Source: Candidatus Eremiobacterota bacterium (GTDB lineage: Bacteria; Vulcanimicrobiota; Vulcanimicrobiia; Vulcanimicrobiales; Vulcanimicrobiaceae). From it: a stretch of 64,000 bases of DNA. The DNA is taken from the NCBI GenBank assembly GCA_019235885.1, contig JAFAKB010000074.1:1-64000 (forward strand), given 5' to 3'. Positions 1-64,000 of the stretch are shown here, piece after piece. The notes below the pieces were generated by a model that was not told the origin of the DNA, did no database searches, and saw nothing but the letters and a program-made list of their open reading frames with translations. Position numbers and translations under genes: made by a program. Every line of letters begins with the position of its first letter. The stretch's first letter is position 1.

Positions 1-1
1 G

Positions 2-1003
2 CGCGCGCAGGGCGGCGCGGGGCTCGTCTTCACGGAGATGACTTGCGTCGCGCCGGAAGGGCGCATCTCGCCGGGCTGCGCCGGGATGTACCGCGACGAG
101 CACGTGCCTGCGTGGACGCGGATCGTCGACTTCGTCCACACCTACACGAAGGCGAAGATCGCGCTGCAGCTCGGCCACGCCGGCCCGAAAGGCTCGACGC
201 AGCGCGGCTGGGAGGAGCCGGACGAACCCCTTCCCGCCGGCAACTGGCCGCTGCTGGCGCCTTCGCCGATCGCGTACGGCGAGCGCAACCAGCTCCCGCG
301 CGCGATGACGCGCGCCGACATGGAGCGCGTCAAAGAGCAGTTCGTGCGCGCGGCGGAGATGGGGCTGGCCTGCGGGTTCGACCTGCTGGAGCTGCACTGC
401 GCGCACGGCTACCTGCTCTCCTCGTTCATCACGCCGCTGACGAACCGCCGCACCGACGCGTACGGCGGCTCGCTCGAGAACCGGCTGCGCTACCCGCTCG
501 AGGTGTTCGCGGCGATCCGCGCGGTATGGCCGGCACACAAGCCGATCTCGGTGCGCATCTCGGCGACCGATTGGGTTGAGGGCGGGATCACGGCGAACGA
601 CGCGGTCGAGGTCGCGCGCGCCTTCGACGCGGCGGGCGCCGACCTGATCGACGTCTCGGCAGGGCAGACCTCGCGCCTCGCGCAGCCGGTCTACGGCCGG
701 ATGTTCCAGACGCCGTTCTCGGACAAGATTCGCAACGAGCTGCGCATCGCGACGATGGCGGTCGGCAACATCACCGACGCCGACCAGGTGAACAGCATCA
801 TCGCGGCGGGGCGCGCCGATCTCGTCGCGCTCGCGCGGCCGCACCTGGCCGATCCGTACTTCACGCTGCACGCCGCGGCGCAGCTCGGCTACGACGAGCA
901 GCACTGGCCCGAGCAGTACCTGCCGGGACGCGAACAATACCTGCGCAACCTGCGCCGGGCCGCGCAGATGGCGGCCGACGCCGCCACGGAGGTCACGCGC
1001 TGA
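2..1003 (+). CDS. OYE-type oxidoreductase domain, probable C-terminus of a bifunctional aryl-CoA monooxygenase/reductase (5' truncated)
   Basis: The frame is open from the window edge, so the true N-terminus lies outside; 333 residues are visible. The fold is that of FMN-dependent old yellow enzymes (TIM barrel): [10 protein letters not shown] near the start, the H-C-A-H-G-Y...TNxRxDxYGGSxENR block and a late [10 protein letters not shown]. The tail [16 protein letters not shown] resembles the end of bifunctional salicylyl-CoA 5-hydroxylase or 2-aminobenzoyl-CoA monooxygenase/reductase proteins, where an N-terminal FAD hydroxylase precedes this domain. In those enzymes the ring of a CoA-activated aromatic is hydroxylated and then reduced. 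It heads an operon with crotonase, acyl-CoA dehydrogenase and aryl-CoA ligase, which supports that role. A stand-alone OYE reductase is the alternative; the missing upstream part would decide. Confidence 0.75.
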
Positions 1004-1494
1004 TGCAGCAGATCGTCGACCTCGAGTCGCGGACGACGCGCGACGACCATTTGTCGGTGCGGGTCTGGCTGCGGCTCTTGGCGTGCACGAACCTCGTCGA
1101 GGGCCGCATCGCGGGGAAGCTCCGCGAGGGGTTCGACACGACGCTCCCTCGCTTCGACTTCCTCTCGCAGCTCGAGCGCAACCCGGCCGGCTTGCGCATG
1201 ACCGAGATCTCCAAGCGGATGATGGTGACCGGCGGGAACGTCACCCGCATCGCCGACCAGCTGCTCGGCGAAGGGCTGATCTCGCGCACCGTCGCGCCCG
1301 GCGACCGGCGCGCCGCCATCGTGCGGCTCACCGCCGCCGGCCGCCGCGCCTTCGCCGAGATGGCGCGGCGCCACGAACGCTGGATCGTCGAGCTGTTCGG
1401 CGGCCTCACCGAGAGCGAGCGCACACAGCTTTACGCGCTCCTCGCCAAGCTCAAACGCCACCTCAACGCCCTCGAAAGCGACGCCGCGCGATGA
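1003..1494 (+). CDS. MarR-family transcriptional regulator
   Basis: 163-residue winged-helix regulator. The stop codon of the upstream oxidoreductase shares one base with this ATG, so the two are read as one operon. The central part (about residues 55-110) has the MarR pattern: a helix ending in MTEISKRM, the recognition helix [13 protein letters not shown] and the wing [18 protein letters not shown], with helices on both sides for dimerisation. MarR proteins of this kind commonly sit inside aromatic-acid catabolic operons and release DNA on binding a CoA thioester or aromatic acid. I infer that it represses this operon in response to an aryl-CoA, but the operator would lie upstream of the window. 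Confidence 0.85.
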
Positions 1495-2312
1495 ACCGAG
1501 ACCGAACGCTCGCGACCTACGAGGCGCGGCACTTCCTGTGGCGCGCCGAGCGCGGCGTGGCGACGCTCACGCTGAACCGGCCGGAGCGCAAGAACCCGCT
1601 CACGTTCGAGTCGTACGCCGAGCTGCGCGACCTGTTTCGCGAGCTCGTCTACGCGCGCGACGTGCACGTGGTCGTGATCGCGGGCGAAGGCGGAAACTTC
1701 TGCTCGGGCGGCGACGTGCACGAGATCATCGCGCCGCTCACCGCGATGGCGATGCCGGAGCTGCTCGCCTTCACGCGCATGACCGGCGACGTCGTCAAGG
1801 CGATGCGCGCCTGTCCGCAGCCGATCGTCGCCGCGGTCGACGGCGTCTGCGCCGGCGCCGGCGCGATGCTCGCGCTCGCCTCGGACGTGCGCTACGGGAC
1901 GCCGAGCGCGCGCGTCGCGTTCCTGTTCACGCGCGTGGGGCTCGCCGGCGCCGACATGGGCGCGTGCGCGCTGCTGCCGCGCGTGATCGGCCACGGGCGC
2001 GCCGCCGAGCTGCTCTACAGCGGCCGCGCGATGCCCGCCGAGGAGGCGCTGGCGTGGGGATTCTTCAACCGCCTGTGCGAGCCCGGTGCGCTGCTGCCCG
2101 AAGCGCACGCGTTCGCGCAAACGCTCGCCGACGGGCCGGCGTTCGGCCACGCGATGACGAAGAAGATGCTGCACCAGGAATGGGCGATGGGGCTCGACGA
2201 GGCGATCGAAGCGGAGGCGCAAGCGCAAGCGATCTGCATGCAGACGAAGGACTTCCGCCGCGCCTACGAGGCGTTCGCCGCGAAGCGCACGCCCGTGTTC
2301 GAAGGCGACTGA
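1491..2312 (+). CDS. Enoyl-CoA hydratase/isomerase (crotonase) family protein
   Basis: 273 residues, starting at the ATG that overlaps the MarR stop by four bases (ATGA). The N-terminal [14 protein letters not shown] segment, the oxyanion-hole motif NFCSGGDV and the GVCAGAGA loop place it in the crotonase superfamily, acting on CoA thioesters. By eye, the two glutamates used by true enoyl-CoA hydratases are absent: the GGGxE position reads GAGAM and the QPE position lies in FLFTRVGL. An aspartate in GLAGADMG sits near where dienoyl-CoA isomerases have one. The reaction may therefore be isomerisation, ring-product hydration or hydrolysis rather than ordinary beta-oxidation hydration. Its place beside the OYE and ligase genes points to a step after aromatic ring reduction. 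Confidence 0.8.
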
Positions 2313-3487
2313 TGCCCGACGCGACGTACCTGTCCTGGCCGTTCTTCGACGACGAGCACCGCGCGCTGGCCTCGTCGCTCGACGCATGGGCCGCCGAGCA
2401 CGTCGACGATGATGAGTACGAGGACGTCGATGCGGCGTGCCGCGCGCTCGTCGGCGAGCTGGGCCGCGGCGGCTGGCTGCGCTATGCGGTGCCGGCGGCG
2501 TTCGGCGGCGCGTTCGACGAGGTCGACTCGCGCGCGGTGTGCATCGTGCGCGAGACGCTGGCGCGTCACAACGCGCTGGCCGACTTCGCCTTCGCGATGC
2601 AGGGGCTCGGGAGCGCGCCGATCGTGCTCGGCGGCCGCGCCGAAACGCAGGCGAAGTATCTGCCGCGCGTTTGCGCGGGGACGGCGCTCGCCGCGTTCGC
2701 GCTCTCCGAGCGCGGCGCCGGCTCGGACGTCGCGGCGCTCGCGACGACCGCGCGCGCCGACGGCGATCATTACGTGCTCGACGGCGAGAAGACGTGGATC
2801 TCGAACGGCGGGATCGCCGACTTCTACGTCGTCTTTGCGCGGACCGGCGAGGCGGAGGGGAGCCGCGGGCTGAGCGCGTTCGTCGTCGACGCGAGCAATC
2901 CGGGGCTCGAGATCGCCGAGCGCATCGACTTGCTGGCGCCGCACCCGCTGGCGACGCTGCGGCTGCGCGAGTGCCGCGTCCCGGCGGCCGACCGCCTCGG
3001 CGAAGGCGGTGAGGGGTTCAAGCTCGCGATGCGCTCGCTCGACGTCTTTCGCGCCAGCGTCGCCGCCGCCGCGCTCGGCCTCGCGCGGCGCGCGCTCGAC
3101 GAAGCGCTCGACCGCGCGACGGCGCGCGAGCTGTTCGGCGCGAAGCTCGCCGACTTCCAACTGGCGCAGGCCGCGCTGGCGGAGATGGCGACCGGGATCG
3201 ACGCGAGCGCGCTGCTGACCTATCGCGCGGCCTGGCTGCGCGACTGCGAGAAGGAGCCGACGACGCGCGAGGCCGCGATGGCGAAGCTGACCGCGACCGA
3301 GACGGCGCAGCGCGTGATCGACCGCGCCGTCCAGCTGCACGGCGCGCTCGGCGTGACGCGCGGAACGATCGTCGAACGGCTCTACCGCGAGATCCGCTCG
3401 CTGCGCATCTACGAAGGCGCCAGCGAGGTGCAACAGCTCATCATCGCCCGCCAGACGCTGGCGCGCTACTGCGAGGAACACGCATGA
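2312..3487 (+). CDS. Acyl-CoA dehydrogenase family protein
   Basis: 391-residue FAD flavoprotein; the ATG shares one base with the crotonase stop. The usual three-part fold is visible: an N-terminal helical part to about residue 115, the middle beta domain beginning [10 protein letters not shown] with [19 protein letters not shown], and a C-terminal helical bundle ending [17 protein letters not shown]. The Glu of YEGAS is at the position of the catalytic base in medium-chain-type enzymes. It would introduce a double bond next to the thioester, passing electrons to an electron-transfer flavoprotein. In this operon the likely substrate is an alicyclic or opened-ring CoA thioester from the aromatic pathway. 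Confidence 0.9.
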
Positions 3488-5103
3488 CCCCGACCGCGCA
3501 CGCCGACACGTTCGCCCGCGACCATCTCCCGCCGCGTGAAGAGTGGCCGGAGTTCTTGTTCACGCTCCCCGAGCTGCAGTACCCGGAACGGTTCAACTGC
3601 GCCGCCGAGCTGCTCGACGCGACCGTGGCGAAAGGGCTCGGCGCGCGTCCGGCGGTGCTTACGCCGCAGCGCCGGCTGACGTACGACGAGCTGCTGGCGG
3701 AGGTGAACCGCATCGCGAACGTGCTGCGCGACGACCTCGGCCTCGTGTCGGGGAACCGCGTCTTGCTGCGCGGCTTCAACAACGAGGTGACGGCGGCGTG
3801 CTGGCTCGCCGTCGTGAAGGCCGGCTGCGTGGCGGTGACGACGATGCCGCTGCTGCGCGCCAAGGAGCTGACCGACGTGGTGAACGCCGCGCAGGTGACG
3901 CACGCCATCTGCGATCTGCGGCTCAGCGAGGAATTGCAGAACGCGCTCCCGGCGTGCCCGACGCTCGGCACCGTCGTGTTCTCGCACGACGATCGTCCGA
4001 GCGGTCTCGCCGCGCTGGCCGCCCGGAAGCCGGAGACAGTCGACACTGTGCCGACCGCGGCGGACGACGTCTGCATGATCGCGTTCACCTCGGGGACCAC
4101 CGGCCGGCCGAAGGGAACGATGCATTTCCACCGCGACGTGCTGGCGATCTGCGACACCTTCCCGCCCTCGTCGTTCGCGCCGGCGCCGGAGGACGTGTTC
4201 GTCGGGACGCCGCCGCTCGCGTTCACCTACGGGCTCGGCGGCGCGCTGCTGTTCCCGCTGCGCGCGGGCGCGGCGACGGCGCTGATCGAGAAGCCCTCGC
4301 CCGAGGCGCTGCTCGGCGCGATTCAAAGCTTCGGCGCGACGGTCTGCTTCACCGCGCCGACGTCGTACCGCGCGATGGCGCCGCTCGCGAAAGACTACGA
4401 CCTGCGCACGCTGCGCGCGTGCGTCTCGGCCGGCGAGACGCTCCCGGTGGGAACGCGCACGCTGTGGGAAGACGCGACCGGCGTGCGGATCATCGACGGG
4501 ATCGGCTCGACCGAGATGCTGCACATCTTCATCGCGGCGTCGGGCGACGAGATTCGTCCCGGCGCGACCGGCAAGCCGGTCCCCGGCTACGTCGCGTGCG
4601 TCTTGGACGACGACGGCAAACCGCTGCCGCCCGGAAATGTGGGACGGCTGGCGGTGAAAGGTCCGACGGGCTGCCGGTATCTCGCCGACCCGCGCCAGCG
4701 CGAGTACGTGCAGCACGGCTGGAACCTCACCGGCGATGCGTATCTGCTCGACGAGGACGGCTACTTCTGGTACCAGGCGCGCACCGACGACATGATCATC
4801 TCGTCGGGCTACAACATCGCCGGGCCCGAGGTCGAGGGCGCGCTGCTCGAGCACCCGCGCGTGCTGGAGTGCGCCGTCGTCGGCGCGCCCGACGAAGCGC
4901 GCGGCACGATCGTGAAAGCGTTCGTCGTGTTGCGCGACGGTGTGGGAGATGCGACGCTGGTGGCGGAGCTTCAGGAGTTCGTCAAGGCGCGGATCGCGCC
5001 GTACAAGTATCCGCGCGCGATCGAGTTCGTGAGCGAGCTGCCGCGCACGCAGACCGGCAAGCTGCAGCGCTTCAAGCTGCGCACCGCGGAGGCGAAGGCG
5101 TGA
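3484..5103 (+). CDS. Aryl-CoA ligase, probably 2-aminobenzoate- or benzoate-CoA ligase
   Basis: 539-residue adenylate-forming enzyme; its ATG overlaps the previous stop by four bases. It has the AMP-binding signature [10 protein letters not shown] (near residues 201-210), the adenine-binding region GIGSTEM, the hinge and [21 protein letters not shown] block, and the C-terminal lysine motif [10 protein letters not shown]. The N-terminus ([10 protein letters not shown]...FNCAAELLD) and a bound-aromatic region without a long acyl tunnel resemble 2-aminobenzoate- and benzoate-CoA ligases. It activates an aromatic acid with ATP and CoA, the entry step for the operon. The neighbouring RidA gene and OYE-type domain favour anthranilate over benzoate; this remains inference. 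Confidence 0.85.
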
Positions 5104-5492
5104 CCATCCTGCAGCCCGCCGGCTGGCCGCGGCCGAAAGGCTATTCCAGCGGCGTGCGCGCCGACGGAACGCTGGTGTTCGTCAGCGGGCAGATCGGTTG
5201 GGACGAGACCGGGCGCTTCCCGGCGCGCGACATCGCAGGCCAAGTGCGGCAGGCGTTGCGCAACGTCGTCGCCGTGCTCGCAGAAGCGGGAGCTCGTCCC
5301 GAAAACGTCGTGCGCCTGACCTGGTACGTCACCGACAAGCGCGAGTACCTCGCGGCGCAACACGAGATCGGCGTCGCTTACCGCGACGTGATGGGGCGCC
5401 ACTACCCCGCGATGTCGGTCCTCGCGGTGAGCGCGCTGCTCGAAGACGACGCGAAAGTGGAGATCGAGGCGACCGCCGTCCTGCCGCGCTGA
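5100..5492 (+). CDS. RidA/YjgF-family protein
   Basis: 130 residues from a GTG that overlaps the ligase stop (GTGA). It matches the small trimeric RidA fold: FVSGQIGWDETGRF near the N-terminus, QVRQALRNVVAVLAEAGA, the VVRLTWYVTDK strand, and PAMSVLAVSALLEDDAKVEIEATAVL at the end, although the usual Arg-Ala-x-Val pattern reads differently here. RidA proteins hydrolyse reactive enamine/imine intermediates or act in related deaminations. As the last gene of an operon that may process an amino-substituted ring, it could remove nitrogen as ammonia from an enamine formed after ring reduction. That link is inference from context. Confidence 0.85.
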   Translation: MTILQPAGWPRPKGYSSGVRADGTLVFVSGQIGWDETGRFPARDIAGQVRQALRNVVAVLAEAGARPENVVRLTWYVTDKREYLAAQHEIGVAYRDVMGRHYPAMSVLAVSALLEDDAKVEIEATAVLPR

Positions 5493-5575
5493 CGGCAAAA
5501 CGCTCGGTCATGCGGAGCACTGACGACCGGCCGCCGGCTCATGACACCGCGTCGGGACACGGGAAAGGAGCGTGC

Positions 5576-6001
5576 ATGAGCTCACCACCCGGAGCAGCAC
5601 GGCGCTCGGAGACGATGACGGCTACTGCAGCCGCCGAGACGGCGTTTCGCGACGCCCTCGACGAGCATCTCGCGGCACTGCAGGCGCGTGACGCCGCTCG
5701 GTTCGCGGCGACGCTGGGCGAAGACGTCGCCGTCGTCGACGGCGGGGGCGAGATCAAACGTGGCACCGAGGCCGTCCTCGACTCGCACGCCGAATGGTTC
5801 GCGCTGCCGGTCCGCTGGCGCTTCGACTACGAGGTCGTCCTCACGCGCGAAACCGCATCTTCCGGTTTGGCGTTGTTGCGCGTCACCTACACGCACGAAC
5901 CGGGCGCCGAAGCGGTGCGGTTCTTGCTCTCGCTCGTCTTCGAGCGCGATGAGGGCGAGGTGTTCAAGTTCGTCTACGATCAGAACACGCCGTTGGAGTA
6001 G
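5576..6001 (+). CDS. NTF2/SnoaL-like small protein
   Basis: 141 residues. The start is set by a strong ribosome-binding site (GGAAAGGAG, 5562-5570) five bases before the ATG. The pattern AFRDALDEHLAALQARD...FAATLGEDVAVVDGGGEIKRG followed by alternating beta strands ending RFLLSLVFERDEGEVFKFVYDQNTPLE is typical of the cone-shaped NTF2/SnoaL-like fold. Such proteins are ligand-binding or small isomerase/hydrolase modules, and function cannot be assigned from the fold alone. It lies 83 bases after the aromatic operon and just before a scar of gene fragments, so it may be an independent unit. Confidence 0.6.
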   Translation: MSSPPGAARRSETMTATAAAETAFRDALDEHLAALQARDAARFAATLGEDVAVVDGGGEIKRGTEAVLDSHAEWFALPVRWRFDYEVVLTRETASSGLALLRVTYTHEPGAEAVRFLLSLVFERDEGEVFKFVYDQNTPLE

Positions 6002-6004
6002 GCC

Positions 6005-6157
6005 ATGCACGCGTCGAAGGGACGGACCGGAACCTCCGTCCCGAGCGACTACTTCGAACAGCTCTACCGCGACCAAGACGATTCCTGGGAGTTTGCCGGC
6101 TCGGCATATGAGAGCGCGAAATATCGCGCGAGCATCGCCGCGCTGCCGCAGGAGCGG
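6005..6157 (+). pseudogene. 5' fragment of a NodS-type SAM methyltransferase
   Basis: From the ATG three bases after the preceding stop, about 51 residues read SDYFEQLYRDQDDSWEF, then YESAKYRASIAALPQER. This is the characteristic N-terminus of NodS-like methyltransferases, which normally continues into a glycine-rich SAM-binding motif. Here the similarity ends abruptly at about 6157. The frame runs on to 6388 only as unrelated sequence. The rest of the gene is missing and another gene's fragment starts at the break, so this is a remnant. What remains cannot bind SAM. Confidence 0.6.
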
Positions 6158-6441
6158 TCGACGTCTGCACCGATCTCGATCTGCACCGCGGGACCGTCGC
6201 GCTCGAACGCTACGCGCTGCTCTGCACGTTCGGCCACGACGAGTACTGGACGCGCGAGAAGCGCGCGCGCGTCGAGACGTTCGTCGAGGAAGGCGGGAAC
6301 GTCGCGTTCTTCGGCGGCAAGGGCGTCGTGTTCAACGCGGGAACCGCCGACTGGGCGCGCGCGCTCGGCTGGGGCGACGCGCGGGTGAAGGCGGTCACGC
6401 GGTCCGTCGTCCGACGGTTGAGCGAGCGAACCCGCGGGTAA
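6154..6441 (+). pseudogene. 3' fragment resembling the C-terminal part of N,N-dimethylformamidase large subunit
   Basis: In a different frame from the methyltransferase fragment, and without a start codon, the sequence reads DLDLHRGTVALERYALLCTFGHDEYWT, REKRARVETFVEEGGNVAFF and a short tail to TAA at 6439-6441. The GHDEYW and GGNVAFFGG motifs are typical of the C-terminal domain of dimethylformamidase-like beta subunits. Only about 95 residues survive. The abrupt change of both frame and family near 6155 means two genes were fused by deletion or rearrangement. The family name rests on motif recognition by eye. Confidence 0.5.
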
Positions 6442-6483
6442 GTCGCACCCGCCACGACTTTCAACTCGGGGGATTTCTTACAC

Positions 6484-7230
6484 GTGCAAACCATCAGCGT
6501 CCGGGATACGGCAGGCTCAAAGCATACGCTCGGGACGGTTGTCGTGACCGGCGGCGCGTCCGGTTTGGGCGCGGCGATCGCCGACGCCGTCGCGCGCCAC
6601 GGCGGCACGCCGGTGACGTTCGATCTGGCGCGGCCGCGCGCGACGCGCGACTACGAGCACCGCATCGTCGACGTCGGCGACCGGCAGGCCGTCGAGCGCG
6701 CGGTCCGGGAAATCGCCGAAGGGAACGGCGGAATCCTCGACGCGGTCGTCGCGAACGCGGGGATGGACGCGTGCGGCGACTTCGACCAGGTCGACCCGGA
6801 CGCGTGGGAGCGCGTGATCCGGGTGAACCTGATCGGCACCGCCTCGCTGGTGCGCGCCGCGCTGCCGTATCTGGAGCGAGCGGCGAATCCTCGCATCGTC
6901 AACGTCGCCTCGACGCTCGGGCTGCGCGCGCTCGGCGCGGCGACCGCGTACTGCGCTTCGAAGTTCGGTGTCGTGGGGCTCACGCGCGGGCTCGCGCTCG
7001 ACCTCGCGGGCCGGGTCGGCGTGACGCTGCTGATCCCGGGCGGGATGAACACGCACTTCTTCGACGGCCGCGACGAACAGTTCAAGCCTGCCGCCGACGC
7101 ATTCGAGAAGAACCAGCTCAACGACCCGAGCAACGTCGCCGAAGCGGTCGTGTTCGCGCTCTCGCAGCCGAAAGGCTGCGAGGTTCGCGAGCTGATCGTC
7201 ACTCCCTCACACGAGACGAGCTGGCCGTAA
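6484..7230 (+). CDS. SDR-family NAD(P)-dependent oxidoreductase
   Basis: 248 residues from a GTG preceded by a GGGGGA stretch. It is a classical short-chain dehydrogenase: nucleotide-binding VTGGASGLGAAIADAV (residues about 22-37), an NAG motif in VVANAGMDACGDF, a serine in NVASTLGLR and the catalytic YCASK near residue 157. An unusual feature is the short N-terminal cofactor-selectivity strand (VTFDLARP), with an acidic residue that would favour NAD over NADP. The substrate is unknown. It is followed by a convergent deacetylase gene and is not visibly part of an operon. Confidence 0.85.
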   Translation: MQTISVRDTAGSKHTLGTVVVTGGASGLGAAIADAVARHGGTPVTFDLARPRATRDYEHRIVDVGDRQAVERAVREIAEGNGGILDAVVANAGMDACGDFDQVDPDAWERVIRVNLIGTASLVRAALPYLERAANPRIVNVASTLGLRALGAATAYCASKFGVVGLTRGLALDLAGRVGVTLLIPGGMNTHFFDGRDEQFKPAADAFEKNQLNDPSNVAEAVVFALSQPKGCEVRELIVTPSHETSWP

Positions 7231-7265
7231 GCGATTCTGCTGGGTGGCGACTCGGGCAGCGAGCG

Positions 7266-8153
7266 TTAGCCGGCCGGCTGAGGAACCTGCGCGACGTACC
7301 AGTCGAGCAGCTCGCTCGCGGCCATGACGCGGACGCCGTCGTAGTTGTGCGCGTATTCGAGGACGCGGTCGAGGACGCCGATGCGGTGGGCCGCCCCGGT
7401 CAGATACGGATGCAGCGCGATCGCAAGGACGCGCGGAGAGCGCGCGCCTTCAGCGTACAGCGTGTCGATCGCGGCGGCGCAGCGGCCGTAGAATTCCTCC
7501 ACCCCGTGGCGCTCGATCGCATAGACGACGATGTCGTTCGTCTCGACGGGATACGGGATCGCGACCATGCGGCCGCGCGCGACGCGCAGGTCGAACGGCA
7601 GATCGTCGGCCGGTCCCCAGTCGCAGCAGTATTCCAGCCCGGCTTCGGCGAGCAGATCCAGCGTCTGCGGCGTCTCGACAAGCGCCGGCCCGAGCCAGCC
7701 GCGCGGGCGTTTTCCGGTCGCTTTTTTAATTTCGTCGATCGACTCCGCGATGACCGCGCGCTCGTCGTCGACCTTCGCCATGGTGCGCTGCACCACGCCG
7801 TGCGGCATCATCTCCCAGCCGGCGGCGGCCGTGCGCTCGACGATCTCCGGGTACTCGCGGCAGACTGCCGAGTTGATGCTCAGTGTCGCGCGCGCGTCGT
7901 GGCGTTCGAGCACCTCGAGCAGCCGCCAGATGCCGACGCGCTGGCCGTACTGGTACCAGGCGAAGTTCGGGACGTCGGGGACCGTTCCGCCGGCGGGCGG
8001 CGGCGGCAGCGCGGTGCGCGGCATCGGCTGCTCGTAGTCCCACACCTCCACGTTGACGATCAGGTGCAGCGCCAGGCGCGCGCCGCCCGGAAACGGCTGC
8101 AGCGGCGGGCGCGCGAACGCGGGCGTGTAGATCGTGCGGCCGTGCGAAATCAT
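7266..8153 (-). CDS. Polysaccharide deacetylase-family protein (allantoinase PuuE-like)
   Basis: 295 residues from the ATG at 8153; a TTG at 8174 would add seven. The sequence has LALHLIVNVEVWDYE (first metal-binding region), YGQRVGIWRLLEVLERHDARATLSINS, a histidine in MPHGVVQRTM and HPYLTG near the end, the order seen in NodB-fold deacetylases and in the allantoinase/urate-catabolism subgroup. These metal-dependent hydrolases cleave amide bonds. The absence of a signal peptide points to a small cytoplasmic substrate rather than cell-wall polymer. It is divergent from the zinc alcohol dehydrogenase gene at 8207. Confidence 0.75.
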   Translation of the reverse strand: MISHGRTIYTPAFARPPLQPFPGGARLALHLIVNVEVWDYEQPMPRTALPPPPAGGTVPDVPNFAWYQYGQRVGIWRLLEVLERHDARATLSINSAVCREYPEIVERTAAAGWEMMPHGVVQRTMAKVDDERAVIAESIDEIKKATGKRPRGWLGPALVETPQTLDLLAEAGLEYCCDWGPADDLPFDLRVARGRMVAIPYPVETNDIVVYAIERHGVEEFYGRCAAAIDTLYAEGARSPRVLAIALHPYLTGAAHRIGVLDRVLEYAHNYDGVRVMAASELLDWYVAQVPQPAG

Positions 8154-8206
8154 CGGGCCCGCTTCCACGCGCAAGGCTCCGGCCCTCGAATCGCCAAGAC
8201 GCCCGC

Positions 8207-9298
8207 ATGGCGGCGACGATGCGCGCGGCGGTCTTTCACGGTCCGCGCGACATCCGCATCGAGCGCGTTCCGCGCCCGCGTCCGGCGCCCGGCGAAGTCC
8301 TCGTGCGCGTCCACGCGAACGGCATCTGCGGCACCGACGCGAGCGAGTTCACCGGCCCGCAGATGTATCCGCTGCACGCGCGCCATCCGCTCACCGGCCA
8401 CGAAGGTCCGCTGATCCCCGGCCACGAGTTCGCCGGCAGCATCGAAGAGGTCGGCGAGTGCGTCGAAGGCTTCACCAAGGGCGACGCCGTGATCACCGGC
8501 GCGGCGCTGTGGTGCGGCGAGTGCCCGCAATGCCTCGCCGGCCGCACCAGCATCTGCGCGCAGTACGCGACGGTCGGCTTGCACCGCGACGGCGGTCTGG
8601 CGGAGTTCGTGCGCGTCCCCGCGCACATCGTCTTTCGCGCCGCGGAGTTCGGCCTCGCCGGCGATATGGCGGTCCTGACGCAGCCGATGGCGATCGCCGT
8701 GCACGCCCTTCGCCGCGGCGCACCACGCGCCGGAGAAAACGTACTGGTGATCGGCGCTGGCGGAGTCGGCGCGTTCTTGATCTATGCGCTGGCGCGGGGT
8801 GGCGCGCGCGTCGTCGCGTCTGATATCGCCGCCGAACGATTGACGATCGCGCGACGGCTCGGCGCGCTCGAAACGATCCGCGCCGGCGAAGCGCCGACCG
8901 CGGCCCTCGCGCAGCTCGGCTTCGCACCGACGCTCGTCTTCGAAGTGACCGGCACGGACGACGGCATGGCCGCCGCGATCGCCGCAGCCGCCCCGGGCGG
9001 TCGCATCGTCACCGTCGGAATCGCAAATCACCCGGTCGCAATCGACGCGCGCCGCGTGACGACGAAAGAGCTCGAGATCATCGGCACCAACGCCCTCATC
9101 GGCCGCGACGACGTCCCCGAAGCGGCGCGATTGCTCGCACTCGATCCGACCGCATGGTCCGACGTCGCACCCGTCGCGATCCCCCTCGACCGCGTCGTCG
9201 AAGACGGCATCATCCCCATGCTCGAAGGCCACGCGCCGCAGATCAAGCTGCTCGTCGACCCGTGGGCGGCACGTGCGCGCGAAACAGTGATGCGTTGA
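8207..9298 (+). CDS. Zinc-dependent medium-chain alcohol dehydrogenase
   Basis: 363 residues (a start at 8219, MRAAVFHGPRD, is equally plausible). The catalytic zinc site is seen in GICGTDASEF and GHEFAGSIEEVGE; the structural zinc site is complete (CGECPQCLAGRTSIC). The Rossmann motif VLVIGAGGVGAFL follows, around residue 180. It resembles threonine and 2,3-butanediol dehydrogenases and would oxidise a secondary alcohol with NAD(P). Near the C-terminus the fold ends with PVAIPLDRVVEDGI. Divergent from a deacetylase-like gene, with about 50 bases between the start codons for both promoters. Confidence 0.85.
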   Translation: MAATMRAAVFHGPRDIRIERVPRPRPAPGEVLVRVHANGICGTDASEFTGPQMYPLHARHPLTGHEGPLIPGHEFAGSIEEVGECVEGFTKGDAVITGAALWCGECPQCLAGRTSICAQYATVGLHRDGGLAEFVRVPAHIVFRAAEFGLAGDMAVLTQPMAIAVHALRRGAPRAGENVLVIGAGGVGAFLIYALARGGARVVASDIAAERLTIARRLGALETIRAGEAPTAALAQLGFAPTLVFEVTGTDDGMAAAIAAAAPGGRIVTVGIANHPVAIDARRVTTKELEIIGTNALIGRDDVPEAARLLALDPTAWSDVAPVAIPLDRVVEDGIIPMLEGHAPQIKLLVDPWAARARETVMR

Positions 9299-9308
9299 GC
9301 GAGTGCCC

Positions 9309-9890
9309 CTATGGCGCCGGCCGGCCACGGGCGCGACGAATTCGGATCGACAGAACTCCGGCGGCCTCGATGAGCGCTGGATGGTCAAGGGTCAAGGGTT
9401 CAAAACCGAAGCTTCGAATCGCGGAACGATCCCACAGTCCGATGCTTGCCCACCGCGAATCGTGATATGACCACCATCGTACACCGGCCCAATGGTGCTC
9501 CGCGAACAAGCGCAGCGCCCACGCCTGCGACTGGGCGTAATTGCGCGTGATGACTCGTGACGGTCGCAGCGCACGCGCTAGTAGCTGTCGAGGATCGTCG
9601 AGGTCACAAATGGGCGCGGCGGCAGCGTCGAGCTCGTACCACGCGAGCACGCGCCGCGATGCCGGTACGCCGGGCAGTCCGCGCAACGTGTCTGCCGTCC
9701 ATTCCTTGCGATACTTGCCGCGATTGAAGACCTCTGCGCAGACGCCGGCTTGCGAATCCCCCACGTACAGGGTCGCGTAGTCGGACGGGTTGTCGATGCG
9801 GCCGGTGTTTTGAGGGGGAATAAAAAGAACGCCGCCCGGTTCTGTTGGGGCGGCGCCAGGGAGATAATAAAGCACGCGATACAGTGTCAT
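9309..9890 (-). CDS. RES-domain toxin
   Basis: 193 residues. It starts LYRVLYY, with the Arg and Tyr of the RES fold, has YVGDSQAGVCAEVF with the conserved acidic residue, and carries further polar residues in NYAQSQAWALRLF and GVRWWSYHDSRW. RES toxins degrade or modify cellular NAD+, arresting growth. The ATG overlaps the stop of the upstream Xre-type gene by four bases, the usual antitoxin-first arrangement of this type II system. It probably binds its antitoxin as a complex. The C-terminal Arg-rich tail of about ten residues is not part of the fold. Confidence 0.85.
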   Translation of the reverse strand: MTLYRVLYYLPGAAPTEPGGVLFIPPQNTGRIDNPSDYATLYVGDSQAGVCAEVFNRGKYRKEWTADTLRGLPGVPASRRVLAWYELDAAAAPICDLDDPRQLLARALRPSRVITRNYAQSQAWALRLFAEHHWAGVRWWSYHDSRWASIGLWDRSAIRSFGFEPLTLDHPALIEAAGVLSIRIRRARGRPAP

Positions 9891-10342
9891 GCGAACGCTC
9901 CGGCAGCAACCCCGTCAAGTGCAGCTATAACCGGTCCGGTACCTTTGAGCGTCAGCACATTGAGAGGTATGCTTCCACCGAGAAGCGGTTCGGGCTCGGT
10001 CAGCCACGGCCCCACTTCGTCGGTGTGCATGACGTGAAGGGCGCGATCCAGGACGTACTCTACATCAGTAATGCGTCGGCTGAGCTCGGCACTGATTGCC
10101 TCTTTCCCCTTTCTGCATCGGTCGAGCTGCGAGCGGTCCACCCCAAGAACGTCGGCGGCGGCCGCCAACGACAGGCTGTCGATAATGCGCTGCAGCTTCG
10201 TCACAACCGCGAACTTTGTAGAAGCGTTCGATTTGAGCTGAATGACGCGGTCGGGCCGCACCTGCCACCGAGAAGCACGAAACATACCGCCACTCGGAAC
10301 CTTCTCGTCGACATCTTCCTTTTTAGCCGCAGATCTCGCCAT
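9887..10342 (-). CDS. Xre/MbcA/ParS-type antitoxin
   Basis: 151 residues. The central part (about 45-85) reads VVTKLQRIIDSLSLAAAADVL then GVDRSQLDRCRKGKEAI, a Xre-like helix-turn-helix. The C-terminal half (SRRITDVEYVLDRALHVM...PWLTEPEPLLGGSIPLNVL) is the toxin-binding domain of MbcA/ParS/Xre antitoxins, where the conserved tryptophan-leucine stretch and GGSIPL segment cap the RES active site. It neutralises the RES protein and likely represses the shared promoter through palindromes 20-70 bases upstream. The N-terminal 20 residues are basic and acidic, without a fold. Confidence 0.85.
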   Translation of the reverse strand: MARSAAKKEDVDEKVPSGGMFRASRWQVRPDRVIQLKSNASTKFAVVTKLQRIIDSLSLAAAADVLGVDRSQLDRCRKGKEAISAELSRRITDVEYVLDRALHVMHTDEVGPWLTEPEPLLGGSIPLNVLTLKGTGPVIAALDGVAAGAFA

Positions 10343-10362
10343 GGTGTCTCCCCCGCGACTAT

Positions 10363-10389
10363 TTTACTCCACAAAAATCGTGGAGTAAA
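10363..10389. promoter_or_regulatory. Palindromic operator candidate 1 of the Xre-RES pair
   Basis: A perfect inverted repeat with ten-base arms (TTTACTCCAC and GTGGAGTAAA) and a seven-base spacer begins 21 bases upstream of the antitoxin start. It is strikingly AT-rich for this genome. The position, immediately before the antitoxin gene, suits autorepression by the Xre-type protein. No binding data. Confidence 0.6.
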
Positions 10390-10395
10390 GGCCTC

Positions 10396-10414
10396 CTCCA
10401 CAATTTCTGTGGAG
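10396..10414. promoter_or_regulatory. Palindromic operator candidate 2 of the Xre-RES pair
   Basis: A second dyad, CTCCACA-ATTTC-TGTGGAG (seven-base arms, five-base spacer), shares the CTCCAC half-site with the first palindrome. Centre-to-centre distance is about 29 bases, near three helical turns, so two antitoxin dimers could bind the same face of the DNA. Confidence 0.55.
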
Positions 10415-10450
10415 AAATTGGCGAGTGCCCGTTTTGTGAGGTCCCAGGCG

Positions 10451-11035
10451 TCAGGCAGTTCGGGCCAGGGCGAGCATTGCGGCCATCGAGGCGAGCTTTT
10501 GGTCGGCGCGCCAGGGTGGGCTGGCGAGGTGGCCGATCTCCGTGATGCGGCGTTCGAGCGAGGCGGAGTTGATGTGCAGAGCGTGCGCGGTTTCGGACGC
10601 GGCGTCTTTCTCGGGTACGGCGATGAGTGGAACGCAGGCGGCTCGTGCGGCTGCAGCGAGCGCGTTGCGGAACATATCCCCTTCGGCGGCGTGGATGCGC
10701 GCGTGTGAGGCGAGAATCGCGGATAACGCCGGCGATTCGCGCGGTGTGCCGATCATGCCGCACGCGACGATGTTTCGCGCGCGGGCGCGCTGTTCGTCAA
10801 CGACCTTGCGAAGCATGCGTTCAACGAAAGCGTCCACGGCGGCGACGGTTTTCGCGACCAGCTCCGCGGAGGCTTCGAGCTCGCGCTCGGCGGCGGCGTG
10901 ATAGAGCTGGTCCGGCACGCCGGGCGGGAGCAGCTCGAGCCGCCTGCAGTCGATCAGCGCGGACGGCGCGCGGCCGATCACGACCAGGGCCGCCCAGCCG
11001 GTGTGCGCGCGCAGTCCGATCGCCGCTTCGATCAT
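10451..11035 (-). CDS. Conserved hypothetical protein (function unknown)
   Basis: 194 residues, starting one base after the aldehyde dehydrogenase stop, so co-transcribed with it. I recognise the layout of an unnamed family: an N-terminal GLRAHTGWAALVVIG strand-turn, an invariant-looking ILASHARIHAAEGDMFRNAL helix, and a C-terminal PPWRADQKLASMAAMLAL helix. No catalytic motif or membrane segment is evident. The histidine and glutamate in SHARIHAAEGD could form a metal or ligand site. Coupling to an aldehyde dehydrogenase may mean a shared metabolic job, but I cannot name one. Confidence 0.6.
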   Translation of the reverse strand: MIEAAIGLRAHTGWAALVVIGRAPSALIDCRRLELLPPGVPDQLYHAAAERELEASAELVAKTVAAVDAFVERMLRKVVDEQRARARNIVACGMIGTPRESPALSAILASHARIHAAEGDMFRNALAAAARAACVPLIAVPEKDAASETAHALHINSASLERRITEIGHLASPPWRADQKLASMAAMLALARTA

Positions 11036-11036
11036 C

Positions 11037-12542
11037 TCAGCTCAACCGCACGACCTCGCTCGTGCCGTACCAGTCCACCGGGTCGTCGAGGTTCACGATG
11101 ACGCTCTTCGTGGTCGTGTACTCGCGGTAGCCTTCGAGGCCGGTCTCGCGGCCGATGCCGCTGTCTTTCATGCCGCCCCAGGGGAGCGCCGGGTCGATGC
11201 GGTGGTGGTCGTTGACCCAGACGATTCCGCAGTCGAGGCGCTCGGCGAGCTTCATGCCGCGCGCGGCGTCCGCGGTCCAGATCGATGCTGCCAGGCCGAA
11301 CGGGATGTCGTTCGCGATGCGCACCGCTTCGTCGACGTCGCGATACGTCAGCACGCACGTTACCGGCCCGAAGATCTCGTCTTGCGCGATCCGCATCGAC
11401 GAACGCACGCCGCTGAAGATCGTCGGCTCGTAGAAGAAGCCGGTGGCGAGCGCGCCGTCGAGCCGGCGGCCGCCGCATGCGACGGTCGCGCCTTCGCCGC
11501 GCCCGATCTCCACGTAGCGCTCGGTTCGGTCGAGCTGGCGCTGCGAGACGAGCGGGCCGAGCTGCGTCGCAAGGTCGAGCGGGTCGCCGATGCGGATCGC
11601 GCGCGCCCGCGCAACCATGCGCTCGAGCAGCACGCCGGCTTGGGTCTCGTGCACGAGAACGCGCGTGCCGGCGACGCAGGTCTGCCCGGAGGCGATGAAC
11701 GCCGCGAAGACCGCGCCCGCCGCCGCGCGGTCGAGGTCGGCGTCGGGCAGAACGATCACCGGCGCTTTGCCGCCCAGCTCGCACGTCACGCGCACGAGGT
11801 TCTCGCCGGCCAATTTCGCGACCGCGCGGCCCGTTTCGGTTCCTCCGGTGAGGTCGAGCTTGCGCAAGCGCTTTTCCGCGCACAGCGCCGCGCCCGCTTC
11901 CACGCCGAAGCCGGTGACCACGTTGAAAACGCCGCGGGGAATCCCCGCTTCGAGCGCGATGCGCGCGAGCTCGAGCGTGGTGAGCGGCGTGTATTCCGAG
12001 GGCTTCACGACGACGGCGTTGCCGGCGGCCAGCGCGGGCGCGAGCTTTTTGGTGAGAATGAGCAGCGGATGGTTCCACGGCGTGAGCTGTCCGACGACGC
12101 CGAGCGGGACGCGCCGCACGTAGTTCAGGTACGGCCCCTCGAACGGCGTCACCGCGTCCTCGGCGGTGCGCGCGACGGCGGCGAAGTAGCGGTAGAACTC
12201 CGGGATGCGGCCGAGCTGCGCGCGCATCTCGCGCAGCGGGCGGCCGACGCACGTCGCCTCGAGCGTCGCCAGCTCGGGAAGTGCGGCTTCGATCGCGTCC
12301 GCGAAGCTGTTCAGGATGCGGTAGCGCTCGCGTACGGGCAGCCGCGACCAGCGCCCGTCGGCGAATGCCGCGCTCGCCGCGTCAACCGCCAGCGCGATCT
12401 CCGCCGCGCCGCCTTCGGCGACGCGCGCGACGAGCGTTCCGTTCGCGGGGCTGCGCACCTCGAAGCTACGGCCGTCCGCGCTCGGACACTCCCGGCCGTC
12501 GATGAAGTGGCCGTAGACTGCGATTCCGTCGAGCGTGGTCAT
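11037..12542 (-). CDS. Aldehyde dehydrogenase family protein
   Basis: 501 residues. All hallmark parts are present: the Asn of PWNHPLLILTKKLAPALAAG, Lys in VVKPSEYTPL, GGTETGR near the cofactor, the glutamate of VTCELGGKAPV and the catalytic cysteine in SGQTCVAGTR. Late EIFGPVTCV and GGMKDSGIGRETG motifs resemble betaine-aldehyde, gamma-aminobutyraldehyde and 2-hydroxymuconic semialdehyde dehydrogenases. It oxidises an aldehyde to its acid with NAD(P). The 3' neighbour is a conserved hypothetical gene one base away. Upstream, divergently, lies a CocE-type hydrolase. Confidence 0.92.
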   Translation of the reverse strand: MTTLDGIAVYGHFIDGRECPSADGRSFEVRSPANGTLVARVAEGGAAEIALAVDAASAAFADGRWSRLPVRERYRILNSFADAIEAALPELATLEATCVGRPLREMRAQLGRIPEFYRYFAAVARTAEDAVTPFEGPYLNYVRRVPLGVVGQLTPWNHPLLILTKKLAPALAAGNAVVVKPSEYTPLTTLELARIALEAGIPRGVFNVVTGFGVEAGAALCAEKRLRKLDLTGGTETGRAVAKLAGENLVRVTCELGGKAPVIVLPDADLDRAAAGAVFAAFIASGQTCVAGTRVLVHETQAGVLLERMVARARAIRIGDPLDLATQLGPLVSQRQLDRTERYVEIGRGEGATVACGGRRLDGALATGFFYEPTIFSGVRSSMRIAQDEIFGPVTCVLTYRDVDEAVRIANDIPFGLAASIWTADAARGMKLAERLDCGIVWVNDHHRIDPALPWGGMKDSGIGRETGLEGYREYTTTKSVIVNLDDPVDWYGTSEVVRLS

Positions 12543-12602
12543 CGTGCGTAACCTCAGGGCGCGGTGGGAAACCGCCGCATGTCCGCGTAGTGGCTGATTG
12601 AT

Positions 12603-14345
12603 ATGGAAGGCACCGAGCACGAACCTCCCATGCGGATCGACTGGGACGTCGCGATCCCGATGGACGACGGTATCGTGCTGCGCGCCGACGTCTTCCGGCC
12701 GCCCGGCGACGGCCGCTATCCGGTGATCCTCACGTACGGCCCGTACGCGAAGGGGCTCGCGTTCCAAGACGGCTACCCGAGCGCGTGGAACCGCATGGCA
12801 GAGCGGCATCCGGACGTCACCGCGGGATCGACGAACCGCTATCAGAACTGGGAGGTCGTCGACCCGGAGAAGTGGGTGCCGGACGGCTACGCCTGCGTGC
12901 GCGTCGACTCGCGCGGCGCCGGACGCTCGCCGGGATATCTCGATCCTTGGTCGCCGCGCGAGACGCTCGACATCGCGCAGTGCATCGAATGGGCCGCCGC
13001 GCAGCCGTGGAGCAGCGGCAAGATCGGGATGAACGGCATCTCGTACTACGCGATGAACCAGTGGTACGTCGCCTCGCTCCAGCCGCCGCCTCCGCATCTC
13101 GCCGCGATCTGCGTCTGGGAAGGCGCGGCCGACTTCTACCGCGACCTCACGCACCACGGCGGCATCCTGTGCACGTTCGCGCAGAACTGGTACGACATGC
13201 AGGTGAAGACGGTGCAGCACGGCGCCGGCGAGCGCGGACCGCGCAGCCGCGCCACCGGCGAGCTTGCCTGCGGCCCCGAGACGCTCGCAGAGGATGAGCT
13301 GACGCGCAACCGCGCGGACTTCGGTGCCGACGTCCTCGCGCATGCGCTCGACGACGACTACCACCGCGCGCGCTCGCCGGTATGGGGCAACATTAACGTC
13401 CCGCTGTTCTCCGCGGCGAACTGGGGTGGTCAGGGCCTGCACCCGCGCGGAAACTTCGAAGGCTTCATGCGGGCCGCGTCGCGGGAGAAGTATCTCGAGG
13501 TTCACGGAATCGAGCACTGGACCGAGTTCTACACCGACCACGGCGTGACGCTGCAGAAGCAGTTCTTCGCGCACTATCTCAAAGGCGAGGACTCGCTGCG
13601 CGACTGGCCGCGCGTGCGGCTGCAAGTCCGCCATCTCGACCGGTTCGAGGAACGGCACGAGAACGACTGGCCGATCCCGTGCACGCGCTGGACGAAGCTC
13701 TATCTCGATCTGCACGCGCGAACGCTGCGCCGGGACCCGGCGAGCGAGCCGGCGCGCATCGCATACGACGCGTCCCGGGACACCGTGACGTTCGTCGGCG
13801 AGCCGCTGGAGGAACAGACCGAGATCACCGGGCCCCTCGCCGCCCGGCTGTTCGTCTCCTCGGAAACCATCGATGCGGACGTGTTCGTGATCCTGCGCGC
13901 GTTCGCGCCGGACGGCACCGAGGTCGTGTTTCAGGGCGCGATCGATCCGCACACGCCGCTCGCGCAGGGCTGGCTCCGCGCTTCCCACCGCGCCCTCGAT
14001 CCGGCGCTGAGCACCGAATACCGCCCGTATCACCCGCACACCGAGTTGCAGCCGCTCGTCCCCGGCGAACCGGTGCAGCTCGACGTCGAGCTGTGGCCGA
14101 CCTCGATCGTGCTGCCGCGCGGCTATCGCTTCGCGCTGACCGTGCGCGGCACGGACTACGTCTATCCCGGCCGCAGCGGCGGGCGCCTGTCGAATTTCAA
14201 GAACGAGCTCACCGGCTGCGGCCCGTTCCTGCACGACGATTCGCGCGACCGGCCGGCCGAGATTTTCGTCGCGTACAACGCGCTCCACGCCGACGAGGAC
14301 CGCGCGCCGTACGTGCTCCTCCCGGTCGTCCCCGGCGCAGCGTAG
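12603..14345 (+). CDS. CocE/NonD-family hydrolase (S15-type esterase/peptidase fold)
   Basis: 580 residues. The N-terminal alpha/beta-hydrolase part begins IPMDDGIVLRADVFRP and has VRVDSRGAGRSPG and the nucleophile elbow GMNGISYYAMN (Ser near residue 149). The C-terminal half carries the jelly-roll module of cocaine-esterase and X-Pro dipeptidyl-peptidase relatives: ITGPLAARLFVSSETIDADVFV, RASHRALDP and VQLDVELWPTS. These enzymes hydrolyse esters or acyl-amides; the substrate is not predictable. It lacks a signal peptide, so is probably cytoplasmic. It is divergent from the aldehyde dehydrogenase operon, 60 bases apart. Confidence 0.85.
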   Translation: MEGTEHEPPMRIDWDVAIPMDDGIVLRADVFRPPGDGRYPVILTYGPYAKGLAFQDGYPSAWNRMAERHPDVTAGSTNRYQNWEVVDPEKWVPDGYACVRVDSRGAGRSPGYLDPWSPRETLDIAQCIEWAAAQPWSSGKIGMNGISYYAMNQWYVASLQPPPPHLAAICVWEGAADFYRDLTHHGGILCTFAQNWYDMQVKTVQHGAGERGPRSRATGELACGPETLAEDELTRNRADFGADVLAHALDDDYHRARSPVWGNINVPLFSAANWGGQGLHPRGNFEGFMRAASREKYLEVHGIEHWTEFYTDHGVTLQKQFFAHYLKGEDSLRDWPRVRLQVRHLDRFEERHENDWPIPCTRWTKLYLDLHARTLRRDPASEPARIAYDASRDTVTFVGEPLEEQTEITGPLAARLFVSSETIDADVFVILRAFAPDGTEVVFQGAIDPHTPLAQGWLRASHRALDPALSTEYRPYHPHTELQPLVPGEPVQLDVELWPTSIVLPRGYRFALTVRGTDYVYPGRSGGRLSNFKNELTGCGPFLHDDSRDRPAEIFVAYNALHADEDRAPYVLLPVVPGAA

Positions 14346-14425
14346 CGCACGGCGTGCCGAGTCGGTACGCTACCGCACGGCCTATTTGAATCGTCGAACG
14401 GGTATCGTACTTCGGATGGACCGGG

Positions 14426-15160
14426 ATGCCCGAGCAGCTTAGCGCCGCCTACACGAGCGGCAACGCCGTGATCGACACGCTGCCGAAGGCGGAGCGCGAG
14501 CGAATCATCCCGCATCTGAGTGTCTTCGACGTCGAGGTCCCCGGCTACGTCGTTCCGCACGACGCGCCGTTTCATGAGGTTCTCTTTCCGATCGGTGCGA
14601 TCTTCTCGGTCACCGCGACGCTCGAGCGGGGTCACACGTACGAGGTGGCGGCAACCGGGAAAGAGGGCTTGATCGGAGCCGAGCTCGCGCTCGGCGTGGC
14701 GTTCGCACCCCGGGCCGTGCTGGCGCAGGTCGAGGGTGCTTCGGCCGCGATGCACCCCGCGACCTTTCTGCAGTGCCTCGCGCGCAGCATGACGTTCACG
14801 CAAGCCGTTCACCGCCACATGGTTCGCCGCTTGTTCATCGCCGAACAGTTCGTGGCGTGCAACTTCGCCCACACGCTGACGCAGCGGTGCGCGCGATGGA
14901 TCCTGATGCTTCGCGACGAGGCGGGCCGCGACGAGTTCGGTCTGCGGCACGAGTTTCTCGGGATGATGCTCGGACTCGATCGCTGCGAGGCGGAGCACGC
15001 AACCGAGATGCTGCGCAGCTGCGGCGCCATACGGTACACGGACGAAATCGTCTCCGTGCTGCAAGTGGAAGTGCTCGCCGAATTTTCCTGCGAGTGTTAC
15101 GAATCGCAGCGGCGGCTGCGGCCGACGACGCCGAGCCCGGAGAATAACGTCGACCACTAG
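14426..15160 (+). CDS. Crp/Fnr-like regulator with degenerate recognition helix
   Basis: 244 residues. The N-terminal half is a cyclic-nucleotide-binding-type beta barrel (VPHDAPFHEVLFPIGAIFSV, then TYEVAATGKEGLIGAELALG), the long dimer helix follows (HMVRRLFIAEQFVACNFAHTL) and the C-terminal winged helix would begin LRHEFLGMMLGL. The recognition helix reads LDRCEAEHATEML instead of the usual R-x-T/S-V/I-T pattern, so DNA binding may differ or be lost. No Crp-type Arg-Ser phosphate-binding pair is visible. It faces, tail to tail, a paralogue with a normal helix. Confidence 0.8.
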   Translation: MPEQLSAAYTSGNAVIDTLPKAERERIIPHLSVFDVEVPGYVVPHDAPFHEVLFPIGAIFSVTATLERGHTYEVAATGKEGLIGAELALGVAFAPRAVLAQVEGASAAMHPATFLQCLARSMTFTQAVHRHMVRRLFIAEQFVACNFAHTLTQRCARWILMLRDEAGRDEFGLRHEFLGMMLGLDRCEAEHATEMLRSCGAIRYTDEIVSVLQVEVLAEFSCECYESQRRLRPTTPSPENNVDH

Positions 15161-15166
15161 GCCCTT

Positions 15167-15910
15167 TCAGCGAGGGTGGCGCAACGCCGAGACCGCCTGG
15201 CCGCTCCACACGTGGAGCGCCTCGTCGAACACCGCTTTCGTCTCCGCGTAGCAGCTGCAGGCGGCCGACTCGAGCAGCGGCCGGTCGGTGATCTTCACGT
15301 GACCGCGCCGGTAGTCCAGCGCGCCCAGCCGTTGGAGCTCGCCGGCGGCATTGGTGATCGTGGCGCGCCTCACGCCGAGCAGGATCGAGGCGTGCTCGTG
15401 CGTGAGCGCATAGCTCTCGCGGTTGGCGCAGTCGGAGAGCGTCAGCATCCACCGCGCGAAACGCTGCGAAAGCGAATGGACGGCGTTGCACGCGCTGAGC
15501 TGTTCGATGAAGAACGTGCGCGCCCACTCCGTCGCGCGCACGACGCCGTCGAGATGAGCGCTGCGGCGGATGGCGTCGAGAAACGCCGCTGCCGGCATCC
15601 GCGCCATCGTGCCGGCGACCTGGCAGACCGTCGTGCGCAGCACCGGCGTGCCGAAGGCGACCTCAACTCCCGTTGCGCCCTCCCGGCCGATCGTGCCGAC
15701 CTCGCAGGTCTGTCCGTTCTGCATCGCCACGACGACCGAGAGCGCGCTGTCGATCGGAAAGCCGACCCACGCGATCACCTCGCCGGGCTGCTGAATGACG
15801 TCGCCCGAGGAGACCTGCACCACTTCTAGGGCGGGAACGATCGCGTCGCGCTCATCAGTGGGGAGCGCGTCGAGCAGCCTGTTTCCGCGGTGATATACGC
15901 CGCTTATCAT
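15167..15910 (-). CDS. Crp/Fnr-family transcriptional regulator
   Basis: 247 residues and clearly paralogous to the convergent gene six bases away: both share the opening (GNxxxDxLPxxER), an xGxExAxGxEG barrel loop, and a helix with FFIEQLSACNAVHSLSQRFARWML. The C-terminal helix-turn-helix is standard (LTHEHASILLGVRRATITNAAGEL, with wing LDYRRGHVKITDR). There is no iron-sulfur cysteine cluster at the N-terminus as in FNR. The ligand is unknown. Related soil-bacterial Crp-like proteins of this type are common and mostly uncharacterised. Confidence 0.85.
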   Translation of the reverse strand: MISGVYHRGNRLLDALPTDERDAIVPALEVVQVSSGDVIQQPGEVIAWVGFPIDSALSVVVAMQNGQTCEVGTIGREGATGVEVAFGTPVLRTTVCQVAGTMARMPAAAFLDAIRRSAHLDGVVRATEWARTFFIEQLSACNAVHSLSQRFARWMLTLSDCANRESYALTHEHASILLGVRRATITNAAGELQRLGALDYRRGHVKITDRPLLESAACSCYAETKAVFDEALHVWSGQAVSALRHPR

Positions 15911-15993
15911 CTATCGCTCGCCAGGTATTCGGAACCGCTTCCGCGCTTCCCCCAGGGAGGCGCCCGGCAGTTGCCGCGCTGAACATCGGCGGC

Positions 15994-16716
15994 GTGAGGA
16001 CATGGCTGCTCCGTACGGCTCGAATCGCGTCGGCGATCGTCTCGCTATGTTGGGGCGTGAGAGACGTTGCAAGCGCCCAGCCGACGCCCCCCAGCGCGAC
16101 GCCGTCCCCCGAGCCCGGCGCACCGACGGCGATTGTGGAGCGGCCCGATCTACGGACGCTGTGGCGAGCGGGCATGGCGTTGGAATATCACCGCACCTCG
16201 CCGGGTGACCTCGTCGGAGACGTCTCACGCGACGTGCTAGAAGAGTTCACCAAGGACAACTGCTCGGTGTCTCCGTGCTCGAAATGGCGCGTGTACTTTC
16301 CGAAGAAAGATCCGAAGCAGCGCGACGAGGAACGCGAGGCGTACGAGTACTTCGACGGCGACGGGAACCTGTACGACGTCACGACGCTGAAGGGAAGATC
16401 GGTCGCGTCTTGCTTCCCGCGGGTACTGCGGTTCCCGCTCAAGGTTCCCAGCGACGCGCAGGACGGCTGCAGCGCCGTCGCGCTTCAAGGCGGGGCAAAT
16501 CACGTGTCCTTTCAAATGCACTATGAATGGCAACGCGTTCCGAGCACCTATAGCGGCCGCCAAGGCGTGTGGGCGGTGCACGTCACCATCAAGCGAACCT
16601 GCACGCTGTGCACGACCCCCGCAATCTCTCATGCGTACTACTATCCGCCCAAAGCGGTATGGGTCTTGCGCGTCGAAGGCGACAACGTCTACGACTTGGC
16701 TTCGATCACTCCGTGA
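15994..16716 (+). CDS. Secreted hypothetical protein
   Basis: 240 residues from a GTG. The N-terminus (MRTWLLRTARIASAIV..., small residues to about A29) is a Sec-type signal peptide, followed by a Pro/Thr/Ser-rich linker (PTPPSATPSPEPGAPT). The mature part has six or more cysteines (for example CSVSPCSKW and RTCTLCTTP), suggesting disulfides outside the cytoplasm. No enzyme motif is recognised. The Thr-Pro-rich linker style recurs in the large secreted protein at 52834-56127. Function unknown. Confidence 0.6.
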   Translation: MRTWLLRTARIASAIVSLCWGVRDVASAQPTPPSATPSPEPGAPTAIVERPDLRTLWRAGMALEYHRTSPGDLVGDVSRDVLEEFTKDNCSVSPCSKWRVYFPKKDPKQRDEEREAYEYFDGDGNLYDVTTLKGRSVASCFPRVLRFPLKVPSDAQDGCSAVALQGGANHVSFQMHYEWQRVPSTYSGRQGVWAVHVTIKRTCTLCTTPAISHAYYYPPKAVWVLRVEGDNVYDLASITP

Positions 16717-16819
16717 GCCGGTGCGGCCCCTGCCTATGTGACGCCGGGCAGGCGGAATGCTAGGATGGTACATAGAAGCTAACCCTTCGCCCACGACCAT
16801 TTCGCGTCGCGAGGCATTC

Positions 16820-16825
16820 TATAAT
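16820..16825 (+). promoter_or_regulatory. Candidate -10 element before the lipoprotein gene
   Basis: A perfect TATAAT stands 17 bases before the downstream ATG in an otherwise GC-rich stretch, with GAAGGG (16827-16832) as a good ribosome-binding site. No clear -35 match is seen at 17-18 bases, so the promoter is only a candidate. A start site this close to the ATG would leave a very short leader. Confidence 0.35.
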
Positions 16826-16841
16826 AGAAGGGTGCTTACAC

Positions 16842-18509
16842 ATGCAGCTCACGATGCGCCGTGTTCTTCACGGCGCCGGGTTCGCGGTTTTGTGCGCTTT
16901 GCTCGCTGCGTGCGGGCACGGAGGCGCCGGCTCTTTATCTGTCGCACCGCCCAGTCCGGACCAAGTCGGGCACGGGAGCGGGTTGTCGAGGATCGCGCTT
17001 AGTCATGCCGACGCGGTAGAGCTCGCGAAGCGCGTCCTCCGCGGCGGCGCTCACGCGCTTGCCCCTCACGACGGGACGGGGAAACCGCTGGGTCGCGTCC
17101 TCCGGCCGCAGTCCGGTGATCCGCGCGCCTTGACGAACTACGGCGGGCCGACGGTCCCGAACGCGACGTCATACAACCTCTACGTGAACTGCGCGGCGTC
17201 GTGCTGGGGAACGCCGTCGACGTTCTTGACGAACCTCGCGAACAGCACGATGATCCATCTCGTCGACCAGTACGTCAACGTGTCGGCGGAGATCCGGTAT
17301 CCCTACGGCAGCAGCGTCGCGGTAAGCTATTCCGCGGGGACGCTGCACGACAGCGATGTCTACGCGATCGTTCACCAAGCCGCCGCCTCACTGGGAACGG
17401 GCTACGGGGTGGTCTACCACGTCTTTGTCCCACCGGGAACCGACGTCTGCAGTTCAGTCGCAGCCGGCGGCAAGTGCTATTCGCCCGACCAGCCGGCCCA
17501 ATGGACTTTCTGCGCGTATCACGGCAACACCGACTTCAGCGACATCGGCCACGTGCTGTATTCGGTCGAGCCGTATCAAAACGTGACCGGAACCTATAAC
17601 GGTCAGCAGCTGAGCTGTCAGGCACAGTACGCGCCCAACGGGCAGGTCGTCGATGCAACTGCGTCCACGCTCTCGCACGAGCTCTTCGAGACGATCACGG
17701 ATCCCGACGTCCCGAACCATCTCGCCTGGTACAACCAAACCTACGGCGAGATCGGGGACATCTGCCGCTTTACGCCGACCGGTGGTCCGGTCACGATCAA
17801 TGGCGTCTCGTACGGGCTCCAAAAAGAATACTCGAACGCCGATCAGGACTGCGTCTTCGGAGCGCCGGCGTGGCGTGCCACAGGCGGGTATGCCGTCGAC
17901 GTTGGTGCGACGAACGGCACGACGTGGGCGATCCCGTCCGACGGAAGCCTGTGGTACCAGACGAATTCCGGGTGGAACAAGACCAACGGCGCAAGCGCGA
18001 CGAAGGTCGAGGTCTCGCCGAACGGCAACGCGTGGGCGATCCTCAGCGATGAATCGATCTGGCACTACGCCTCCGGTTATTGGCAGAAGATCGGAGGTCT
18101 CGGTGTCGACATCGCGGCCGGCGCCGACGACAATCCATGGCTCATCGGGGCGGATGGCCTCACGCCGTTCCATTACGTGAACGGAAACTGGCAGCAGCTG
18201 CCCGGTCAGTTCACGCGCATCACCGCTTCGCCGGAGAACGTCGCATATGCCATCGCGCCGGACAAGCAAATCTGGCAGTACGACCCCGGCTCGAACAGCT
18301 GGATCCATGTCGCGTGCTGCGCCGACGATATCGGCGTCGGCGCGAACGGCAACCTCTGGGTGATCGGCGACGGGAATGCGATCTGGCACTGGAACGGTGG
18401 TTCCAGCTGGACGCAGTGGCCGGGCACGGGCACCAGCATCGCGGTCACCCCGAACGGCACCCCGTACGTCACCGAAGCGGGGACGAGCGCGGTCAAGTAC
18501 TACAAGTAG
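16842..18509 (+). CDS. Secreted lipoprotein: EXORDIUM/metalloprotease-like domain plus tectonin-type beta-propeller
   Basis: 555 residues. The lipobox LLAAC places the acylated Cys at residue 24. After a linker, residues about 100-345 (YGGPTVPNATSYNLYVN, then TLSHELFETITDPDVP and EIGDICRF) resemble bacterial proteins related to the plant EXORDIUM family, with an HExxE(x)D-type candidate metal site at His279-Glu280. From about 350 to the end there are five or six repeats of about 38 residues with V/I-x-W-A/V-I and G-S-L/I-W-x-Y motifs, typical of tectonin beta-propellers that bind sugars or lipids. It is probably anchored at the cell surface or periplasmic face. Enzymatic activity is not proven. 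Confidence 0.65.
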   Translation: MQLTMRRVLHGAGFAVLCALLAACGHGGAGSLSVAPPSPDQVGHGSGLSRIALSHADAVELAKRVLRGGAHALAPHDGTGKPLGRVLRPQSGDPRALTNYGGPTVPNATSYNLYVNCAASCWGTPSTFLTNLANSTMIHLVDQYVNVSAEIRYPYGSSVAVSYSAGTLHDSDVYAIVHQAAASLGTGYGVVYHVFVPPGTDVCSSVAAGGKCYSPDQPAQWTFCAYHGNTDFSDIGHVLYSVEPYQNVTGTYNGQQLSCQAQYAPNGQVVDATASTLSHELFETITDPDVPNHLAWYNQTYGEIGDICRFTPTGGPVTINGVSYGLQKEYSNADQDCVFGAPAWRATGGYAVDVGATNGTTWAIPSDGSLWYQTNSGWNKTNGASATKVEVSPNGNAWAILSDESIWHYASGYWQKIGGLGVDIAAGADDNPWLIGADGLTPFHYVNGNWQQLPGQFTRITASPENVAYAIAPDKQIWQYDPGSNSWIHVACCADDIGVGANGNLWVIGDGNAIWHWNGGSSWTQWPGTGTSIAVTPNGTPYVTEAGTSAVKYYK

Positions 18510-18530
18510 CGGTTGCGTACCGGCGCGTGG

Positions 18531-19043
18531 CTAATGTCCTTCGAGCGGCTCCGCGCGCTGGTACGCCCCGTGGCAGAAGAGGAGCGTCGGTTTGCGCTCG
18601 TAGGTGTAGCGCTCGACGTGGCCGAGAAAGATCTCGTGGTCGCCGCCGTAGTAGCGGTCGACGATGCGGCATTCGAAGTGGGCCGCCGCGCCCTCGATCA
18701 GCGGGACGCCGTACTCGCCGAGCGAGTGCGGGACGTTCTCGAACTTGTTCCGGTGCGGGCGGGCGAAGCGCAGCGCGAGTGCCTGTTGCTCGGTGGCCAG
18801 CACGGTCACGCCGAAGTGCGTTGCGGCGCGGAACGCCGGCAGGCTCGGCGCCGCGCGCGAGAGGCTCCACAGCACCAGCGGCGGGTCGAGCGAGACGGAG
18901 CTGAACGAGTTTCCCGTCAGCCCGTAGAGGCGCCCGGCCGTGTCGCGCGTCGTGATGACCGCGACGCCGGTCGCGAACGTGCCGAGCGCGTTGCGCAGGT
19001 CTCGCGCGTCGAACGCCGCGCCGCCGGGCTCGTGTGCCGTGAT
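18531..19043 (-). CDS. Flavin reductase-like domain protein with unusual start codon
   Basis: About 170 residues if translation begins at the ATC (19041-19043) placed six bases after GGAGGA. Reading from there gives FDARDLRNALGTFATGVAVIT, then LYGLTGNSFSSVSLDPPLVLW, the typical start of HpaC/flavin-reductase domains. The frame is closed by TAA at 19068-19070 and contains no ATG, GTG or TTG before the conserved core. The later GTG at 18875 would delete that core. These proteins bind FMN/FAD and supply reduced flavin to a partner monooxygenase. The divergent ACMSD-like gene and nearby luciferase-like monooxygenase make a two-component system plausible. A sequencing error or damaged start is the alternative. 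Confidence 0.65.
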   Translation of the reverse strand: MTAHEPGGAAFDARDLRNALGTFATGVAVITTRDTAGRLYGLTGNSFSSVSLDPPLVLWSLSRAAPSLPAFRAATHFGVTVLATEQQALALRFARPHRNKFENVPHSLGEYGVPLIEGAAAHFECRIVDRYYGGDHEIFLGHVERYTYERKPTLLFCHGAYQRAEPLEGH

Positions 19044-19070
19044 CGGTCGTCCTCCGCAGAGGCAGGTTTA

Positions 19071-19086
19071 TTTATCTAGCGATAAA
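19071..19086. promoter_or_regulatory. Palindromic operator candidate between flavin reductase and amidohydrolase
   Basis: TTTATC-TAGC-GATAAA is a perfect six-base-arm dyad in the divergent intergenic region. Operators of this TTATC-N-GATAA kind are used by MarR- and TetR-type regulators of aromatic catabolism. A TetR gene lies 1.7 kb downstream. It overlaps where both promoters would be. Confidence 0.45.
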
Positions 19087-19142
19087 ATGCACGCTGGCGA
19101 GGTCCCTGTCAAGGGGGCGGCCGGGGCGACGAGGGCTTTTTC

Positions 19143-20159
19143 GTGCCGATCTGCATCGACTGCCACGCGCATTTTCTTCCCGACGACTTCGTTGAAGCGC
19201 TCCGGCGCCGCGGCTTAGTCGACGCTCGCAAGGACGCGGGAGTGCTGCACCTGGCGCGTGCCGTCTGCGGCTACGCCGCGGAGCACACGCGGCTGCCGTA
19301 CTTCCCGCTGCTCTACGACCTCGACGCGCGCACGGCCCTCGCCGAGCAGCAGGGGATCGATCGTCAAATCACCTGCTTGCCGCCGTTCTATTTCGCATAC
19401 CTCGCCGAGCCGGAGCTCGGCACGGCGATTTGCCGGGCGGGGAACGACGCGCTCGCCGCGGCGGTCGCGCGCGCGCCGGAGCGGTTCGCCGCGTTCGCGA
19501 CCGTCCCGTTGCAGTCGCCGACCGACGCCGTCGCCGAGCTGCGCCGCGCCGTCGAAGAGCTGGGCTGCTGGGGGGTTGAGATCGGGTCGAGCGTCGGCGG
19601 CGCGCCGCTCGACGACCCGGCGCTCGACGTGTTCTGGGCAGCGTGCTGCGAGTTGGACGTGCCGGTGTTCATGCACCCGCACCACGAGCTCGGCGGCGAG
19701 CGCGCCGCGCCGTACTATCTCGGTAACCTGTTCGGCAACCCGTCCGAGACCGGCCTCATCGCCGCGCGGCTGATCTTCGCCGGCGTGTTCGAGCGGTTTC
19801 CGGAGCTGCGCATGATCCTCGCGCACGGCGGCGGAACGCTGGCCGCGCTCGCCGGCCGCCTCGACCACGGCTACCGCGTCCGCAGCGAGACGAAGACGAT
19901 TCCGAAGCCGCCCAGCGCATATCTCTCTCAGATATTCTTCGACATCGTCACCCACGACGACGCGTACCTAACGTATCTCGTGCAGCGCGTCGGATGGCGC
20001 AGCGTCGTCGTCGGGACCGACCGGCCGTTCGACATGGGGATCGACGACCCGCGCGGCGTGGTCGCGCGCATCGCGGGGATCGACGACGCCGCGCGCGCGG
20101 CGATCCTCAGCGAGAACGCGCGGTCGTTCCTTTCGCGGCACGCCGCCGCGCTGGCCTGA
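19143..20159 (+). CDS. Amidohydrolase family protein, ACMSD-like
   Basis: 338 residues from GTG. It starts with the metal-binding D-C-H-A-H-F motif (residues 6-11), has MHPHHE (about 178-183), AHGGGTLAALAGRLDHGY (about 222-239) and GTDRPFDMG with the late catalytic Asp. This order is that of amidohydrolase_2 proteins such as aminocarboxymuconate-semialdehyde decarboxylase and gamma-resorcylate decarboxylase. It would decarboxylate or hydrolyse an aromatic-derived acid. Its last 53 bases overlap the end of the convergent TetR gene. Position next to a flavin reductase, luciferase-like monooxygenase and importer suggests one catabolic pathway. Confidence 0.8.
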   Translation: MPICIDCHAHFLPDDFVEALRRRGLVDARKDAGVLHLARAVCGYAAEHTRLPYFPLLYDLDARTALAEQQGIDRQITCLPPFYFAYLAEPELGTAICRAGNDALAAAVARAPERFAAFATVPLQSPTDAVAELRRAVEELGCWGVEIGSSVGGAPLDDPALDVFWAACCELDVPVFMHPHHELGGERAAPYYLGNLFGNPSETGLIAARLIFAGVFERFPELRMILAHGGGTLAALAGRLDHGYRVRSETKTIPKPPSAYLSQIFFDIVTHDDAYLTYLVQRVGWRSVVVGTDRPFDMGIDDPRGVVARIAGIDDAARAAILSENARSFLSRHAAALA

Positions 20160-20826
20160 GCGTCGTCGCGATCACCGCCGGGACGCCGTCGAAGAACGAG
20201 GTCGCCAAGTTCGCCACGATCTCGTCGACGTTCTCCGGAATCTCCAGCCCGTAGATCCACTTGCGGATCCCGATGTAGAAGATGCTCGCGTGCAGCGCCC
20301 ACACCAGCTCGAACTCCATCTCGGTGATCGGCAGCTCGGCCGGCGCGGGCAGCCCGTACGCGAGCCGCACCTCGCGAATCACGCGCGTGTAGATGCGGTC
20401 GCGCACGAGCGTCAGGTACCGGCTGTTCAAATTGTTCCCGCCCAGCCCCGCGAACATGAAGATGCGGATCCACTCGTAGCTCAGCACCGCCTTCGCGTAC
20501 TCGCGGTAGAACGCGACGACGCGCTCGCGCGCCGGCTGCGAGTGGTCGTCGAGCAGCTCTTCCCAGTGCGGGTCCCAGCGGTTGAGATAGACGTCGCGGT
20601 AGACGCGGTCGATCAGCGCCTCTTTGTTCGGAAAATAGCGGTACAGCAGCGGCTGCGTGATCCCCAGCCGCTTCGCCAGCTCGCGCGTGCGGCCGCCGAA
20701 CCCCACCTCGCAGAAGAACGCGACCGCACCGCGCGCGATCAGCCGCTCGCGCTCGTCGGGGGCGAGCCGCGTGCGCGGCGGTGTGCGCCGGCGGCTCGCC
20801 GCGGCGCGCGGCTTCGAGGCCATCAT
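20107..20826 (-). CDS. TetR/AcrR-family transcriptional regulator
   Basis: 239 residues from ATG at 20826; upstream in-frame starts would add a poorly conserved basic tail. The N-terminal helix-turn-helix is complete: ARGAVAFFCEVGFGGRTREL then KRLGITQPLLYRYFPNKEAL (about residues 31-71). The C-terminal ligand domain is long, with RDRIYTRVIREVRLAYG. It is divergent from the luciferase-like monooxygenase and Liv importer operon, with a palindrome between the two genes, so it most likely controls that operon. The ligand is unknown. Its 3' end overlaps the convergent amidohydrolase gene. Confidence 0.85.
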   Translation of the reverse strand: MMASKPRAAASRRRTPPRTRLAPDERERLIARGAVAFFCEVGFGGRTRELAKRLGITQPLLYRYFPNKEALIDRVYRDVYLNRWDPHWEELLDDHSQPARERVVAFYREYAKAVLSYEWIRIFMFAGLGGNNLNSRYLTLVRDRIYTRVIREVRLAYGLPAPAELPITEMEFELVWALHASIFYIGIRKWIYGLEIPENVDEIVANLATSFFDGVPAVIATTLRPARRRAAKGTTARSR

Positions 20827-20882
20827 GGCTTTGAATATCGCAGCGGGTGAACGGCGTCCTGTCGGCAAGGAAATTTGTGCTG

Positions 20883-20892
20883 ATCGGCCGAT
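20883..20892. promoter_or_regulatory. Candidate TetR operator
   Basis: ATCGGCCGAT is a self-complementary ten-base dyad 23 bases before the monooxygenase start and 57 bases before the TetR start. A short palindrome in an 89-base divergent region is where an autoregulating TetR protein would bind, but chance dyads of this length do occur in GC-rich DNA. Confidence 0.35.
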
Positions 20893-20915
20893 AGATAGCG
20901 GGCGGAGGATCGGCG

Positions 20916-22037
20916 ATGCGGCTTGGCTACTTCACGATGCCCCTTCACCCCCCGTCGCGGAACTACACCGACGTTCTGAAGGAGGATCGCGAGGCGATCG
21001 TCCTGGCCGACCGGCTCGGCTACGTGGAGGCATTCGTCGGCGAGCACGTGACCGATCTCGCCGAGCCGGTCACCTCGTGCCTCACGTTCATCGCCTCGCT
21101 GCTCGACCGCACCGAGAAGATCGTCCTGGGCAGCGGGACCGTGAACTTGCCCAACAACCACCCCGCGCAGGTCGCCGCGCAGGTCGCGATGATCGACCAC
21201 CTGCTCGAAGGACGGTTTCTGTTCGGGATCAGCCCAGGCGGTTTGCTCTCGGATGCGGAGGCGTTCGGCAACCTCGACCGCGACCGCACCGCAATGTTCG
21301 TCGAAGCGATCGATCACGTGCTGGCGATCTGGGCCGGCGAGGCGCCCTACGATCTGCGCGGCGAGTTCTGGTCGATCACGACCGCGCGCACGATGAAGCC
21401 GGAGATCGGCCAAGGCGGGATCGTAAAGCCCTACCAGCGCCCGCACCCGCCGATCGTGGTGACCGCGGTCGCGCCGTTCTCGAAGGGCGTCACCGAGGCG
21501 GCGAAGCGCGGCTGGACGCCGATCTCGGCGAACTTTTTGCAGCCGAACTGGGTCGCCTCGCACTGGCCGAAGTACGTCGAGGGCTGCGCCGGCGGTCCGC
21601 GCGCCGCCGATCCGGCCGACTGGCGCGTCGCGAAGAGCATCTTCGTCGCCGACGACGAGGCGACGGCGCAGCGCTACGGCAAGGGACACGACGGCCCGTA
21701 CGCCTACTACTTCCGCTCCATCATGACGAAGCTGATCGGCAACGGCCGGCCCGAATTGTTCAAGGCCGACCGCGCGATGCCCGACGAAGCGATCACGCTG
21801 GACTACGTGCTCGACTCGCTCGTGATCTGCGGCACGGTGGACTCGGTCGTCGAGCAGCTGCTCGCGTTCCGCGACCACATCGGCGACTTCGGGACGCTGC
21901 TGTACGCCGGCCACGACTGGGCCGACCCGGCGCTCGGAAAGCGCTCGATGGAGCTGATGGCGACCGAGGTGATCCCGCGCGTGAACGCGGCGATCGCGAA
22001 CGGCCGCGCGCCGGCGCGCAGCTCGTCGGTGGCCTAG
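20916..22037 (+). CDS. LLM-class (luciferase-like) flavin-dependent monooxygenase
   Basis: 373 residues; GGAGG sits eight bases before the ATG. The sequence is a bacterial-luciferase-type TIM barrel: MRLGYFTMPLHPP, VGEHVTD, LGSGTVNLPNNHPAQVAAQVAMIDHLLEGRF with GISPGGLLSD, and PPIVVTAVAPFSKGVTEAAKRGWTPIS. Such enzymes use reduced FMN (or F420) and oxygen to oxidise a small substrate. A separate reductase usually supplies the flavin; the flavin-reductase gene at 18531 is a candidate. It leads an operon that continues through a dehydrogenase and an amino-acid-type importer, suggesting degradation of the imported compound. Confidence 0.85.
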   Translation: MRLGYFTMPLHPPSRNYTDVLKEDREAIVLADRLGYVEAFVGEHVTDLAEPVTSCLTFIASLLDRTEKIVLGSGTVNLPNNHPAQVAAQVAMIDHLLEGRFLFGISPGGLLSDAEAFGNLDRDRTAMFVEAIDHVLAIWAGEAPYDLRGEFWSITTARTMKPEIGQGGIVKPYQRPHPPIVVTAVAPFSKGVTEAAKRGWTPISANFLQPNWVASHWPKYVEGCAGGPRAADPADWRVAKSIFVADDEATAQRYGKGHDGPYAYYFRSIMTKLIGNGRPELFKADRAMPDEAITLDYVLDSLVICGTVDSVVEQLLAFRDHIGDFGTLLYAGHDWADPALGKRSMELMATEVIPRVNAAIANGRAPARSSSVA

Positions 22038-22040
22038 CGC

Positions 22041-22934
22041 ATGGCGCAACGCGTCGGTTTGCTCGGCCTGGGGATCATGGGCTCGGCGTACGCGGGTCAT
22101 CTGATCGACGCGGGCTTCGAGACAAGCGGGTTCGACGTCGATCCCGGCGCGCTGCGGCGCTTCGAGGAGCGAGGCGGGCGTGCCGCGGCCGACCAGCGCG
22201 CGCTCGCGCGGGAATCCGACGTGGTGATCAGCGCGCTGCCGAGCGTCGAGGCGGCGGACGACGCGTTCTTCGGCGCCGGCGGCATCGCCGCGGGAGCGCA
22301 TCGTGGACTGATCGTCCTCGAGGCGAGCACGCTGCCGCTCGAGGCGAAAGAACGCTGCCGAAACGGGCTCGCGGCGCACGGCGTCGCGGTGCTCGACGCG
22401 CCGGTGAGCGGCACCGGCACGCAGGCGCGGGTGAAGGATCTCGCGATCTACGCCAGCGGGGAGCGCGCCGCGTTCGACGCGGTCGCGGGCGTGCTCGGCA
22501 CGCTGGCGCGGGTGGTGCGCTACGTCGGCGAGTTCGGCGTCGGCTCGAAGCTCAAGTACATCGCGAACCTGCTGGTGACGATTCACAACGCGGCGGCAGC
22601 CGAGGCGGTCGTGTTCGCGCAGAAGGCCGGCCTCGACCCGGCGATGATGATCGAAGTGGTCGGCGAAGGCGCGGGCGCATCGCGCATGCTCGCAGTGCGC
22701 GGGCCGATGATGGCGGCGGGATCGTACGAACCGGCGGCGATGAAGCTCGACGTCTACAAGAAGGATCTGCACATCATCGCCGACTTCGCGCGCGAGGTCG
22801 GCGCGCCGACCCCGCTCTTCTCGCAAAGCGCAGTTTTCTACAAAACCGCTATGGAGGAGGGCCGCGGGAAACAGGACACGGCGGCGATCGCCTCGGTATT
22901 GAAGACCATGGCCGGACTCCCGCCGGATCCCTGA
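22041..22934 (+). CDS. NAD(P)-dependent beta-hydroxyacid dehydrogenase-like protein
   Basis: 297 residues, three bases after the monooxygenase gene. It has the Rossmann motif LLGLGIMGSAYAGHL (residues 6-20), the substrate loop DAPVSGTGTQARVKDLAIYASG, and GSKLKYIANLLVTIHN with the catalytic lysine typical of 3-hydroxyisobutyrate and tartronate-semialdehyde-type enzymes. It oxidises or reduces a beta-hydroxyacid or semialdehyde. Within this operon it probably handles a breakdown product of the imported substrate. The last 35 residues (KQDTAAIASVLKTMAG) form the usual C-terminal helical part. Confidence 0.8.
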   Translation: MAQRVGLLGLGIMGSAYAGHLIDAGFETSGFDVDPGALRRFEERGGRAAADQRALARESDVVISALPSVEAADDAFFGAGGIAAGAHRGLIVLEASTLPLEAKERCRNGLAAHGVAVLDAPVSGTGTQARVKDLAIYASGERAAFDAVAGVLGTLARVVRYVGEFGVGSKLKYIANLLVTIHNAAAAEAVVFAQKAGLDPAMMIEVVGEGAGASRMLAVRGPMMAAGSYEPAAMKLDVYKKDLHIIADFAREVGAPTPLFSQSAVFYKTAMEEGRGKQDTAAIASVLKTMAGLPPDP

Positions 22935-23815
22935 TGGACCATCTGCTCCACCCGGATCTGCGCTTCGTCGCGCAGAACGTGCTGGGCGGGCTCGCCTACG
23001 GCAGCCTGCTGTTCTTGATCGCCTCGGGGTTGACGCTGGTCTTCGGGCTGATGCGGATCATCAACCTCGCGCAGACCGCGTTCTACCTGCTCGGCGCGTA
23101 CGTCGGGCTGACGCTGGTCGCGCACGGCACGAACTTCTGGCTCGCGAGCGCGGCCGCCGGAATCGTCACGATGGTGCTCGGACTGGCGGTGTACCGCGCG
23201 TTCCTGCACCGCTACCACGCCGACCCGCTGACCTCGCTGCTGCTCACGCTCGGGTTCACGCTGATCCTCGACGACGCGATCCTGGCGATCTGGGGCGGCG
23301 ATCCGCACTCGATCGCGCCGCCGCCCGCGCTCGCGGGCTCGGTGCAGCTCGGCACGCTGGTGTTCCCGGTGTACTGGCTGGCGGTGATCGTCCTGAGCGT
23401 CGTCGTCGCGGCGGTCATGTTCATCGCGCTGCAGCGCACGATGCTCGGGGTGATGATTCGCGCCAGCGTCGACGACGAGGAGATGGCGCGCGGGCTCGGG
23501 GTCGACGTCAACCGCGCGTTCTACGTGGTCTTCGCGGCCGGCGCGCTGATCGCCGGAATCGGCGGTTTGCTCGGCGGGCCGATCACCAGCGCCTATCCCG
23601 GGCTCGACGGCGAGCTGACGCCGCTGGCGTTCGCCGTGGTGATCGTCGGCGGGATGGGCAGCCTCAGCGGCGCGCTCGTCGGCAGCCTGCTGATCGGGCT
23701 CGTCAACGCGTTCGGCAAAGCGATGTTCCCGGAGCTCTCGTACTTCACGATCTTTGTGCCGGTTGCGCTGATCATGGCGTTCCGCCCGCAAGGGCTGTTC
23801 GGAAGGAAGCTGTGA
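22934..23815 (+). CDS. livH: Branched-chain-type ABC transporter permease (LivH family)
   Basis: 293 residues and very hydrophobic, with about eight membrane helices. It opens with LGGLAYGSLLFLIASGLTLVFGLMRI and includes the GLMRIINLAQTAFY segment and FAVVIVGGMGSLSGALVGSLLIG, both typical of LivH permeases. The ATG shares one base with the previous stop. It forms the inner-membrane channel with the next gene (LivM-like) and is driven by two ATPases. The substrate is not certain: this family carries branched-chain amino acids, but also urea, amides and aromatic acids. Confidence 0.92.
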   Translation: MDHLLHPDLRFVAQNVLGGLAYGSLLFLIASGLTLVFGLMRIINLAQTAFYLLGAYVGLTLVAHGTNFWLASAAAGIVTMVLGLAVYRAFLHRYHADPLTSLLLTLGFTLILDDAILAIWGGDPHSIAPPPALAGSVQLGTLVFPVYWLAVIVLSVVVAAVMFIALQRTMLGVMIRASVDDEEMARGLGVDVNRAFYVVFAAGALIAGIGGLLGGPITSAYPGLDGELTPLAFAVVIVGGMGSLSGALVGSLLIGLVNAFGKAMFPELSYFTIFVPVALIMAFRPQGLFGRKL

Positions 23816-24792
23816 GGGCGCGCCGCCACTGGACGCTGGTGACCGCCGCCGGGCTGATCGTCGCGCTGCTGCTGCCGAAGCTCGGCGTGCCGACGTTCTA
23901 CGTCTCGCTGCTGACGCAGACGTGGATCTTCGCGATCGTCGCGATGAGCCTCGACCTGCTGATCGGCTTCACCGGCTTGGTGAACTTCAGCCAAGCGGCG
24001 CTGTTCGGCGTCGGCGCGTACGCGGTCGCGATCGCGGCGACGCGCTTTCACGTCGTCGGGTTCGTTCCGGCGCTGGGACTTGGAATTATCGCGGCCGTCG
24101 TCACGGCGGCGGTGTTCGGGCTCGTCGCGCTGCGCAGCGAGGGCGTCGGCTTCATCATCATCACCATCGCGCTGAACGAGATCGTGTGGGGGCTGGCGTA
24201 CCAGTGGGTCTCGGTCAGCGGCGGCGACAACGGGATCACCGGCCTGGTGCGCCCGGCGGTTGGCCCGTTCGACGTCTCCGCGAACACGGGCTACTACTAC
24301 GTCTGCTTCGCCTTCTTTGCGCTCGCGCTGCTGCTGATGCTGCTCATCGTGCGCTCGCCGTTCGGGCTGGTGCTCAAAGGCGTGCGCGAGACGCCGCGCC
24401 GGATGCGCGCGCTCGGCTACAACGTCTGGCTCTACCGCTACCTGGCGCTGATGCTTTCCGGCGCGTTCGCCGGGCTCGCCGGCGTGCTGTTCGCCTGGTA
24501 CAACCAGTTCGTCGGCCCCGTCGCGCTCTCGCTCGACCAGTCGACGCAGTTCCTGATCATGGTGATCCTGGGCGGGATCGGGACGCTCTACGGCCAGCTC
24601 TTCGGCGCGTTCGTCGTCGTCTTCCTGAGCAACGAGCTCAGCGCGATCACGCCGCGCTGGCAGCTGATTCTCGGCTTGGTGTACTTCGCGGTGGTGATGT
24701 ACGCGCCGGGCGGTTTGGTGGTGCTCGTGCCGCGGCTGTGGGCGCGACTGCGCGGGCGCAACATTCCGGTTGTCGCCTCGGAGCCGCTGTGA
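23812..24792 (+). CDS. livM: Branched-chain-type ABC transporter permease (LivM family)
   Basis: 326 residues; GTG start overlapping the LivH stop (GTGA). The hydrophobic sequence shows ten or so helices, the family motif GLVNFSQAALFGVGAYAVAIA (residues about 53-73), GITGLVRPAVGP and the EAA-like loop LKGVRETPRRMRALGYNV. It ends ARLRGRNIPVVASEPL. It pairs with LivH to form the channel. The GTGA overlaps within this operon indicate tight co-translation. Confidence 0.92.
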   Translation: MRARRHWTLVTAAGLIVALLLPKLGVPTFYVSLLTQTWIFAIVAMSLDLLIGFTGLVNFSQAALFGVGAYAVAIAATRFHVVGFVPALGLGIIAAVVTAAVFGLVALRSEGVGFIIITIALNEIVWGLAYQWVSVSGGDNGITGLVRPAVGPFDVSANTGYYYVCFAFFALALLLMLLIVRSPFGLVLKGVRETPRRMRALGYNVWLYRYLALMLSGAFAGLAGVLFAWYNQFVGPVALSLDQSTQFLIMVILGGIGTLYGQLFGAFVVVFLSNELSAITPRWQLILGLVYFAVVMYAPGGLVVLVPRLWARLRGRNIPVVASEPL

Positions 24793-25544
24793 GCGCGAAC
24801 GGGGTGTGCCTCGCGCTGGACTGCGTGACGAAGCGGTTCGGCAGGCTCGCCGTGCTCGAAGAGGTGTCGTTCTCCGTGCCGGCGGGACAGCGCTGCGGGA
24901 TCATCGGTCCGAACGGCGCCGGCAAGTCGACGCTCTTCAACATCGTCGCCGGCGATCTGCCGCTGACGCGCGGGTCGGTCCGCTTCCTCGGAGCCGACGT
25001 CACCCGCCGGAGCGCGCACGCGCGCGCGCGGCTCGGGCTGGGGCGCACGTTCCAGACGACGACGCTGTTTCCGAAGCTCACCGTGCTGGAAAACCTCGTG
25101 CTGGCGCTGCAAGCGCATAGCGCCGAGCGCTTCGCCATGCTCGTTCCGCGCAGCCGCTACCGCGCGCGCGACGAGGAGGCGCTCGCGCTGCTCGAGCGCG
25201 TCGGGCTGACGGCGCGCGCGCATCATCTGGTCGACGCGCTCGGCTACGGCGAGAAGCGGCAGATCGAGATTCTGCTCGCGCTCGCGCAGCGCCCGAAGCT
25301 GCTGCTGCTCGACGAGCCGACGGCCGGTCTGGCGCCGGCCGACGCGACGCTCGTCACCGCGATGCTCAAGAGGGAGCATTCGGACTTGACGATCGTGCTG
25401 ATCGAGCACGACATGGGCGTGGTGTTCGACGTCGTCGAGCGGCTCGTCGTGCTGCACCACGGCCGCGTCGTCGCCGACGGGCCGCTCGAAACGATCCGCG
25501 GCGATCAGCGCGTGCAAGAGATCTATCTGGGCGGGAAGCTGTGA
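24789..25544 (+). CDS. livG: Branched-chain-type ABC transporter ATPase (LivG family)
   Basis: 251 residues from GTG (24789), overlapping the LivM stop by four bases. Walker A is GPNGAGKST, the LivG-specific GRTFQTTTLFPKLTVLENL follows, the ABC signature region is replaced by the GYGEKRQIEILLALA form typical of LivG, and Walker B is LLLLDEPTAGL, with the switch histidine in LIEHDM. It hydrolyses ATP to drive import. Confidence 0.92.
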   Translation: MSANGVCLALDCVTKRFGRLAVLEEVSFSVPAGQRCGIIGPNGAGKSTLFNIVAGDLPLTRGSVRFLGADVTRRSAHARARLGLGRTFQTTTLFPKLTVLENLVLALQAHSAERFAMLVPRSRYRARDEEALALLERVGLTARAHHLVDALGYGEKRQIEILLALAQRPKLLLLDEPTAGLAPADATLVTAMLKREHSDLTIVLIEHDMGVVFDVVERLVVLHHGRVVADGPLETIRGDQRVQEIYLGGKL

Positions 25545-26242
25545 GCCTGCTCGAGGTGGACGAGATCCACACCTACTACGAGCACAGCCACATCTTGCAA
25601 GGCGTCTCGCTGCGCGCGGAGAGCGGCCGCGTCACCGCGCTGCTCGGCCGCAACGGCGTCGGCAAGACGACGCTGATCCGCTCGGTGATCGGGTTCACCC
25701 CGCCGCGGAGCGGACGGATTCGCTTCAACGGCGAGCCGATCGAACGGCTTCCCTCGCATGCGATCGCGCGCCGCGGCGTCGGCCTCGTGCCGCAAGGTCG
25801 GCGCATCTTTCCCTCGTTGACCGTCGAGGAGAACTTGCGGATCGGCGGGCTGCCGGCGCGGGCGGGGCGCTGGTCGCGCGAGAGCGTCTACGAGCTGTTT
25901 CCGCGGCTGCGCGAGCGCAGCGGGCACTACGGCGGCCAGCTCAGCGGCGGCGAGCAGCAGATGGTCGCGATCGGCCGTGCGCTGATGGCGAACCCGGTGC
26001 TGCTGCTGATGGACGAACCGTCGGAAGGGCTGGCGCCGCTGATCGTGCGCGAGCTGGAGCGCACGCTGCACTCCCTCAAGCAGACCGGGCTCGCGATCGT
26101 GCTGGTCGAACAGAACCTGCCGCTCGCGCTCTCGGTCGCCGACGAGGCGTACATCATCAGCAAAGGCCGGGTCGTCTTCGACGGCGATCCGAACGTCATT
26201 CGCACCGACGACGAGGTTCGCATCAACTACCTGGGGGTTTAG
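25541..26242 (+). CDS. livF: Branched-chain-type ABC transporter ATPase (LivF family)
   Basis: 233 residues from GTG overlapping the LivG stop. It has Walker A GRNGVGKTT, a QGRRIFPSLTVEENL block, ABC signature LSGGEQQMVAIGRALM, Walker B LLLMDEPSEGL and LVEQNLPLAL. Forms a heterodimer with LivG below the membrane pair. It is followed after 38 bases by the first of two binding-protein genes, which has a GGAGG ribosome-binding site. Confidence 0.92.
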   Translation: MSLLEVDEIHTYYEHSHILQGVSLRAESGRVTALLGRNGVGKTTLIRSVIGFTPPRSGRIRFNGEPIERLPSHAIARRGVGLVPQGRRIFPSLTVEENLRIGGLPARAGRWSRESVYELFPRLRERSGHYGGQLSGGEQQMVAIGRALMANPVLLLMDEPSEGLAPLIVRELERTLHSLKQTGLAIVLVEQNLPLALSVADEAYIISKGRVVFDGDPNVIRTDDEVRINYLGV

Positions 26243-26280
26243 CACAGCTCGTAGCACACCGGAAACGGAGGATCATCGCG

Positions 26281-27555
26281 ATGAGGACGTCCACCACAGC
26301 GAAGTTTGCGGCGCTCGCCGCGCTGCTTGCGATACTCTCGTCCGCGGCGGCGCCGCCGGCGCGCGCGGCCGATGCTGGACCGATCAAGGTCGCGCTGCTC
26401 GCGCCGACGTCCGGTTCGGCGGCCGCGGCCGGACATGACATGGTCGCCGGCTGGACGCTGTACTGGAAGGAGCACAACGACAAAGTCGCCGGCCGAACGG
26501 TGCAGACGACGGTCTACGACACCGCCTCGAACCCGACGCATGCGCTCGACCAAGCCCGGCACGCCGTCGAGCAGGACGGCGCCCAGATCGTCGTCGGCCC
26601 GTACCTCGCGAACGAAGGGCTCGCCGTCGCGCCGTACACGATCCAGCACCGCATCCCGCTGTTTCTCCCGACCGTCTCGGCCGACGATCTGTCGCAGCGC
26701 ATGGCGAACGCGTTCGTGATCAAGGTCGCGGGCTGGAGCTCGAGCCTGCCGACGCACCCGGCCGGCGAGTGGGCGTACGAGCAAGGCCATCGCAAGATGG
26801 TGACGCTGGCGAACAGCTACGCGTTCGGCTACGAGAACGCCGGCGGCTTCGCGCAGACGTTCACGCAGAAGGGCGGCAAGATCGTCGACCAGATCTGGGC
26901 GCCGCTCGGGACGGCCGACTACTCGCCGTACATCTCGCGCGTGCAGGCCGCGGCGCCCGACGCGCTCTTCGTCGAGATGGTCGGCGCCGACGCGGTCCAC
27001 TTCCTCACCCAGTGGAGCCAGCTGGGGCTCAAGAACAAGATCCCGCTGATCGCGAACGAGACGACGACCGATCAGTCCAACATCCGGTCCATTGCGCCGG
27101 ACATCGTCGAGGGGATCACCAGCTTCGGGCACTTCGCCGAGTGCCGCGACGCGGCGGCGACCCGAGTGTTCATCGACAAGTACGGCAAAGCGGAAGGCGT
27201 CCTGCCGTCGTACATGGCGACCGGGTTCTACACCGCCGCGCAGTGGATCGCGCACGCGATCGAGAACATTCACGGCAACACGAGCGATCCCGGCGTGCTG
27301 CTGCGCGCGGTGCGCGAGATCAAGCTCCCCGACTCGCCGTTCGGCCCGATGACGCTCGACCAGTACGGTGCGCCGGTCGAGAACGTGTACGTGCGCAAGG
27401 TCGTCGCGACGAGCGGCGAGGCGGCGAAGTATGCGAAGACCTGCAACGCGGTCGTGAAGACGTATCCGAGCGTCTCGCAGTTCTGGACCTGGCGCGCGGC
27501 CGACTACCTCAAACAACCGGTGTACTCGCCCAGCTATCAGGGGTACGCGAAATGA
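26281..27555 (+). CDS. Periplasmic substrate-binding protein of the Liv transporter, copy 1
   Basis: 424 residues with a Sec signal peptide cleaved near ARA-AD (residue about 30) and no lipobox, consistent with a free periplasmic protein. The leucine-binding-protein fold is shown by IKVALLAPTSGSAAAAG, ARHAVEQDGAQIVVGPYLANEG and TGFYTAAQWIAHAIENI. The C-terminus (PNxSxQ-F-W-like SVSQFWTWRAADYLKQPVY) is unlike short amino-acid binders and matches binding proteins for other small ligands. It delivers substrate to LivHM. It is a paralogue of the next gene. Confidence 0.88.
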   Translation: MRTSTTAKFAALAALLAILSSAAAPPARAADAGPIKVALLAPTSGSAAAAGHDMVAGWTLYWKEHNDKVAGRTVQTTVYDTASNPTHALDQARHAVEQDGAQIVVGPYLANEGLAVAPYTIQHRIPLFLPTVSADDLSQRMANAFVIKVAGWSSSLPTHPAGEWAYEQGHRKMVTLANSYAFGYENAGGFAQTFTQKGGKIVDQIWAPLGTADYSPYISRVQAAAPDALFVEMVGADAVHFLTQWSQLGLKNKIPLIANETTTDQSNIRSIAPDIVEGITSFGHFAECRDAAATRVFIDKYGKAEGVLPSYMATGFYTAAQWIAHAIENIHGNTSDPGVLLRAVREIKLPDSPFGPMTLDQYGAPVENVYVRKVVATSGEAAKYAKTCNAVVKTYPSVSQFWTWRAADYLKQPVYSPSYQGYAK

Positions 27556-28799
27556 CGAACGTCAAACGGATGGCCTGGCTCGGCGCCGTGAGCGTCGCGC
27601 TGGCAACGCTCGGCGCGCAGCCGCACCCAGCGCGCGCGCAAGCGAAAACGTTCAAGATCGGGTTCCTCTACCCGGTGACCGGCGTCTTCGCCGCGCCCGG
27701 CAAGTACATGCAAGAAGGGCTCGAGCTCTATCTGAGAGAGCACGGCAACAAGCTGGCCGGGCTGAACGTCGACGTCGACGTCGCCGACGATCAGGGAAAT
27801 CCGTCGGTCGGGCTGACGCAGATTCGCAAGCTGGTCGAACAGGACCACGTCGACGTGCTCTTCGGGCCGCTGTCGGCGGCGGTCGGCTCGGCGATCGTGC
27901 CGTACATCGAGCAGCACAAAGTTCCGGCGGTCTATCCGATCGTCTCCTCGGACGATCTGACGCAGCGCACGCCGAGCGAGTACATCCTGCGCACGGAGTG
28001 GACGAGCAGCCAGCCGACGCACGTCCTCGGCGACTACGCGTACAAGACGCTCAAGTACCGCAAGGTCGCGACGATCGCGTACGACTTCAGCTTCGGCTGG
28101 GAGAGCTTGGGCGGCTTCATCGACACCTTTCAGCGCGACGGCGGGAAGATCGTCAAGGAAGTCTGGACGCCGCTGGTGACCTCGGACTACTCGCCGTTCC
28201 TCTCGGCGCTCCCGCGCGACGCGGACGCCGTGATGTGCAGCTACTCGGGCGCCGCGGCGGTGAACTTCATCAAGCAGTACAAGGCCTTCGGTTTGAAGAT
28301 GCCGCTGATCTGCCAAGGCAACACCACCGACGAGAGCACGCTCCAGGACAGCCCGGACGCGGTCGGAATGATCACCGCGCTGCAGTACAGCGCCGCGCTG
28401 AAGAACCCGAACAACGAGAAGTTCGTCGCGGCGTACACCAAAGCGTACGGCCACGAGCCCTCGTACTACGCCGAAGGCACCTACGTCGGCGCGGAATACC
28501 TCAACCGCGGCCTCGCCGCGGTGCACGGGAACGTCTCCGACCCGGTCGCGTTCGTCAAAGCCATGCGCGCCGTGCACGTGACCGACGCCCCGCGCGGCCC
28601 GGTCCATCTCGACGACCGCGGCAACCCAGTTCAAAACATCTACATCCGCCGCGTCGAAAAGGTCGGCTCACAACTGCAGAACGTCGTCCTGCAAACCTAC
28701 CCGAACGTGTCCCAGTTCTGGACGTACAACCCGGCGGAGTACTTGAAGCAGCCGGTCTACGACCGGACGCACCCCCCGTGTAACGCCTGCGGAGGGTAG
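27552..28799 (+). CDS. Periplasmic substrate-binding protein of the Liv transporter, copy 2
   Basis: 415 residues, ATG overlapping the stop of copy 1 by four bases. Signal peptide to about HPARA-QA. Same fold and same tail motif (NVSQFWTYNPAEYLKQPVY), so the pair arose by tandem duplication, but the ligand-binding middle differs clearly. One operon with two binding proteins suggests that the transporter accepts two related ligands. Three cysteine-rich C-terminal residues (CNACGG) are unusual for a periplasmic binding protein and absent in copy 1. Confidence 0.88.
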   Translation: MTNVKRMAWLGAVSVALATLGAQPHPARAQAKTFKIGFLYPVTGVFAAPGKYMQEGLELYLREHGNKLAGLNVDVDVADDQGNPSVGLTQIRKLVEQDHVDVLFGPLSAAVGSAIVPYIEQHKVPAVYPIVSSDDLTQRTPSEYILRTEWTSSQPTHVLGDYAYKTLKYRKVATIAYDFSFGWESLGGFIDTFQRDGGKIVKEVWTPLVTSDYSPFLSALPRDADAVMCSYSGAAAVNFIKQYKAFGLKMPLICQGNTTDESTLQDSPDAVGMITALQYSAALKNPNNEKFVAAYTKAYGHEPSYYAEGTYVGAEYLNRGLAAVHGNVSDPVAFVKAMRAVHVTDAPRGPVHLDDRGNPVQNIYIRRVEKVGSQLQNVVLQTYPNVSQFWTYNPAEYLKQPVYDRTHPPCNACGG

Positions 28800-28802
28800 T
28801 GC

Positions 28803-29354
28803 CTAGTTTGCGGTGATGGGGACGGTGTCGTAGCGCGAGTAGGCGACGTGCGAGGTGCCGTCGTCGTCGAACTGTAGGCACGAGTCGATCGGCTTGGCGT
28901 AGACGTGGAGGGTAATCGCGCGGCCGTCGCACGAGCCGACGCGGTGGACCGAGAGGTGGCCGCTGCGCATGTCGATCTCGCCTTCGTGCAGCGTGCGGGT
29001 CGTCGTGCGGCGCAGGTCGCGCGGGCCGCGCTCGAAGCCGTCGGGATAGGCGACGCGGTAGTTCTCGCACGTGATCGCGCCTTGCTGCAGGACGAAGGCA
29101 CAGTCGGAGTCGGCGTGGTCGTGGATCGCCGAGCGCGCGTCCTTCTCCCAGCAGATCGCGATCAGCTCGAACGCGTCGTCGCGGACGACGAGGTTGCGCG
29201 TGTAGCGGCCCGGCGTCCAGCTCAGATACGGAGCGAGCGTTCGCCGGTCGACGCGCACGCCGCGCAGCGCCGCCGCCACGCGAACGGGCTGCAGCACGTC
29301 GCCCAGCTCGCGCAGGGCGACGACCAAATCCTCGACCGCGTGGAGCGTCGTCAT
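28803..29354 (-). CDS. Cysteine dioxygenase
   Basis: 183 residues. The cupin core has the iron-binding H-D-H of SAIHDHADSDCAFV (about residues 76-90) and a third histidine in VHRVGSCDG, with LHVYAKPIDSCLQF behind it, the type I cysteine dioxygenase pattern. It oxidises L-cysteine with oxygen to cysteine sulfinate. The ATG overlaps the stop of the upstream quinone-oxidoreductase gene by four bases, so the two are co-translated. It ends three bases from the convergent transporter operon. Confidence 0.88.
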   Translation of the reverse strand: MTTLHAVEDLVVALRELGDVLQPVRVAAALRGVRVDRRTLAPYLSWTPGRYTRNLVVRDDAFELIAICWEKDARSAIHDHADSDCAFVLQQGAITCENYRVAYPDGFERGPRDLRRTTTRTLHEGEIDMRSGHLSVHRVGSCDGRAITLHVYAKPIDSCLQFDDDGTSHVAYSRYDTVPITAN

Positions 29355-30322
29355 CGCTCCGAGTGTTCGGGACGATGCGACGCTTTCCCGTGCCTTGAGC
29401 GAACTTGCAGGACGATTCGTCCGGGGCGATGAGGTGCACCAGCCAACATCTCGTGCGCTTCTTGCGCGCGTTCGAGAGGAAGCATTTCACCGATGCGCGT
29501 TTTTAGAGCGCCGCTTTCGAACAGATCGGTAAGCTTGTCCAGTCTGTCCTTCGTCACATCGACAATGAAATAAACGCCGCGAGCGCCGGATCGCCTTGTG
29601 TCTTCTTCCCGCGGTTGCGCGACGGCTGATACAACGACGCCACCACGCCGCACGACGTCGAACGAACGCGACAGCACTTCACCGCCCACCGTGTCGAGCA
29701 CGACATCGACGTCATGAACCGCACGGTCGAACGGCTCGGCCCGAAAGTCGAGAAAACGTTCGGCGCCGAGACCGAGGACATAATCGCGATCGCCGGCCGA
29801 GCCCGAAGCGATCACGCGTGCGCCGGCGTGGTTTGCGAGTTGCACGCCATACGAACCGACGTTCCCGCCGGCCCCGTGAACGAGTACCGTTTGACCTGGT
29901 TCGACCTTTGCGTACTCGAAGAGCATCTGCCATGCGGTCACGCCGACTACCGGCACCGAGGCAGCTTCGAGGAAATCGAGATTCGCAGGTTTGCGCGCGA
30001 GCATGGCAGCTTTGCAGAGCGCGACCTCTGCATAGGCGCCTGTGAACGACGGATTTGTAGCTCCATACACCGAGTCACCAACGCGAAATTCACCCGCGTC
30101 CGTACCTACCGAAAACACGGTCCCCGCGAGATCGGCTCCCGGAATCAACGGAAGGTCCTGACCGAGGCCGCTTTTGCCCTCGCGAACGAGCGCGTCCCAT
30201 GCTCCGACGCCCGCCGCCTCGACGCTTACGGTTACCTCACCGGACGCGGGCGCCGGCGCCGGTACGTCCTCATAGCGGAGAACCGGCGGCGGACCGAATT
30301 CATGAACGACGATTGCTTTCAT
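29351..30322 (-). CDS. NADPH:quinone reductase-like zinc-independent oxidoreductase
   Basis: 323 residues from ATG at 30322 (MKAIVVHEFGPPPVLRYEDVP). It is the medium-chain dehydrogenase fold without zinc ligands: GADLAGTVFSVGTDAGEFRVGD, and the NADPH loop VLVHGAGGNVGSYGVQLANHAGARV (about residues 147-171). Such enzymes reduce quinones or enones with NADPH. Coupled to cysteine dioxygenase with a four-base overlap, which is not a standard pairing that I know. The C-terminal tail (RSRHGKASHRPEHSER) is a basic extension. Confidence 0.85.
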   Translation of the reverse strand: MKAIVVHEFGPPPVLRYEDVPAPAPASGEVTVSVEAAGVGAWDALVREGKSGLGQDLPLIPGADLAGTVFSVGTDAGEFRVGDSVYGATNPSFTGAYAEVALCKAAMLARKPANLDFLEAASVPVVGVTAWQMLFEYAKVEPGQTVLVHGAGGNVGSYGVQLANHAGARVIASGSAGDRDYVLGLGAERFLDFRAEPFDRAVHDVDVVLDTVGGEVLSRSFDVVRRGGVVVSAVAQPREEDTRRSGARGVYFIVDVTKDRLDKLTDLFESGALKTRIGEMLPLERAQEAHEMLAGAPHRPGRIVLQVRSRHGKASHRPEHSER

Positions 30323-30495
30323 GGTTGACAGCTCACACGTTCGAGTCGGAGTAATGCGATCTCTCTGGGACAATGATGCCACGCACCTCGTTTCGCCGGT
30401 GAACGGGCTTGCGCTCGCTTGGGAAGGCACACTCCGCGTCCGCGAGAGGAGCCGCACCGTCTCGGCCGGGAGTACCCGCGGGGAGGCAACTCGAT

Positions 30496-32160
30496 TTGGT
30501 TCAGGAACTCGCGCGCACCGTTCGCGCGCCGCGCGGGAGCGCGTTGCGCGCTCGCAGTTGGCAGACCGAAGCGGCGCTGCGGATGCTGATGAACAACCTC
30601 GATCCGCAGGTCGCCGAGCGACCCGACGAGCTCGTCGTGTACGGCGGGATCGGCAAAGCCGCGCGCGACTGGGCATCGTTCGACGCGATCGTGCACGAGC
30701 TGGAACGGCTGCGCGACGACGAAACGCTTGCGGTCCAGTCGGGGAAACCGGTCGGCGTCTTCAAGTCGCATCCCGACGCGCCGCGCGTCGTGCTGGCGAA
30801 CTCGAACCTCGTCCCGCGCTGGGCGACCTGGGAGCACTTTCACGAGCTCGACCGCAAAGGGCTGATGATGTACGGCCAGATGACGGCCGGTTCGTGGATC
30901 TACATCGGCTCGCAAGGGATCGTGCAAGGGACGTACGAGACGTTCGTCGAGATGGGGCGCCGGCATTACGGCGGCGACCTCGCCGGCAAGTGGATTCTCA
31001 CCGCCGGGCTCGGCGGGATGGGCGGCGCGCAGCCGCTCGCCGCGACGATGGCCGGCGCCTCGCTGCTCGCGGTCGAGTGCGATCCCACGCGGATCGAGAA
31101 GCGCTTGCAGACGCGATATCTCGACAAACGCGCGGACTCACTGGACGAAGCGCTCGCGATCATCGAAGAGTCGAAGCGCACGACGATTCCGGTCTCGGTC
31201 GCGGTGCTCGGCAACGCGGCGGAGATCGTGCCGGAATTGGTCCGGCGCGGCGTGCGCCCGGACGCGGTAACCGATCAGACCTCGGCGCACGATCCGGTGA
31301 ACGGCTATCTGCCCGCCGGCTGGACGCTCGAGCAATGGCGTGAGATGCGCGAGCGCGATCCGCAGGCGGTCGCAGACGCGGCGAAGCGCTCGATGGTCGG
31401 GCACGTCGAAGCGATGGTCGCGTTTCACCGCATGGGAATTCCGACGTTCGACTACGGCAACAACATCCGCCAGATGGCGCACGACACCGGGCTGCAGGAC
31501 GCGTTCGCGTTCCCGGGCTTCGTGCCGGCGTACATTCGGCCGCTGTTCTGCCGCGGCGTCGGACCCTTCCGCTGGGTCGCGCTCTCCGGCGATCCCGACG
31601 ACATCGCGAAGACCGACGCGAAGGTCAAAGAGCTCCTGCCGAACGACAAGCACCTGCACCGCTGGCTGGACATGGCGCACGAGCGAATCGCGTTTCAAGG
31701 GCTGCCCGCGCGCATCTGCTGGATCGGTCTCGGGGACCGCGACCGCGTCGGCCTGGCGTTCAACGAGATGGTTGCGCGCGGCGAGCTGAAGGCACCGATC
31801 GTGATCGGTCGCGACCACCTCGACAGCGGCAGCGTCGCCTCGCCGAACCGCGAGACGGAAGGGATGAAGGACGGCTCGGACGCCGTCAGCGACTGGCCGC
31901 TGCTGAATGCGATGCTCAACGTCGCCGGCGGCGCGACCTGGGTGTCGTTCCATCACGGCGGCGGGGTCGGAATCGGTTTCTCGCAGCACGCCGGCGTCGT
32001 GATCGTCGCCGACGGCACCGAGGCGGCGGCGAAGCGCATCGCGCGCGTGCTGTGGAACGATCCCGCCAGCGGCGTCGCGCGCCATGCCGACGCGGGCTAC
32101 GACGAAGCGGTCGAAGCGGCGCGCGCGCACGGACTTCGTCTCCCGATGCACGACGCGTGA
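30496..32160 (+). CDS. hutU: Urocanate hydratase
   Basis: 554 residues from a TTG, chosen because GGGGAGG lies nine bases upstream and the length then matches the family. Conserved blocks include [35 protein letters not shown], and [14 protein letters not shown] for NAD binding. Also present are [16 protein letters not shown] and the active-site cysteine segment [10 protein letters not shown] (about residues 351-360). It converts urocanate to 4-imidazolone-5-propionate, the second step of histidine breakdown. A downstream GTG overlaps its stop codon and starts hutH, giving tight coupling. Its 173-base upstream region, shared with a divergent oxidoreductase, should hold the promoter. Confidence 0.95.
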
Positions 32161-33728
32161 GCGCGCCGGCGCTGGACCGTTCCACGATCACGCTGCGCGC
32201 CGGCGAGCTGCACGCGGCCGACGTGCGCGCGCTGGTGTGCGAGGGCGCGCGTCTCGCGCTCGCGCCGGACGCGCGCCCGGCGGTCGACCGCGCGGCCGAG
32301 GTCGTCGCGTCTATCGCGGCGCAAGACACGAGTGTCTACGGCGTCAACACGGGTTTCGGCAAGCTGGCGCAGACCCGCATCCCGCGCGAGAAGCTCGCCG
32401 ACCTGCAGCGCAATCTCGTCCTTTCGCACGCCTGCGGCGTCGGCGCCCCGCTCCCGCGCGACGTCGTGCGGCTGATCCTCGCGCTGAAGATCAACTCGCT
32501 CGCGCGCGGCTATTCCGGCGTGCGGTGGACCCTCGTCGAGACGCTGCTGGCGTGCCTCGAGCGCGACGTGCTGCCGGTCATCCCGGGACAGGGCTCGGTC
32601 GGCGCGTCCGGCGATCTCGCGCCGCTCGCGCACCTGTCCGCCGCGCTGATCGGCGTCGGCGACGTGCACGCGAACGGCGCGCGCCTTCCCGCAGCGGAGG
32701 CGTTGGCCCAAAACGGGATCGCGCTGCTGGAGCTGCAAGCGAAGGAAGGGCTGGCGCTGCTGAACGGGACGCAAGTGTCGACGGCGCTCGCGCTGCGCGC
32801 GTTGATCGGTGCGGAAGACGTGCTCGCCGCCTCGCTGGTCGCCGGCGCGCTGTCGATCGAAGCTGCGCTCGGCAGCGTGCGGCCGTTCGACGCGCGGATC
32901 CACGCCGTGCGCGGTCACGCTGCGCAGAGCGACGTGGCCGCGGCGGTGCGCGGCCTGATCGAAGGGAGCGAGATCAACGAATCCCACCGCGACTGCGGGC
33001 GCGTGCAGGATCCGTACTCGCTGCGCTGCATCCCGCAGGTGCTCGGCGCGTGTCTGCGGACGCTGCGTGACGGTGCCGCGGTCCTGATCGACGAAGCGAA
33101 CGCGGTCTCCGACAACCCGCTCGTCTTTCCGGAGACCGGCGAGGTGATCTCGGGCGGAAACTTCCACGCGGAGCCCGTCGCGCTCGTCGCCGACGCGCTC
33201 GCCGTCGCGATCGCCGAGATCGGCAACATCAGCGAACGCCGCTGCGCGCTCCTGGTCGACCCGACGTTCAGCGCGCTGCCCGCGTTTCTGGCGACCGATC
33301 CGGGATTGGAGTCCGGCTACATGATCGCGCAGGTGACCGCCGCCGCGCTCGCGTCGGAGAACAAACTCCTCGCGCATCCCGCCAGCGTCGACAGCATCCC
33401 GACCAGCGCCGGACAAGAAGATCACGTCAGCATGGCGACGCACGGCGCGCGCCGCCTCGACGACATGCTGCGCAACGCCGCGAGCATCGTTGCGATCGAG
33501 CTGCTCTCCGCCGCGCGCGGGATCGCATTCCGCCGCCCGCTGCGCACCTCGGGCGCGCTGGAAGCCGTGCTCGCCGAGATCGCACCCGACGGCGGCGGTA
33601 CCGGCGACCGCTATCTCGCGCCGGAGATCGAGCGCGTCACCGCCCTGGTCCGCAGCGGTCGCTTCACGCCGCTCGTCGCACCGCTCTTTCCGACGACTAC
33701 CGCTCACCCTTCGACAAGCTCAGGGTGA
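32157..33728 (+). CDS. hutH: Histidine ammonia-lyase
   Basis: 523 residues from the GTG overlapping hutU. The cofactor-forming Ala-Ser-Gly is in [14 protein letters not shown] (residues 150-152), and the family motifs [29 protein letters not shown] and a late [15 protein letters not shown] are all present. It removes ammonia from histidine to give urocanate, the entry step. The last eight codons (HPSTSSG and the stop) are supplied by a REP-like palindrome, so the natural C-terminus was probably rewritten. The core enzyme is intact. Confidence 0.95.
33704..33728. repeat. REP-like palindromic element, copy 1 (overlaps end of hutH)
   Basis: A 25-base element beginning TCACCCT and ending AGGGTGA (seven-base arms). 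It matches the common bacterial REP-like sequence whose translation gives peptides such as TLSxSKGER. It supplies the last codons and the TGA of hutH. As RNA it would fold into a hairpin at the end of hutH. Confidence 0.7.
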
Positions 33729-33783
33729 CGAGCTGAAGGCGAACATGTACGAACGATGTCAGTGTGAGTGAGGCGAGGCGACG

Positions 33784-34671
33784 ATGACGAACGATGAAAC
33801 CGCGGCCGACGGTGGTGTCACCCTGAGCCCGTCGAAGGGTGAGAGAGCCTCGTCCTCGGAGCCGTACGACCTTGAGTGCGGCGATTCGCCGCTGCTGATC
33901 AGCGCGCCGCACGCCGGCACGCTGCTTCCCGACGACATTGCGGCGCGTCTCACGCCGCCGGGACGCGCGCTGGTGGACACCGACTGGTACGCGGACCGGC
34001 TTTACCCGTTCGCGAAGGCGCTCGGGGCGACGGTGCTGCGGGCGCGCTGGTCGCGGTACGTCATCGACGTGAACCGCGACCCGGCCGGCGTCTCGCTCTA
34101 CCCCGGGGCGCGCACCACCGGCCTGGTGCCCGTCGAGACGTTCGAAGGCGAGCCGCTCTACGCGCCCGGCGATCAGCCGAACGACGAAGAGATCGCCGCG
34201 CGGCGCGAGCGGTACTTCGAGCCGTATCACGACGCGCTGCAGTCGGAGCTCGCGCGGCTGCGCCACAAGCACCGGTACGCCGTGCTGATCGACGCGCACT
34301 CGATCTGGAGCCCGCTGCCGCTGTTGTTCGAAGGCGAGCTTCCCGACGTGAACGTCGGCACGAACTCCGGCCGCTCGTGCGATCAGGACCTGCGCGACGC
34401 GGCCGCTGCCGCCGTCGCCGCATCGCCGTACTCGCACGTCGTCGACGGCCGCTTCAAAGGCGGCTACATCACCCGCCGCTACGGCAACCCCGCCCACTCG
34501 GTGCATGCCATCCAGCTGGAGATCAACCAGAAAACCTACCTCGCCGACGGCTCACGCACGGAATGGGACGACGCGAAGGCGGCGCGCTTGTCCGCCGTGC
34601 TGCGCACCGTCTGCGAAGCCGTGCTGAAGCTGGCGGGCTCGCGCGCCCCGAGCAGCAGCTCGATCGTCTAA
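33784..34671 (+). CDS. hutG: N-formylglutamate amidohydrolase
   Basis: 295 residues. The formylglutamate-hydrolase fold is clear: PLLISAPHAGTLLPDD (metal-binding His near 44), VDTDWYADRLYPFAKALGA, SRYVIDVNRDP, and IDAHSIW with a second ligand. It releases formate and glutamate from N-formylglutamate, the last step after HutF. Residues 12-20 (VTLSPSKGE) are encoded by a REP-like element, so the first 30 residues are not a conserved part of the enzyme. No better in-frame start is found after the repeat. It starts 55 bases after hutH. Confidence 0.9.
   Translation: MTNDETAADGGVTLSPSKGERASSSEPYDLECGDSPLLISAPHAGTLLPDDIAARLTPPGRALVDTDWYADRLYPFAKALGATVLRARWSRYVIDVNRDPAGVSLYPGARTTGLVPVETFEGEPLYAPGDQPNDEEIAARRERYFEPYHDALQSELARLRHKHRYAVLIDAHSIWSPLPLLFEGELPDVNVGTNSGRSCDQDLRDAAAAAVAASPYSHVVDGRFKGGYITRRYGNPAHSVHAIQLEINQKTYLADGSRTEWDDAKAARLSAVLRTVCEAVLKLAGSRAPSSSSIV
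33818..33842. repeat. REP-like palindromic element, copy 2 (inside hutG)
   Basis: TCACCCTGAG and CCCGTCGAAGGGTGA form a 25-base element in opposite orientation to copy 1, 89 bases apart. It is read in frame as the N-terminal peptide VTLSPSKGER of hutG. Confidence 0.7.
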
Positions 34672-34716
34672 AAACGGGAGGAAGTTCCAGCTTCGCCGAG
34701 CAGAGTCGCGTTCGTC

Positions 34717-35463
34717 ATGCAACAGCAACAGCAGCAGCACACGCACGACGTCGCGCGCGCCGAGTTCGTTGACACCGGCGAGGGTCATCGCGCTTACCTG
34801 GCGGTTCCGTCCGGCGCGGGTCCGTTTCCGGGCGTGCTCGTCTTTCAGGAAGCGTTCGGGATCGATCCGTACATGCAAAGCGAGGCCGAGCGTCTCGCGA
34901 AGCACGGTTACGCCGCGATCGCGCCGGACCTCTTCGATGGGCAGACGTACTCGTACGACGACCGCGACAGCATCGGCTCGCGCCTCTCGGCGCTCACCGA
35001 CGAGCTGATGCTCGACCACACCGAACGCGCCGCGACCGTATTGCAAAAGCTGCCAGTGCTGAAGAAGGGTCCGCTCGGCGCGGTGGGGTTCTGCATGGGT
35101 GGCCGGCTCGCGTTTCTCGTCGCTGCCGCGTTCGGCGAGCGGGTCGCCGCGGCGTCGTGCTTCTACGGCGGCTCGATCGGCTCGGAGCAGAAGCGTTTCT
35201 TCGAGCCGCTGCTCCACCGCGTCCCGGATATCAGTGCCGAGCTGCTGCTGCTCTACGGCGCCGACGATCCGTCGATCGAGCCGCGCGAGCACGGCCGGAT
35301 CGCCGAAGCGCTCTCGACCAACAAGAAGCAATTCACGCTGACGGTCTTCGCCGGCGCCGGCCACGGCTTCGCCTCCCGCGACCGCGCGTCGCTCTACAAC
35401 CCGAACGCCGCGGAGCTCGCCTGGAACGAAACGCTCCGGCTCTTCGACCGGACCTTGCGCTAA
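34717..35463 (+). CDS. Dienelactone hydrolase-family protein
   Basis: 248 residues. It starts with a poly-Gln stretch (MQQQQQQH), then the alpha/beta-hydrolase fold: VVFQ-type oxyanion segment VLVFQEAFGIDPYM, nucleophile GFCMGG with Cys126, acid YGADDPS and histidine AGAGHGF. Dienelactone hydrolases open lactones in chlorocatechol and muconate pathways, and relatives hydrolyse other small esters. Its place between hutG and hutI suggests co-expression with histidine breakdown, but no known hut role exists. The glutamine run is likely a slippage-prone CAG/CAA tract. Confidence 0.85.
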   Translation: MQQQQQQHTHDVARAEFVDTGEGHRAYLAVPSGAGPFPGVLVFQEAFGIDPYMQSEAERLAKHGYAAIAPDLFDGQTYSYDDRDSIGSRLSALTDELMLDHTERAATVLQKLPVLKKGPLGAVGFCMGGRLAFLVAAAFGERVAAASCFYGGSIGSEQKRFFEPLLHRVPDISAELLLLYGADDPSIEPREHGRIAEALSTNKKQFTLTVFAGAGHGFASRDRASLYNPNAAELAWNETLRLFDRTLR

Positions 35464-35524
35464 CGCGCGCGCAAGCGCACGACCAGCCAGTCGCGCACCG
35501 TGTCGAGCCGGGGCTCGGATAGCG

Positions 35525-36763
35525 TCAGCCGGAACCGCCGTCGTGGGGCCGGCCGCCGATCACGACGCCGGCGCAGCGGGTCGCACCGAGCCAGTAGCAT
35601 AGCTCGGCCGGCGACCCGACGTCCCAGAGCGCGAGATCGCAGCGCGCGCCGGCGCGCAGTTCGCCGCGATCTCCCAGCCCCAGCGCGCGCGCCGCGTTGC
35701 GGGTCGTGCCGGCGAGCGATTCTTCGGGCGTGAGGCCGAACAGCACGCACGCCATGTTCATCACCGTCGGCAGCGTGAGGACCGGCGAAGTTCCCGGGTT
35801 GCAGTCGGTCGCGAGCGCGATCGGGACGCCGTGCGCGCGCAGCGCCGCGAGCGGCGGCTTCACCGTCTCGCGAAGATAGTAGTACGCGCCGGGCAGCAGC
35901 ACGGCGGCTGTTCCCGCGCGCGCGAGCGCCGCGATCCCGTCCTCGCTGGTGTGCTCGATATGGTCCGCCGACAGCGCGCCGTACCGCGCGGCGAGCGCCG
36001 CCGCGCCGGTGTCGGCGATCTGATCGGCGTGCAGTTTCACCGCGAAACCGAGCCGTTTCGCCGCCTCGAGCACGCGCGCGGTCTCTTCGGGCGTGAAGGC
36101 GATCGTATCGCAGAACACGTCGACCGCGTCGGCAAGCCCATCGCGCGCGACGAGCGGCAGCATCACCTCGCACACGAAACCAAGGTACTCTTCGCGCCGC
36201 TCCGCGTACTCCGGCGGGACGACGTGCGCGCCCAGGTACGTCGCGCGCACGGTGATTCCGAGCTCGCGGCCGAGCCGGCGCGCGACGCGCAGCAGCCGCA
36301 GCTCGGTCTCGAGGTCGAGCCCATACCCCGACTTGATCTCCACCGTCGTCGTGCCGTTCACGATCATCGTGCGCGCGCGTTGCGCGGCGTCCCGAAACAG
36401 CGTCTTTTCGTCGGTCGCGCGCGTCATGGCGACGGTGTGCGCGATCCCGCTCCCGCCGCTCGCCGCCGCGGCGTAGCTCTGCCCGGCGACGCGGCGCTCG
36501 AAATCGCCGACGCGCTCGCCGCCGAAAACGAGGTGCGTGTGAGGATCGATCAGCCCCGGGGTGATCCAGCGGCCGCCAGCGTCGATCACGCGCTCGGCGA
36601 GCCGCGCAGGCGCGCCGGGCAGCTCCGCGCTCGGCCCGATCCACGCGATGACGCCGTCGCGCGCCGCAACCGCGCCGTGCTCGATCGCCCCGTACGGCGC
36701 GCCGCCCGGAACCATCGTCGCGAGCCGCGCACCGACCCACAGCGTCTCCCACCGTTCGCTCAT
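35525..36763 (-). CDS. hutI: Imidazolonepropionase
   Basis: 412 residues from ATG at 36763. It is a metal-dependent amidohydrolase with GLIDPHTHLVFGGERVGDF (first metal site), KLHADQIADTGAAALAARYGALSADHIEHTSEDG (later histidines) and ATDCNPGTSPVLTLP (catalytic Asp). EIKSGYGLDLETELRLLRV is a HutI hallmark. It opens the imidazolone ring to formiminoglutamate. The gene points opposite to hutU, hutH and hutG, and is divergent from hutF 57 bases away, so the pathway uses two transcripts. Confidence 0.95.
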   Translation of the reverse strand: MSERWETLWVGARLATMVPGGAPYGAIEHGAVAARDGVIAWIGPSAELPGAPARLAERVIDAGGRWITPGLIDPHTHLVFGGERVGDFERRVAGQSYAAAASGGSGIAHTVAMTRATDEKTLFRDAAQRARTMIVNGTTTVEIKSGYGLDLETELRLLRVARRLGRELGITVRATYLGAHVVPPEYAERREEYLGFVCEVMLPLVARDGLADAVDVFCDTIAFTPEETARVLEAAKRLGFAVKLHADQIADTGAAALAARYGALSADHIEHTSEDGIAALARAGTAAVLLPGAYYYLRETVKPPLAALRAHGVPIALATDCNPGTSPVLTLPTVMNMACVLFGLTPEESLAGTTRNAARALGLGDRGELRAGARCDLALWDVGSPAELCYWLGATRCAGVVIGGRPHDGGSG

Positions 36764-36820
36764 CCGTTCGCGTAGTACGGCGAAGCGGAACGGTTCCCGC
36801 TTGCGCGAAGCCGAGCGCCG

Positions 36821-38131
36821 ATGCGGCTGTTCGCGCGCGAAGCGTTTCTCCCGACCGGCTGGGCCCCCGACGTCACGCTCGACATCGCGCCCGACGGAAC
36901 GATCCTCGCCGTGCAGGCCGGCACGGCGCCGCGCGACGCGGAGATCGCCGGCGGCCCGGTTCTGCCCGGAATGCCCAACCTGCACTCGCACGCGTTCCAG
37001 CGCGCGATGGCCGGGAGCGCCGAGCGCAGCGCGACCGCGGACGACGATTTCTGGTCGTGGCGGGAAGCGATGTACGCGCTCGCGGCGCGGCTCGAGCCGG
37101 ACGAGCTGCGCGCGATCGCGCGCGAGGTCTACTGCGCGATGCTGGCCGCGGGCTACACGGCGGTCGCGGAGTTTCATTACCTGCACCGCGATCCGCGCGG
37201 CGCGTGGTATGCCGACAAAGCCGCGACCTCGCGCGCGCTGATCGAAGCGGCGCGCGACGCCGGAATCGCGATCTGCCTGCTCCCCGCGCTCTACGCGCAC
37301 TCCGACGCCGGCGGAAAACCGCTGCACGAGCGCCAGCAGCGCTTCGCCACCACGCCGGACGACATACTTCAGATCGCCGCTGCGCTGCGAAAAGACTACG
37401 CGAACGACGACGACGTCACGATCGGAATCTGCGCGCACTCGCTGCGTGCCGTCACGCCGGAGGAATTGCGCGCGCTGCTCGACGGCTCGCCGCGCGACGT
37501 CCCGGTCCATGTGCACGCCGCCGAACAGACGCGTGAGGTCGACGCGGTGCGCGCCGCGCTCGGCGCGCGCCCGGTGGAGTGGCTGCTCGCCAACCACGAC
37601 GTCGACGCGCGCTGGTGCCTCGTGCACGCCACGCAGGTCGACGAACGCGAGCGCGACGCGCTGGCACGCAGCGGCGCCGTGGCCGGACTCTGTCCGACGA
37701 CCGAGGCGAACCTCGGCGACGGGCTCTTTCCGCTCGCGCCGTATCTCGCCGCGGACGGCGCATTCGGGATCGGCTCCGACAGCAACGTCTCCCTCTCGCC
37801 CGCCGAGGAGCTGCGCTGGCTGGAGTACGGCCAGCGGCTCGCGCTGCGCCGCCGCGTCGTCGCGGCCGTCGCAGCAGGGACGTCCTGCGGGGAGACGCTC
37901 TATGCGGGCGCCGCGCGCGGCGGCGCGCGCGCCTGCGGCTTGAACGCGGGCGCGCTCGAAGCCGGCTGCCGCGCCGACCTGATCGTCCTCGACGCGCGCG
38001 CCGAAGCGTTCGCCTCCGCGCCGCCGGGCGAGCTGCTCGACCGCTACGTCTTCGCGTGCGACCGGGCCGCGCCGCGCGACGTGATGGTGCGCGGGCGCTG
38101 GCGCGTGCGCGACGGGAATTTGACACGCTGA
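36821..38131 (+). CDS. hutF: Formimidoylglutamate deiminase
   Basis: 436 residues. An amidohydrolase with GMPNLHSHAFQRAMAG (metal site), CLVHATQV, VHVHAAEQTREV and GSDSNVSLSPAEELRWLEY near the end, all conserved in HutF. It converts formiminoglutamate to formylglutamate and ammonia. Its presence, with hutG, shows that the window uses the five-step formylglutamate route rather than the four-step route that releases formamide. Divergent from hutI. Confidence 0.93.
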   Translation: MRLFAREAFLPTGWAPDVTLDIAPDGTILAVQAGTAPRDAEIAGGPVLPGMPNLHSHAFQRAMAGSAERSATADDDFWSWREAMYALAARLEPDELRAIAREVYCAMLAAGYTAVAEFHYLHRDPRGAWYADKAATSRALIEAARDAGIAICLLPALYAHSDAGGKPLHERQQRFATTPDDILQIAAALRKDYANDDDVTIGICAHSLRAVTPEELRALLDGSPRDVPVHVHAAEQTREVDAVRAALGARPVEWLLANHDVDARWCLVHATQVDERERDALARSGAVAGLCPTTEANLGDGLFPLAPYLAADGAFGIGSDSNVSLSPAEELRWLEYGQRLALRRRVVAAVAAGTSCGETLYAGAARGGARACGLNAGALEAGCRADLIVLDARAEAFASAPPGELLDRYVFACDRAAPRDVMVRGRWRVRDGNLTR

Positions 38132-38196
38132 GCGGCGCCGAGCGAGGAGCGAGCGCCGCCGCCCGACAACGTCGCCGCAAAGGAGCGGCACCGCGC

Positions 38197-38838
38197 ATGG
38201 CGACCATCGAGTTCACCCAGAACTACAGCGACCTTTCGACCGACCAGGGCTTTCAGTTCAAGTTCTTCTGCGACCGCTGCGGCAACGGCTACATGTCGAG
38301 CTTCCAGTCGAACCCGCTGGGGATGGCCGGCGGTTTGCTGCGCGCGGCGGGCGGGCTGTTCGGCGGCATGCTCGGGAACGCCGGCAACAGCGCCTACGAG
38401 GTGCAGCGCGCGGTCGGCGGACCGCAGCACGACGCGGCGCTGAAGAGCGCGGTCGAGGAGATCAAGCCGCTTTTTCACCAGTGCAAACGCTGCGGGACGT
38501 GGGTGTGCGGCGAGGTCTGCTGGAACGCTGACCGCAGCCTGTGCAAGCAGTGCGCGCCGATCCTGCAAGAAGAGCTGGCCGCGGCGCAAGCCAGCGTCGC
38601 GCGCGACCAGGTGTACGAGCGCGCGCAGTCCGTCGACCAGACGCACGGGATCGACGTCGCGGCGACGGCGTCGTCGGCACCGGTGTGCGCGGCGTGCGGC
38701 GCGCCCGCCAGCGGCGGGAAGTTCTGCGCCGAATGCGGCGCGCCGCTCGGCAAGACGACGTGCGCGAAATGCCACGCCGAGCTCGCCCCGAACGCGAAGT
38801 TCTGCGGCGAGTGCGGGACGCGAACCGGTACCAGCTGA
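38197..38838 (+). CDS. Double zinc-ribbon protein
   Basis: 213 residues with AGGAG eleven bases upstream. There are four zinc-ribbon-like Cys pairs: CDRCG near residue 25, CKRCG...CKQC in the middle, and two C-terminal CxxC repeats (CAACGAPAS...CAECG, then CAKCHAEL...CGECG). A Gly-rich segment (GGLLRAAGGLFGGML) in between resembles a membrane-contacting or flexible loop. It has a negligible N-terminal signal. Such proteins commonly adapt other proteins or bind nucleic acid. Function cannot be fixed. Confidence 0.7.
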   Translation: MATIEFTQNYSDLSTDQGFQFKFFCDRCGNGYMSSFQSNPLGMAGGLLRAAGGLFGGMLGNAGNSAYEVQRAVGGPQHDAALKSAVEEIKPLFHQCKRCGTWVCGEVCWNADRSLCKQCAPILQEELAAAQASVARDQVYERAQSVDQTHGIDVAATASSAPVCAACGAPASGGKFCAECGAPLGKTTCAKCHAELAPNAKFCGECGTRTGTS

Positions 38839-38938
38839 TGTACCTTCCGGACAGGTTCGAGTAGTCTAGCCCGCCGACGAGGTAACGCTAGCGAGTTCGG
38901 GCAATACCGAGGTCCGTGAGCTCGCTTACGCTTCTCGG

Positions 38939-40519
38939 GTGGAAGCTGCGTTGAGCGCCCTCGGGCCCCGGCCCACCGGGCGCCGCGCAGGCGCACGGAC
39001 GGTGCTGCGCGACGCGCGCGAAGCAGCGTCCGCAGGTGATTGGGAGCGCGTCGTCGCGCTGCTCGAGGGCGCCGAGCTGGAAGAGCGCGGCGAGCGCGTC
39101 GAAGCCGCGTTCTGGCTGGCGCGCGCGGCGCTGCGCGGCGGATCGCCCGCGCGCGCGCTGGTCGCGCTCGACGACGTCGCCGATCTGCCGGAAGGGACCG
39201 AGGAGCGGGTCACGGCGGCGGCGCTGCGCGGCACCGCGCTGGTGCGGCTCGGCCAAAGCGACGAGGGCGTCGCGCTGCTCGAGCGCGCCGTCGGCGACGC
39301 CGCGCTCGTCGACGGCCCGGCGCGCGCCGAGGCCGGCTACGACCTCGCGCTGGCGTACTTCGGGCTGGGCCGGCTCGACGACGCCGAGAGCACGCTCGAC
39401 GCTCACACCGATCCGGCGGCGGGAATCACCTACGCGCGCGCGCTCGAGCTCTACGGCTGGATCGAAGTTCGCCGCGACCGCTATCCGATCGCCTCGCGCC
39501 ACTTCCTCGACGCGCTCGACGTGCTGCGCACCTCGCCCGAGCGCGACGCGCCGATGTCCGCGGCGCTGCTCTACGCGATGACGACGATCGCGCTCGACAC
39601 GCTCGACCTCAAGCTGTTCGCGCGCGTCCGCGGGGACGTCGAGGCGCTGCTGAGCGCGCCGGCGCTGCAGACGCGCTCGTTCGCGATCCGCCAGAACCGC
39701 GCGTTCGTCGAGCTGCTCGACGGCAACGCCGCCGAAGCGTGGCGGATCGCCGACGAGACGCTGGCGGAATCCTTGCCGGGCGCGCAGCGCGTCGCCGCGC
39801 TCGTCACCGCGGCGCGCATCGCGCGCGCGGCGGGCGACGCGTTCACGCCGGAGCAGCTCGGGCGCAAAGCGGGGGCGATCGCGCTCGACGTCGACTGGGG
39901 CGCGACCGGCGCCGACGAGCGCGCCGCGCTGCCGTCCGCGGTCCGCGAGGCCGCCGAGTTCGACCCGGTGCTGGCGGAACGGCTGCTCGCGCTCGCCGAG
40001 GCGCTCCCGCCGCCGCGCGTCCCGGTCGAAGCGCTCGAGGGCGTGCGGCGGCTCGACGCGCTCGAAGATCTCGCCCGCGCGGCGCTCGCCCGCGCGCACG
40101 GCGAGACCGCGAAGGCGACGGCGCGGCTGCGCGCGGCCGCGGCCGCCTTCAACGCGCGCGGGCTGCGCTTCGACGAAGCGATCGCGCTGCTGGGACTGAT
40201 CGAGATCGTCTCGACCGACGAAGCGCTGCAGCGCGCCGACGAGCTGACGCGGGTCGTCCCGCGCTCGTGGCTGCGCCGGCGCTTCGCCGCGCTCGCCGAG
40301 CGCGCGCGCGGCGTCGAGCAGCTCAGCACGGCCGAGCACCGGGTGATGCTCGCGATCTGCGAAGGCCGCTCGACCGCCGAGATCGCGGCCCGCTTCGGCC
40401 GCAGCAAGAACACGATCCGCAACCAGACCCGCCGCGTTTACGAGGTGATGGCGGTGCGGACGCGCTCGGCGCTGGTCGCCAAGTGCGCCGCGCTGGGGAT
40501 CGTCCCCGGAACGTCGTGA
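38939..40519 (+). CDS. TPR-like protein with C-terminal LuxR-type helix-turn-helix
   Basis: 526 residues from GTG. Residues about 20-440 are alpha-helical, tetratricopeptide-like repeats (such as ARAEAGYDLALAYFGLGRLDDAESTL). The last 60 residues carry a LuxR-type DNA-binding domain: LSTAEHRVMLAICEGRSTAE, then IAARFGRSKNTIRNQTRRVYEVM. There is no P-loop, so it is a shortened MalT-like regulator lacking an ATPase module. The repeats may sense a peptide or partner protein. The gene stands alone. Confidence 0.8.
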   Translation: MEAALSALGPRPTGRRAGARTVLRDAREAASAGDWERVVALLEGAELEERGERVEAAFWLARAALRGGSPARALVALDDVADLPEGTEERVTAAALRGTALVRLGQSDEGVALLERAVGDAALVDGPARAEAGYDLALAYFGLGRLDDAESTLDAHTDPAAGITYARALELYGWIEVRRDRYPIASRHFLDALDVLRTSPERDAPMSAALLYAMTTIALDTLDLKLFARVRGDVEALLSAPALQTRSFAIRQNRAFVELLDGNAAEAWRIADETLAESLPGAQRVAALVTAARIARAAGDAFTPEQLGRKAGAIALDVDWGATGADERAALPSAVREAAEFDPVLAERLLALAEALPPPRVPVEALEGVRRLDALEDLARAALARAHGETAKATARLRAAAAAFNARGLRFDEAIALLGLIEIVSTDEALQRADELTRVVPRSWLRRRFAALAERARGVEQLSTAEHRVMLAICEGRSTAEIAARFGRSKNTIRNQTRRVYEVMAVRTRSALVAKCAALGIVPGTS

Positions 40520-40552
40520 GCCGGCTCAACGGACCCACGCGCTGGTTCAAAA

Positions 40553-40583
40553 ATACTACTGTATAGGTCGCCTGCGATAGTAT
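40553..40583. promoter_or_regulatory. AT-rich dyad before the L,D-transpeptidase-like gene
   Basis: ATACTA (40553-40558) and TAGTAT (40578-40583) form an inverted repeat with a 19-base spacer in an unusually AT-rich patch. TATGAT at 40581-40586 could serve as a -10 element. It lies between the LuxR-type gene and the pseudoenzyme gene at 40630. Function inferred only from position. Confidence 0.3.
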
Positions 40584-40629
40584 GATATAGAGGTGGGCGC
40601 GAGGCCGCCTGGCCAACGTCAGCCCTCGT

Positions 40630-41223
40630 GTGGTACTCCGGGACCGGCCTGGGCTCGTGATTCACGTCGTTGCCGAGCGCCGTTTGGGGCGGCTCGCGGT
40701 GTACGGTCCAGACGGGCACCTGTGGCATCTCGCCGACGCGAGCGGCGAAGCGCGGGGCGCCGGAATGCGCGCTCCGTACGGGCCGGGTAATCCGATCGCG
40801 CCGGGTCACTACCGGCTGCTGGGCCAGGTCGAGCACGATCCGCCGACCGCCGAGGACGGCCCGGGCGCGATCGACGTCGGCGATCTCGACAACACGACGC
40901 GGCGCCGGCTGATCGACGCCAGCCGCGCGCGGGTGCGCGGCGATGCGCTCGAGATCGCTTCGCTCACCGGACGGGCCGGCGGGCTCGCGGAATACGGTCG
41001 CACCGCGATCGTGATCCGCGGCGGCGGCACGATCCTGGCGCACCTCACCCCGCCCGAGGATCCGCTCGCGCCCTACCAGCGGCTGACGCGCAGCGACGGC
41101 GGACTCCGCCTGCACAACGCGGACCTCGCGCGGCTGCTGATCATCCTCAAGCCGGCGTTCAAGGACGAGACGACGATCGTCTTGACGGTGCTCGGCGAGC
41201 CGCCGCGCACCTCGCTGCACTAG
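40630..41223 (+). CDS. L,D-transpeptidase (YkuD)-like protein lacking catalytic residues
   Basis: 197 residues from GTG. The motif GPGNPIAPGHYRLLG and the later LTRSDGGLRLHNADLARL match the YkuD fold, whose signature is S-H-G-C-x-R. Here the motif is S155-D156-G157-G158-L159-R160, so His and the nucleophilic Cys are replaced, and the earlier conserved His appears as Arg (IVIRGGG). The fold is probably retained but without transpeptidase activity. No signal peptide is seen. The assignment to YkuD is by motif alignment by eye. An alternative is an unrelated hypothetical protein. Confidence 0.5.
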   Translation: MVLRDRPGLVIHVVAERRLGRLAVYGPDGHLWHLADASGEARGAGMRAPYGPGNPIAPGHYRLLGQVEHDPPTAEDGPGAIDVGDLDNTTRRRLIDASRARVRGDALEIASLTGRAGGLAEYGRTAIVIRGGGTILAHLTPPEDPLAPYQRLTRSDGGLRLHNADLARLLIILKPAFKDETTIVLTVLGEPPRTSLH

Positions 41224-41852
41224 GCGCCCGCGAGCGCTTCGGCGAGCACGAGATCTTCGATCGCCAGGCCGACCGATTTGAAGATCGTCACGTCGCTCGG
41301 GGCACGGCGAACCTGCGCGCCGTTCACCAGCTCGATGCCGAGCTCGCGCGTTTTCGCGAGCACGGGTCCTTCGCGGCCCGGGACGCGCGCGATCGCGTAG
41401 ACGCACGCGACCTCGACGAGCGCGGCGATCGCCTCGACGTGTGCGAGCGCTTGCGGGCCGGTGCCGAAGACGACGACCCTCGCCGGCGCGTTGCGGTCGG
41501 CGACCAAATACTTCGTTGCGAGCGCAGAGACGGCGGCGGTCCGGACGCACGTCAGCGCCGCGGCGTCGAGCACCGCGAGCGGCGCCAGCGTCTCGCGCGC
41601 GAGCAGCACGTACGCGCCTTGCACGCGCGGCACACCGGCCGCGGCCGGCAGCGCGTTCACCGTGACAAGCTTCACCCCAGCGGTCCCGCTCGCGGACTGC
41701 GCCGGCATCATCAGCAGCGTCCCGCCCGCGAGCGCGACGTGCGCGCGCGGGACGAGCGGCGGCAGCGGGGCCCGAAACGCGCGCTCGAGGATCTCGACCG
41801 CCCGCCGCGGCGGCAGCGCCCGCGCGACGTCGCCGGCCGAAAAGGTGCGCAC
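41220..41852 (-). CDS. Ornithine cyclodeaminase/mu-crystallin-family protein with internal deletion
   Basis: 210 residues from GTG, against about 310-330 for the family. The N-terminal dimerisation part is normal: [41 protein letters not shown] and the Rossmann motif [17 protein letters not shown]. Soon after, near residue 170, the sequence jumps to [20 protein letters not shown], which is normally the C-terminal end. About 100 residues of the NAD-binding domain are missing in frame. The protein may be non-functional or reduced to a binding role. It is divergent from the chemoreceptor-like gene, 49 bases apart. Confidence 0.7.
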
Positions 41853-41901
41853 GGCGCCGGGTTTCGACGGGTTGCCCGCCGATCCGTCGAATCGTGCCCC
41901 G

Positions 41902-43704
41902 ATGGAGTCTGACGAGCTCGCGGCTTTGGCCCGGCAGATGTCCGCGGCGATCGAGCACCTTCACGCGATGACCCAGCAAATCGCCGGCAACGCGCGCACG
42001 CAAGCGGCCTCGCTGCGCGAGGTCGTCGAGACCACGCGCTCGGCATCGCGCGAGCTCGCCGGGACGCTCGAGGTCGTGCACGCGGTGCGCGGCGAGGTCG
42101 GCGGCGCGACCGACGCGGTCGGCGTCGCCTCGCAGCAGATCGCACAGCTGGCGCACGCCGTCGACCGGCTCGCGGCGCAAAGCCGCGCCGGCGCCGGCGC
42201 GATCGAGCAATTGCTCGCGGTGAGCGCGCGGATCGGCGCGGCGGTCTCGTTCATCGAGGAGGTCTCGCAGCAGACGAACCTGCTCGCGCTCAACGCGTCG
42301 ATCGAAGCGGCGCGCGCGGGCGTGCACGGCCGCGGCTTCGCCGTCGTCGCAGGCGAGATTCGCAAGCTCGCCGACTCGACGCGCGCGGCGACGACCGAGA
42401 TGAACGCGCTGCTGCGCGAGATCGAGGCGAAGGCCCGCGACGCGCAAGAGATCGCCGGCGGCACCGAAGAAGCGGCGCGGCTCGGCGCCGACGCATCGGC
42501 GGTTGCCGAGCACGCGCTGGCGTCGATCTCGAGCGCGGTCGGAAGCGTCGCGGCGTCGTTCGAGCGGGTCGACCGCACGATCGCCGCGCAGGCCACGAGC
42601 ACCGAAGAGCTGGAACGCGCCTCGCAAGGCGTGCTCGACATCTCACGCGCGCACCATACCGCCGCGGCCGAGTCGCGGCTGTCGGTGAACGCGCTCGCGC
42701 ACCACGTGAAGCGGCTGGCGACCGGCGTCGAAGCCGCGGCGCTCGTGCGCCGGCGCAACGTGCTGCGCGTCGCGACGATCCTCGGCGACTCGCCCTCGGC
42801 CGCGGCATGGAAGCAGTTTCAGACGCTCGTCCGCGAGCGGACCGGCGGGCTCGTCTCGGTCGAGCTGGACATCCCGTACACCGGCAAAGGCCGCGGCGAG
42901 GTGAACGTCTTCGACGATCTGCTGGCGGGCGAGCTCGCGCTGGCCTCGGCGTCGTGCTCGGTCTCCGGCAACGTGATCCCGGCCGCGCAACTGCTCGAGC
43001 TGCCGTTCTTGTTCGATTCGCCCGGGCACGCGTTCGCGGTGCTCGACTCGCCGGCCGGTCAAGAGGTGCTCGGCGAAGCGGCCGCCGTCGGTTTGCTCGC
43101 GTACGGCTACCTCGAGAACGGGATGCGGCACCTGACCTCGTCGGTCGCGCCGGTCCGCTCGCCCGACGATCTGCGCGGGCTGCGCTTGCGCGTGATGGAA
43201 GCGCCGATCTATCTCTACCTGGCCGATGCGTTCGGCGCGATCGCGGTGACCGTGCCGTACTTCAAGCTGCCGGAAGCGCTGCGCGAGGGCGAAGCGCAGG
43301 CGCAGGAAAACCCGCTCGTCAACATTCGCAGCCTCGATCTGCCGCGCGTGCAGCGCTATCTCACGCTGAGCGCGCACACCTACACGCCGCAGATCGTCTT
43401 CGGCAACCCGCTCGCGATGGAAGCGCTCGGCGAGCACCGCGCCGGCGTCGAAGGCGCGCTGCGCGAGGCGATGGCGTGGCACCGCGAGCGGGCGCGCGAG
43501 ATGGAGCGCGAGGCGCTGGCCTGGCTGCGCACGCGCATCGAGATCGTCGAATTGGACGCGCGCGAGCGCGCGGCGTTCCGCGCCGCGGCCGCGCCGGTCG
43601 ACGCGCACCTCGAGCGGCTGGTCGGCGGCGGCCGCTGCGCGAAGCTGCGCAACGCCGCGGCGGCGGTGCGCACCGGCCGCGGCATGTCGGCGCTGCGCGC
43701 GTAG
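41902..43704 (+). CDS. Soluble methyl-accepting chemotaxis signalling domain fused to a TRAP-type DctP binding domain
   Basis: 600 residues from ATG. Residues 1-270 are a coiled-coil MCP signalling domain: the highly conserved tip is [20 protein letters not shown] at about 118-137, followed by [22 protein letters not shown]. Residues about 286-575 are a DctP-type periplasmic-binding domain: [13 protein letters not shown] at the start, [12 protein letters not shown] with the ligand arginine, then [13 protein letters not shown]. No signal peptide, transmembrane helix or HAMP segment is seen, so the whole protein should be cytoplasmic. It should bind an organic acid and signal through CheA/CheW, encoded elsewhere. 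The order MCP then DctP, inside the cell, is unusual. Confidence 0.85.
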
Positions 43705-43719
43705 CGAACGCGCCGCAGC

Positions 43720-43920
43720 GTGACGGATCAGGATCAGCGCGGCGTGACCGATCAGGACGAGCGCCGCGCGAGCGAGCGCGAAGACCGGCGCCGCGGCGAA
43801 CGCCGGCGCTCGCAGCTCAGCATCTTCGCCGAACGCCGGCTCGGCGAGCGTCGCCGCATCCAGCGCCGGCTGGTCGACGTCTTCCGCAGTTTCTTGGGGC
43901 TCCCGCCGCTCGAGCGATGA
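43720..43920 (+). CDS. Small Arg-rich protein
   Basis: 66 residues from GTG, 15 bases after the chemoreceptor stop. Its TGA overlaps the ATG of the next gene by four bases, which supports real translation. About a third of the residues are arginine; two repeats of the RRxGERRRxQ type are visible with a short hydrophobic end (VDVFRSFLGLPPLER). A basic helical peptide of this kind could bind nucleic acid or an acidic partner. No homology is recognised. Confidence 0.45.
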   Translation: MTDQDQRGVTDQDERRASEREDRRRGERRRSQLSIFAERRLGERRRIQRRLVDVFRSFLGLPPLER

Positions 43921-44462
43921 CCCTCGGAAACCTCACTGCCGAGCCGGTGCTGCGGCGGCCCGATCTCGTCGCGCCGTCCGTGCGCGATGCGGTCGAAGCG
44001 TGGGGCGGTGCGACACCGCCGGAGGCGTTTTGGGTCGCGGAGATCGACCCGCAGCTTGCCGACACGCGCGCCTTCTGCGAGCGCTACGGTGTGGGGATGG
44101 ACGAGTCGGCGAACTGCGTGATCCTGGCCGCGCGCCGCGAGGGACGCGCGTGGTTCGCGGCCTGCGTCATCCCGGCGTCGACGCGCGCCGACGTGAACGG
44201 GCTCGCGAAGAAGGTTCTCGGCGCGAGCAAGATCTCGTTCGCGGCGATGAACGAAGCCACCGCCGCATCGTCGATGGAGTACGGCGGGATCACGCCGCTC
44301 GGGTTACCGCCGGAGTGGCCCGTGTTGATCGACGCGAACGTCGCGGCCGCGCCGCGCGTCGTCATCGGCAGCGGGGTGCGCCGCTCGAAGATCTCGCTCC
44401 CCGGCGCAGCGCTCGCCGAGCTGCCGAACGCGACGGTGCTGGAGTCGCTCGGCCGCGCGTAG
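43917..44462 (+). CDS. YbaK/EbsC-family aminoacyl-tRNA deacylase-like protein
   Basis: 181 residues, ATG overlapping the small Arg-rich gene. The family pattern is ESANCVILAARREGRAWFA, then NGLAKKVLGASKISFA with the conserved Lys, EYGGITPLGLPPEWPVLID and PGAALAELPNATVLESL. YbaK/ProX-type proteins hydrolyse mischarged aminoacyl-tRNA. It is cytoplasmic. Coupled by overlap with the gene before it, and through that with the chemoreceptor-like gene, though no functional link is known. Confidence 0.8.
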   Translation: MTLGNLTAEPVLRRPDLVAPSVRDAVEAWGGATPPEAFWVAEIDPQLADTRAFCERYGVGMDESANCVILAARREGRAWFAACVIPASTRADVNGLAKKVLGASKISFAAMNEATAASSMEYGGITPLGLPPEWPVLIDANVAAAPRVVIGSGVRRSKISLPGAALAELPNATVLESLGRA

Positions 44463-44490
44463 CGGTTGATTCCGGCTGCGCGGCTTTCGT

Positions 44491-45138
44491 CTAGCGCGAC
44501 GCGGTGAGCTGTTCTTGAATCCAGCCGGTCCAGGCGGCGCCGAGCTCCGGTGCGGCGAGCAGCTCGTGCAAGCGTGTGCGCTCGAAGAGATAGATCGTGA
44601 AGACATCGATGATGCGGACGCCGTGCGCAGGCCGTGAGGTAACGGTGATCGCGTCGCCTTCGGCGATCGTGCCGGCGCGCGCGATGCGCAAGTACGGCCC
44701 CGGGCGGCGCGCACCGGCGAACGTCTTCACGAAGCGCGGATCGCGCATCCGCGCCGCGAGCTTGAAGCAGGGGACGCGCGGGATCGAGACTTCCAGCTCC
44801 GCCTCGCCGATCGCCCAGCGCTCGCCGACCAATGCTTCGTTCACGTCGAGGCCGCTGGTGGTGAGGTTCTCGCCGAACGTGCCGGGCTCGAGCGGCCGCC
44901 CGAGCTCGCGCTCCCACCAAGCGTAGTCTTCGGCGGCATACGCGTACACGGAGCGGTCGGGACCGCCGTGCACTTCGCGGTCGGCTTGATCGTCGCCGGC
45001 GGCGTTGACGCCTTCGAACCGCACCCGCCCGCGCACCGGCCGCTTGACGATCGCGCTCTGAACCGGACCGCGCGGCGTTTCGAGCGGCGCCGGCCGGCCG
45101 ACGTTGACCGACCTCACGCGCGCGGATGCTGGGTTCAC
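44491..45138 (-). CDS. MOSC domain-containing protein (YiiM-like)
   Basis: 215 residues from GTG at 45138 (VNPASARVRSVNVGRPAP). The MOSC domain is shown by FEGVNAAGDDQADREVHGGPDRSVYAY, GTFGENLTTSGLDV, and IPRVPCFKLAARM with the conserved cysteine thought to bind molybdenum cofactor sulfur. YiiM-type proteins help reduce N-hydroxylated compounds. The extension to about 45294 would overlap the divergent TauE gene and lacks similarity. Convergent with the YbaK gene after 28 bases. Confidence 0.82.
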   Translation of the reverse strand: MNPASARVRSVNVGRPAPLETPRGPVQSAIVKRPVRGRVRFEGVNAAGDDQADREVHGGPDRSVYAYAAEDYAWWERELGRPLEPGTFGENLTTSGLDVNEALVGERWAIGEAELEVSIPRVPCFKLAARMRDPRFVKTFAGARRPGPYLRIARAGTIAEGDAITVTSRPAHGVRIIDVFTIYLFERTRLHELLAAPELGAAWTGWIQEQLTASR

Positions 45139-45262
45139 GATGCTCTCCCGAACGAAGCGAATTTTCACTGACGACCGCGTCCGGCGGCGTCGGGTTTCAC
45201 CGACGACGCCTCGCGGGCGGCAAGCCGGATCGCTGCCGCACTCTGCGGAAGGTTGCGCTGAA

Positions 45263-46036
45263 ATGGATCTGCGCCTTGTCGTCGCCGGCTTCATCGTCGG
45301 AACGATCGCCGGTGTCTCGGGGATCGGCGGCAGCTCGCTGCTCGCGCCGGTCCTGATCCTGATCTTCGGCGTGAACGCCTCGATCGCGATCGGGACCGAC
45401 CTGATCTACAGCGTCCCGATGAAAGTGCTCGCCGCGGTCACGCACCTGCGCCAGCGCACCGTCGATTCGCGCGTGATCAAACTGCTGTGCGCGGGCGGGA
45501 TCCCCGGCGCGCTGGCCGGCTTGTTCGCGTTCGGGTTGCTTCGCTCGCACGTGCGCGGACACGAGCTGGAACAGTTCCTTCGCCACGCGATCGGCGTGGT
45601 GATCCTCTGCGCCGCCGCGGCGGCGGTTCTCGCGCACGTGCTGCGGCCGCGCCGTGACGACGCACCGGCCGTGCCGGCGGGGGAACCCGCGCGGCTGCGG
45701 GTGATCGCGATCGGCGCGGTGGTCGGCTTTTTGGTCGCGATGACGTCGATCGGTTCGGGCTCGATCACGCTGCCGCTGCTGTTGCTAGCCCTGCCGGCCG
45801 TGGCGCTGCGCTCGCTGATCGGCTCGGAGATCGTCTTCGCGGCGGTGATGGTTCCGGTCGCGGCGGCGGGCCACGTGACGTTCGGAAACGTCGATTGGAT
45901 GATGGCGCTCAGCCTCACCGCCGGCGCGCTGCCGGGCGCGTATCTCGGCGCGCGACTGTGCCTGTGGCTCGGCGATGCGGCGCTGCGGCCGGTTATCATC
46001 GGCGTGCTCGCCGTCGCCGGAGCAAAGCTGCTATGA
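45263..46036 (+). CDS. TauE/SafE-family sulfite or anion exporter
   Basis: 257 residues, about seven or eight membrane helices. The N-terminus has MDLRLVVAGFIVGTIAGVSG and GGSSLLAPVLILIFGVNASIA, and a similar half-repeat occurs later (GAVVGFLVAMTSIGSGSIT), as expected for this internally duplicated family. TauE proteins move sulfite, sulfonates or other organic anions outward. Divergent from the MOSC gene. Its substrate is unknown. Confidence 0.85.
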   Translation: MDLRLVVAGFIVGTIAGVSGIGGSSLLAPVLILIFGVNASIAIGTDLIYSVPMKVLAAVTHLRQRTVDSRVIKLLCAGGIPGALAGLFAFGLLRSHVRGHELEQFLRHAIGVVILCAAAAAVLAHVLRPRRDDAPAVPAGEPARLRVIAIGAVVGFLVAMTSIGSGSITLPLLLLALPAVALRSLIGSEIVFAAVMVPVAAAGHVTFGNVDWMMALSLTAGALPGAYLGARLCLWLGDAALRPVIIGVLAVAGAKLL

Positions 46037-46142
46037 CAACGGAGTCTCGTGCCGACACAAGCAAGCGCATAGCTGACTGAGGTCTATCCGTGCGGCAGCT
46101 TGCCGCCGAAAGAAGAGGAGTACGTCGCTGCACGGAGGTGGC

Positions 46143-47666
46143 ATGGCGCTCTCGCCGATCACGCATTTGTTCTCCACGCCGGTGAACCGGAGCCCATTCG
46201 CCGCCTTGGCGGAACGGACACACGCCGCGAGCGGCGCCGGCGCGCCACAGGCCGCGCAGGGTTCGTTCTCCGCGCACCTCACGCTCACGCTGTACGGCGC
46301 GGACGGCCTCGTGCGCAACCTGCAGAACGGCGCGGCGTCGCTCACCGGTGCGCCGCTCGCGACGGACACTGCGGCCGTGATCGAGGTGCAAGACGCAGAG
46401 GGCCGCGAGATCAGCGTGTCGGTGCGCAAGGACGGAACGTTCGTCGCGGTCGAGCACGCCGGCGGCGGGATCGCTCGCTACGACAGCCGAGCCGGAAGCG
46501 CGGAAAACTCGGCGCAACACGAGTTGGCGAACCGCGCCGCCCGCATCGCCGGACTGGCGGTATCATCGGGAACGGGAGCGGCGCTCGCGACCGGAGCGCA
46601 AGGCGCGCTCGCAGCAGCCGCCGGAGGGAACGGCGCAACGGAAAACGTCAGCGTGACGATCACCGACACGAACGGCGTCTCGCGCTATGCGGGCGGCGCC
46701 GACGGCGTCGTGTCGGCGTGGCGCACGACTGCGGACGTCGCCTTGGAAAGCGTAACGCTCGATCACGGCGTGCAGACCGATGCGGTGCGGCGCACGGACG
46801 GTTCCGGCTCGACGAAGATCAGCGGCGGCGCGCTGGGCGGAACGATGTTCGTGCTGACGCACGACCGCGACGGCGCCGAGCACGTCGACGTAACGAGCGG
46901 CGGCGGCCAAGGCGCGTCCGCCGGCGAGGCCGCCGTCGCCGCGTTCGACGCGTTCGGCGAGCGGATCACGATCGGCGCCGGCTCGCAGGGAGACACGACG
47001 GTCGAGCTGACGGACGCGGCCGGCACATCCTTCGAGCTCACCGGCAGCCTGTCGGGTGCGTCCGCCTCGCTGAGCGTGAACGTCGGCGTCGGCGACACCA
47101 GCGGCACCCGACGCGCCGAGCTCACCGAGGACGCGACCGCGATCAGCGCGACCGGCAGCGATGCGCGCGCGACGACGTCGCTGGTTGCCACCGCGCGCGA
47201 CGCGAAGCACGCCGGCATCGAAGACGGCACGTTGGCGCTCACGGTCGACGCGAGCGTCGTGTCGGCGAAGGGGAACTCCGGAGTCGAGGAAACGCGCAGC
47301 ACGGCCACGCTCGGCGTGCACGCTCGAGCCGGCGGCACGCTCGACGTCGCCGGCGTTGCAGCAGCCCGCGTCGACGACGGCTTCCGCGACGAAAACGGCA
47401 AACAGCATCTCGTCGCCGGCTCCAGCACCGATGCGGAAGGCGGCGTTTCGTTCGAGCATGCCGTACCGCGTGAGATCGTCGCCGTCGAGGTGGACGCGCT
47501 GGGCGACGACCTGCGCAGCCGCGGCGCGCCGCAGACGTCGACGACCAACGACGACGGGATGATCGCGATCGACGCGTTCGGGCACCGCACCAGCGCGATG
47601 AGACACGACGACATCTCGCGCATCGCGGACCACGTGACGGTCGCTTCGCGCGACACGCTGCTGTAA
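46143..47666 (+). CDS. Large cysteine-free hypothetical protein
   Basis: 507 residues, with GGAGG four bases before the ATG. The sequence is rich in Ala, Gly, Thr, Ser and Asp, and has no cysteine. Successive strands of a repetitive kind are seen (VSVTITDTNGVSRYAGGADG, TTVELTDAAGTSFELTGS and similar). There is no signal peptide or hydrophobic segment. It looks like a beta-solenoid or flagellin/adhesin-like surface protein that would need a non-Sec route. I do not recognise any family. Neighbours are a TauE exporter and a tyrosinase, with no obvious tie. Confidence 0.6.
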   Translation: MALSPITHLFSTPVNRSPFAALAERTHAASGAGAPQAAQGSFSAHLTLTLYGADGLVRNLQNGAASLTGAPLATDTAAVIEVQDAEGREISVSVRKDGTFVAVEHAGGGIARYDSRAGSAENSAQHELANRAARIAGLAVSSGTGAALATGAQGALAAAAGGNGATENVSVTITDTNGVSRYAGGADGVVSAWRTTADVALESVTLDHGVQTDAVRRTDGSGSTKISGGALGGTMFVLTHDRDGAEHVDVTSGGGQGASAGEAAVAAFDAFGERITIGAGSQGDTTVELTDAAGTSFELTGSLSGASASLSVNVGVGDTSGTRRAELTEDATAISATGSDARATTSLVATARDAKHAGIEDGTLALTVDASVVSAKGNSGVEETRSTATLGVHARAGGTLDVAGVAAARVDDGFRDENGKQHLVAGSSTDAEGGVSFEHAVPREIVAVEVDALGDDLRSRGAPQTSTTNDDGMIAIDAFGHRTSAMRHDDISRIADHVTVASRDTLL

Positions 47667-47746
47667 GCTCCGCGCGCGGGCCTCCGCCGATCGGCATACT
47701 GGGTCTGCCTGCTTAATCTCCCCAGGAAGGGAAAGGGTGCGGCGCT

Positions 47747-47778
47747 CCCGTAGGTTCGGGCCTTCGCACGGCTACGGG
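47747..47778. promoter_or_regulatory. Stem-loop in the tyrosinase leader
   Basis: CCCGTAG (47747-47753) and CTACGGG (47772-47778) are perfect seven-base arms with an 18-base loop. The stem ends three bases before the AGGAG ribosome-binding site of the tyrosinase gene (47781-47785). It could control translation or mark the end of an upstream transcript. No U-tract follows. Confidence 0.35.
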
Positions 47779-47792
47779 TTAGGAGCAGCGAC

Positions 47793-49349
47793 ATGCCACA
47801 ATACACGCGCCAAAATGTTTGGAAGAACGGCGGCGACTTCGACGATCCGGTGATCTTGGCGTACGCGCAGGGCGTTGCCGGAATGAAGGCGCGCGCTCTC
47901 GCCACGCCGACGAGCTGGCGTTTCTACGGCGCGATCCACGGGTTCGATCCTGATCTCTGGCAGCAGCTCGGGTATTTCGATCCGAACGAGCCGCAGCCGA
48001 GCGACGACCTCATCGCGCAGTTTTGGAAACAGTGCCAGCACGGCAGCTGGTATTTCGAGCCGTGGCACCGCGGTTATCTGATCGCGCTCGAGGCGAACAT
48101 TCGCGCGATCGTGCAGCAGCAGCCGAACGCACCGGCCAACTGGGCGCTGCCGTACTGGAACTATTTCAACCCGAACGAGAACCAGCTGCCGCCGGCGTTC
48201 ACGCGAGCGGACTGGCCCGGCGACGGCCCCAACCCGCTCTATGTCGCGCAGCGGTACGGGCCGAACAACGACGGGAACGTCTACGTGCCGGTCGACCAGA
48301 TCAATCTCGACGCGATGCAGGATCCGGACTTCACCGGCGTCGCGAGCGGCGGCAGCCCCGGCTTCGGCGGCGTCGACACCGGCTTCGAGCACGGCGGACC
48401 GGTGCACGGCGGCATCGAGACGCAGCCGCACGACTACGTGCACGGCTTGGTCGGGGGAGCCGATCCGAACTCGCCCGACCCGAACAACCCGAATCCCGGC
48501 CTGATGTCCGACCCGGACACCGCCGGACTCGACCCGATCTTCTACCTGCACCATGCGAACATCGACCGGTTGTGGCAGGTGTGGCGGCAGAACCCGTCCT
48601 CGCACGTCGATCCGCCCGATCCGAACTGGGTCGACGGTCCGGGCAACATCCAGGAGCGCATCTTCGCGATGCCGATGCCGCCGAACGGCGACGCCTGGAA
48701 CTATACGCCCGGTCAGATGTCCGATTTTTCGACGCTCGACTACACCTACGACGACCTCTCGCCGCAGGTCGCGGTGCAGCCGCATCGCCGGTTGCAACTC
48801 TTCGGGGCGGCGCCCGAGTTGGTGAAAGCCCAAGGAGCTGCGCCGGTGCCGAGTGGGAAGAACGTCGAACTGATGGGCGCGAGCCCAACGCCGCTGAAGC
48901 TCAGCGGAGCCGGCGAGGTGCGGACCGCCGTCCAGCTCGACACCGGCGTGCGCCAGAAGGTCACGCAAAGCTTCGCCGCGGTCCCGGAAACGGCGAAAGA
49001 GCCCGACCGCGTGTTCCTCAACTTGGAAAACGTCACCGGGCTCAACGACTCGACGGCGTTTCAGGTGTACGTCGGGCTGCCGCAGGGCGCGAGCCCGGCC
49101 GATCATCCCGAGCTTCGGGCGGGGAGCATCGCGCTGTTCGGCGTGCGCAAGGCGAGTCTGGCCGACGACGAGCACGCGGGGAAAGGCCTGACGTTCGTCT
49201 TGGAGATCACGAAGATCGTCGACGCGCTGCACTTGAGCAACTCGTTCAATCTCAACTCGCTCGACGTGCGGATCGTGCCGGTGCGGCCCATTCCGGAAGG
49301 TGCGAAGATTCAAATCGGCCGCGTCAGCATCTTCCGCCAAGGCAGCTGA
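47793..49349 (+). CDS. Tyrosinase-family type-3 copper protein
   Basis: 518 residues, with no signal peptide. The two copper sites are complete: CuA ligands His49 (GAIHGFD), His83 (CQHGSWYF) and His92 (WHRGYL); CuB ligands His213 and His217 (PHDYVHG) and His254 (IFYLHHANIDRLW). Cys81 sits two residues before His83, as in type-3 copper proteins with a Cys-His thioether. A C-terminal domain of about 180 residues resembles the beta-rich lid of polyphenol oxidases. It would oxidise phenols to quinones. The following gene is a DUF2182 membrane protein. Confidence 0.9.
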   Translation: MPQYTRQNVWKNGGDFDDPVILAYAQGVAGMKARALATPTSWRFYGAIHGFDPDLWQQLGYFDPNEPQPSDDLIAQFWKQCQHGSWYFEPWHRGYLIALEANIRAIVQQQPNAPANWALPYWNYFNPNENQLPPAFTRADWPGDGPNPLYVAQRYGPNNDGNVYVPVDQINLDAMQDPDFTGVASGGSPGFGGVDTGFEHGGPVHGGIETQPHDYVHGLVGGADPNSPDPNNPNPGLMSDPDTAGLDPIFYLHHANIDRLWQVWRQNPSSHVDPPDPNWVDGPGNIQERIFAMPMPPNGDAWNYTPGQMSDFSTLDYTYDDLSPQVAVQPHRRLQLFGAAPELVKAQGAAPVPSGKNVELMGASPTPLKLSGAGEVRTAVQLDTGVRQKVTQSFAAVPETAKEPDRVFLNLENVTGLNDSTAFQVYVGLPQGASPADHPELRAGSIALFGVRKASLADDEHAGKGLTFVLEITKIVDALHLSNSFNLNSLDVRIVPVRPIPEGAKIQIGRVSIFRQGS

Positions 49350-49361
49350 CGCGGTTCGCCG

Positions 49362-50198
49362 ATGACGCCGGCCGCCCGTGAGCGCTTGCGCGTCCGCGTG
49401 CCGCTGCTGTCGATCAGCGGCGGCGCGTGGCTGCTGCTCGCGCTCCAGCCGAGCAGCATGGCGATGCCGGCCTACTGCTCGGCCGCGACGCTGGGGGCGA
49501 TGCCGGCATTGTCGTCCATAGCAACGCTGGTTGCGCTCAAGCCGCCGACGTCAATGGCGGCGGGTTGGGCGTTGATGCTGGCGGCGATGATGGTGCCGAC
49601 GCTGATCGGGCCGGTGCGTCACGTCCGTGACCGCAGCTTCGCGCGACGGCGCGTGCGCGCGATCGTGTTGTTCGCGTTGGCATACGCGGCGATTTGGATG
49701 GCGGCCGGCATGCTGCTGCTCGAGGCCGCAATCGTGCTTCGGCTGGCCGTTCCCGAGACGGTACTGCTCGCGTCGGCGATCGCCGTCGCGGCGGTCTGGC
49801 AGTTCTCGCCCGGGAAACAGCGGTGTCTCAACCGTTGCCATGCGCGGCCTGCGCTAGCGGCGTTCGGTGCGGCCGCCGACGCCGGCGCGCTTCGGTTCGG
49901 GTTGATGCAGGGGATTTGGTGCGTCGGCTCGTGCTGGGCGCTGATGCTGCTGCCCGTCGTCGTCATGGGCTGGCATGTTGCCGCGATGGCGATGGTGGCG
50001 CTGTGGCTCTCCGCCGAGAGGCTCGACACGCCGGCGCCCCCGCGCTGGCGTTTCCGCGTCCCGGCCAAAGCTCTGCGCATAGCGCTCGCGCAGGCGCGCA
50101 CGCTGCCGGTCGCTACGCGCGCTTTCGCTGAGCGAGGTAGTCGCGCACCGCGCGCTCCGAAGCGCGGGCGAGCCACGCCTCCTCCACGAGCTGCTTGA
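49362..50198 (+). CDS. DUF2182 integral membrane protein
   Basis: 278 residues with six or so membrane segments. The DUF2182 signature is visible: AGWALMLAAMMVPTLIG, AVWQFSPGKQRCLNRCH and GIWCVGSCWALMLLPVV. The cysteine and Trp-containing motifs could bind metal. It follows the tyrosinase by 12 bases and may be part of its copper supply or maturation, which is inference. The last 28 residues are Arg- and Pro-rich and lie over the 3' end of the convergent MmcQ gene (86-base overlap). Confidence 0.8.
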   Translation: MTPAARERLRVRVPLLSISGGAWLLLALQPSSMAMPAYCSAATLGAMPALSSIATLVALKPPTSMAAGWALMLAAMMVPTLIGPVRHVRDRSFARRRVRAIVLFALAYAAIWMAAGMLLLEAAIVLRLAVPETVLLASAIAVAAVWQFSPGKQRCLNRCHARPALAAFGAAADAGALRFGLMQGIWCVGSCWALMLLPVVVMGWHVAAMAMVALWLSAERLDTPAPPRWRFRVPAKALRIALAQARTLPVATRAFAERGSRAPRAPKRGRATPPPRAA

Positions 50199-50508
50199 GG
50201 TCCTTGGCGGATATGTTGTCGAGTTGCACCAGCACGGCCGGATAGCCGTCGAAGTGCGGGATCGTGAACAGCGCCGCCGGGCCACTCGCGAGCAGCGCCT
50301 CTTTCATCTCGAGATCTGCGGTGCGCACGCCGAGGATCTCGCCCTTCGGCGCCCCCTCGCCAAGCACCGCGAGATCCGACTTGCGCAGCGGGCGCTCCCA
50401 CACGAAGAACTTCTTGTTCACCAGCCACGCCGCGCTGCCGCGCGACGTCTCTTCGCTCACGCCGGGCAGCGCAAAAGCATACCGCCGAACCTGATCCCAC
50501 GTCGCCAT
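50113..50508 (-). CDS. MmcQ/YjbR-family protein
   Basis: 131 residues from ATG at 50508. The small basic fold is shown by MATWDQVRRYAFALPGVSEE, WLVNKKFFVWERPLRKSDLA, and DGYPAVLVQLDNISAKDLKQL at the C-terminus, matching YjbR-like DNA-binding-type proteins. No function is fixed for the family. Its 3' end overlaps the convergent DUF2182 gene. Confidence 0.82.
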   Translation of the reverse strand: MATWDQVRRYAFALPGVSEETSRGSAAWLVNKKFFVWERPLRKSDLAVLGEGAPKGEILGVRTADLEMKEALLASGPAALFTIPHFDGYPAVLVQLDNISAKDLKQLVEEAWLARASERAVRDYLAQRKRA

Positions 50509-50554
50509 TGTACGAGCTTCCCGCGGCACACGGCCGATCCTTCGTGCTAGGTCC

Positions 50555-52837
50555 TTATCGCAACTGGGTTGGGAATTCGCAGTCGTCGAGTCCGTTGGGA
50601 TGTTGTTGCGGCAATTTCAGCACATCGACGTAGCAGCGGGCCTTTTCCGTCATCAACTGCTGCGAGGTCTTCGATAGGAACCATCCCAGCGCCGGGCGCG
50701 GGTCCTCGCGGTGCCGTAGAAGCAGCCCCAGTGAGATCTCGCAAAAATCATCGCCCTTGCGTGCTTTCTCCTCGAAGAGGGCCGCGCAAGGGGCGATTCG
50801 CTGCTCGGGAGACTCTTTGCGGAATGCGACGAGCTGGCGTCGTGCGTATTCGATCGCAGCTTCCCAATGCGCGTTCACGGCACCGCTGGTTATCGCTTCG
50901 GCTTCGTAGTTCCAGGGCGGATGGGCCGGCAAGTTCGGGTTCGGCGACTGACGGTCGTCAGGAACGTTGGTCGTGATCAGCATCCGCGACGGAGGGTTCG
51001 GCGGGTCCGGTACGTCGTCGCGTGCATTTTCCCACCCAGCGGCGCTCGACGGATCGTTCGAGATGAAGACGATCGACACGTGAAAGGTATCCGAGACCTT
51101 GGCTGCGGGCGGTTTGTCGAGCGCCCGCACTTCGTTGGCGATGTCGTAGGCTGTCACCAAGCCGGTTCCGTCGAAGTAGCCCCCGTCGACGAGCCGGCCC
51201 CAGAGCCGGCCGCGATTCCCGCCCGAGTCGTGCTCGTAGGCGGTCCCGGCCGGCGTGACGAGCGGGAAGCTGGCCGACAGCGTGACCGCCGTGCGGGCCG
51301 GAAGAGATTTCAGCCTCAATGACTGATCGTCGAACGCCCAATACGTGTCGATCCCGATGACGCCGCGCGTATTGTCCTGCCTGCGGTCGCTGGGCTTTGC
51401 GACGGTTCCCAAAATGAATCGTTTCCCGGTTTCGACGTTGGTCGAGTTCATCAACAGAACGGGGAACTCCGGCATATCGGTCGGGAAGCGGGCTTCGAAA
51501 ACGTTGGTACCATCCTCGCACCCCAAGTCGGCGATCCACCGTTGCGACATGTTGGCTTCGAAAGCTTTCGCGCGGTCGAGCTGCGGGATGCTCCAAGGCC
51601 ACAGCCATTGAAAGGCGTTGCCGAAAACGAGACCGGCCATCACGGGCGAGAGGTGGTCGTCGCCGAGGTACGCCGGGAGGAAGCAGTCGGGGTTACACTT
51701 CGGGTTGTTCTCCGCAAGCTTCGTTCCGGCGAAGTACGCGAGCGTTCCGAGCGAACCGCCCGAGATGCTGCTCACCGCGAATACGGTCGAGCTGAACTTG
51801 GGCAGCGGCGGCGTCGTATGCTTGTCGAGCTGGGCGAAGATCTCAGCGGTCCAGAATGCCGCGCGCAGGCCTCCACCCTCGGCTGCGACGATTCGCAGAG
51901 GACAAGGATGTTGCTGGGTACAGTTATGAGTCCTTCGCCAGTCGTTCACGGCAGTTTCGAACGAGCGTCGCGCCGGCGCCGGTGCGCCGTACGCGCCGCC
52001 GTCGATCTCGTGGTTGTCATTCCAGTTGGAGATCAGCAGCGCCCAGGCAATCGGGAGCGCCCACAACGAAGGCCAGCCGACGAGACGCGGCCACGCGATA
52101 AACACGCGTGAGCCCCAGAGTGCCCAAAATCCAAATGCGACATAGACGAGAACCCACGTCCCGAGGGTGCGCGCCACGGGCGGCCCCGCGGTAATAACCG
52201 CGACGGAAATCGCGAAGCCTATTGCAATGAGAGCGATCTCGTACGTCGTGCGATGGTTCGCGAGGTGCTCGTGAAGCGCGTGTGCCGCCAGACGAGTGCC
52301 GTGCAACGCGCGCGGCGTCTTCGGCGTCACCGCGAAACTGTATGGCGCGAACGGGATCGCGAGCAACACGAGGAGAGCGACCACGTTGAGGATTGTTGCC
52401 GCGTCTACGTTGAGTGGACCGAAGTGGTAGGTAGGGTTACCCCAAACGAGCCCGATCGCGCTCAGGAAAACGAGTCCGCCGAACCAGAATGGGACGGTCG
52501 AGTCGAGGCGACCGGCAAATGGCAGCGCCTTGCCGGTTATTCTTGCCGCGTTGGTCAGCGACGTAGAGGCCGCGATCCAAATGCCGATCGCGCAATACAA
52601 GAGCGCGAGCGCCATGAGGATCTGTTTCGACGGTGGGAAATTGATCAAGGCGTTCCCCAGTTCGATTCCCTGGGCCGTCCGCGGAATGGCCACGTTCAAG
52701 AGGACCACTGCGATGAACGCGTAGGCGCAGATCCAGACGTCGCCCAGCGCGCGCATGAGCTTTCGTCCGTACCAGCTCAGGAAGACACACAGGCGCGTGC
52801 CCGTGAACCAGATAAGGAAGTCTCGGACGGCGTTCAC
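50555..52837 (-). CDS. Membrane patatin-like phospholipase
   Basis: 760 residues from a GTG overlapping the stop of the upstream secreted-protein gene (GTGA). Residues about 1-260 contain eight or so hydrophobic helices. The C-terminal patatin domain has the oxyanion loop AAEGGGLRAAFW, the nucleophile elbow SSISGGSLG and the Asp of LVDGGYFDGTGL, completing a Ser-Asp dyad. It would cleave fatty acids from lipids at the inner membrane. Membrane-bound patatins of this size occur in several phyla. Coupling to a secreted TP-rich protein is unusual. Confidence 0.85.
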   Translation of the reverse strand: MNAVRDFLIWFTGTRLCVFLSWYGRKLMRALGDVWICAYAFIAVVLLNVAIPRTAQGIELGNALINFPPSKQILMALALLYCAIGIWIAASTSLTNAARITGKALPFAGRLDSTVPFWFGGLVFLSAIGLVWGNPTYHFGPLNVDAATILNVVALLVLLAIPFAPYSFAVTPKTPRALHGTRLAAHALHEHLANHRTTYEIALIAIGFAISVAVITAGPPVARTLGTWVLVYVAFGFWALWGSRVFIAWPRLVGWPSLWALPIAWALLISNWNDNHEIDGGAYGAPAPARRSFETAVNDWRRTHNCTQQHPCPLRIVAAEGGGLRAAFWTAEIFAQLDKHTTPPLPKFSSTVFAVSSISGGSLGTLAYFAGTKLAENNPKCNPDCFLPAYLGDDHLSPVMAGLVFGNAFQWLWPWSIPQLDRAKAFEANMSQRWIADLGCEDGTNVFEARFPTDMPEFPVLLMNSTNVETGKRFILGTVAKPSDRRQDNTRGVIGIDTYWAFDDQSLRLKSLPARTAVTLSASFPLVTPAGTAYEHDSGGNRGRLWGRLVDGGYFDGTGLVTAYDIANEVRALDKPPAAKVSDTFHVSIVFISNDPSSAAGWENARDDVPDPPNPPSRMLITTNVPDDRQSPNPNLPAHPPWNYEAEAITSGAVNAHWEAAIEYARRQLVAFRKESPEQRIAPCAALFEEKARKGDDFCEISLGLLLRHREDPRPALGWFLSKTSQQLMTEKARCYVDVLKLPQQHPNGLDDCEFPTQLR

Positions 52838-55800
52838 TTTGCCGACTGCAGGCATTTGTCGGTCTTGACTTTGTGCGCTTGCCACATCGCTTGCGAGGCG
52901 CTGATCAAGTTTATTCCCCAACCGTGATTGGCGAGCGAGACCGGGCTGCCTTGGGTGTTCCGGGCGTTCTGGTAGGTGATGCTGAGCACCGCCTTGCCGA
53001 GCACACCCAAATTGATTCCGTTCGTCGGACCGACGTCGATGCCGGCTTCGAGCAGCGATCCGGGTTGGAACGCGCTCCCGTCCTGCGCGATGTTGTTCTT
53101 GTACGTCAGCGACGGTTCGGCGCCCCACGGGCCGTTCGAGTCGCCGTTCGGGTGCCCGCAGAAGTGAAACGCGACCAGCGCCGTCGTCAGAATATTGTTC
53201 GCCGGAATCGTGCCGGAGACCGACGTCGGGCTCACCCGCTGCGAGCCCGGCGCGGTGTTTGCGTACAGCACGAGACTCTGCCAGCCCGCGTTCAAGCCCC
53301 ACGTCGGCTTGTTCGTGTACGGTGAGATGCAGGTCGGACTCGCGGCGTTGCTGGTGCAGCTCGGCGAGTGGGTCATCGCGAGACCAGCGGTCACCGTGGC
53401 GGTCCAGTCGACGGCGTTGCTCGGATTCTGCAGCTGAAGGTCGAGCGTCGCGGCGTCGTTGTTGAGCAGGTTCAGGTTACCTCGCGGATAGATGAAGTTC
53501 CCCGATTGCCGGGCCAGCACCGTGGCCGAGATGTACGAGCGTTGGAACAATCCGTTCGCGGAGATCGTCCAGTGCTCGGGCTTCGGGTGCGCGTTCGTCG
53601 GAATCGACGGCGACACGCCGAAGCTGCCGTACTCGCGCGTCGCCCAGTCGTTCGCATAGACGCCGGCGACGGTCAGCGTGTACGGCAGCGTCCCGCTGCG
53701 GTCGTCGATTTGATCCGCCTTGTCCCCGTTCTTCGGGCGCGTCAAGGCGAGGCTCGCGCGGCCGAACCAAATCGAATTGCCGGCGAGCGGGTCGTAGTTT
53801 GCGAGCAGCGGATCGTAGGTGTAGCTGATGTGCCGGTAGCCGGCCATCGCGCTCAGGCCCAGCATCGTTCCGTCCGGTTTGATGGCGTGTCCATCGCCGA
53901 GGTCGGAGCCGGAGATAGCGGCGAGGTAGTCCCGCCCGTATCCGTTCGTGCCGGCACGTAAGAACAGCTGGAACGGCTGTGCGGCATCGTTGCCGTTGCC
54001 GAACTTGTACAAGACGCCGCCGACGGTATTCGCGCTGTGCCGCACGGGATTCGGCGACGGGCTGGTGACCGGGTACGCGACTAGCGCCGGGTTCGGGTTG
54101 GGATATGCGATGTACGCGTTATCCGGCGTGGCGACGCGGTTTCCGATCACGTGCGAAACCCCGACCGAGAGGTTCGACGTCACGTCTTGATCGACGTGGA
54201 ACACCGTTCCGCTCTCGCCCAGCGACGCATCGTGGAACCAGCCCAGGGACGCGACGCCGAGCCGCTGGTCGAACGCGTTGAAGAACGGATTGACCGAAGA
54301 GATTTTTCCGCCCGCCGTGACGACCTTCATCAGCGAGACGTTGAAGGGCTGCAGATCGAGCACGTCCGTTCCGTCGAACGCTTGCGCCGGCTTCGTCAGC
54401 GTCGTGGCCGGATCTGTGTACCCGCGGAACGTCGAGGCCAGCAGGCGTTGGAGCAGATCGGCGTCGGCCGCGTTGAACGCCGTCGACGTCGTCGATGTGC
54501 CGATTTGCGGGACGAGCTGTCCGAGTTGCTGCGCGGCCTGCTGCTGCACGACTTGTGTCAGCGTCGTGTTGGTCTGCTTCGAGAGTGATGGCAGCACGAG
54601 GTTGTCGATGTTCCCCTCGCCGCTGACTTGCCAGTACGGCGTGAGCGGTTGTGCCAGCGTCAGCGTGAGCTTCGGCGCCGCCGCCGGTGATGGGGTCGGA
54701 TTCGGCGCCGCGCCGGACCCCGAGGTCGCCAGCGCGCGCAGCCGGCCCGACGTTCCGGCCGTGGATCCCGAGGAGGAGTCGTTCGACGCGTTTCCCGACT
54801 TCGAACCGGTGCTGTAATTGTAGCTTCCTTTCGTGGCATCGCGATAGACGACGACCAAGTCGAAACACCCTCGGTATTGATCCGGCGCAGAAGGCGGCGA
54901 CATGACGAGGTCTTTATAATGCTTATAGCGCGTCTCGACCCGGCTAAGTTTGTTCGGGAACTCCGGTCCTGTTTCATAACACACGCGAAAGCCGACCGGC
55001 TCTCGGATCTTTCCGGGCTGTGCCTGACGCTCCGCATCACTGTTCCACTTGACCGCTTTCGCGTCGACCGAAGGCGGAACGGGGCGCGCAAAGAGCTCGT
55101 TGAGCGCGCTCCACGGCACGGTGACAATGCCGTCGAACCTGGGAGTCGTGCCGGGTGTTGGCGACGGGGTCGGATTCGACTGCGCGCCCGGAGAAGGCGT
55201 CGGTGACGGGGTCGGAGTCGCGCTGACTTTGCACGCTTTGTAGTACTCGTCCGTAATCATCGTGCTGCTTTCGACGCAGGCTCCTGCGACGTTCACCTCC
55301 ATCACCAGGCGCGTGTCGTCGAGCCGCCTGTCATCGCGCAGCGGCGGCAACGGAGTATCCGACTTTTGCGGCTGCGGTGGTCCGGGGATGCGTTGAATCA
55401 CGATCGCCAGATGCGCCTCGCAATCGTTGAGCGGAACGCCGTTCACGAGCCGTGTACCCGGGGTGGGGGTCGTCGTGGGGGTCGGGTTTGAGGTCGATTT
55501 GGGCGGCGGCGTCGCGGCGCATGGCGTCGCAAGGGACTGAACCTTCTTGAAGTCGATTAGAAGGCCGGCAGACCCGTCTTTGGGACTGGTCTCAATGGAA
55601 ATCGGAGAGACTGCTACGAGCGACGCTGGCGGGTGGGCCAGGTTACCGACCGTGTTTCCGCTCGCATCGCGCGGAAGCCCGAGATCGGGTCCCGCGCGAT
55701 ACTTGAAGCACACCGTTAGGTCGACCGGAATGGGCGACGGGTTCGACGTGTCCCCCGGCCCCAGGGTCGGCTGAATTTGCTGCGGCGAGACACAGGCGGG

Positions 55801-56127
55801 TGGACTCGGGCTCGCGCTTGACGTCGCTGCGGGCGTCGGAGTGGCGTTCGCAGTTGGCGTGGCATTCGCAGTTGGACTGGCGGTCGGAGCTGCGATTACG
55901 GTTGCCGCCGGCGCCGAAGTCATAGGCGTTCCCGTGGGAGGCGCATCGGCTTGATTCGCGGCGGCGGCATTCGAGGCATCGGACGAACTCGTGGCCTCTG
56001 CGAGCACCGGCATGGCGTCCATGGCGTCGGGCTCGGTCCCGCCGACAGCACCGCCTGCCAACGGCGAAATAATGATGCCCAAGGCGATAAAATAGACGCC
56101 GGTGTGCTTTAAAAAGACTCTGTTCAT
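52834..56127 (-). CDS. Large secreted, Thr/Pro-rich, probable beta-barrel protein
   Basis: 1097 residues from ATG at 56127, preceded by a GAGGGG ribosome-binding region. A signal peptide (about residues 1-30; HTGVYFIALGIIISPLAGG) is followed by Ala/Thr/Pro-rich linkers (for example PTANATPTANATPT) and two more TPTPSPTPS-type stretches. The C-terminal half is made of alternating hydrophobic strands with aromatic ends (such as LFLRAGTNGYGRDYLAAIS), typical of an outer-membrane barrel. It is coupled to the patatin gene by overlap. No known family is recognised. Confidence 0.65.
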   Translation of the reverse strand: MNRVFLKHTGVYFIALGIIISPLAGGAVGGTEPDAMDAMPVLAEATSSSDASNAAAANQADAPPTGTPMTSAPAATVIAAPTASPTANATPTANATPTPAATSSASPSPPACVSPQQIQPTLGPGDTSNPSPIPVDLTVCFKYRAGPDLGLPRDASGNTVGNLAHPPASLVAVSPISIETSPKDGSAGLLIDFKKVQSLATPCAATPPPKSTSNPTPTTTPTPGTRLVNGVPLNDCEAHLAIVIQRIPGPPQPQKSDTPLPPLRDDRRLDDTRLVMEVNVAGACVESSTMITDEYYKACKVSATPTPSPTPSPGAQSNPTPSPTPGTTPRFDGIVTVPWSALNELFARPVPPSVDAKAVKWNSDAERQAQPGKIREPVGFRVCYETGPEFPNKLSRVETRYKHYKDLVMSPPSAPDQYRGCFDLVVVYRDATKGSYNYSTGSKSGNASNDSSSGSTAGTSGRLRALATSGSGAAPNPTPSPAAAPKLTLTLAQPLTPYWQVSGEGNIDNLVLPSLSKQTNTTLTQVVQQQAAQQLGQLVPQIGTSTTSTAFNAADADLLQRLLASTFRGYTDPATTLTKPAQAFDGTDVLDLQPFNVSLMKVVTAGGKISSVNPFFNAFDQRLGVASLGWFHDASLGESGTVFHVDQDVTSNLSVGVSHVIGNRVATPDNAYIAYPNPNPALVAYPVTSPSPNPVRHSANTVGGVLYKFGNGNDAAQPFQLFLRAGTNGYGRDYLAAISGSDLGDGHAIKPDGTMLGLSAMAGYRHISYTYDPLLANYDPLAGNSIWFGRASLALTRPKNGDKADQIDDRSGTLPYTLTVAGVYANDWATREYGSFGVSPSIPTNAHPKPEHWTISANGLFQRSYISATVLARQSGNFIYPRGNLNLLNNDAATLDLQLQNPSNAVDWTATVTAGLAMTHSPSCTSNAASPTCISPYTNKPTWGLNAGWQSLVLYANTAPGSQRVSPTSVSGTIPANNILTTALVAFHFCGHPNGDSNGPWGAEPSLTYKNNIAQDGSAFQPGSLLEAGIDVGPTNGINLGVLGKAVLSITYQNARNTQGSPVSLANHGWGINLISASQAMWQAHKVKTDKCLQSAK

Positions 56128-56249
56128 GGCTCGTCCCCTCGGCCGCGAAAGACTAAGAACCATCCGTTCGCCTCGGTAGGTGAGGCAACCTTCTCTATTT
56201 GCTGCCATGGGCTGGGACCGCGTAGCCGAAACTGACCCCTCGGGTCCCA

Positions 56250-56400
56250 GGCGCCATTTCTTCTCGACCACGCGATCCAGATCGTCGACTCAGGACCGCG
56301 CTACGGCCCCGGTGGTGAAGGGCCGTCGCTCTACGTGCGCGATCCGGAGGGGAACACAATCGAGTTGAAGCAAGGCGCCGGGCACGACGCCGCTTCCTAA
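56250..56400 (+). pseudogene. C-terminal fragment of a glyoxalase/VOC-family gene
   Basis: About 50 codons to a TAA at 56398-56400 read FLLDHAIQIVDSGPRYGPG, then GEGPSLYVRDPEGNTIELK, the C-terminal metal-site strand of vicinal oxygen chelate proteins. No start or N-terminal half is found upstream, where the frame enters the leader of the divergent gene. This is a remnant. Confidence 0.55.
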
Positions 56401-56411
56401 TTCTAGCTGAA

Positions 56412-57196
56412 ATGCTCGACTATTATGGTCGCTTTGACGAATCGCAAAGACTTCGCGGCGCGGACGACGTGGAGTATGTGCGCACGCAAGACATCCTTGC
56501 GCGATACCTGCCGCCGGCGCCGGCCGTTCTCCTGGACGTCGGAGGCGCGACCGGCGCCTACGCGCTCCCCTCGCCGCGGACGGCTACGACGTCCATCTCG
56601 TCGATCCCATCGCGCACCACGTCGACGAGGCGGCACGCCGGTCGGCGAATGTGCCGCGGGCGCTGGCGAGCTGCGCGATCGGGGATGCCCGGGCGCTGGC
56701 CTTTACGGACGGCTTCGCGGACGCTGTTCTGTTGCTCGGACCGCTCTATCACCTCACGTCGCGAGCGGACCGGCGGCGTGCGCTTGACGAGGCGCGCCGC
56801 GTCCTCCGCGCCGGAGGCCGGCTCTTCGGCGCGGCGATCTCGCGGTTCGCCTCGCTGCTGGACGGAATCCAACGCGACCTCATCGCCGATCCGGCCTTCG
56901 TCGAAATCGTGAAGCGTGATTTACGCGACGACCGGCATACGACCACCGGAGATCCGCGCTACTTCACCGATGGTCAGTTCCATCTGCCTGACGAGCTTCG
57001 AGCGGAAGTGGCCGAAGCGGGGTTTACGGTCGACGCGCTGATCGCCATCGAAGGCCCCGTTTAGGACAGCGCGCGGATTCTAGGCTGGAACGACCCCGAG
57101 CGCCGCCCGCTCATCCTTGAGTTGCTCCGCCGCGTCGAACGCGAACCGGCGTTGCTCGGCGCGAGCGCGCACCTGATGATCGTCGCGACCCGCTAA
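56412..57196 (+). pseudogene. Class I SAM-dependent methyltransferase, broken by a frameshift and an in-frame stop
   Basis: The gene begins MLDYYGRFDESQRLRG, with SAM motif LLDVGGATGAYAL. At a CCCC run near 56570 one base appears missing, because the continuation LAADGYDVHLVDPIAHHV is in the next frame. That frame continues through DAVLLLGPLYHLTSRADRRR, but stops at TAG (57062-57064) where homologues have a Trp (IEGPxW). The same frame reads on to the usual C-terminus ERRPLILELLRRVER then LGASAHLMIVATR and TAA at 57194-57196. Two lesions make a true pseudogene likely. Confidence 0.75.
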
Positions 57197-57351
57197 GGGA
57201 CACGTCGAGTACGAGATCGAGCTCGTCGCTGAGCGGAATCGTCCGCCTGAAAGGTGCCGAGAAGGTGACATGCTAGCGCGTGAGCGCGAATTTCAGCGCT
57301 TTCCGAGGCGAGTCCAATTGCGTTTGCAGTAACGCGCCGCATCGTCTCGGC
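57197..57351. other. Intergenic stretch without recognisable feature
   Basis: About 155 bases between the methyltransferase pseudogene and the GT87 gene. I find no ORF with familiar protein, no RNA gene and no dyad stronger than chance. It probably includes the promoter of the following gene. Confidence 0.4.
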
Positions 57352-58779
57352 ATGGCGGATTCGCCGGTCGACGTGCTGCGCCGCGTGGCGCATCATCGCA
57401 TCGTCCTTGTTCTGTGGCTGTCGCTCGGAACCGTCGTCGCCGCGCGCGAGCTCGCGCGGTCGCCGCTCTTTCATGCGGACCGGTGGCCGATCGATTTCCA
57501 CGTCTTTTGGTGCGCCGGGAAAGTAACGGCGCAGCATGCGAACCCGTACACCGTCGAGCCGTTGCGCAGCTGTGAGCATGCCCAGGGAGCGAGCGGTCTC
57601 CGGATGGCGCCGAACGAGGTGATTCCCTTCGTCTTGCCGGCATACGATCTCGTCCCGTTTCGAGCCCTTGCGCAGCTGCCATCACAGTTTTCGGCCGCGG
57701 TCTTCAGTGCTGCCGCCGTGATTGCGCTTGTATTCGGCATTTTCTTGATCGCGCGGACGACGGAGACGCCGCTCGCCGCGTCCGCCGGCGCGCTCGGGCT
57801 CTCCGCCGGTCTGCCGTCTCTGGTCCTCGGGCAAATCGTGCCGTTCGAGCTCTTGTTCATGGGCGTCGCAGCGTGGGCGCTGCGCACGAACCGTCCGCGG
57901 CTGGCCGGAGCGTGCGCCGCGCTGAGCTTGGCGGAGCCGCACGCCGGCGTCTTCGTCGTGACTTCGCTGCTGCTCTTCGTTCCGCGTTCGCGGCCGGCGA
58001 TTGCGGTCGGCGTCGTCGCGCTCTTCGCGGTCTGGACGATGCAAACGGGACTCCGAACCGAATTGTCGTATCCGGCGGTCCTGCGCGGTCAGGCCGCGGC
58101 CGAAGCGAATTTCTCGGAACAGTACAGCGCGACGTATGCCGCGACGCTGGCGGGCTTGCCGAAGCCGGCGGCGCTGGTCGTCGGTGCCGTGAGCTCGGCG
58201 GCATTGTTCGGCCTCGCGCTGTGGCTCGCGCGCAAGCTGGCGCCGGCGATGTCGGCTCCGGCGCTGGTGTACGTTCCGGCCGCGTGCGCGGTAACCAGCG
58301 GCACGTACGTTCATCTGCCGCAGATCGCGCTCGCCGTGCCGGCCGCGCTGCTGGTCCTTCTGCACGCTCGACCGCGAGGTGCGCGCGCGCTCGGCGCCGT
58401 GGCGGTGATGCTGCTTGCGGTGCCGTGGCCGTATGCGATCGACCTGAAGCAAGTGCTGGCGGCGGCACTGCTCGCGGTTGGGCTCGTCGCGTGGTACGTC
58501 GGCGGCGGCTACCGTTGGGCGGCGATCGCCGTCGTGACGTGCTGGATCGTCTTGATTCCGTTCGAGAACCGCCCGCCTGCGCCGCAACCGAGTCCGCGCA
58601 TTGCGCGCGCCGCACCGAACGCGTCGCCGACCGTGTCCTGGGCGGCGCTCGTCGATCAAGTCACGTCGCGTACCCCGAGGTCGCGCGGCGAGAAAGCGCC
58701 GACATGGCTGGGGCTCGTAGCGCTCCTGGCTGCGGCGGCGCTGTGCGCGTCCCGGACGCGCGCGCCGATGAACGCCTAA
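57352..58779 (+). CDS. GT87-family (DUF2029) membrane glycosyltransferase
   Basis: 475 residues from ATG at 57352, with nine or ten membrane helices. The conserved N-terminal loop PIDFHVFWCAGKVTAQHANPY carries the acidic DxxVYWxAGxxxxxGxxPY-like pattern of polyprenol-phosphate-dependent mannosyltransferases. It would use a lipid-linked sugar at the outer face of the inner membrane. The C-terminal part ends in a short helix. Next gene is an M13 peptidase. Confidence 0.75.
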   Translation: MADSPVDVLRRVAHHRIVLVLWLSLGTVVAARELARSPLFHADRWPIDFHVFWCAGKVTAQHANPYTVEPLRSCEHAQGASGLRMAPNEVIPFVLPAYDLVPFRALAQLPSQFSAAVFSAAAVIALVFGIFLIARTTETPLAASAGALGLSAGLPSLVLGQIVPFELLFMGVAAWALRTNRPRLAGACAALSLAEPHAGVFVVTSLLLFVPRSRPAIAVGVVALFAVWTMQTGLRTELSYPAVLRGQAAAEANFSEQYSATYAATLAGLPKPAALVVGAVSSAALFGLALWLARKLAPAMSAPALVYVPAACAVTSGTYVHLPQIALAVPAALLVLLHARPRGARALGAVAVMLLAVPWPYAIDLKQVLAAALLAVGLVAWYVGGGYRWAAIAVVTCWIVLIPFENRPPAPQPSPRIARAAPNASPTVSWAALVDQVTSRTPRSRGEKAPTWLGLVALLAAAALCASRTRAPMNA

Positions 58780-58830
58780 CGTGGCGCCCTGCGAGCAGGC
58801 GACGTTCCGCAGACCTCGTACTCCGAGCAC

Positions 58831-60870
58831 ATGCGGGACTCGCTCGTTTCATCTGTCCTCCACTTCGGCGCTGCCGTCGCGCTCGCCGCGGGCATCGCCT
58901 GGTTTGCGCCTGCGCGCACGGCGCACGCAGCCGACGATCTGCCGGGACCGTTCGACGCGGCGAGCATCGACCGCACCGCGAACGCATGCTCGAACTTCTT
59001 CGACTACGCGACGGGCGGCTGGCGCAAAGCGCATCCCATTCCGCCGGAATACACCGAATACGGATACATCGAGCGGCTGCAGGACGAAACCCAAACGCTG
59101 GTTCGAAACATCCTCGAAGCGGCGGCGAAGAACCCCGGCGCCGCGGGAACCGCGACCCAGAAGATCGGCGACTTCTATGCTTCGTGCATGGACACGGCCG
59201 CGATCGAGCGCGACGGCCTCAAGGCGCTCGACCCGGAGCTGGCGCGAATCAACGCGGTCACGACGCCCGCCGCGCTCGACGAGGAGATCGCGCACCTTCA
59301 CTCGCTCGGCGTCGGCGCCGCGTTCTCGCTGCGCGCGATTCAAAACCCGCACGACTCCACGCACGTGATCGCGAACGTCAGCAGCGGCGGAACGCGGCTG
59401 CCCGAGCGCGGCTACTACTTCCGCGACGACGCGGCGTCGCAGAAGCTGCGCGAGCAGTACGTCGCGCACATCGCGGCGATGCTTCGGCTCGCGGGCGACC
59501 GCTCTCCCGAGGCGAGCGCGAAGGACGCGATGGCGGTCGAGACGGCGCTCGCCGAAGGCGCGATGACGGCCGCCGAGCGGCGCGACCCGAAGAACACCGA
59601 CCATCCGATGACTGCGAGCGAGGTGGCGGCACTCATGCCGCACTTCCCGTTCGACGTCTATTTGCACCGAACGAGCATTCCGCCGAGCGGAACGATCAAC
59701 GTAGCGGTGCCGAAATTTCTGACCGCCTTCGACGCCGAGCTGACGAAAGCGCCGCTGCCGGCCTGGCGCGCGTACCTGCGCTGGCAGCTCGTCGACGCCG
59801 CCGCACCCGGGCTGCCGAAGCGTTTCGAGGACGAGGAGTTCGCGTTCAACGGCCGGATCTTGAACGGTGCGAAAGAACAGCAGCCGCGCTGGAAGCGCTG
59901 CGTCAGCGCCACCGACGCGAGCCTCGGGATGGCGGTGGGCCAAGTCTACGTCGCAAAAGCGTTTCCACCGTCGGCGAAGCAGCGCGCGCTCGACATGACG
60001 CTGAGAATGCGCGATGCCTACCGCGCCGAGATGGCGTCGCTGACGTGGATGTCGGACGCGACGAAAGCCACCGCGCTCGCGAAGCTCGACGCGATGGGCT
60101 TCAAGGTCGGCTATCCCGACGTGTGGCGCAGCTACGCCGGGTACCGCGTCGAGCGCGGCAGCTACGCCGGAAACCTGATTCGCGGCGCCGCGTTCGAGCG
60201 CAACCGGCAGCTCAGCCAGATCGGCCGGCCCGTCGACCGCACCGAGTGGGGCATGACGCCGCAGACGGTCAACGCCTACAACGCGCCGAGCTTGAACGAG
60301 ATCGTGCTGCCGGCCGCGCAGCTGCAGCGGCCGTTCTTCGACGAGCATGCCGACGACGCGTCCAATCTCGCCGCCACCGGCGCGGGAACCGTCGGCCACG
60401 AGATGACGCACGGGTTCGACGATCAGGGCCACAAGTTCGACCTGCACGGAAACCTGACGAACTGGTGGACGCCCGAAGACGCCGCGCGCTTCGACCAGCG
60501 CGCGAACTGCGTCGTCAAGCAGTTCGACGACGCGGTCGCGGTCGGCGACACGCACTATCAGGGAAAGCTGGTGGAGGGTGAGGCGATCGCGGACCTCGGC
60601 GGCGTCGTGATCGGATACCGCGCGCTCGAGACCTCGCTCGGGAACCGCCCGCGCACGACGCTTGACGGCTTTACGCCGGAGCAGCGCTACTTCATCGCCT
60701 TTGCGCAGTCGTGGACCGAAAGCGTCCGCGACGAAACCGCGAAGCGCCTGGCTCTGAGCGACGCGCACCCGCTGCCCCGCGACCGCGTCAACCTGACGCT
60801 GCGCAACGTTCCCGGCTGGTACAGCGCCTTCAACTGCACCCCGCCCCCGTCGGTCTGCTCGGTGTGGTGA
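58831..60870 (+). CDS. M13-family zinc metallopeptidase
   Basis: 679 residues with a signal peptide (cleaved near AHA-AD, residue 33). The catalytic region has GHEMTHGFDDQGHKFD with H523-E524-xx-H527 and the third ligand E584 in GEAIADLGG, at neprilysin-like spacing. NAYNAPSLNEIVLPAAQL is the substrate-binding NAxY-type motif. It ends with the family CxxW tail (CSVW). M13 enzymes cut oligopeptides outside the cytoplasm. It is likely periplasmic or secreted. No lipobox. Confidence 0.92.
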   Translation: MRDSLVSSVLHFGAAVALAAGIAWFAPARTAHAADDLPGPFDAASIDRTANACSNFFDYATGGWRKAHPIPPEYTEYGYIERLQDETQTLVRNILEAAAKNPGAAGTATQKIGDFYASCMDTAAIERDGLKALDPELARINAVTTPAALDEEIAHLHSLGVGAAFSLRAIQNPHDSTHVIANVSSGGTRLPERGYYFRDDAASQKLREQYVAHIAAMLRLAGDRSPEASAKDAMAVETALAEGAMTAAERRDPKNTDHPMTASEVAALMPHFPFDVYLHRTSIPPSGTINVAVPKFLTAFDAELTKAPLPAWRAYLRWQLVDAAAPGLPKRFEDEEFAFNGRILNGAKEQQPRWKRCVSATDASLGMAVGQVYVAKAFPPSAKQRALDMTLRMRDAYRAEMASLTWMSDATKATALAKLDAMGFKVGYPDVWRSYAGYRVERGSYAGNLIRGAAFERNRQLSQIGRPVDRTEWGMTPQTVNAYNAPSLNEIVLPAAQLQRPFFDEHADDASNLAATGAGTVGHEMTHGFDDQGHKFDLHGNLTNWWTPEDAARFDQRANCVVKQFDDAVAVGDTHYQGKLVEGEAIADLGGVVIGYRALETSLGNRPRTTLDGFTPEQRYFIAFAQSWTESVRDETAKRLALSDAHPLPRDRVNLTLRNVPGWYSAFNCTPPPSVCSVW

Positions 60871-60882
60871 AACGCGGCGGGA

Positions 60883-62085
60883 TCAAGAGGTGAGGGCGCT
60901 CACCGCTTCCCGGAACGATCCTTCGTCGATCTGAAAATCGAACGGGCTCGGCCCGATCTCGTTGTCCGCCCGCATCGCGAGGCTCTCGCCGGCGAGATAG
61001 GCATATTCTAAGTCGGCCGCCTCGGCGATCGCGAAATAATATGGGAAGACGTGATCGGTGGGAACGAGCTCGAGAACCCGTGTTCCGGGCCGGCAGAACA
61101 CGAGGTTCGCCAGCGCGGCACCGTGCGCGCCCACGACGACGGCCGCCGCTGCGAACGCTTTGATTTGACCGTCGGGATCGTTTTCCGGCCGGTAGATCTC
61201 GAATCCGTAGGACTCGGCAATTTCGATCAGCCGGTCGTCGTTGACAGGCTTTCTGCTGGACCGTGGAATGTAGAGCCGGCGCAGTGCCGGCGAGGTCGAG
61301 CTCAGGCGGCTGCGAAGAAAGTCGGCCGCCCAACGCGGCATCCCGCGGCGGGTTCCCGGCAATGTCGGAGCGACTAAGACCGCCGGCTCGATCGCGACCC
61401 CATCCTCCGGCTGCACGATCTTCCGGTCCTCGATGCCCAGCATGCGAAGTAACGAGAGGCAGTATGAATTCGGCGCGCCGGTGATGAACCAGTCGAACCC
61501 GGAGAGCGCGTATCCGCTGATCCGCGCTAGCTCGATGCGCGGCAGCGTATCCATTATGAAATGAGAGTAGTTTCGGCTTGAAAAGTCACTCGCGATCGAG
61601 AGACAGCGTCCCGGCAAGCGCCTGACCTCGTGCGGCGTCATCGGGACGTTCATTTGGTCGGCGTGCCCGCGGTACCATGAATGGTCGGGGAGGACCGTAC
61701 CGTCGTAAGCGCACACCGTGCCGTGCCGCCCGACCACGAAAAGGCGTTCCGCCTCCAGCGTTCCCGCATCGGGAACGAGGCGATCGATTTTCGACGCAAG
61801 GTCGACGTGGAGCGCTCCGAAGCGCGTGTGCGGCGCGAAGCTGTTTCTGTGCGCTGGAACCGCGATGTTCCAGAGCGCACCGTTGCGAGCCGCATACTCG
61901 GCTGAGCCGATGAACCGCCCTTGCGGAGTGAAGGTATCGCTTCGAGACTCGAACATTCTGCCGGGTTCCGCCTTCGCGGCGGCGTGCGAATATCCGCCCC
62001 ATCGGCTGCCATCGTCGACGGCGATGGCAACGCAACCGTCCGGCTGCGCGGCGGACAATTCGACTGACACGCTCACAGGGTTCAC
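60883..62085 (-). CDS. GT61-family (DUF563) glycosyltransferase
   Basis: 400 residues from GTG at 62085. The C-terminal DUF563 domain has NYSHFIMDTLPRIEL, LRRLYIPRSSRKPVND, and VGAHGAALANLVFCRPGTRVLEL, all hallmarks of GT61 transferases. It lacks a signal peptide or membrane anchor. GT61 proteins add xylose or similar sugars to glycans. The N-terminal 110 residues are variable. Its stop lies 12 bases after the convergent M13 gene. Confidence 0.8.
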   Translation of the reverse strand: MNPVSVSVELSAAQPDGCVAIAVDDGSRWGGYSHAAAKAEPGRMFESRSDTFTPQGRFIGSAEYAARNGALWNIAVPAHRNSFAPHTRFGALHVDLASKIDRLVPDAGTLEAERLFVVGRHGTVCAYDGTVLPDHSWYRGHADQMNVPMTPHEVRRLPGRCLSIASDFSSRNYSHFIMDTLPRIELARISGYALSGFDWFITGAPNSYCLSLLRMLGIEDRKIVQPEDGVAIEPAVLVAPTLPGTRRGMPRWAADFLRSRLSSTSPALRRLYIPRSSRKPVNDDRLIEIAESYGFEIYRPENDPDGQIKAFAAAAVVVGAHGAALANLVFCRPGTRVLELVPTDHVFPYYFAIAEAADLEYAYLAGESLAMRADNEIGPSPFDFQIDEGSFREAVSALTS

Positions 62086-62111
62086 GATCTTCTACTAGCG
62101 AAGGCGAACGC

Positions 62112-63164
62112 ATGAGACGATTGCTCGAAGTGGTTGCCGTAGCACTCGGCGTTGCCGCTTGTACCGGCGTTGCCGTCGCAGCGGTCATCAGCGCGGACGA
62201 GCTCGCGCCGTATCTTCAGCCGCAGACGTTGGTCGATGTGGGTGGGCACAAGATCAACCTGTATTGCACGGGCCAAGGCTCGCCCACCGTCGTCCTCGAC
62301 GCCGGTGAGACCGAGACCATGTTCACGTGGCGCAAAGTCCAGCCGATGATCGCGAAGTTCACCCGCGTGTGCTCGTACGACCGCGCGAGCATGGGATTCA
62401 GCACCGACGGACCGCTGCCGCGAGATGCGAGCGCGATCGTGAGCGATCTGCACACCGCCCTTCAGCGCGCGCGTGTTGCGCCGCCGTACGTCCTGGTGGG
62501 CCACTCCATCGCAGGCTTGTACGCGCCGCTCTTCGCGGACCGCTATCCGCAGGACGTCGCCGGAATGGTGCTCGTCGATCCGTCGTTTCCCAATCAGCAG
62601 CAAGCATTGGAGGCCGTTTCGCCCACGATGAAACGTATGGGCGCGTTGGGGAATAGCGCGTTCACTGCGTGCTATCAAGCCGCCTTGCACGGAAAGCTCG
62701 GCCTCGATTACGGCTCCGAAGCGAATGCACCATGCGGATTTCCTCCGAACACGGCTGCCGCCGTAAAAGCGGGATGCGAAAAGAACGGTACGGCGTGGTG
62801 CCAACTGCAGCACGTCCAATATTCGCATTTGCTTCGCCCAGGCTTCTGGCTGGCACTACGGTCCGAGGACGCGGCGTCGGATGCGACGGATTCCGCGGAG
62901 CTCCTCAAGGAACAGCGCAACTACGGCGCGATGCCGCTCACCGTGCTGACCGCGGCGAACGACACGGACGAATCCGCGCCGATCCCGCCGGCCGAGATGC
63001 GCGAGGTGCAGCGGGTGTGGAGCGCCGGACACGAACGCATCGCGCACTTGTCGTCGGCCGGCACGCATACCGTCGTTGCGAAGTCCGGGCACTTCATCCA
63101 GCTCGACCAGCCCGCGGTCGTCACCGCCGCCATCGAAAAAGTGGTAAACTCGGCCAAGCACTGA
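62112..63164 (+). CDS. Secreted alpha/beta-hydrolase
   Basis: 350 residues. The N-terminus is a hydrophobic signal or anchor (LLEVVAVALGVAACTGVAVAA); the Cys could be lipidated (GVAAC), though the site lies well inside the hydrophobic stretch. The fold has the HG-like DAGETETMFTW, the nucleophile GHSIAG (about residue 134) and the terminal histidine SGHFIQLDQP. It carries several cysteines (CGFPPN, KAGCEKNGTAWC) consistent with export. The substrate is unknown. Confidence 0.82.
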   Translation: MRRLLEVVAVALGVAACTGVAVAAVISADELAPYLQPQTLVDVGGHKINLYCTGQGSPTVVLDAGETETMFTWRKVQPMIAKFTRVCSYDRASMGFSTDGPLPRDASAIVSDLHTALQRARVAPPYVLVGHSIAGLYAPLFADRYPQDVAGMVLVDPSFPNQQQALEAVSPTMKRMGALGNSAFTACYQAALHGKLGLDYGSEANAPCGFPPNTAAAVKAGCEKNGTAWCQLQHVQYSHLLRPGFWLALRSEDAASDATDSAELLKEQRNYGAMPLTVLTAANDTDESAPIPPAEMREVQRVWSAGHERIAHLSSAGTHTVVAKSGHFIQLDQPAVVTAAIEKVVNSAKH

Positions 63165-63167
63165 AGC

Positions 63168-63183
63168 GCCGGCTATTGCCGGC
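63168..63183 (+). terminator. Hairpin after the hydrolase gene, possible terminator
   Basis: GCCGGC-TATT-GCCGGC forms a six-base stem with four-base loop four bases after the TGA. No run of T follows, so it could be a weak or rho-dependent end, or simply chance. Confidence 0.3.
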
Positions 63184-63319
63184 AGATGATCTCCTCACCG
63201 TGGACGACGATCGACGTCCCGCCCCAGTCGCGCACCAGCGCCTCGCGAAGCCAGTCGTCGCCCTCCGCGGATTTTCGCCGTACGTTCATCGGACGCGTCC
63301 TGCGAGGGCTAATTCCCGA

Positions 63320-63685
63320 CTATGGGACGGTCTCGGTCTCGAAACTCGCCGGAAGGGTGATCTCGAGCATTTCGAGATCCGCGCTGTGCGCGAGCTCGGC
63401 GTGGCGGATTCCTGGCGGTTGTACGACGGAGGAGCCTTGCTCGAGGCGGACTCGTCCGACGCCATCGTACTCGAAATCGACCCAGCCGCGAAGGACGTAC
63501 ACCAGTTGGAAATCGAGCGCGTGCCGATGCGGTTCGCCCGGCTCGTTCGACGCGCCGCGCGCGCGGATGACGTGCGCGCCGACGCGACCTTCCGTCGCTT
63601 GCGCGACGCCGAGGTCACGGTAGGCGAAGAACCCACGCAACCCGTCGTTCCAGTTCGCATCGCGCGCATGATTCATGACCACCAT
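63320..63685 (-). CDS. Cupin domain protein
   Basis: 121 residues, a single conserved cupin barrel: EPHRHALDFQLVYVLRGWVDFEYDG gives the first metal-type motif, and QPPGIRHAELAHS the second. No other domain. Such proteins may bind small ligands or act as dioxygenase-like enzymes. The start could also be the Met four residues later. It is convergent with the alpha/beta-hydrolase gene. Confidence 0.75.
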   Translation of the reverse strand: MVVMNHARDANWNDGLRGFFAYRDLGVAQATEGRVGAHVIRARGASNEPGEPHRHALDFQLVYVLRGWVDFEYDGVGRVRLEQGSSVVQPPGIRHAELAHSADLEMLEITLPASFETETVP

Positions 63686-63767
63686 GCCTATGCACTACGC
63701 CCGCCGAACGGTCTGGTCCTCGATTTCCGCGCGGCGCGAGAGCGTCTCTGATCAGCAACACAAGGGC

Positions 63768-64000
63768 ATGGATCGGGCTCATCCAGCACCTGAGCGGTTC
63801 GGACTCGTTCGCACCGCCGAACCGCCGACGGCGAAGAGGGCATTGGCGGCACGATTTGCGGAGCGCACTCGCCAATCTTTGAAGAGAAGCTCAACGATCC
63901 CGTACGAGAAAGGTCTTGCGGTGAAATGGGCTTTCTTCATCGAACGGGACGAGCGGATCGATGAACCCGCCCTCCCAAATCCGTACGGCGACAATTTCTG
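63768..64000 (+). CDS. Open reading frame of unknown function, 3' truncated by window end
   Basis: The frame is open from the ATG to the last base (78 codons), beginning MDRAHPAPERFGLVRTAEPP. A basic, Ala-rich N-terminus leads to a more ordered section, GLAVKWAFFIERDERIDEPA. The ribosome-binding site AAGGG is weak. I do not recognise it and the remaining sequence is outside the window. Confidence 0.35.
   Translation, partial: MDRAHPAPERFGLVRTAEPPTAKRALAARFAERTRQSLKRSSTIPYEKGLAVKWAFFIERDERIDEPALPNPYGDNF

Follow-up and report, generated by a model that had tools for sequence, protein, structure and literature searches.

A gene that joins a chemoreceptor signalling domain to a solute-binding domain lies at positions 41902-43704 (+) of the window, by which we mean the whole 64,000-nucleotide stretch of DNA that was analysed. 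It forms a single unbroken frame of 600 aa. In the encoded protein, Pfam places MCPsignal (PF00015) at residues 82-244 (E 1.2e-30, 107 bits against a cut-off of 34.6) and DctP (PF03480) at residues 297-566 (E 6e-48, 164 bits against a cut-off of 23.4). The first-pass annotation of this DNA had described an MCP signalling hairpin with a fully conserved tip, followed by a C-terminal DctP domain, and both parts of this description are confirmed by the Pfam matches, the canonical tip sequence and the full-length DctP fold. On the opposite strand, at 41220-41852 (-), there is an ornithine cyclodeaminase-like gene, possibly truncated, as its product has 210 aa against a profile of 314 positions. Just after the fusion gene lies an Arg/Glu-rich ORF of 66 aa without a Pfam match (43720-43920, +); its end overlaps, by ATGA, a gene for an aminoacyl-tRNA editing domain that starts at 43917.

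Upstream of the ATG at 41902, the frame remains open for 441 bases, as far as a GTG at 41461, and this stretch is mostly antisense to the ornithine cyclodeaminase-like gene. The homologue L010, which shares 77% identity with the window protein, has a stop one codon ahead of the same ATG, and the alignment of the two proteins starts at residue 1 of both; therefore, the ATG at 41902 is the true start and no longer start is hidden. A concealed N-terminal signal in a longer version of the protein is thereby ruled out. Hydropathy analysis agrees with the original description of a protein possessing neither a signal peptide nor a membrane helix: over 19 residues, the highest Kyte-Doolittle mean is 1.46 in the entire protein and 0.81 among segments starting in the first 60 residues. 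Because membrane-helix hydropathy is lacking and the start is fixed by L010, the fusion protein is predicted to be cytoplasmic. In this respect, it is unlike the stand-alone DctPs of the same bacterial family, which carry an N-terminal export signal, a Tat-like leader being read by eye in 23/23 of them (2 from the window genome and 21 others).

The MCP hairpin (41908-42744, +; residues 3-281) consists of two long antiparallel helices, at residues 3-138 and 140-281 in the AlphaFold2 model, and is accompanied by neither a HAMP domain nor a membrane helix. Its tip (42256-42360, +; residues 119-153) has the canonical CheA/CheW-contacting sequence and is intact, with the residues of typical receptors retained. 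Two observations on the hairpin count against the receptor function proposed below. Its pLDDT is low, at about 47-66, which is unsurprising because a normally dimerising coil was modelled as a monomer from 22 sequences. Moreover, when only the strict consensus is considered, there are no methylation sites in the window protein and one in L010.

DctP domains are known from transport: after export, they pass carboxylates on to TRAP permeases. In the window protein, the DctP domain (42751-43683, +; residues 284-594) is a complete two-lobed fold, as indicated by Pfam, Foldseek and VIA-align. Its superposition on 4P47 (Z 38.7, rmsd 2.0, 309 residues, 30% identity) covers nearly the entire mature TRAP binding protein. 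Most of this part is modelled with confidence (block pLDDT about 70-95), and the first DctP strand starts at residue 287, leaving a linker of only about five residues to the hairpin. The DctP part also passes the NCBI TRAP_S1 substrate-binding model, so automatic annotation could mask the fusion.

The fusion was found in 30 of the 99 genomes of the bacterial family, with both domains in 28 and fragments only in 2. Across the phylum (149 genomes), the single match outside the family is a piece comprising the linker and DctP at the start of a contig. Exact-peptide scans of GTDB species genomes, a weak test of spread beyond the phylum, returned no relatives in the first run and 22 loci in the second, all labelled either just bacterium or Candidatus Eremiobacterota, which in NCBI taxonomy equals Vulcanimicrobiota; in a plasmid scan, no record covered 80% of the query. 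Three architectures can be distinguished. The MCP-DctP type of the window, about 600 aa long, is found in the genus to which the window belongs, while most carriers have a long form of about 880 aa, MCP-DctP-MCP. A few relatives (L037, L038/L129 and L130) instead combine a MarR-type DNA-binding domain with a DctP domain of the fused clade (L037:82-1557, +; L038:1486-3108, -; L130:6578-8005, -), and these are apparently transcription factors that use the solute-binding domain as an effector domain. The architecture originally reported, MCP-DctP without a membrane helix, stands, although the window protein turns out to be a small member of a group in which most relatives have a second hairpin and some have MarR in place of the hairpin.

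The two hairpins of the long forms (loci L014-L036) differ constantly at their tips, at positions that we take to correspond to Tsr N376 and R394. In all 22 of the 22 long forms with both tips readable, the first tip has Q or E at the former position and L at the latter. The second tip is normal, with N and K/R, respectively. Tsr R394 is a CheA contact (PMC6746300), and the constant asymmetry suggests a division of labour between the hairpins. In the long-form model, the hairpins are well predicted and the DctP domain poorly; hence, it gives no basis for hairpin pairing. A further two-headed protein is encoded in the window genome itself, at L008:853-3477 (-); it has 875 aa and two MCP domains, with no membrane helix or recognised sensor, and resembles DosM of Vibrio cholerae.

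In the binding site of 4P47, Arg152, Arg173 and Asn213 hold the carboxylate, and residue 196 is aromatic (PMC11668362). In the alignment, the triad corresponds to Arg409 (43126-43128, +), Arg430 (43189-43191, +), which is the salt-bridge arginine, and Asn470 (43309-43311, +) of the window protein, while Tyr453 (43258-43260, +) matches the aromatic residue that closes the site. Arg430 also corresponds to Arg147 of SiaP, the residue that serves this protein as its selectivity filter towards carboxylates (PMC4646407). Of 31 fused proteins, 29 have the whole triad (23/23 long, 3/3 MarR and 3/5 short forms), and the equivalent of Arg430 is kept in all 31; thus, a loss of pocket residues in homologues, raised earlier as an objection, is not what the family displays. 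Both exceptions are short forms, L012 with Lys at 152 and L013 with Ser at 213 (4P47 numbering), and they count against a sensor function. The dN/dS of the DctP part, 0.03-0.30, is similar to that of the hairpins and indicates purifying selection. Members of the DctP family are predicted to bind dicarboxylates (PMC9602780), and 7BBR, among the nearest solved relatives, is described in its title as a sugar acid binding protein. From the conserved triad, we infer that the ligand class is a small carboxylate. The organic-acid ligand proposed at first is indirectly supported by this conservation; no particular acid is indicated.

A different role is conceivable, in which the DctP domain no longer binds a small molecule and serves as a spacer in the structure or as a platform for binding proteins, the receptor acting for the most part as a scaffold of a cytoplasmic array like that of DosM. 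With their two heads, the long forms resemble DosM, most of whose homologues are sensorless, and the altered triads of the two short forms would fit as well. However, a spacer does not account for a carboxylate arginine that never varies among the fused proteins, nor for purifying selection acting as strongly on DctP as on the hairpins, and a scaffold makes little sense in the MarR regulators, which use the same DctP clade. We regard this explanation as unlikely.

The fused DctP domains also appear to be separated from TRAP transport. In a tree of 45 DctP domains, drawn from family sequences alone and without an outgroup from other phyla, all 22 fused domains (MCP and MarR) form one clade, split from all 23 stand-alone ones by a 100/100 branch. 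The source of the fused domain may lie outside the phylum, because it shares 35-40% identity with exported DctPs encoded on proteobacterial plasmids and only 25-27% with the exported DctPs of its own genome. In 23 of the 30 carriers, 14 of these 23 being at least 90% complete, the fusion is the sole DctP domain of the genome; DctM was found in none of 22 of them, and G053 has a marginal 22-bit match. Since the DctP domain is kept there without a convincing TRAP permease, it has no TRAP transport role in those 23 carriers. The window genome encodes two other DctPs, and its only DctQM permease, with the single DctM of the genome, adjoins one of these and not the fusion.

Neighbouring genes were considered as a clue to the ligand and rejected, as the window, long-form and MarR-DctP loci point to no single one. 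A glutamate racemase-like gene, so called from its sequence and not from a profile match, is found close to several long-form loci, and the MarR-DctP genes have Peripla_BP_6, SBP_bac_5, glutamine synthetase-like and subtilase genes in their vicinity. It is also conceivable that DctP reads whether a protein partner, such as a transporter or a metabolic enzyme, is loaded, rather than sensing a free metabolite, given that exported solute-binding proteins interact as proteins with receptors and permeases (PMC9602780). This seems improbable, as most carriers are devoid of a TRAP permease, and in the long-form neighbourhoods no TRAP gene was recognised and no partner was common to all loci.

That an assembly join or a misread start conceals an ordinary membrane-bound or exported protein is so improbable as to be negligible: the window genome is split into 105 contigs and no stop precedes the ATG for 441 bases, but both domains occur in homologues of 27 other genomes from different assemblies, the in-frame stop of L010 directly precedes the start, and the only hydrophobic peaks of the long forms fall within the DctP fold. 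A join is itself ruled out by the recurrence of the same architecture in many independent assemblies. The proposed soluble MCP, sensing in the cytoplasm through its DctP domain, thus survives the three objections raised along with it (a hidden signal, lost pocket residues and an assembly join), its location being a prediction.

The partners that such a receptor needs are available. The window genome encodes both CheA and CheW, which adjoin CheC/CheX, PilZ and FlhA; CheR is also present. There are two CheW domains, one borne by CheA and one single, and six MCP genes in total. Within the family, CheW-domain genes occur in 26 of 30 fusion carriers and 28 of 69 non-carriers (p 2e-5, kinship ignored). 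Four carriers have no CheW, three of them being incomplete or highly fragmented assemblies, and this counts against a receptor function.

Taken together, these results make it likely that the fusion is a soluble cytoplasmic chemoreceptor in which a DctP domain, freed from export and TRAP transport, senses an intracellular small carboxylate and signals to CheA/CheW. The DctP domain would remain a genuine two-lobed binding domain, having given up its export signal and TRAP role to act as an intracellular sensor. Binding of the carboxylate would close the two lobes, and the short linker (about five residues) would transmit this movement to the MCP hairpin by way of the hairpin's C-terminal helix. 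The hairpin would in turn control CheA through CheW. The expected output would be flagellar chemotaxis. We infer the location, the ligand binding, the coupling of lobes to hairpin and this output.

On a broader scale, it seems on balance probable that one DctP lineage left the TRAP system and became a general module for sensing carboxylates inside the cell in Eremiobacterota, connected to three outputs: a single MCP, a double MCP and a MarR transcription factor. In the double-MCP form, whose two hairpins have diverged tips, closure of a single DctP domain may act on two kinase-control heads of unequal kind. The fusion would make it possible to study solute binding cleanly, apart from transport, and would offer a testable route to the internal organic acid monitored by a poorly studied phylum.

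The reversed order of domains was at first considered unusual. A C-terminal sensor on a soluble MCP is already known, and it is the use of DctP as that sensor that is unusual. Helicobacter TlpD is a soluble MCP with a C-terminal CZB sensor domain; like the fusion, it has an MCP hairpin without a membrane helix, followed by the sensor, but in such receptors the sensor is CZB or PAS and not DctP. TRAP DctP proteins (4P47, 7BBR, 4PDH and SiaP) share the whole fold and the carboxylate triad with the fusion, which differs from them in having no export signal and no permease partner and in being joined to a signalling hairpin. DosM, a component of the V. cholerae F9 arrays, combines two MCP signalling domains in a single soluble polypeptide, as the long forms do; however, 98% of its homologues are without a sensor, while the long forms contain a complete DctP domain between the hairpins (PMC7534058, PMC9321776). 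The window protein has a single hairpin only, and its genome has no triple-CheW adaptor such as that of the F9 cluster. More generally, SBP-type domains are known to serve signalling proteins as sensors (PMC9602780). The MarR-DctP proteins have a parallel of their own. LacI/GalR-type and LysR-type regulators employ a binding-protein-like fold as an intracellular effector domain, although, unlike the fusion, they draw on another binding-protein family and have no chemotaxis output. The literature searched, which covered few subscription papers, contained no report of DctP as an intracellular or chemoreceptor sensor, in agreement with the first-pass remark that no cytoplasmic DctP-MCP sensor was known. 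Soluble receptors, C-terminal sensors and double heads such as those of DosM are therefore already known, whereas DctP as an intracellular sensor, and as a sensor class for soluble chemoreceptors, is new within that literature.
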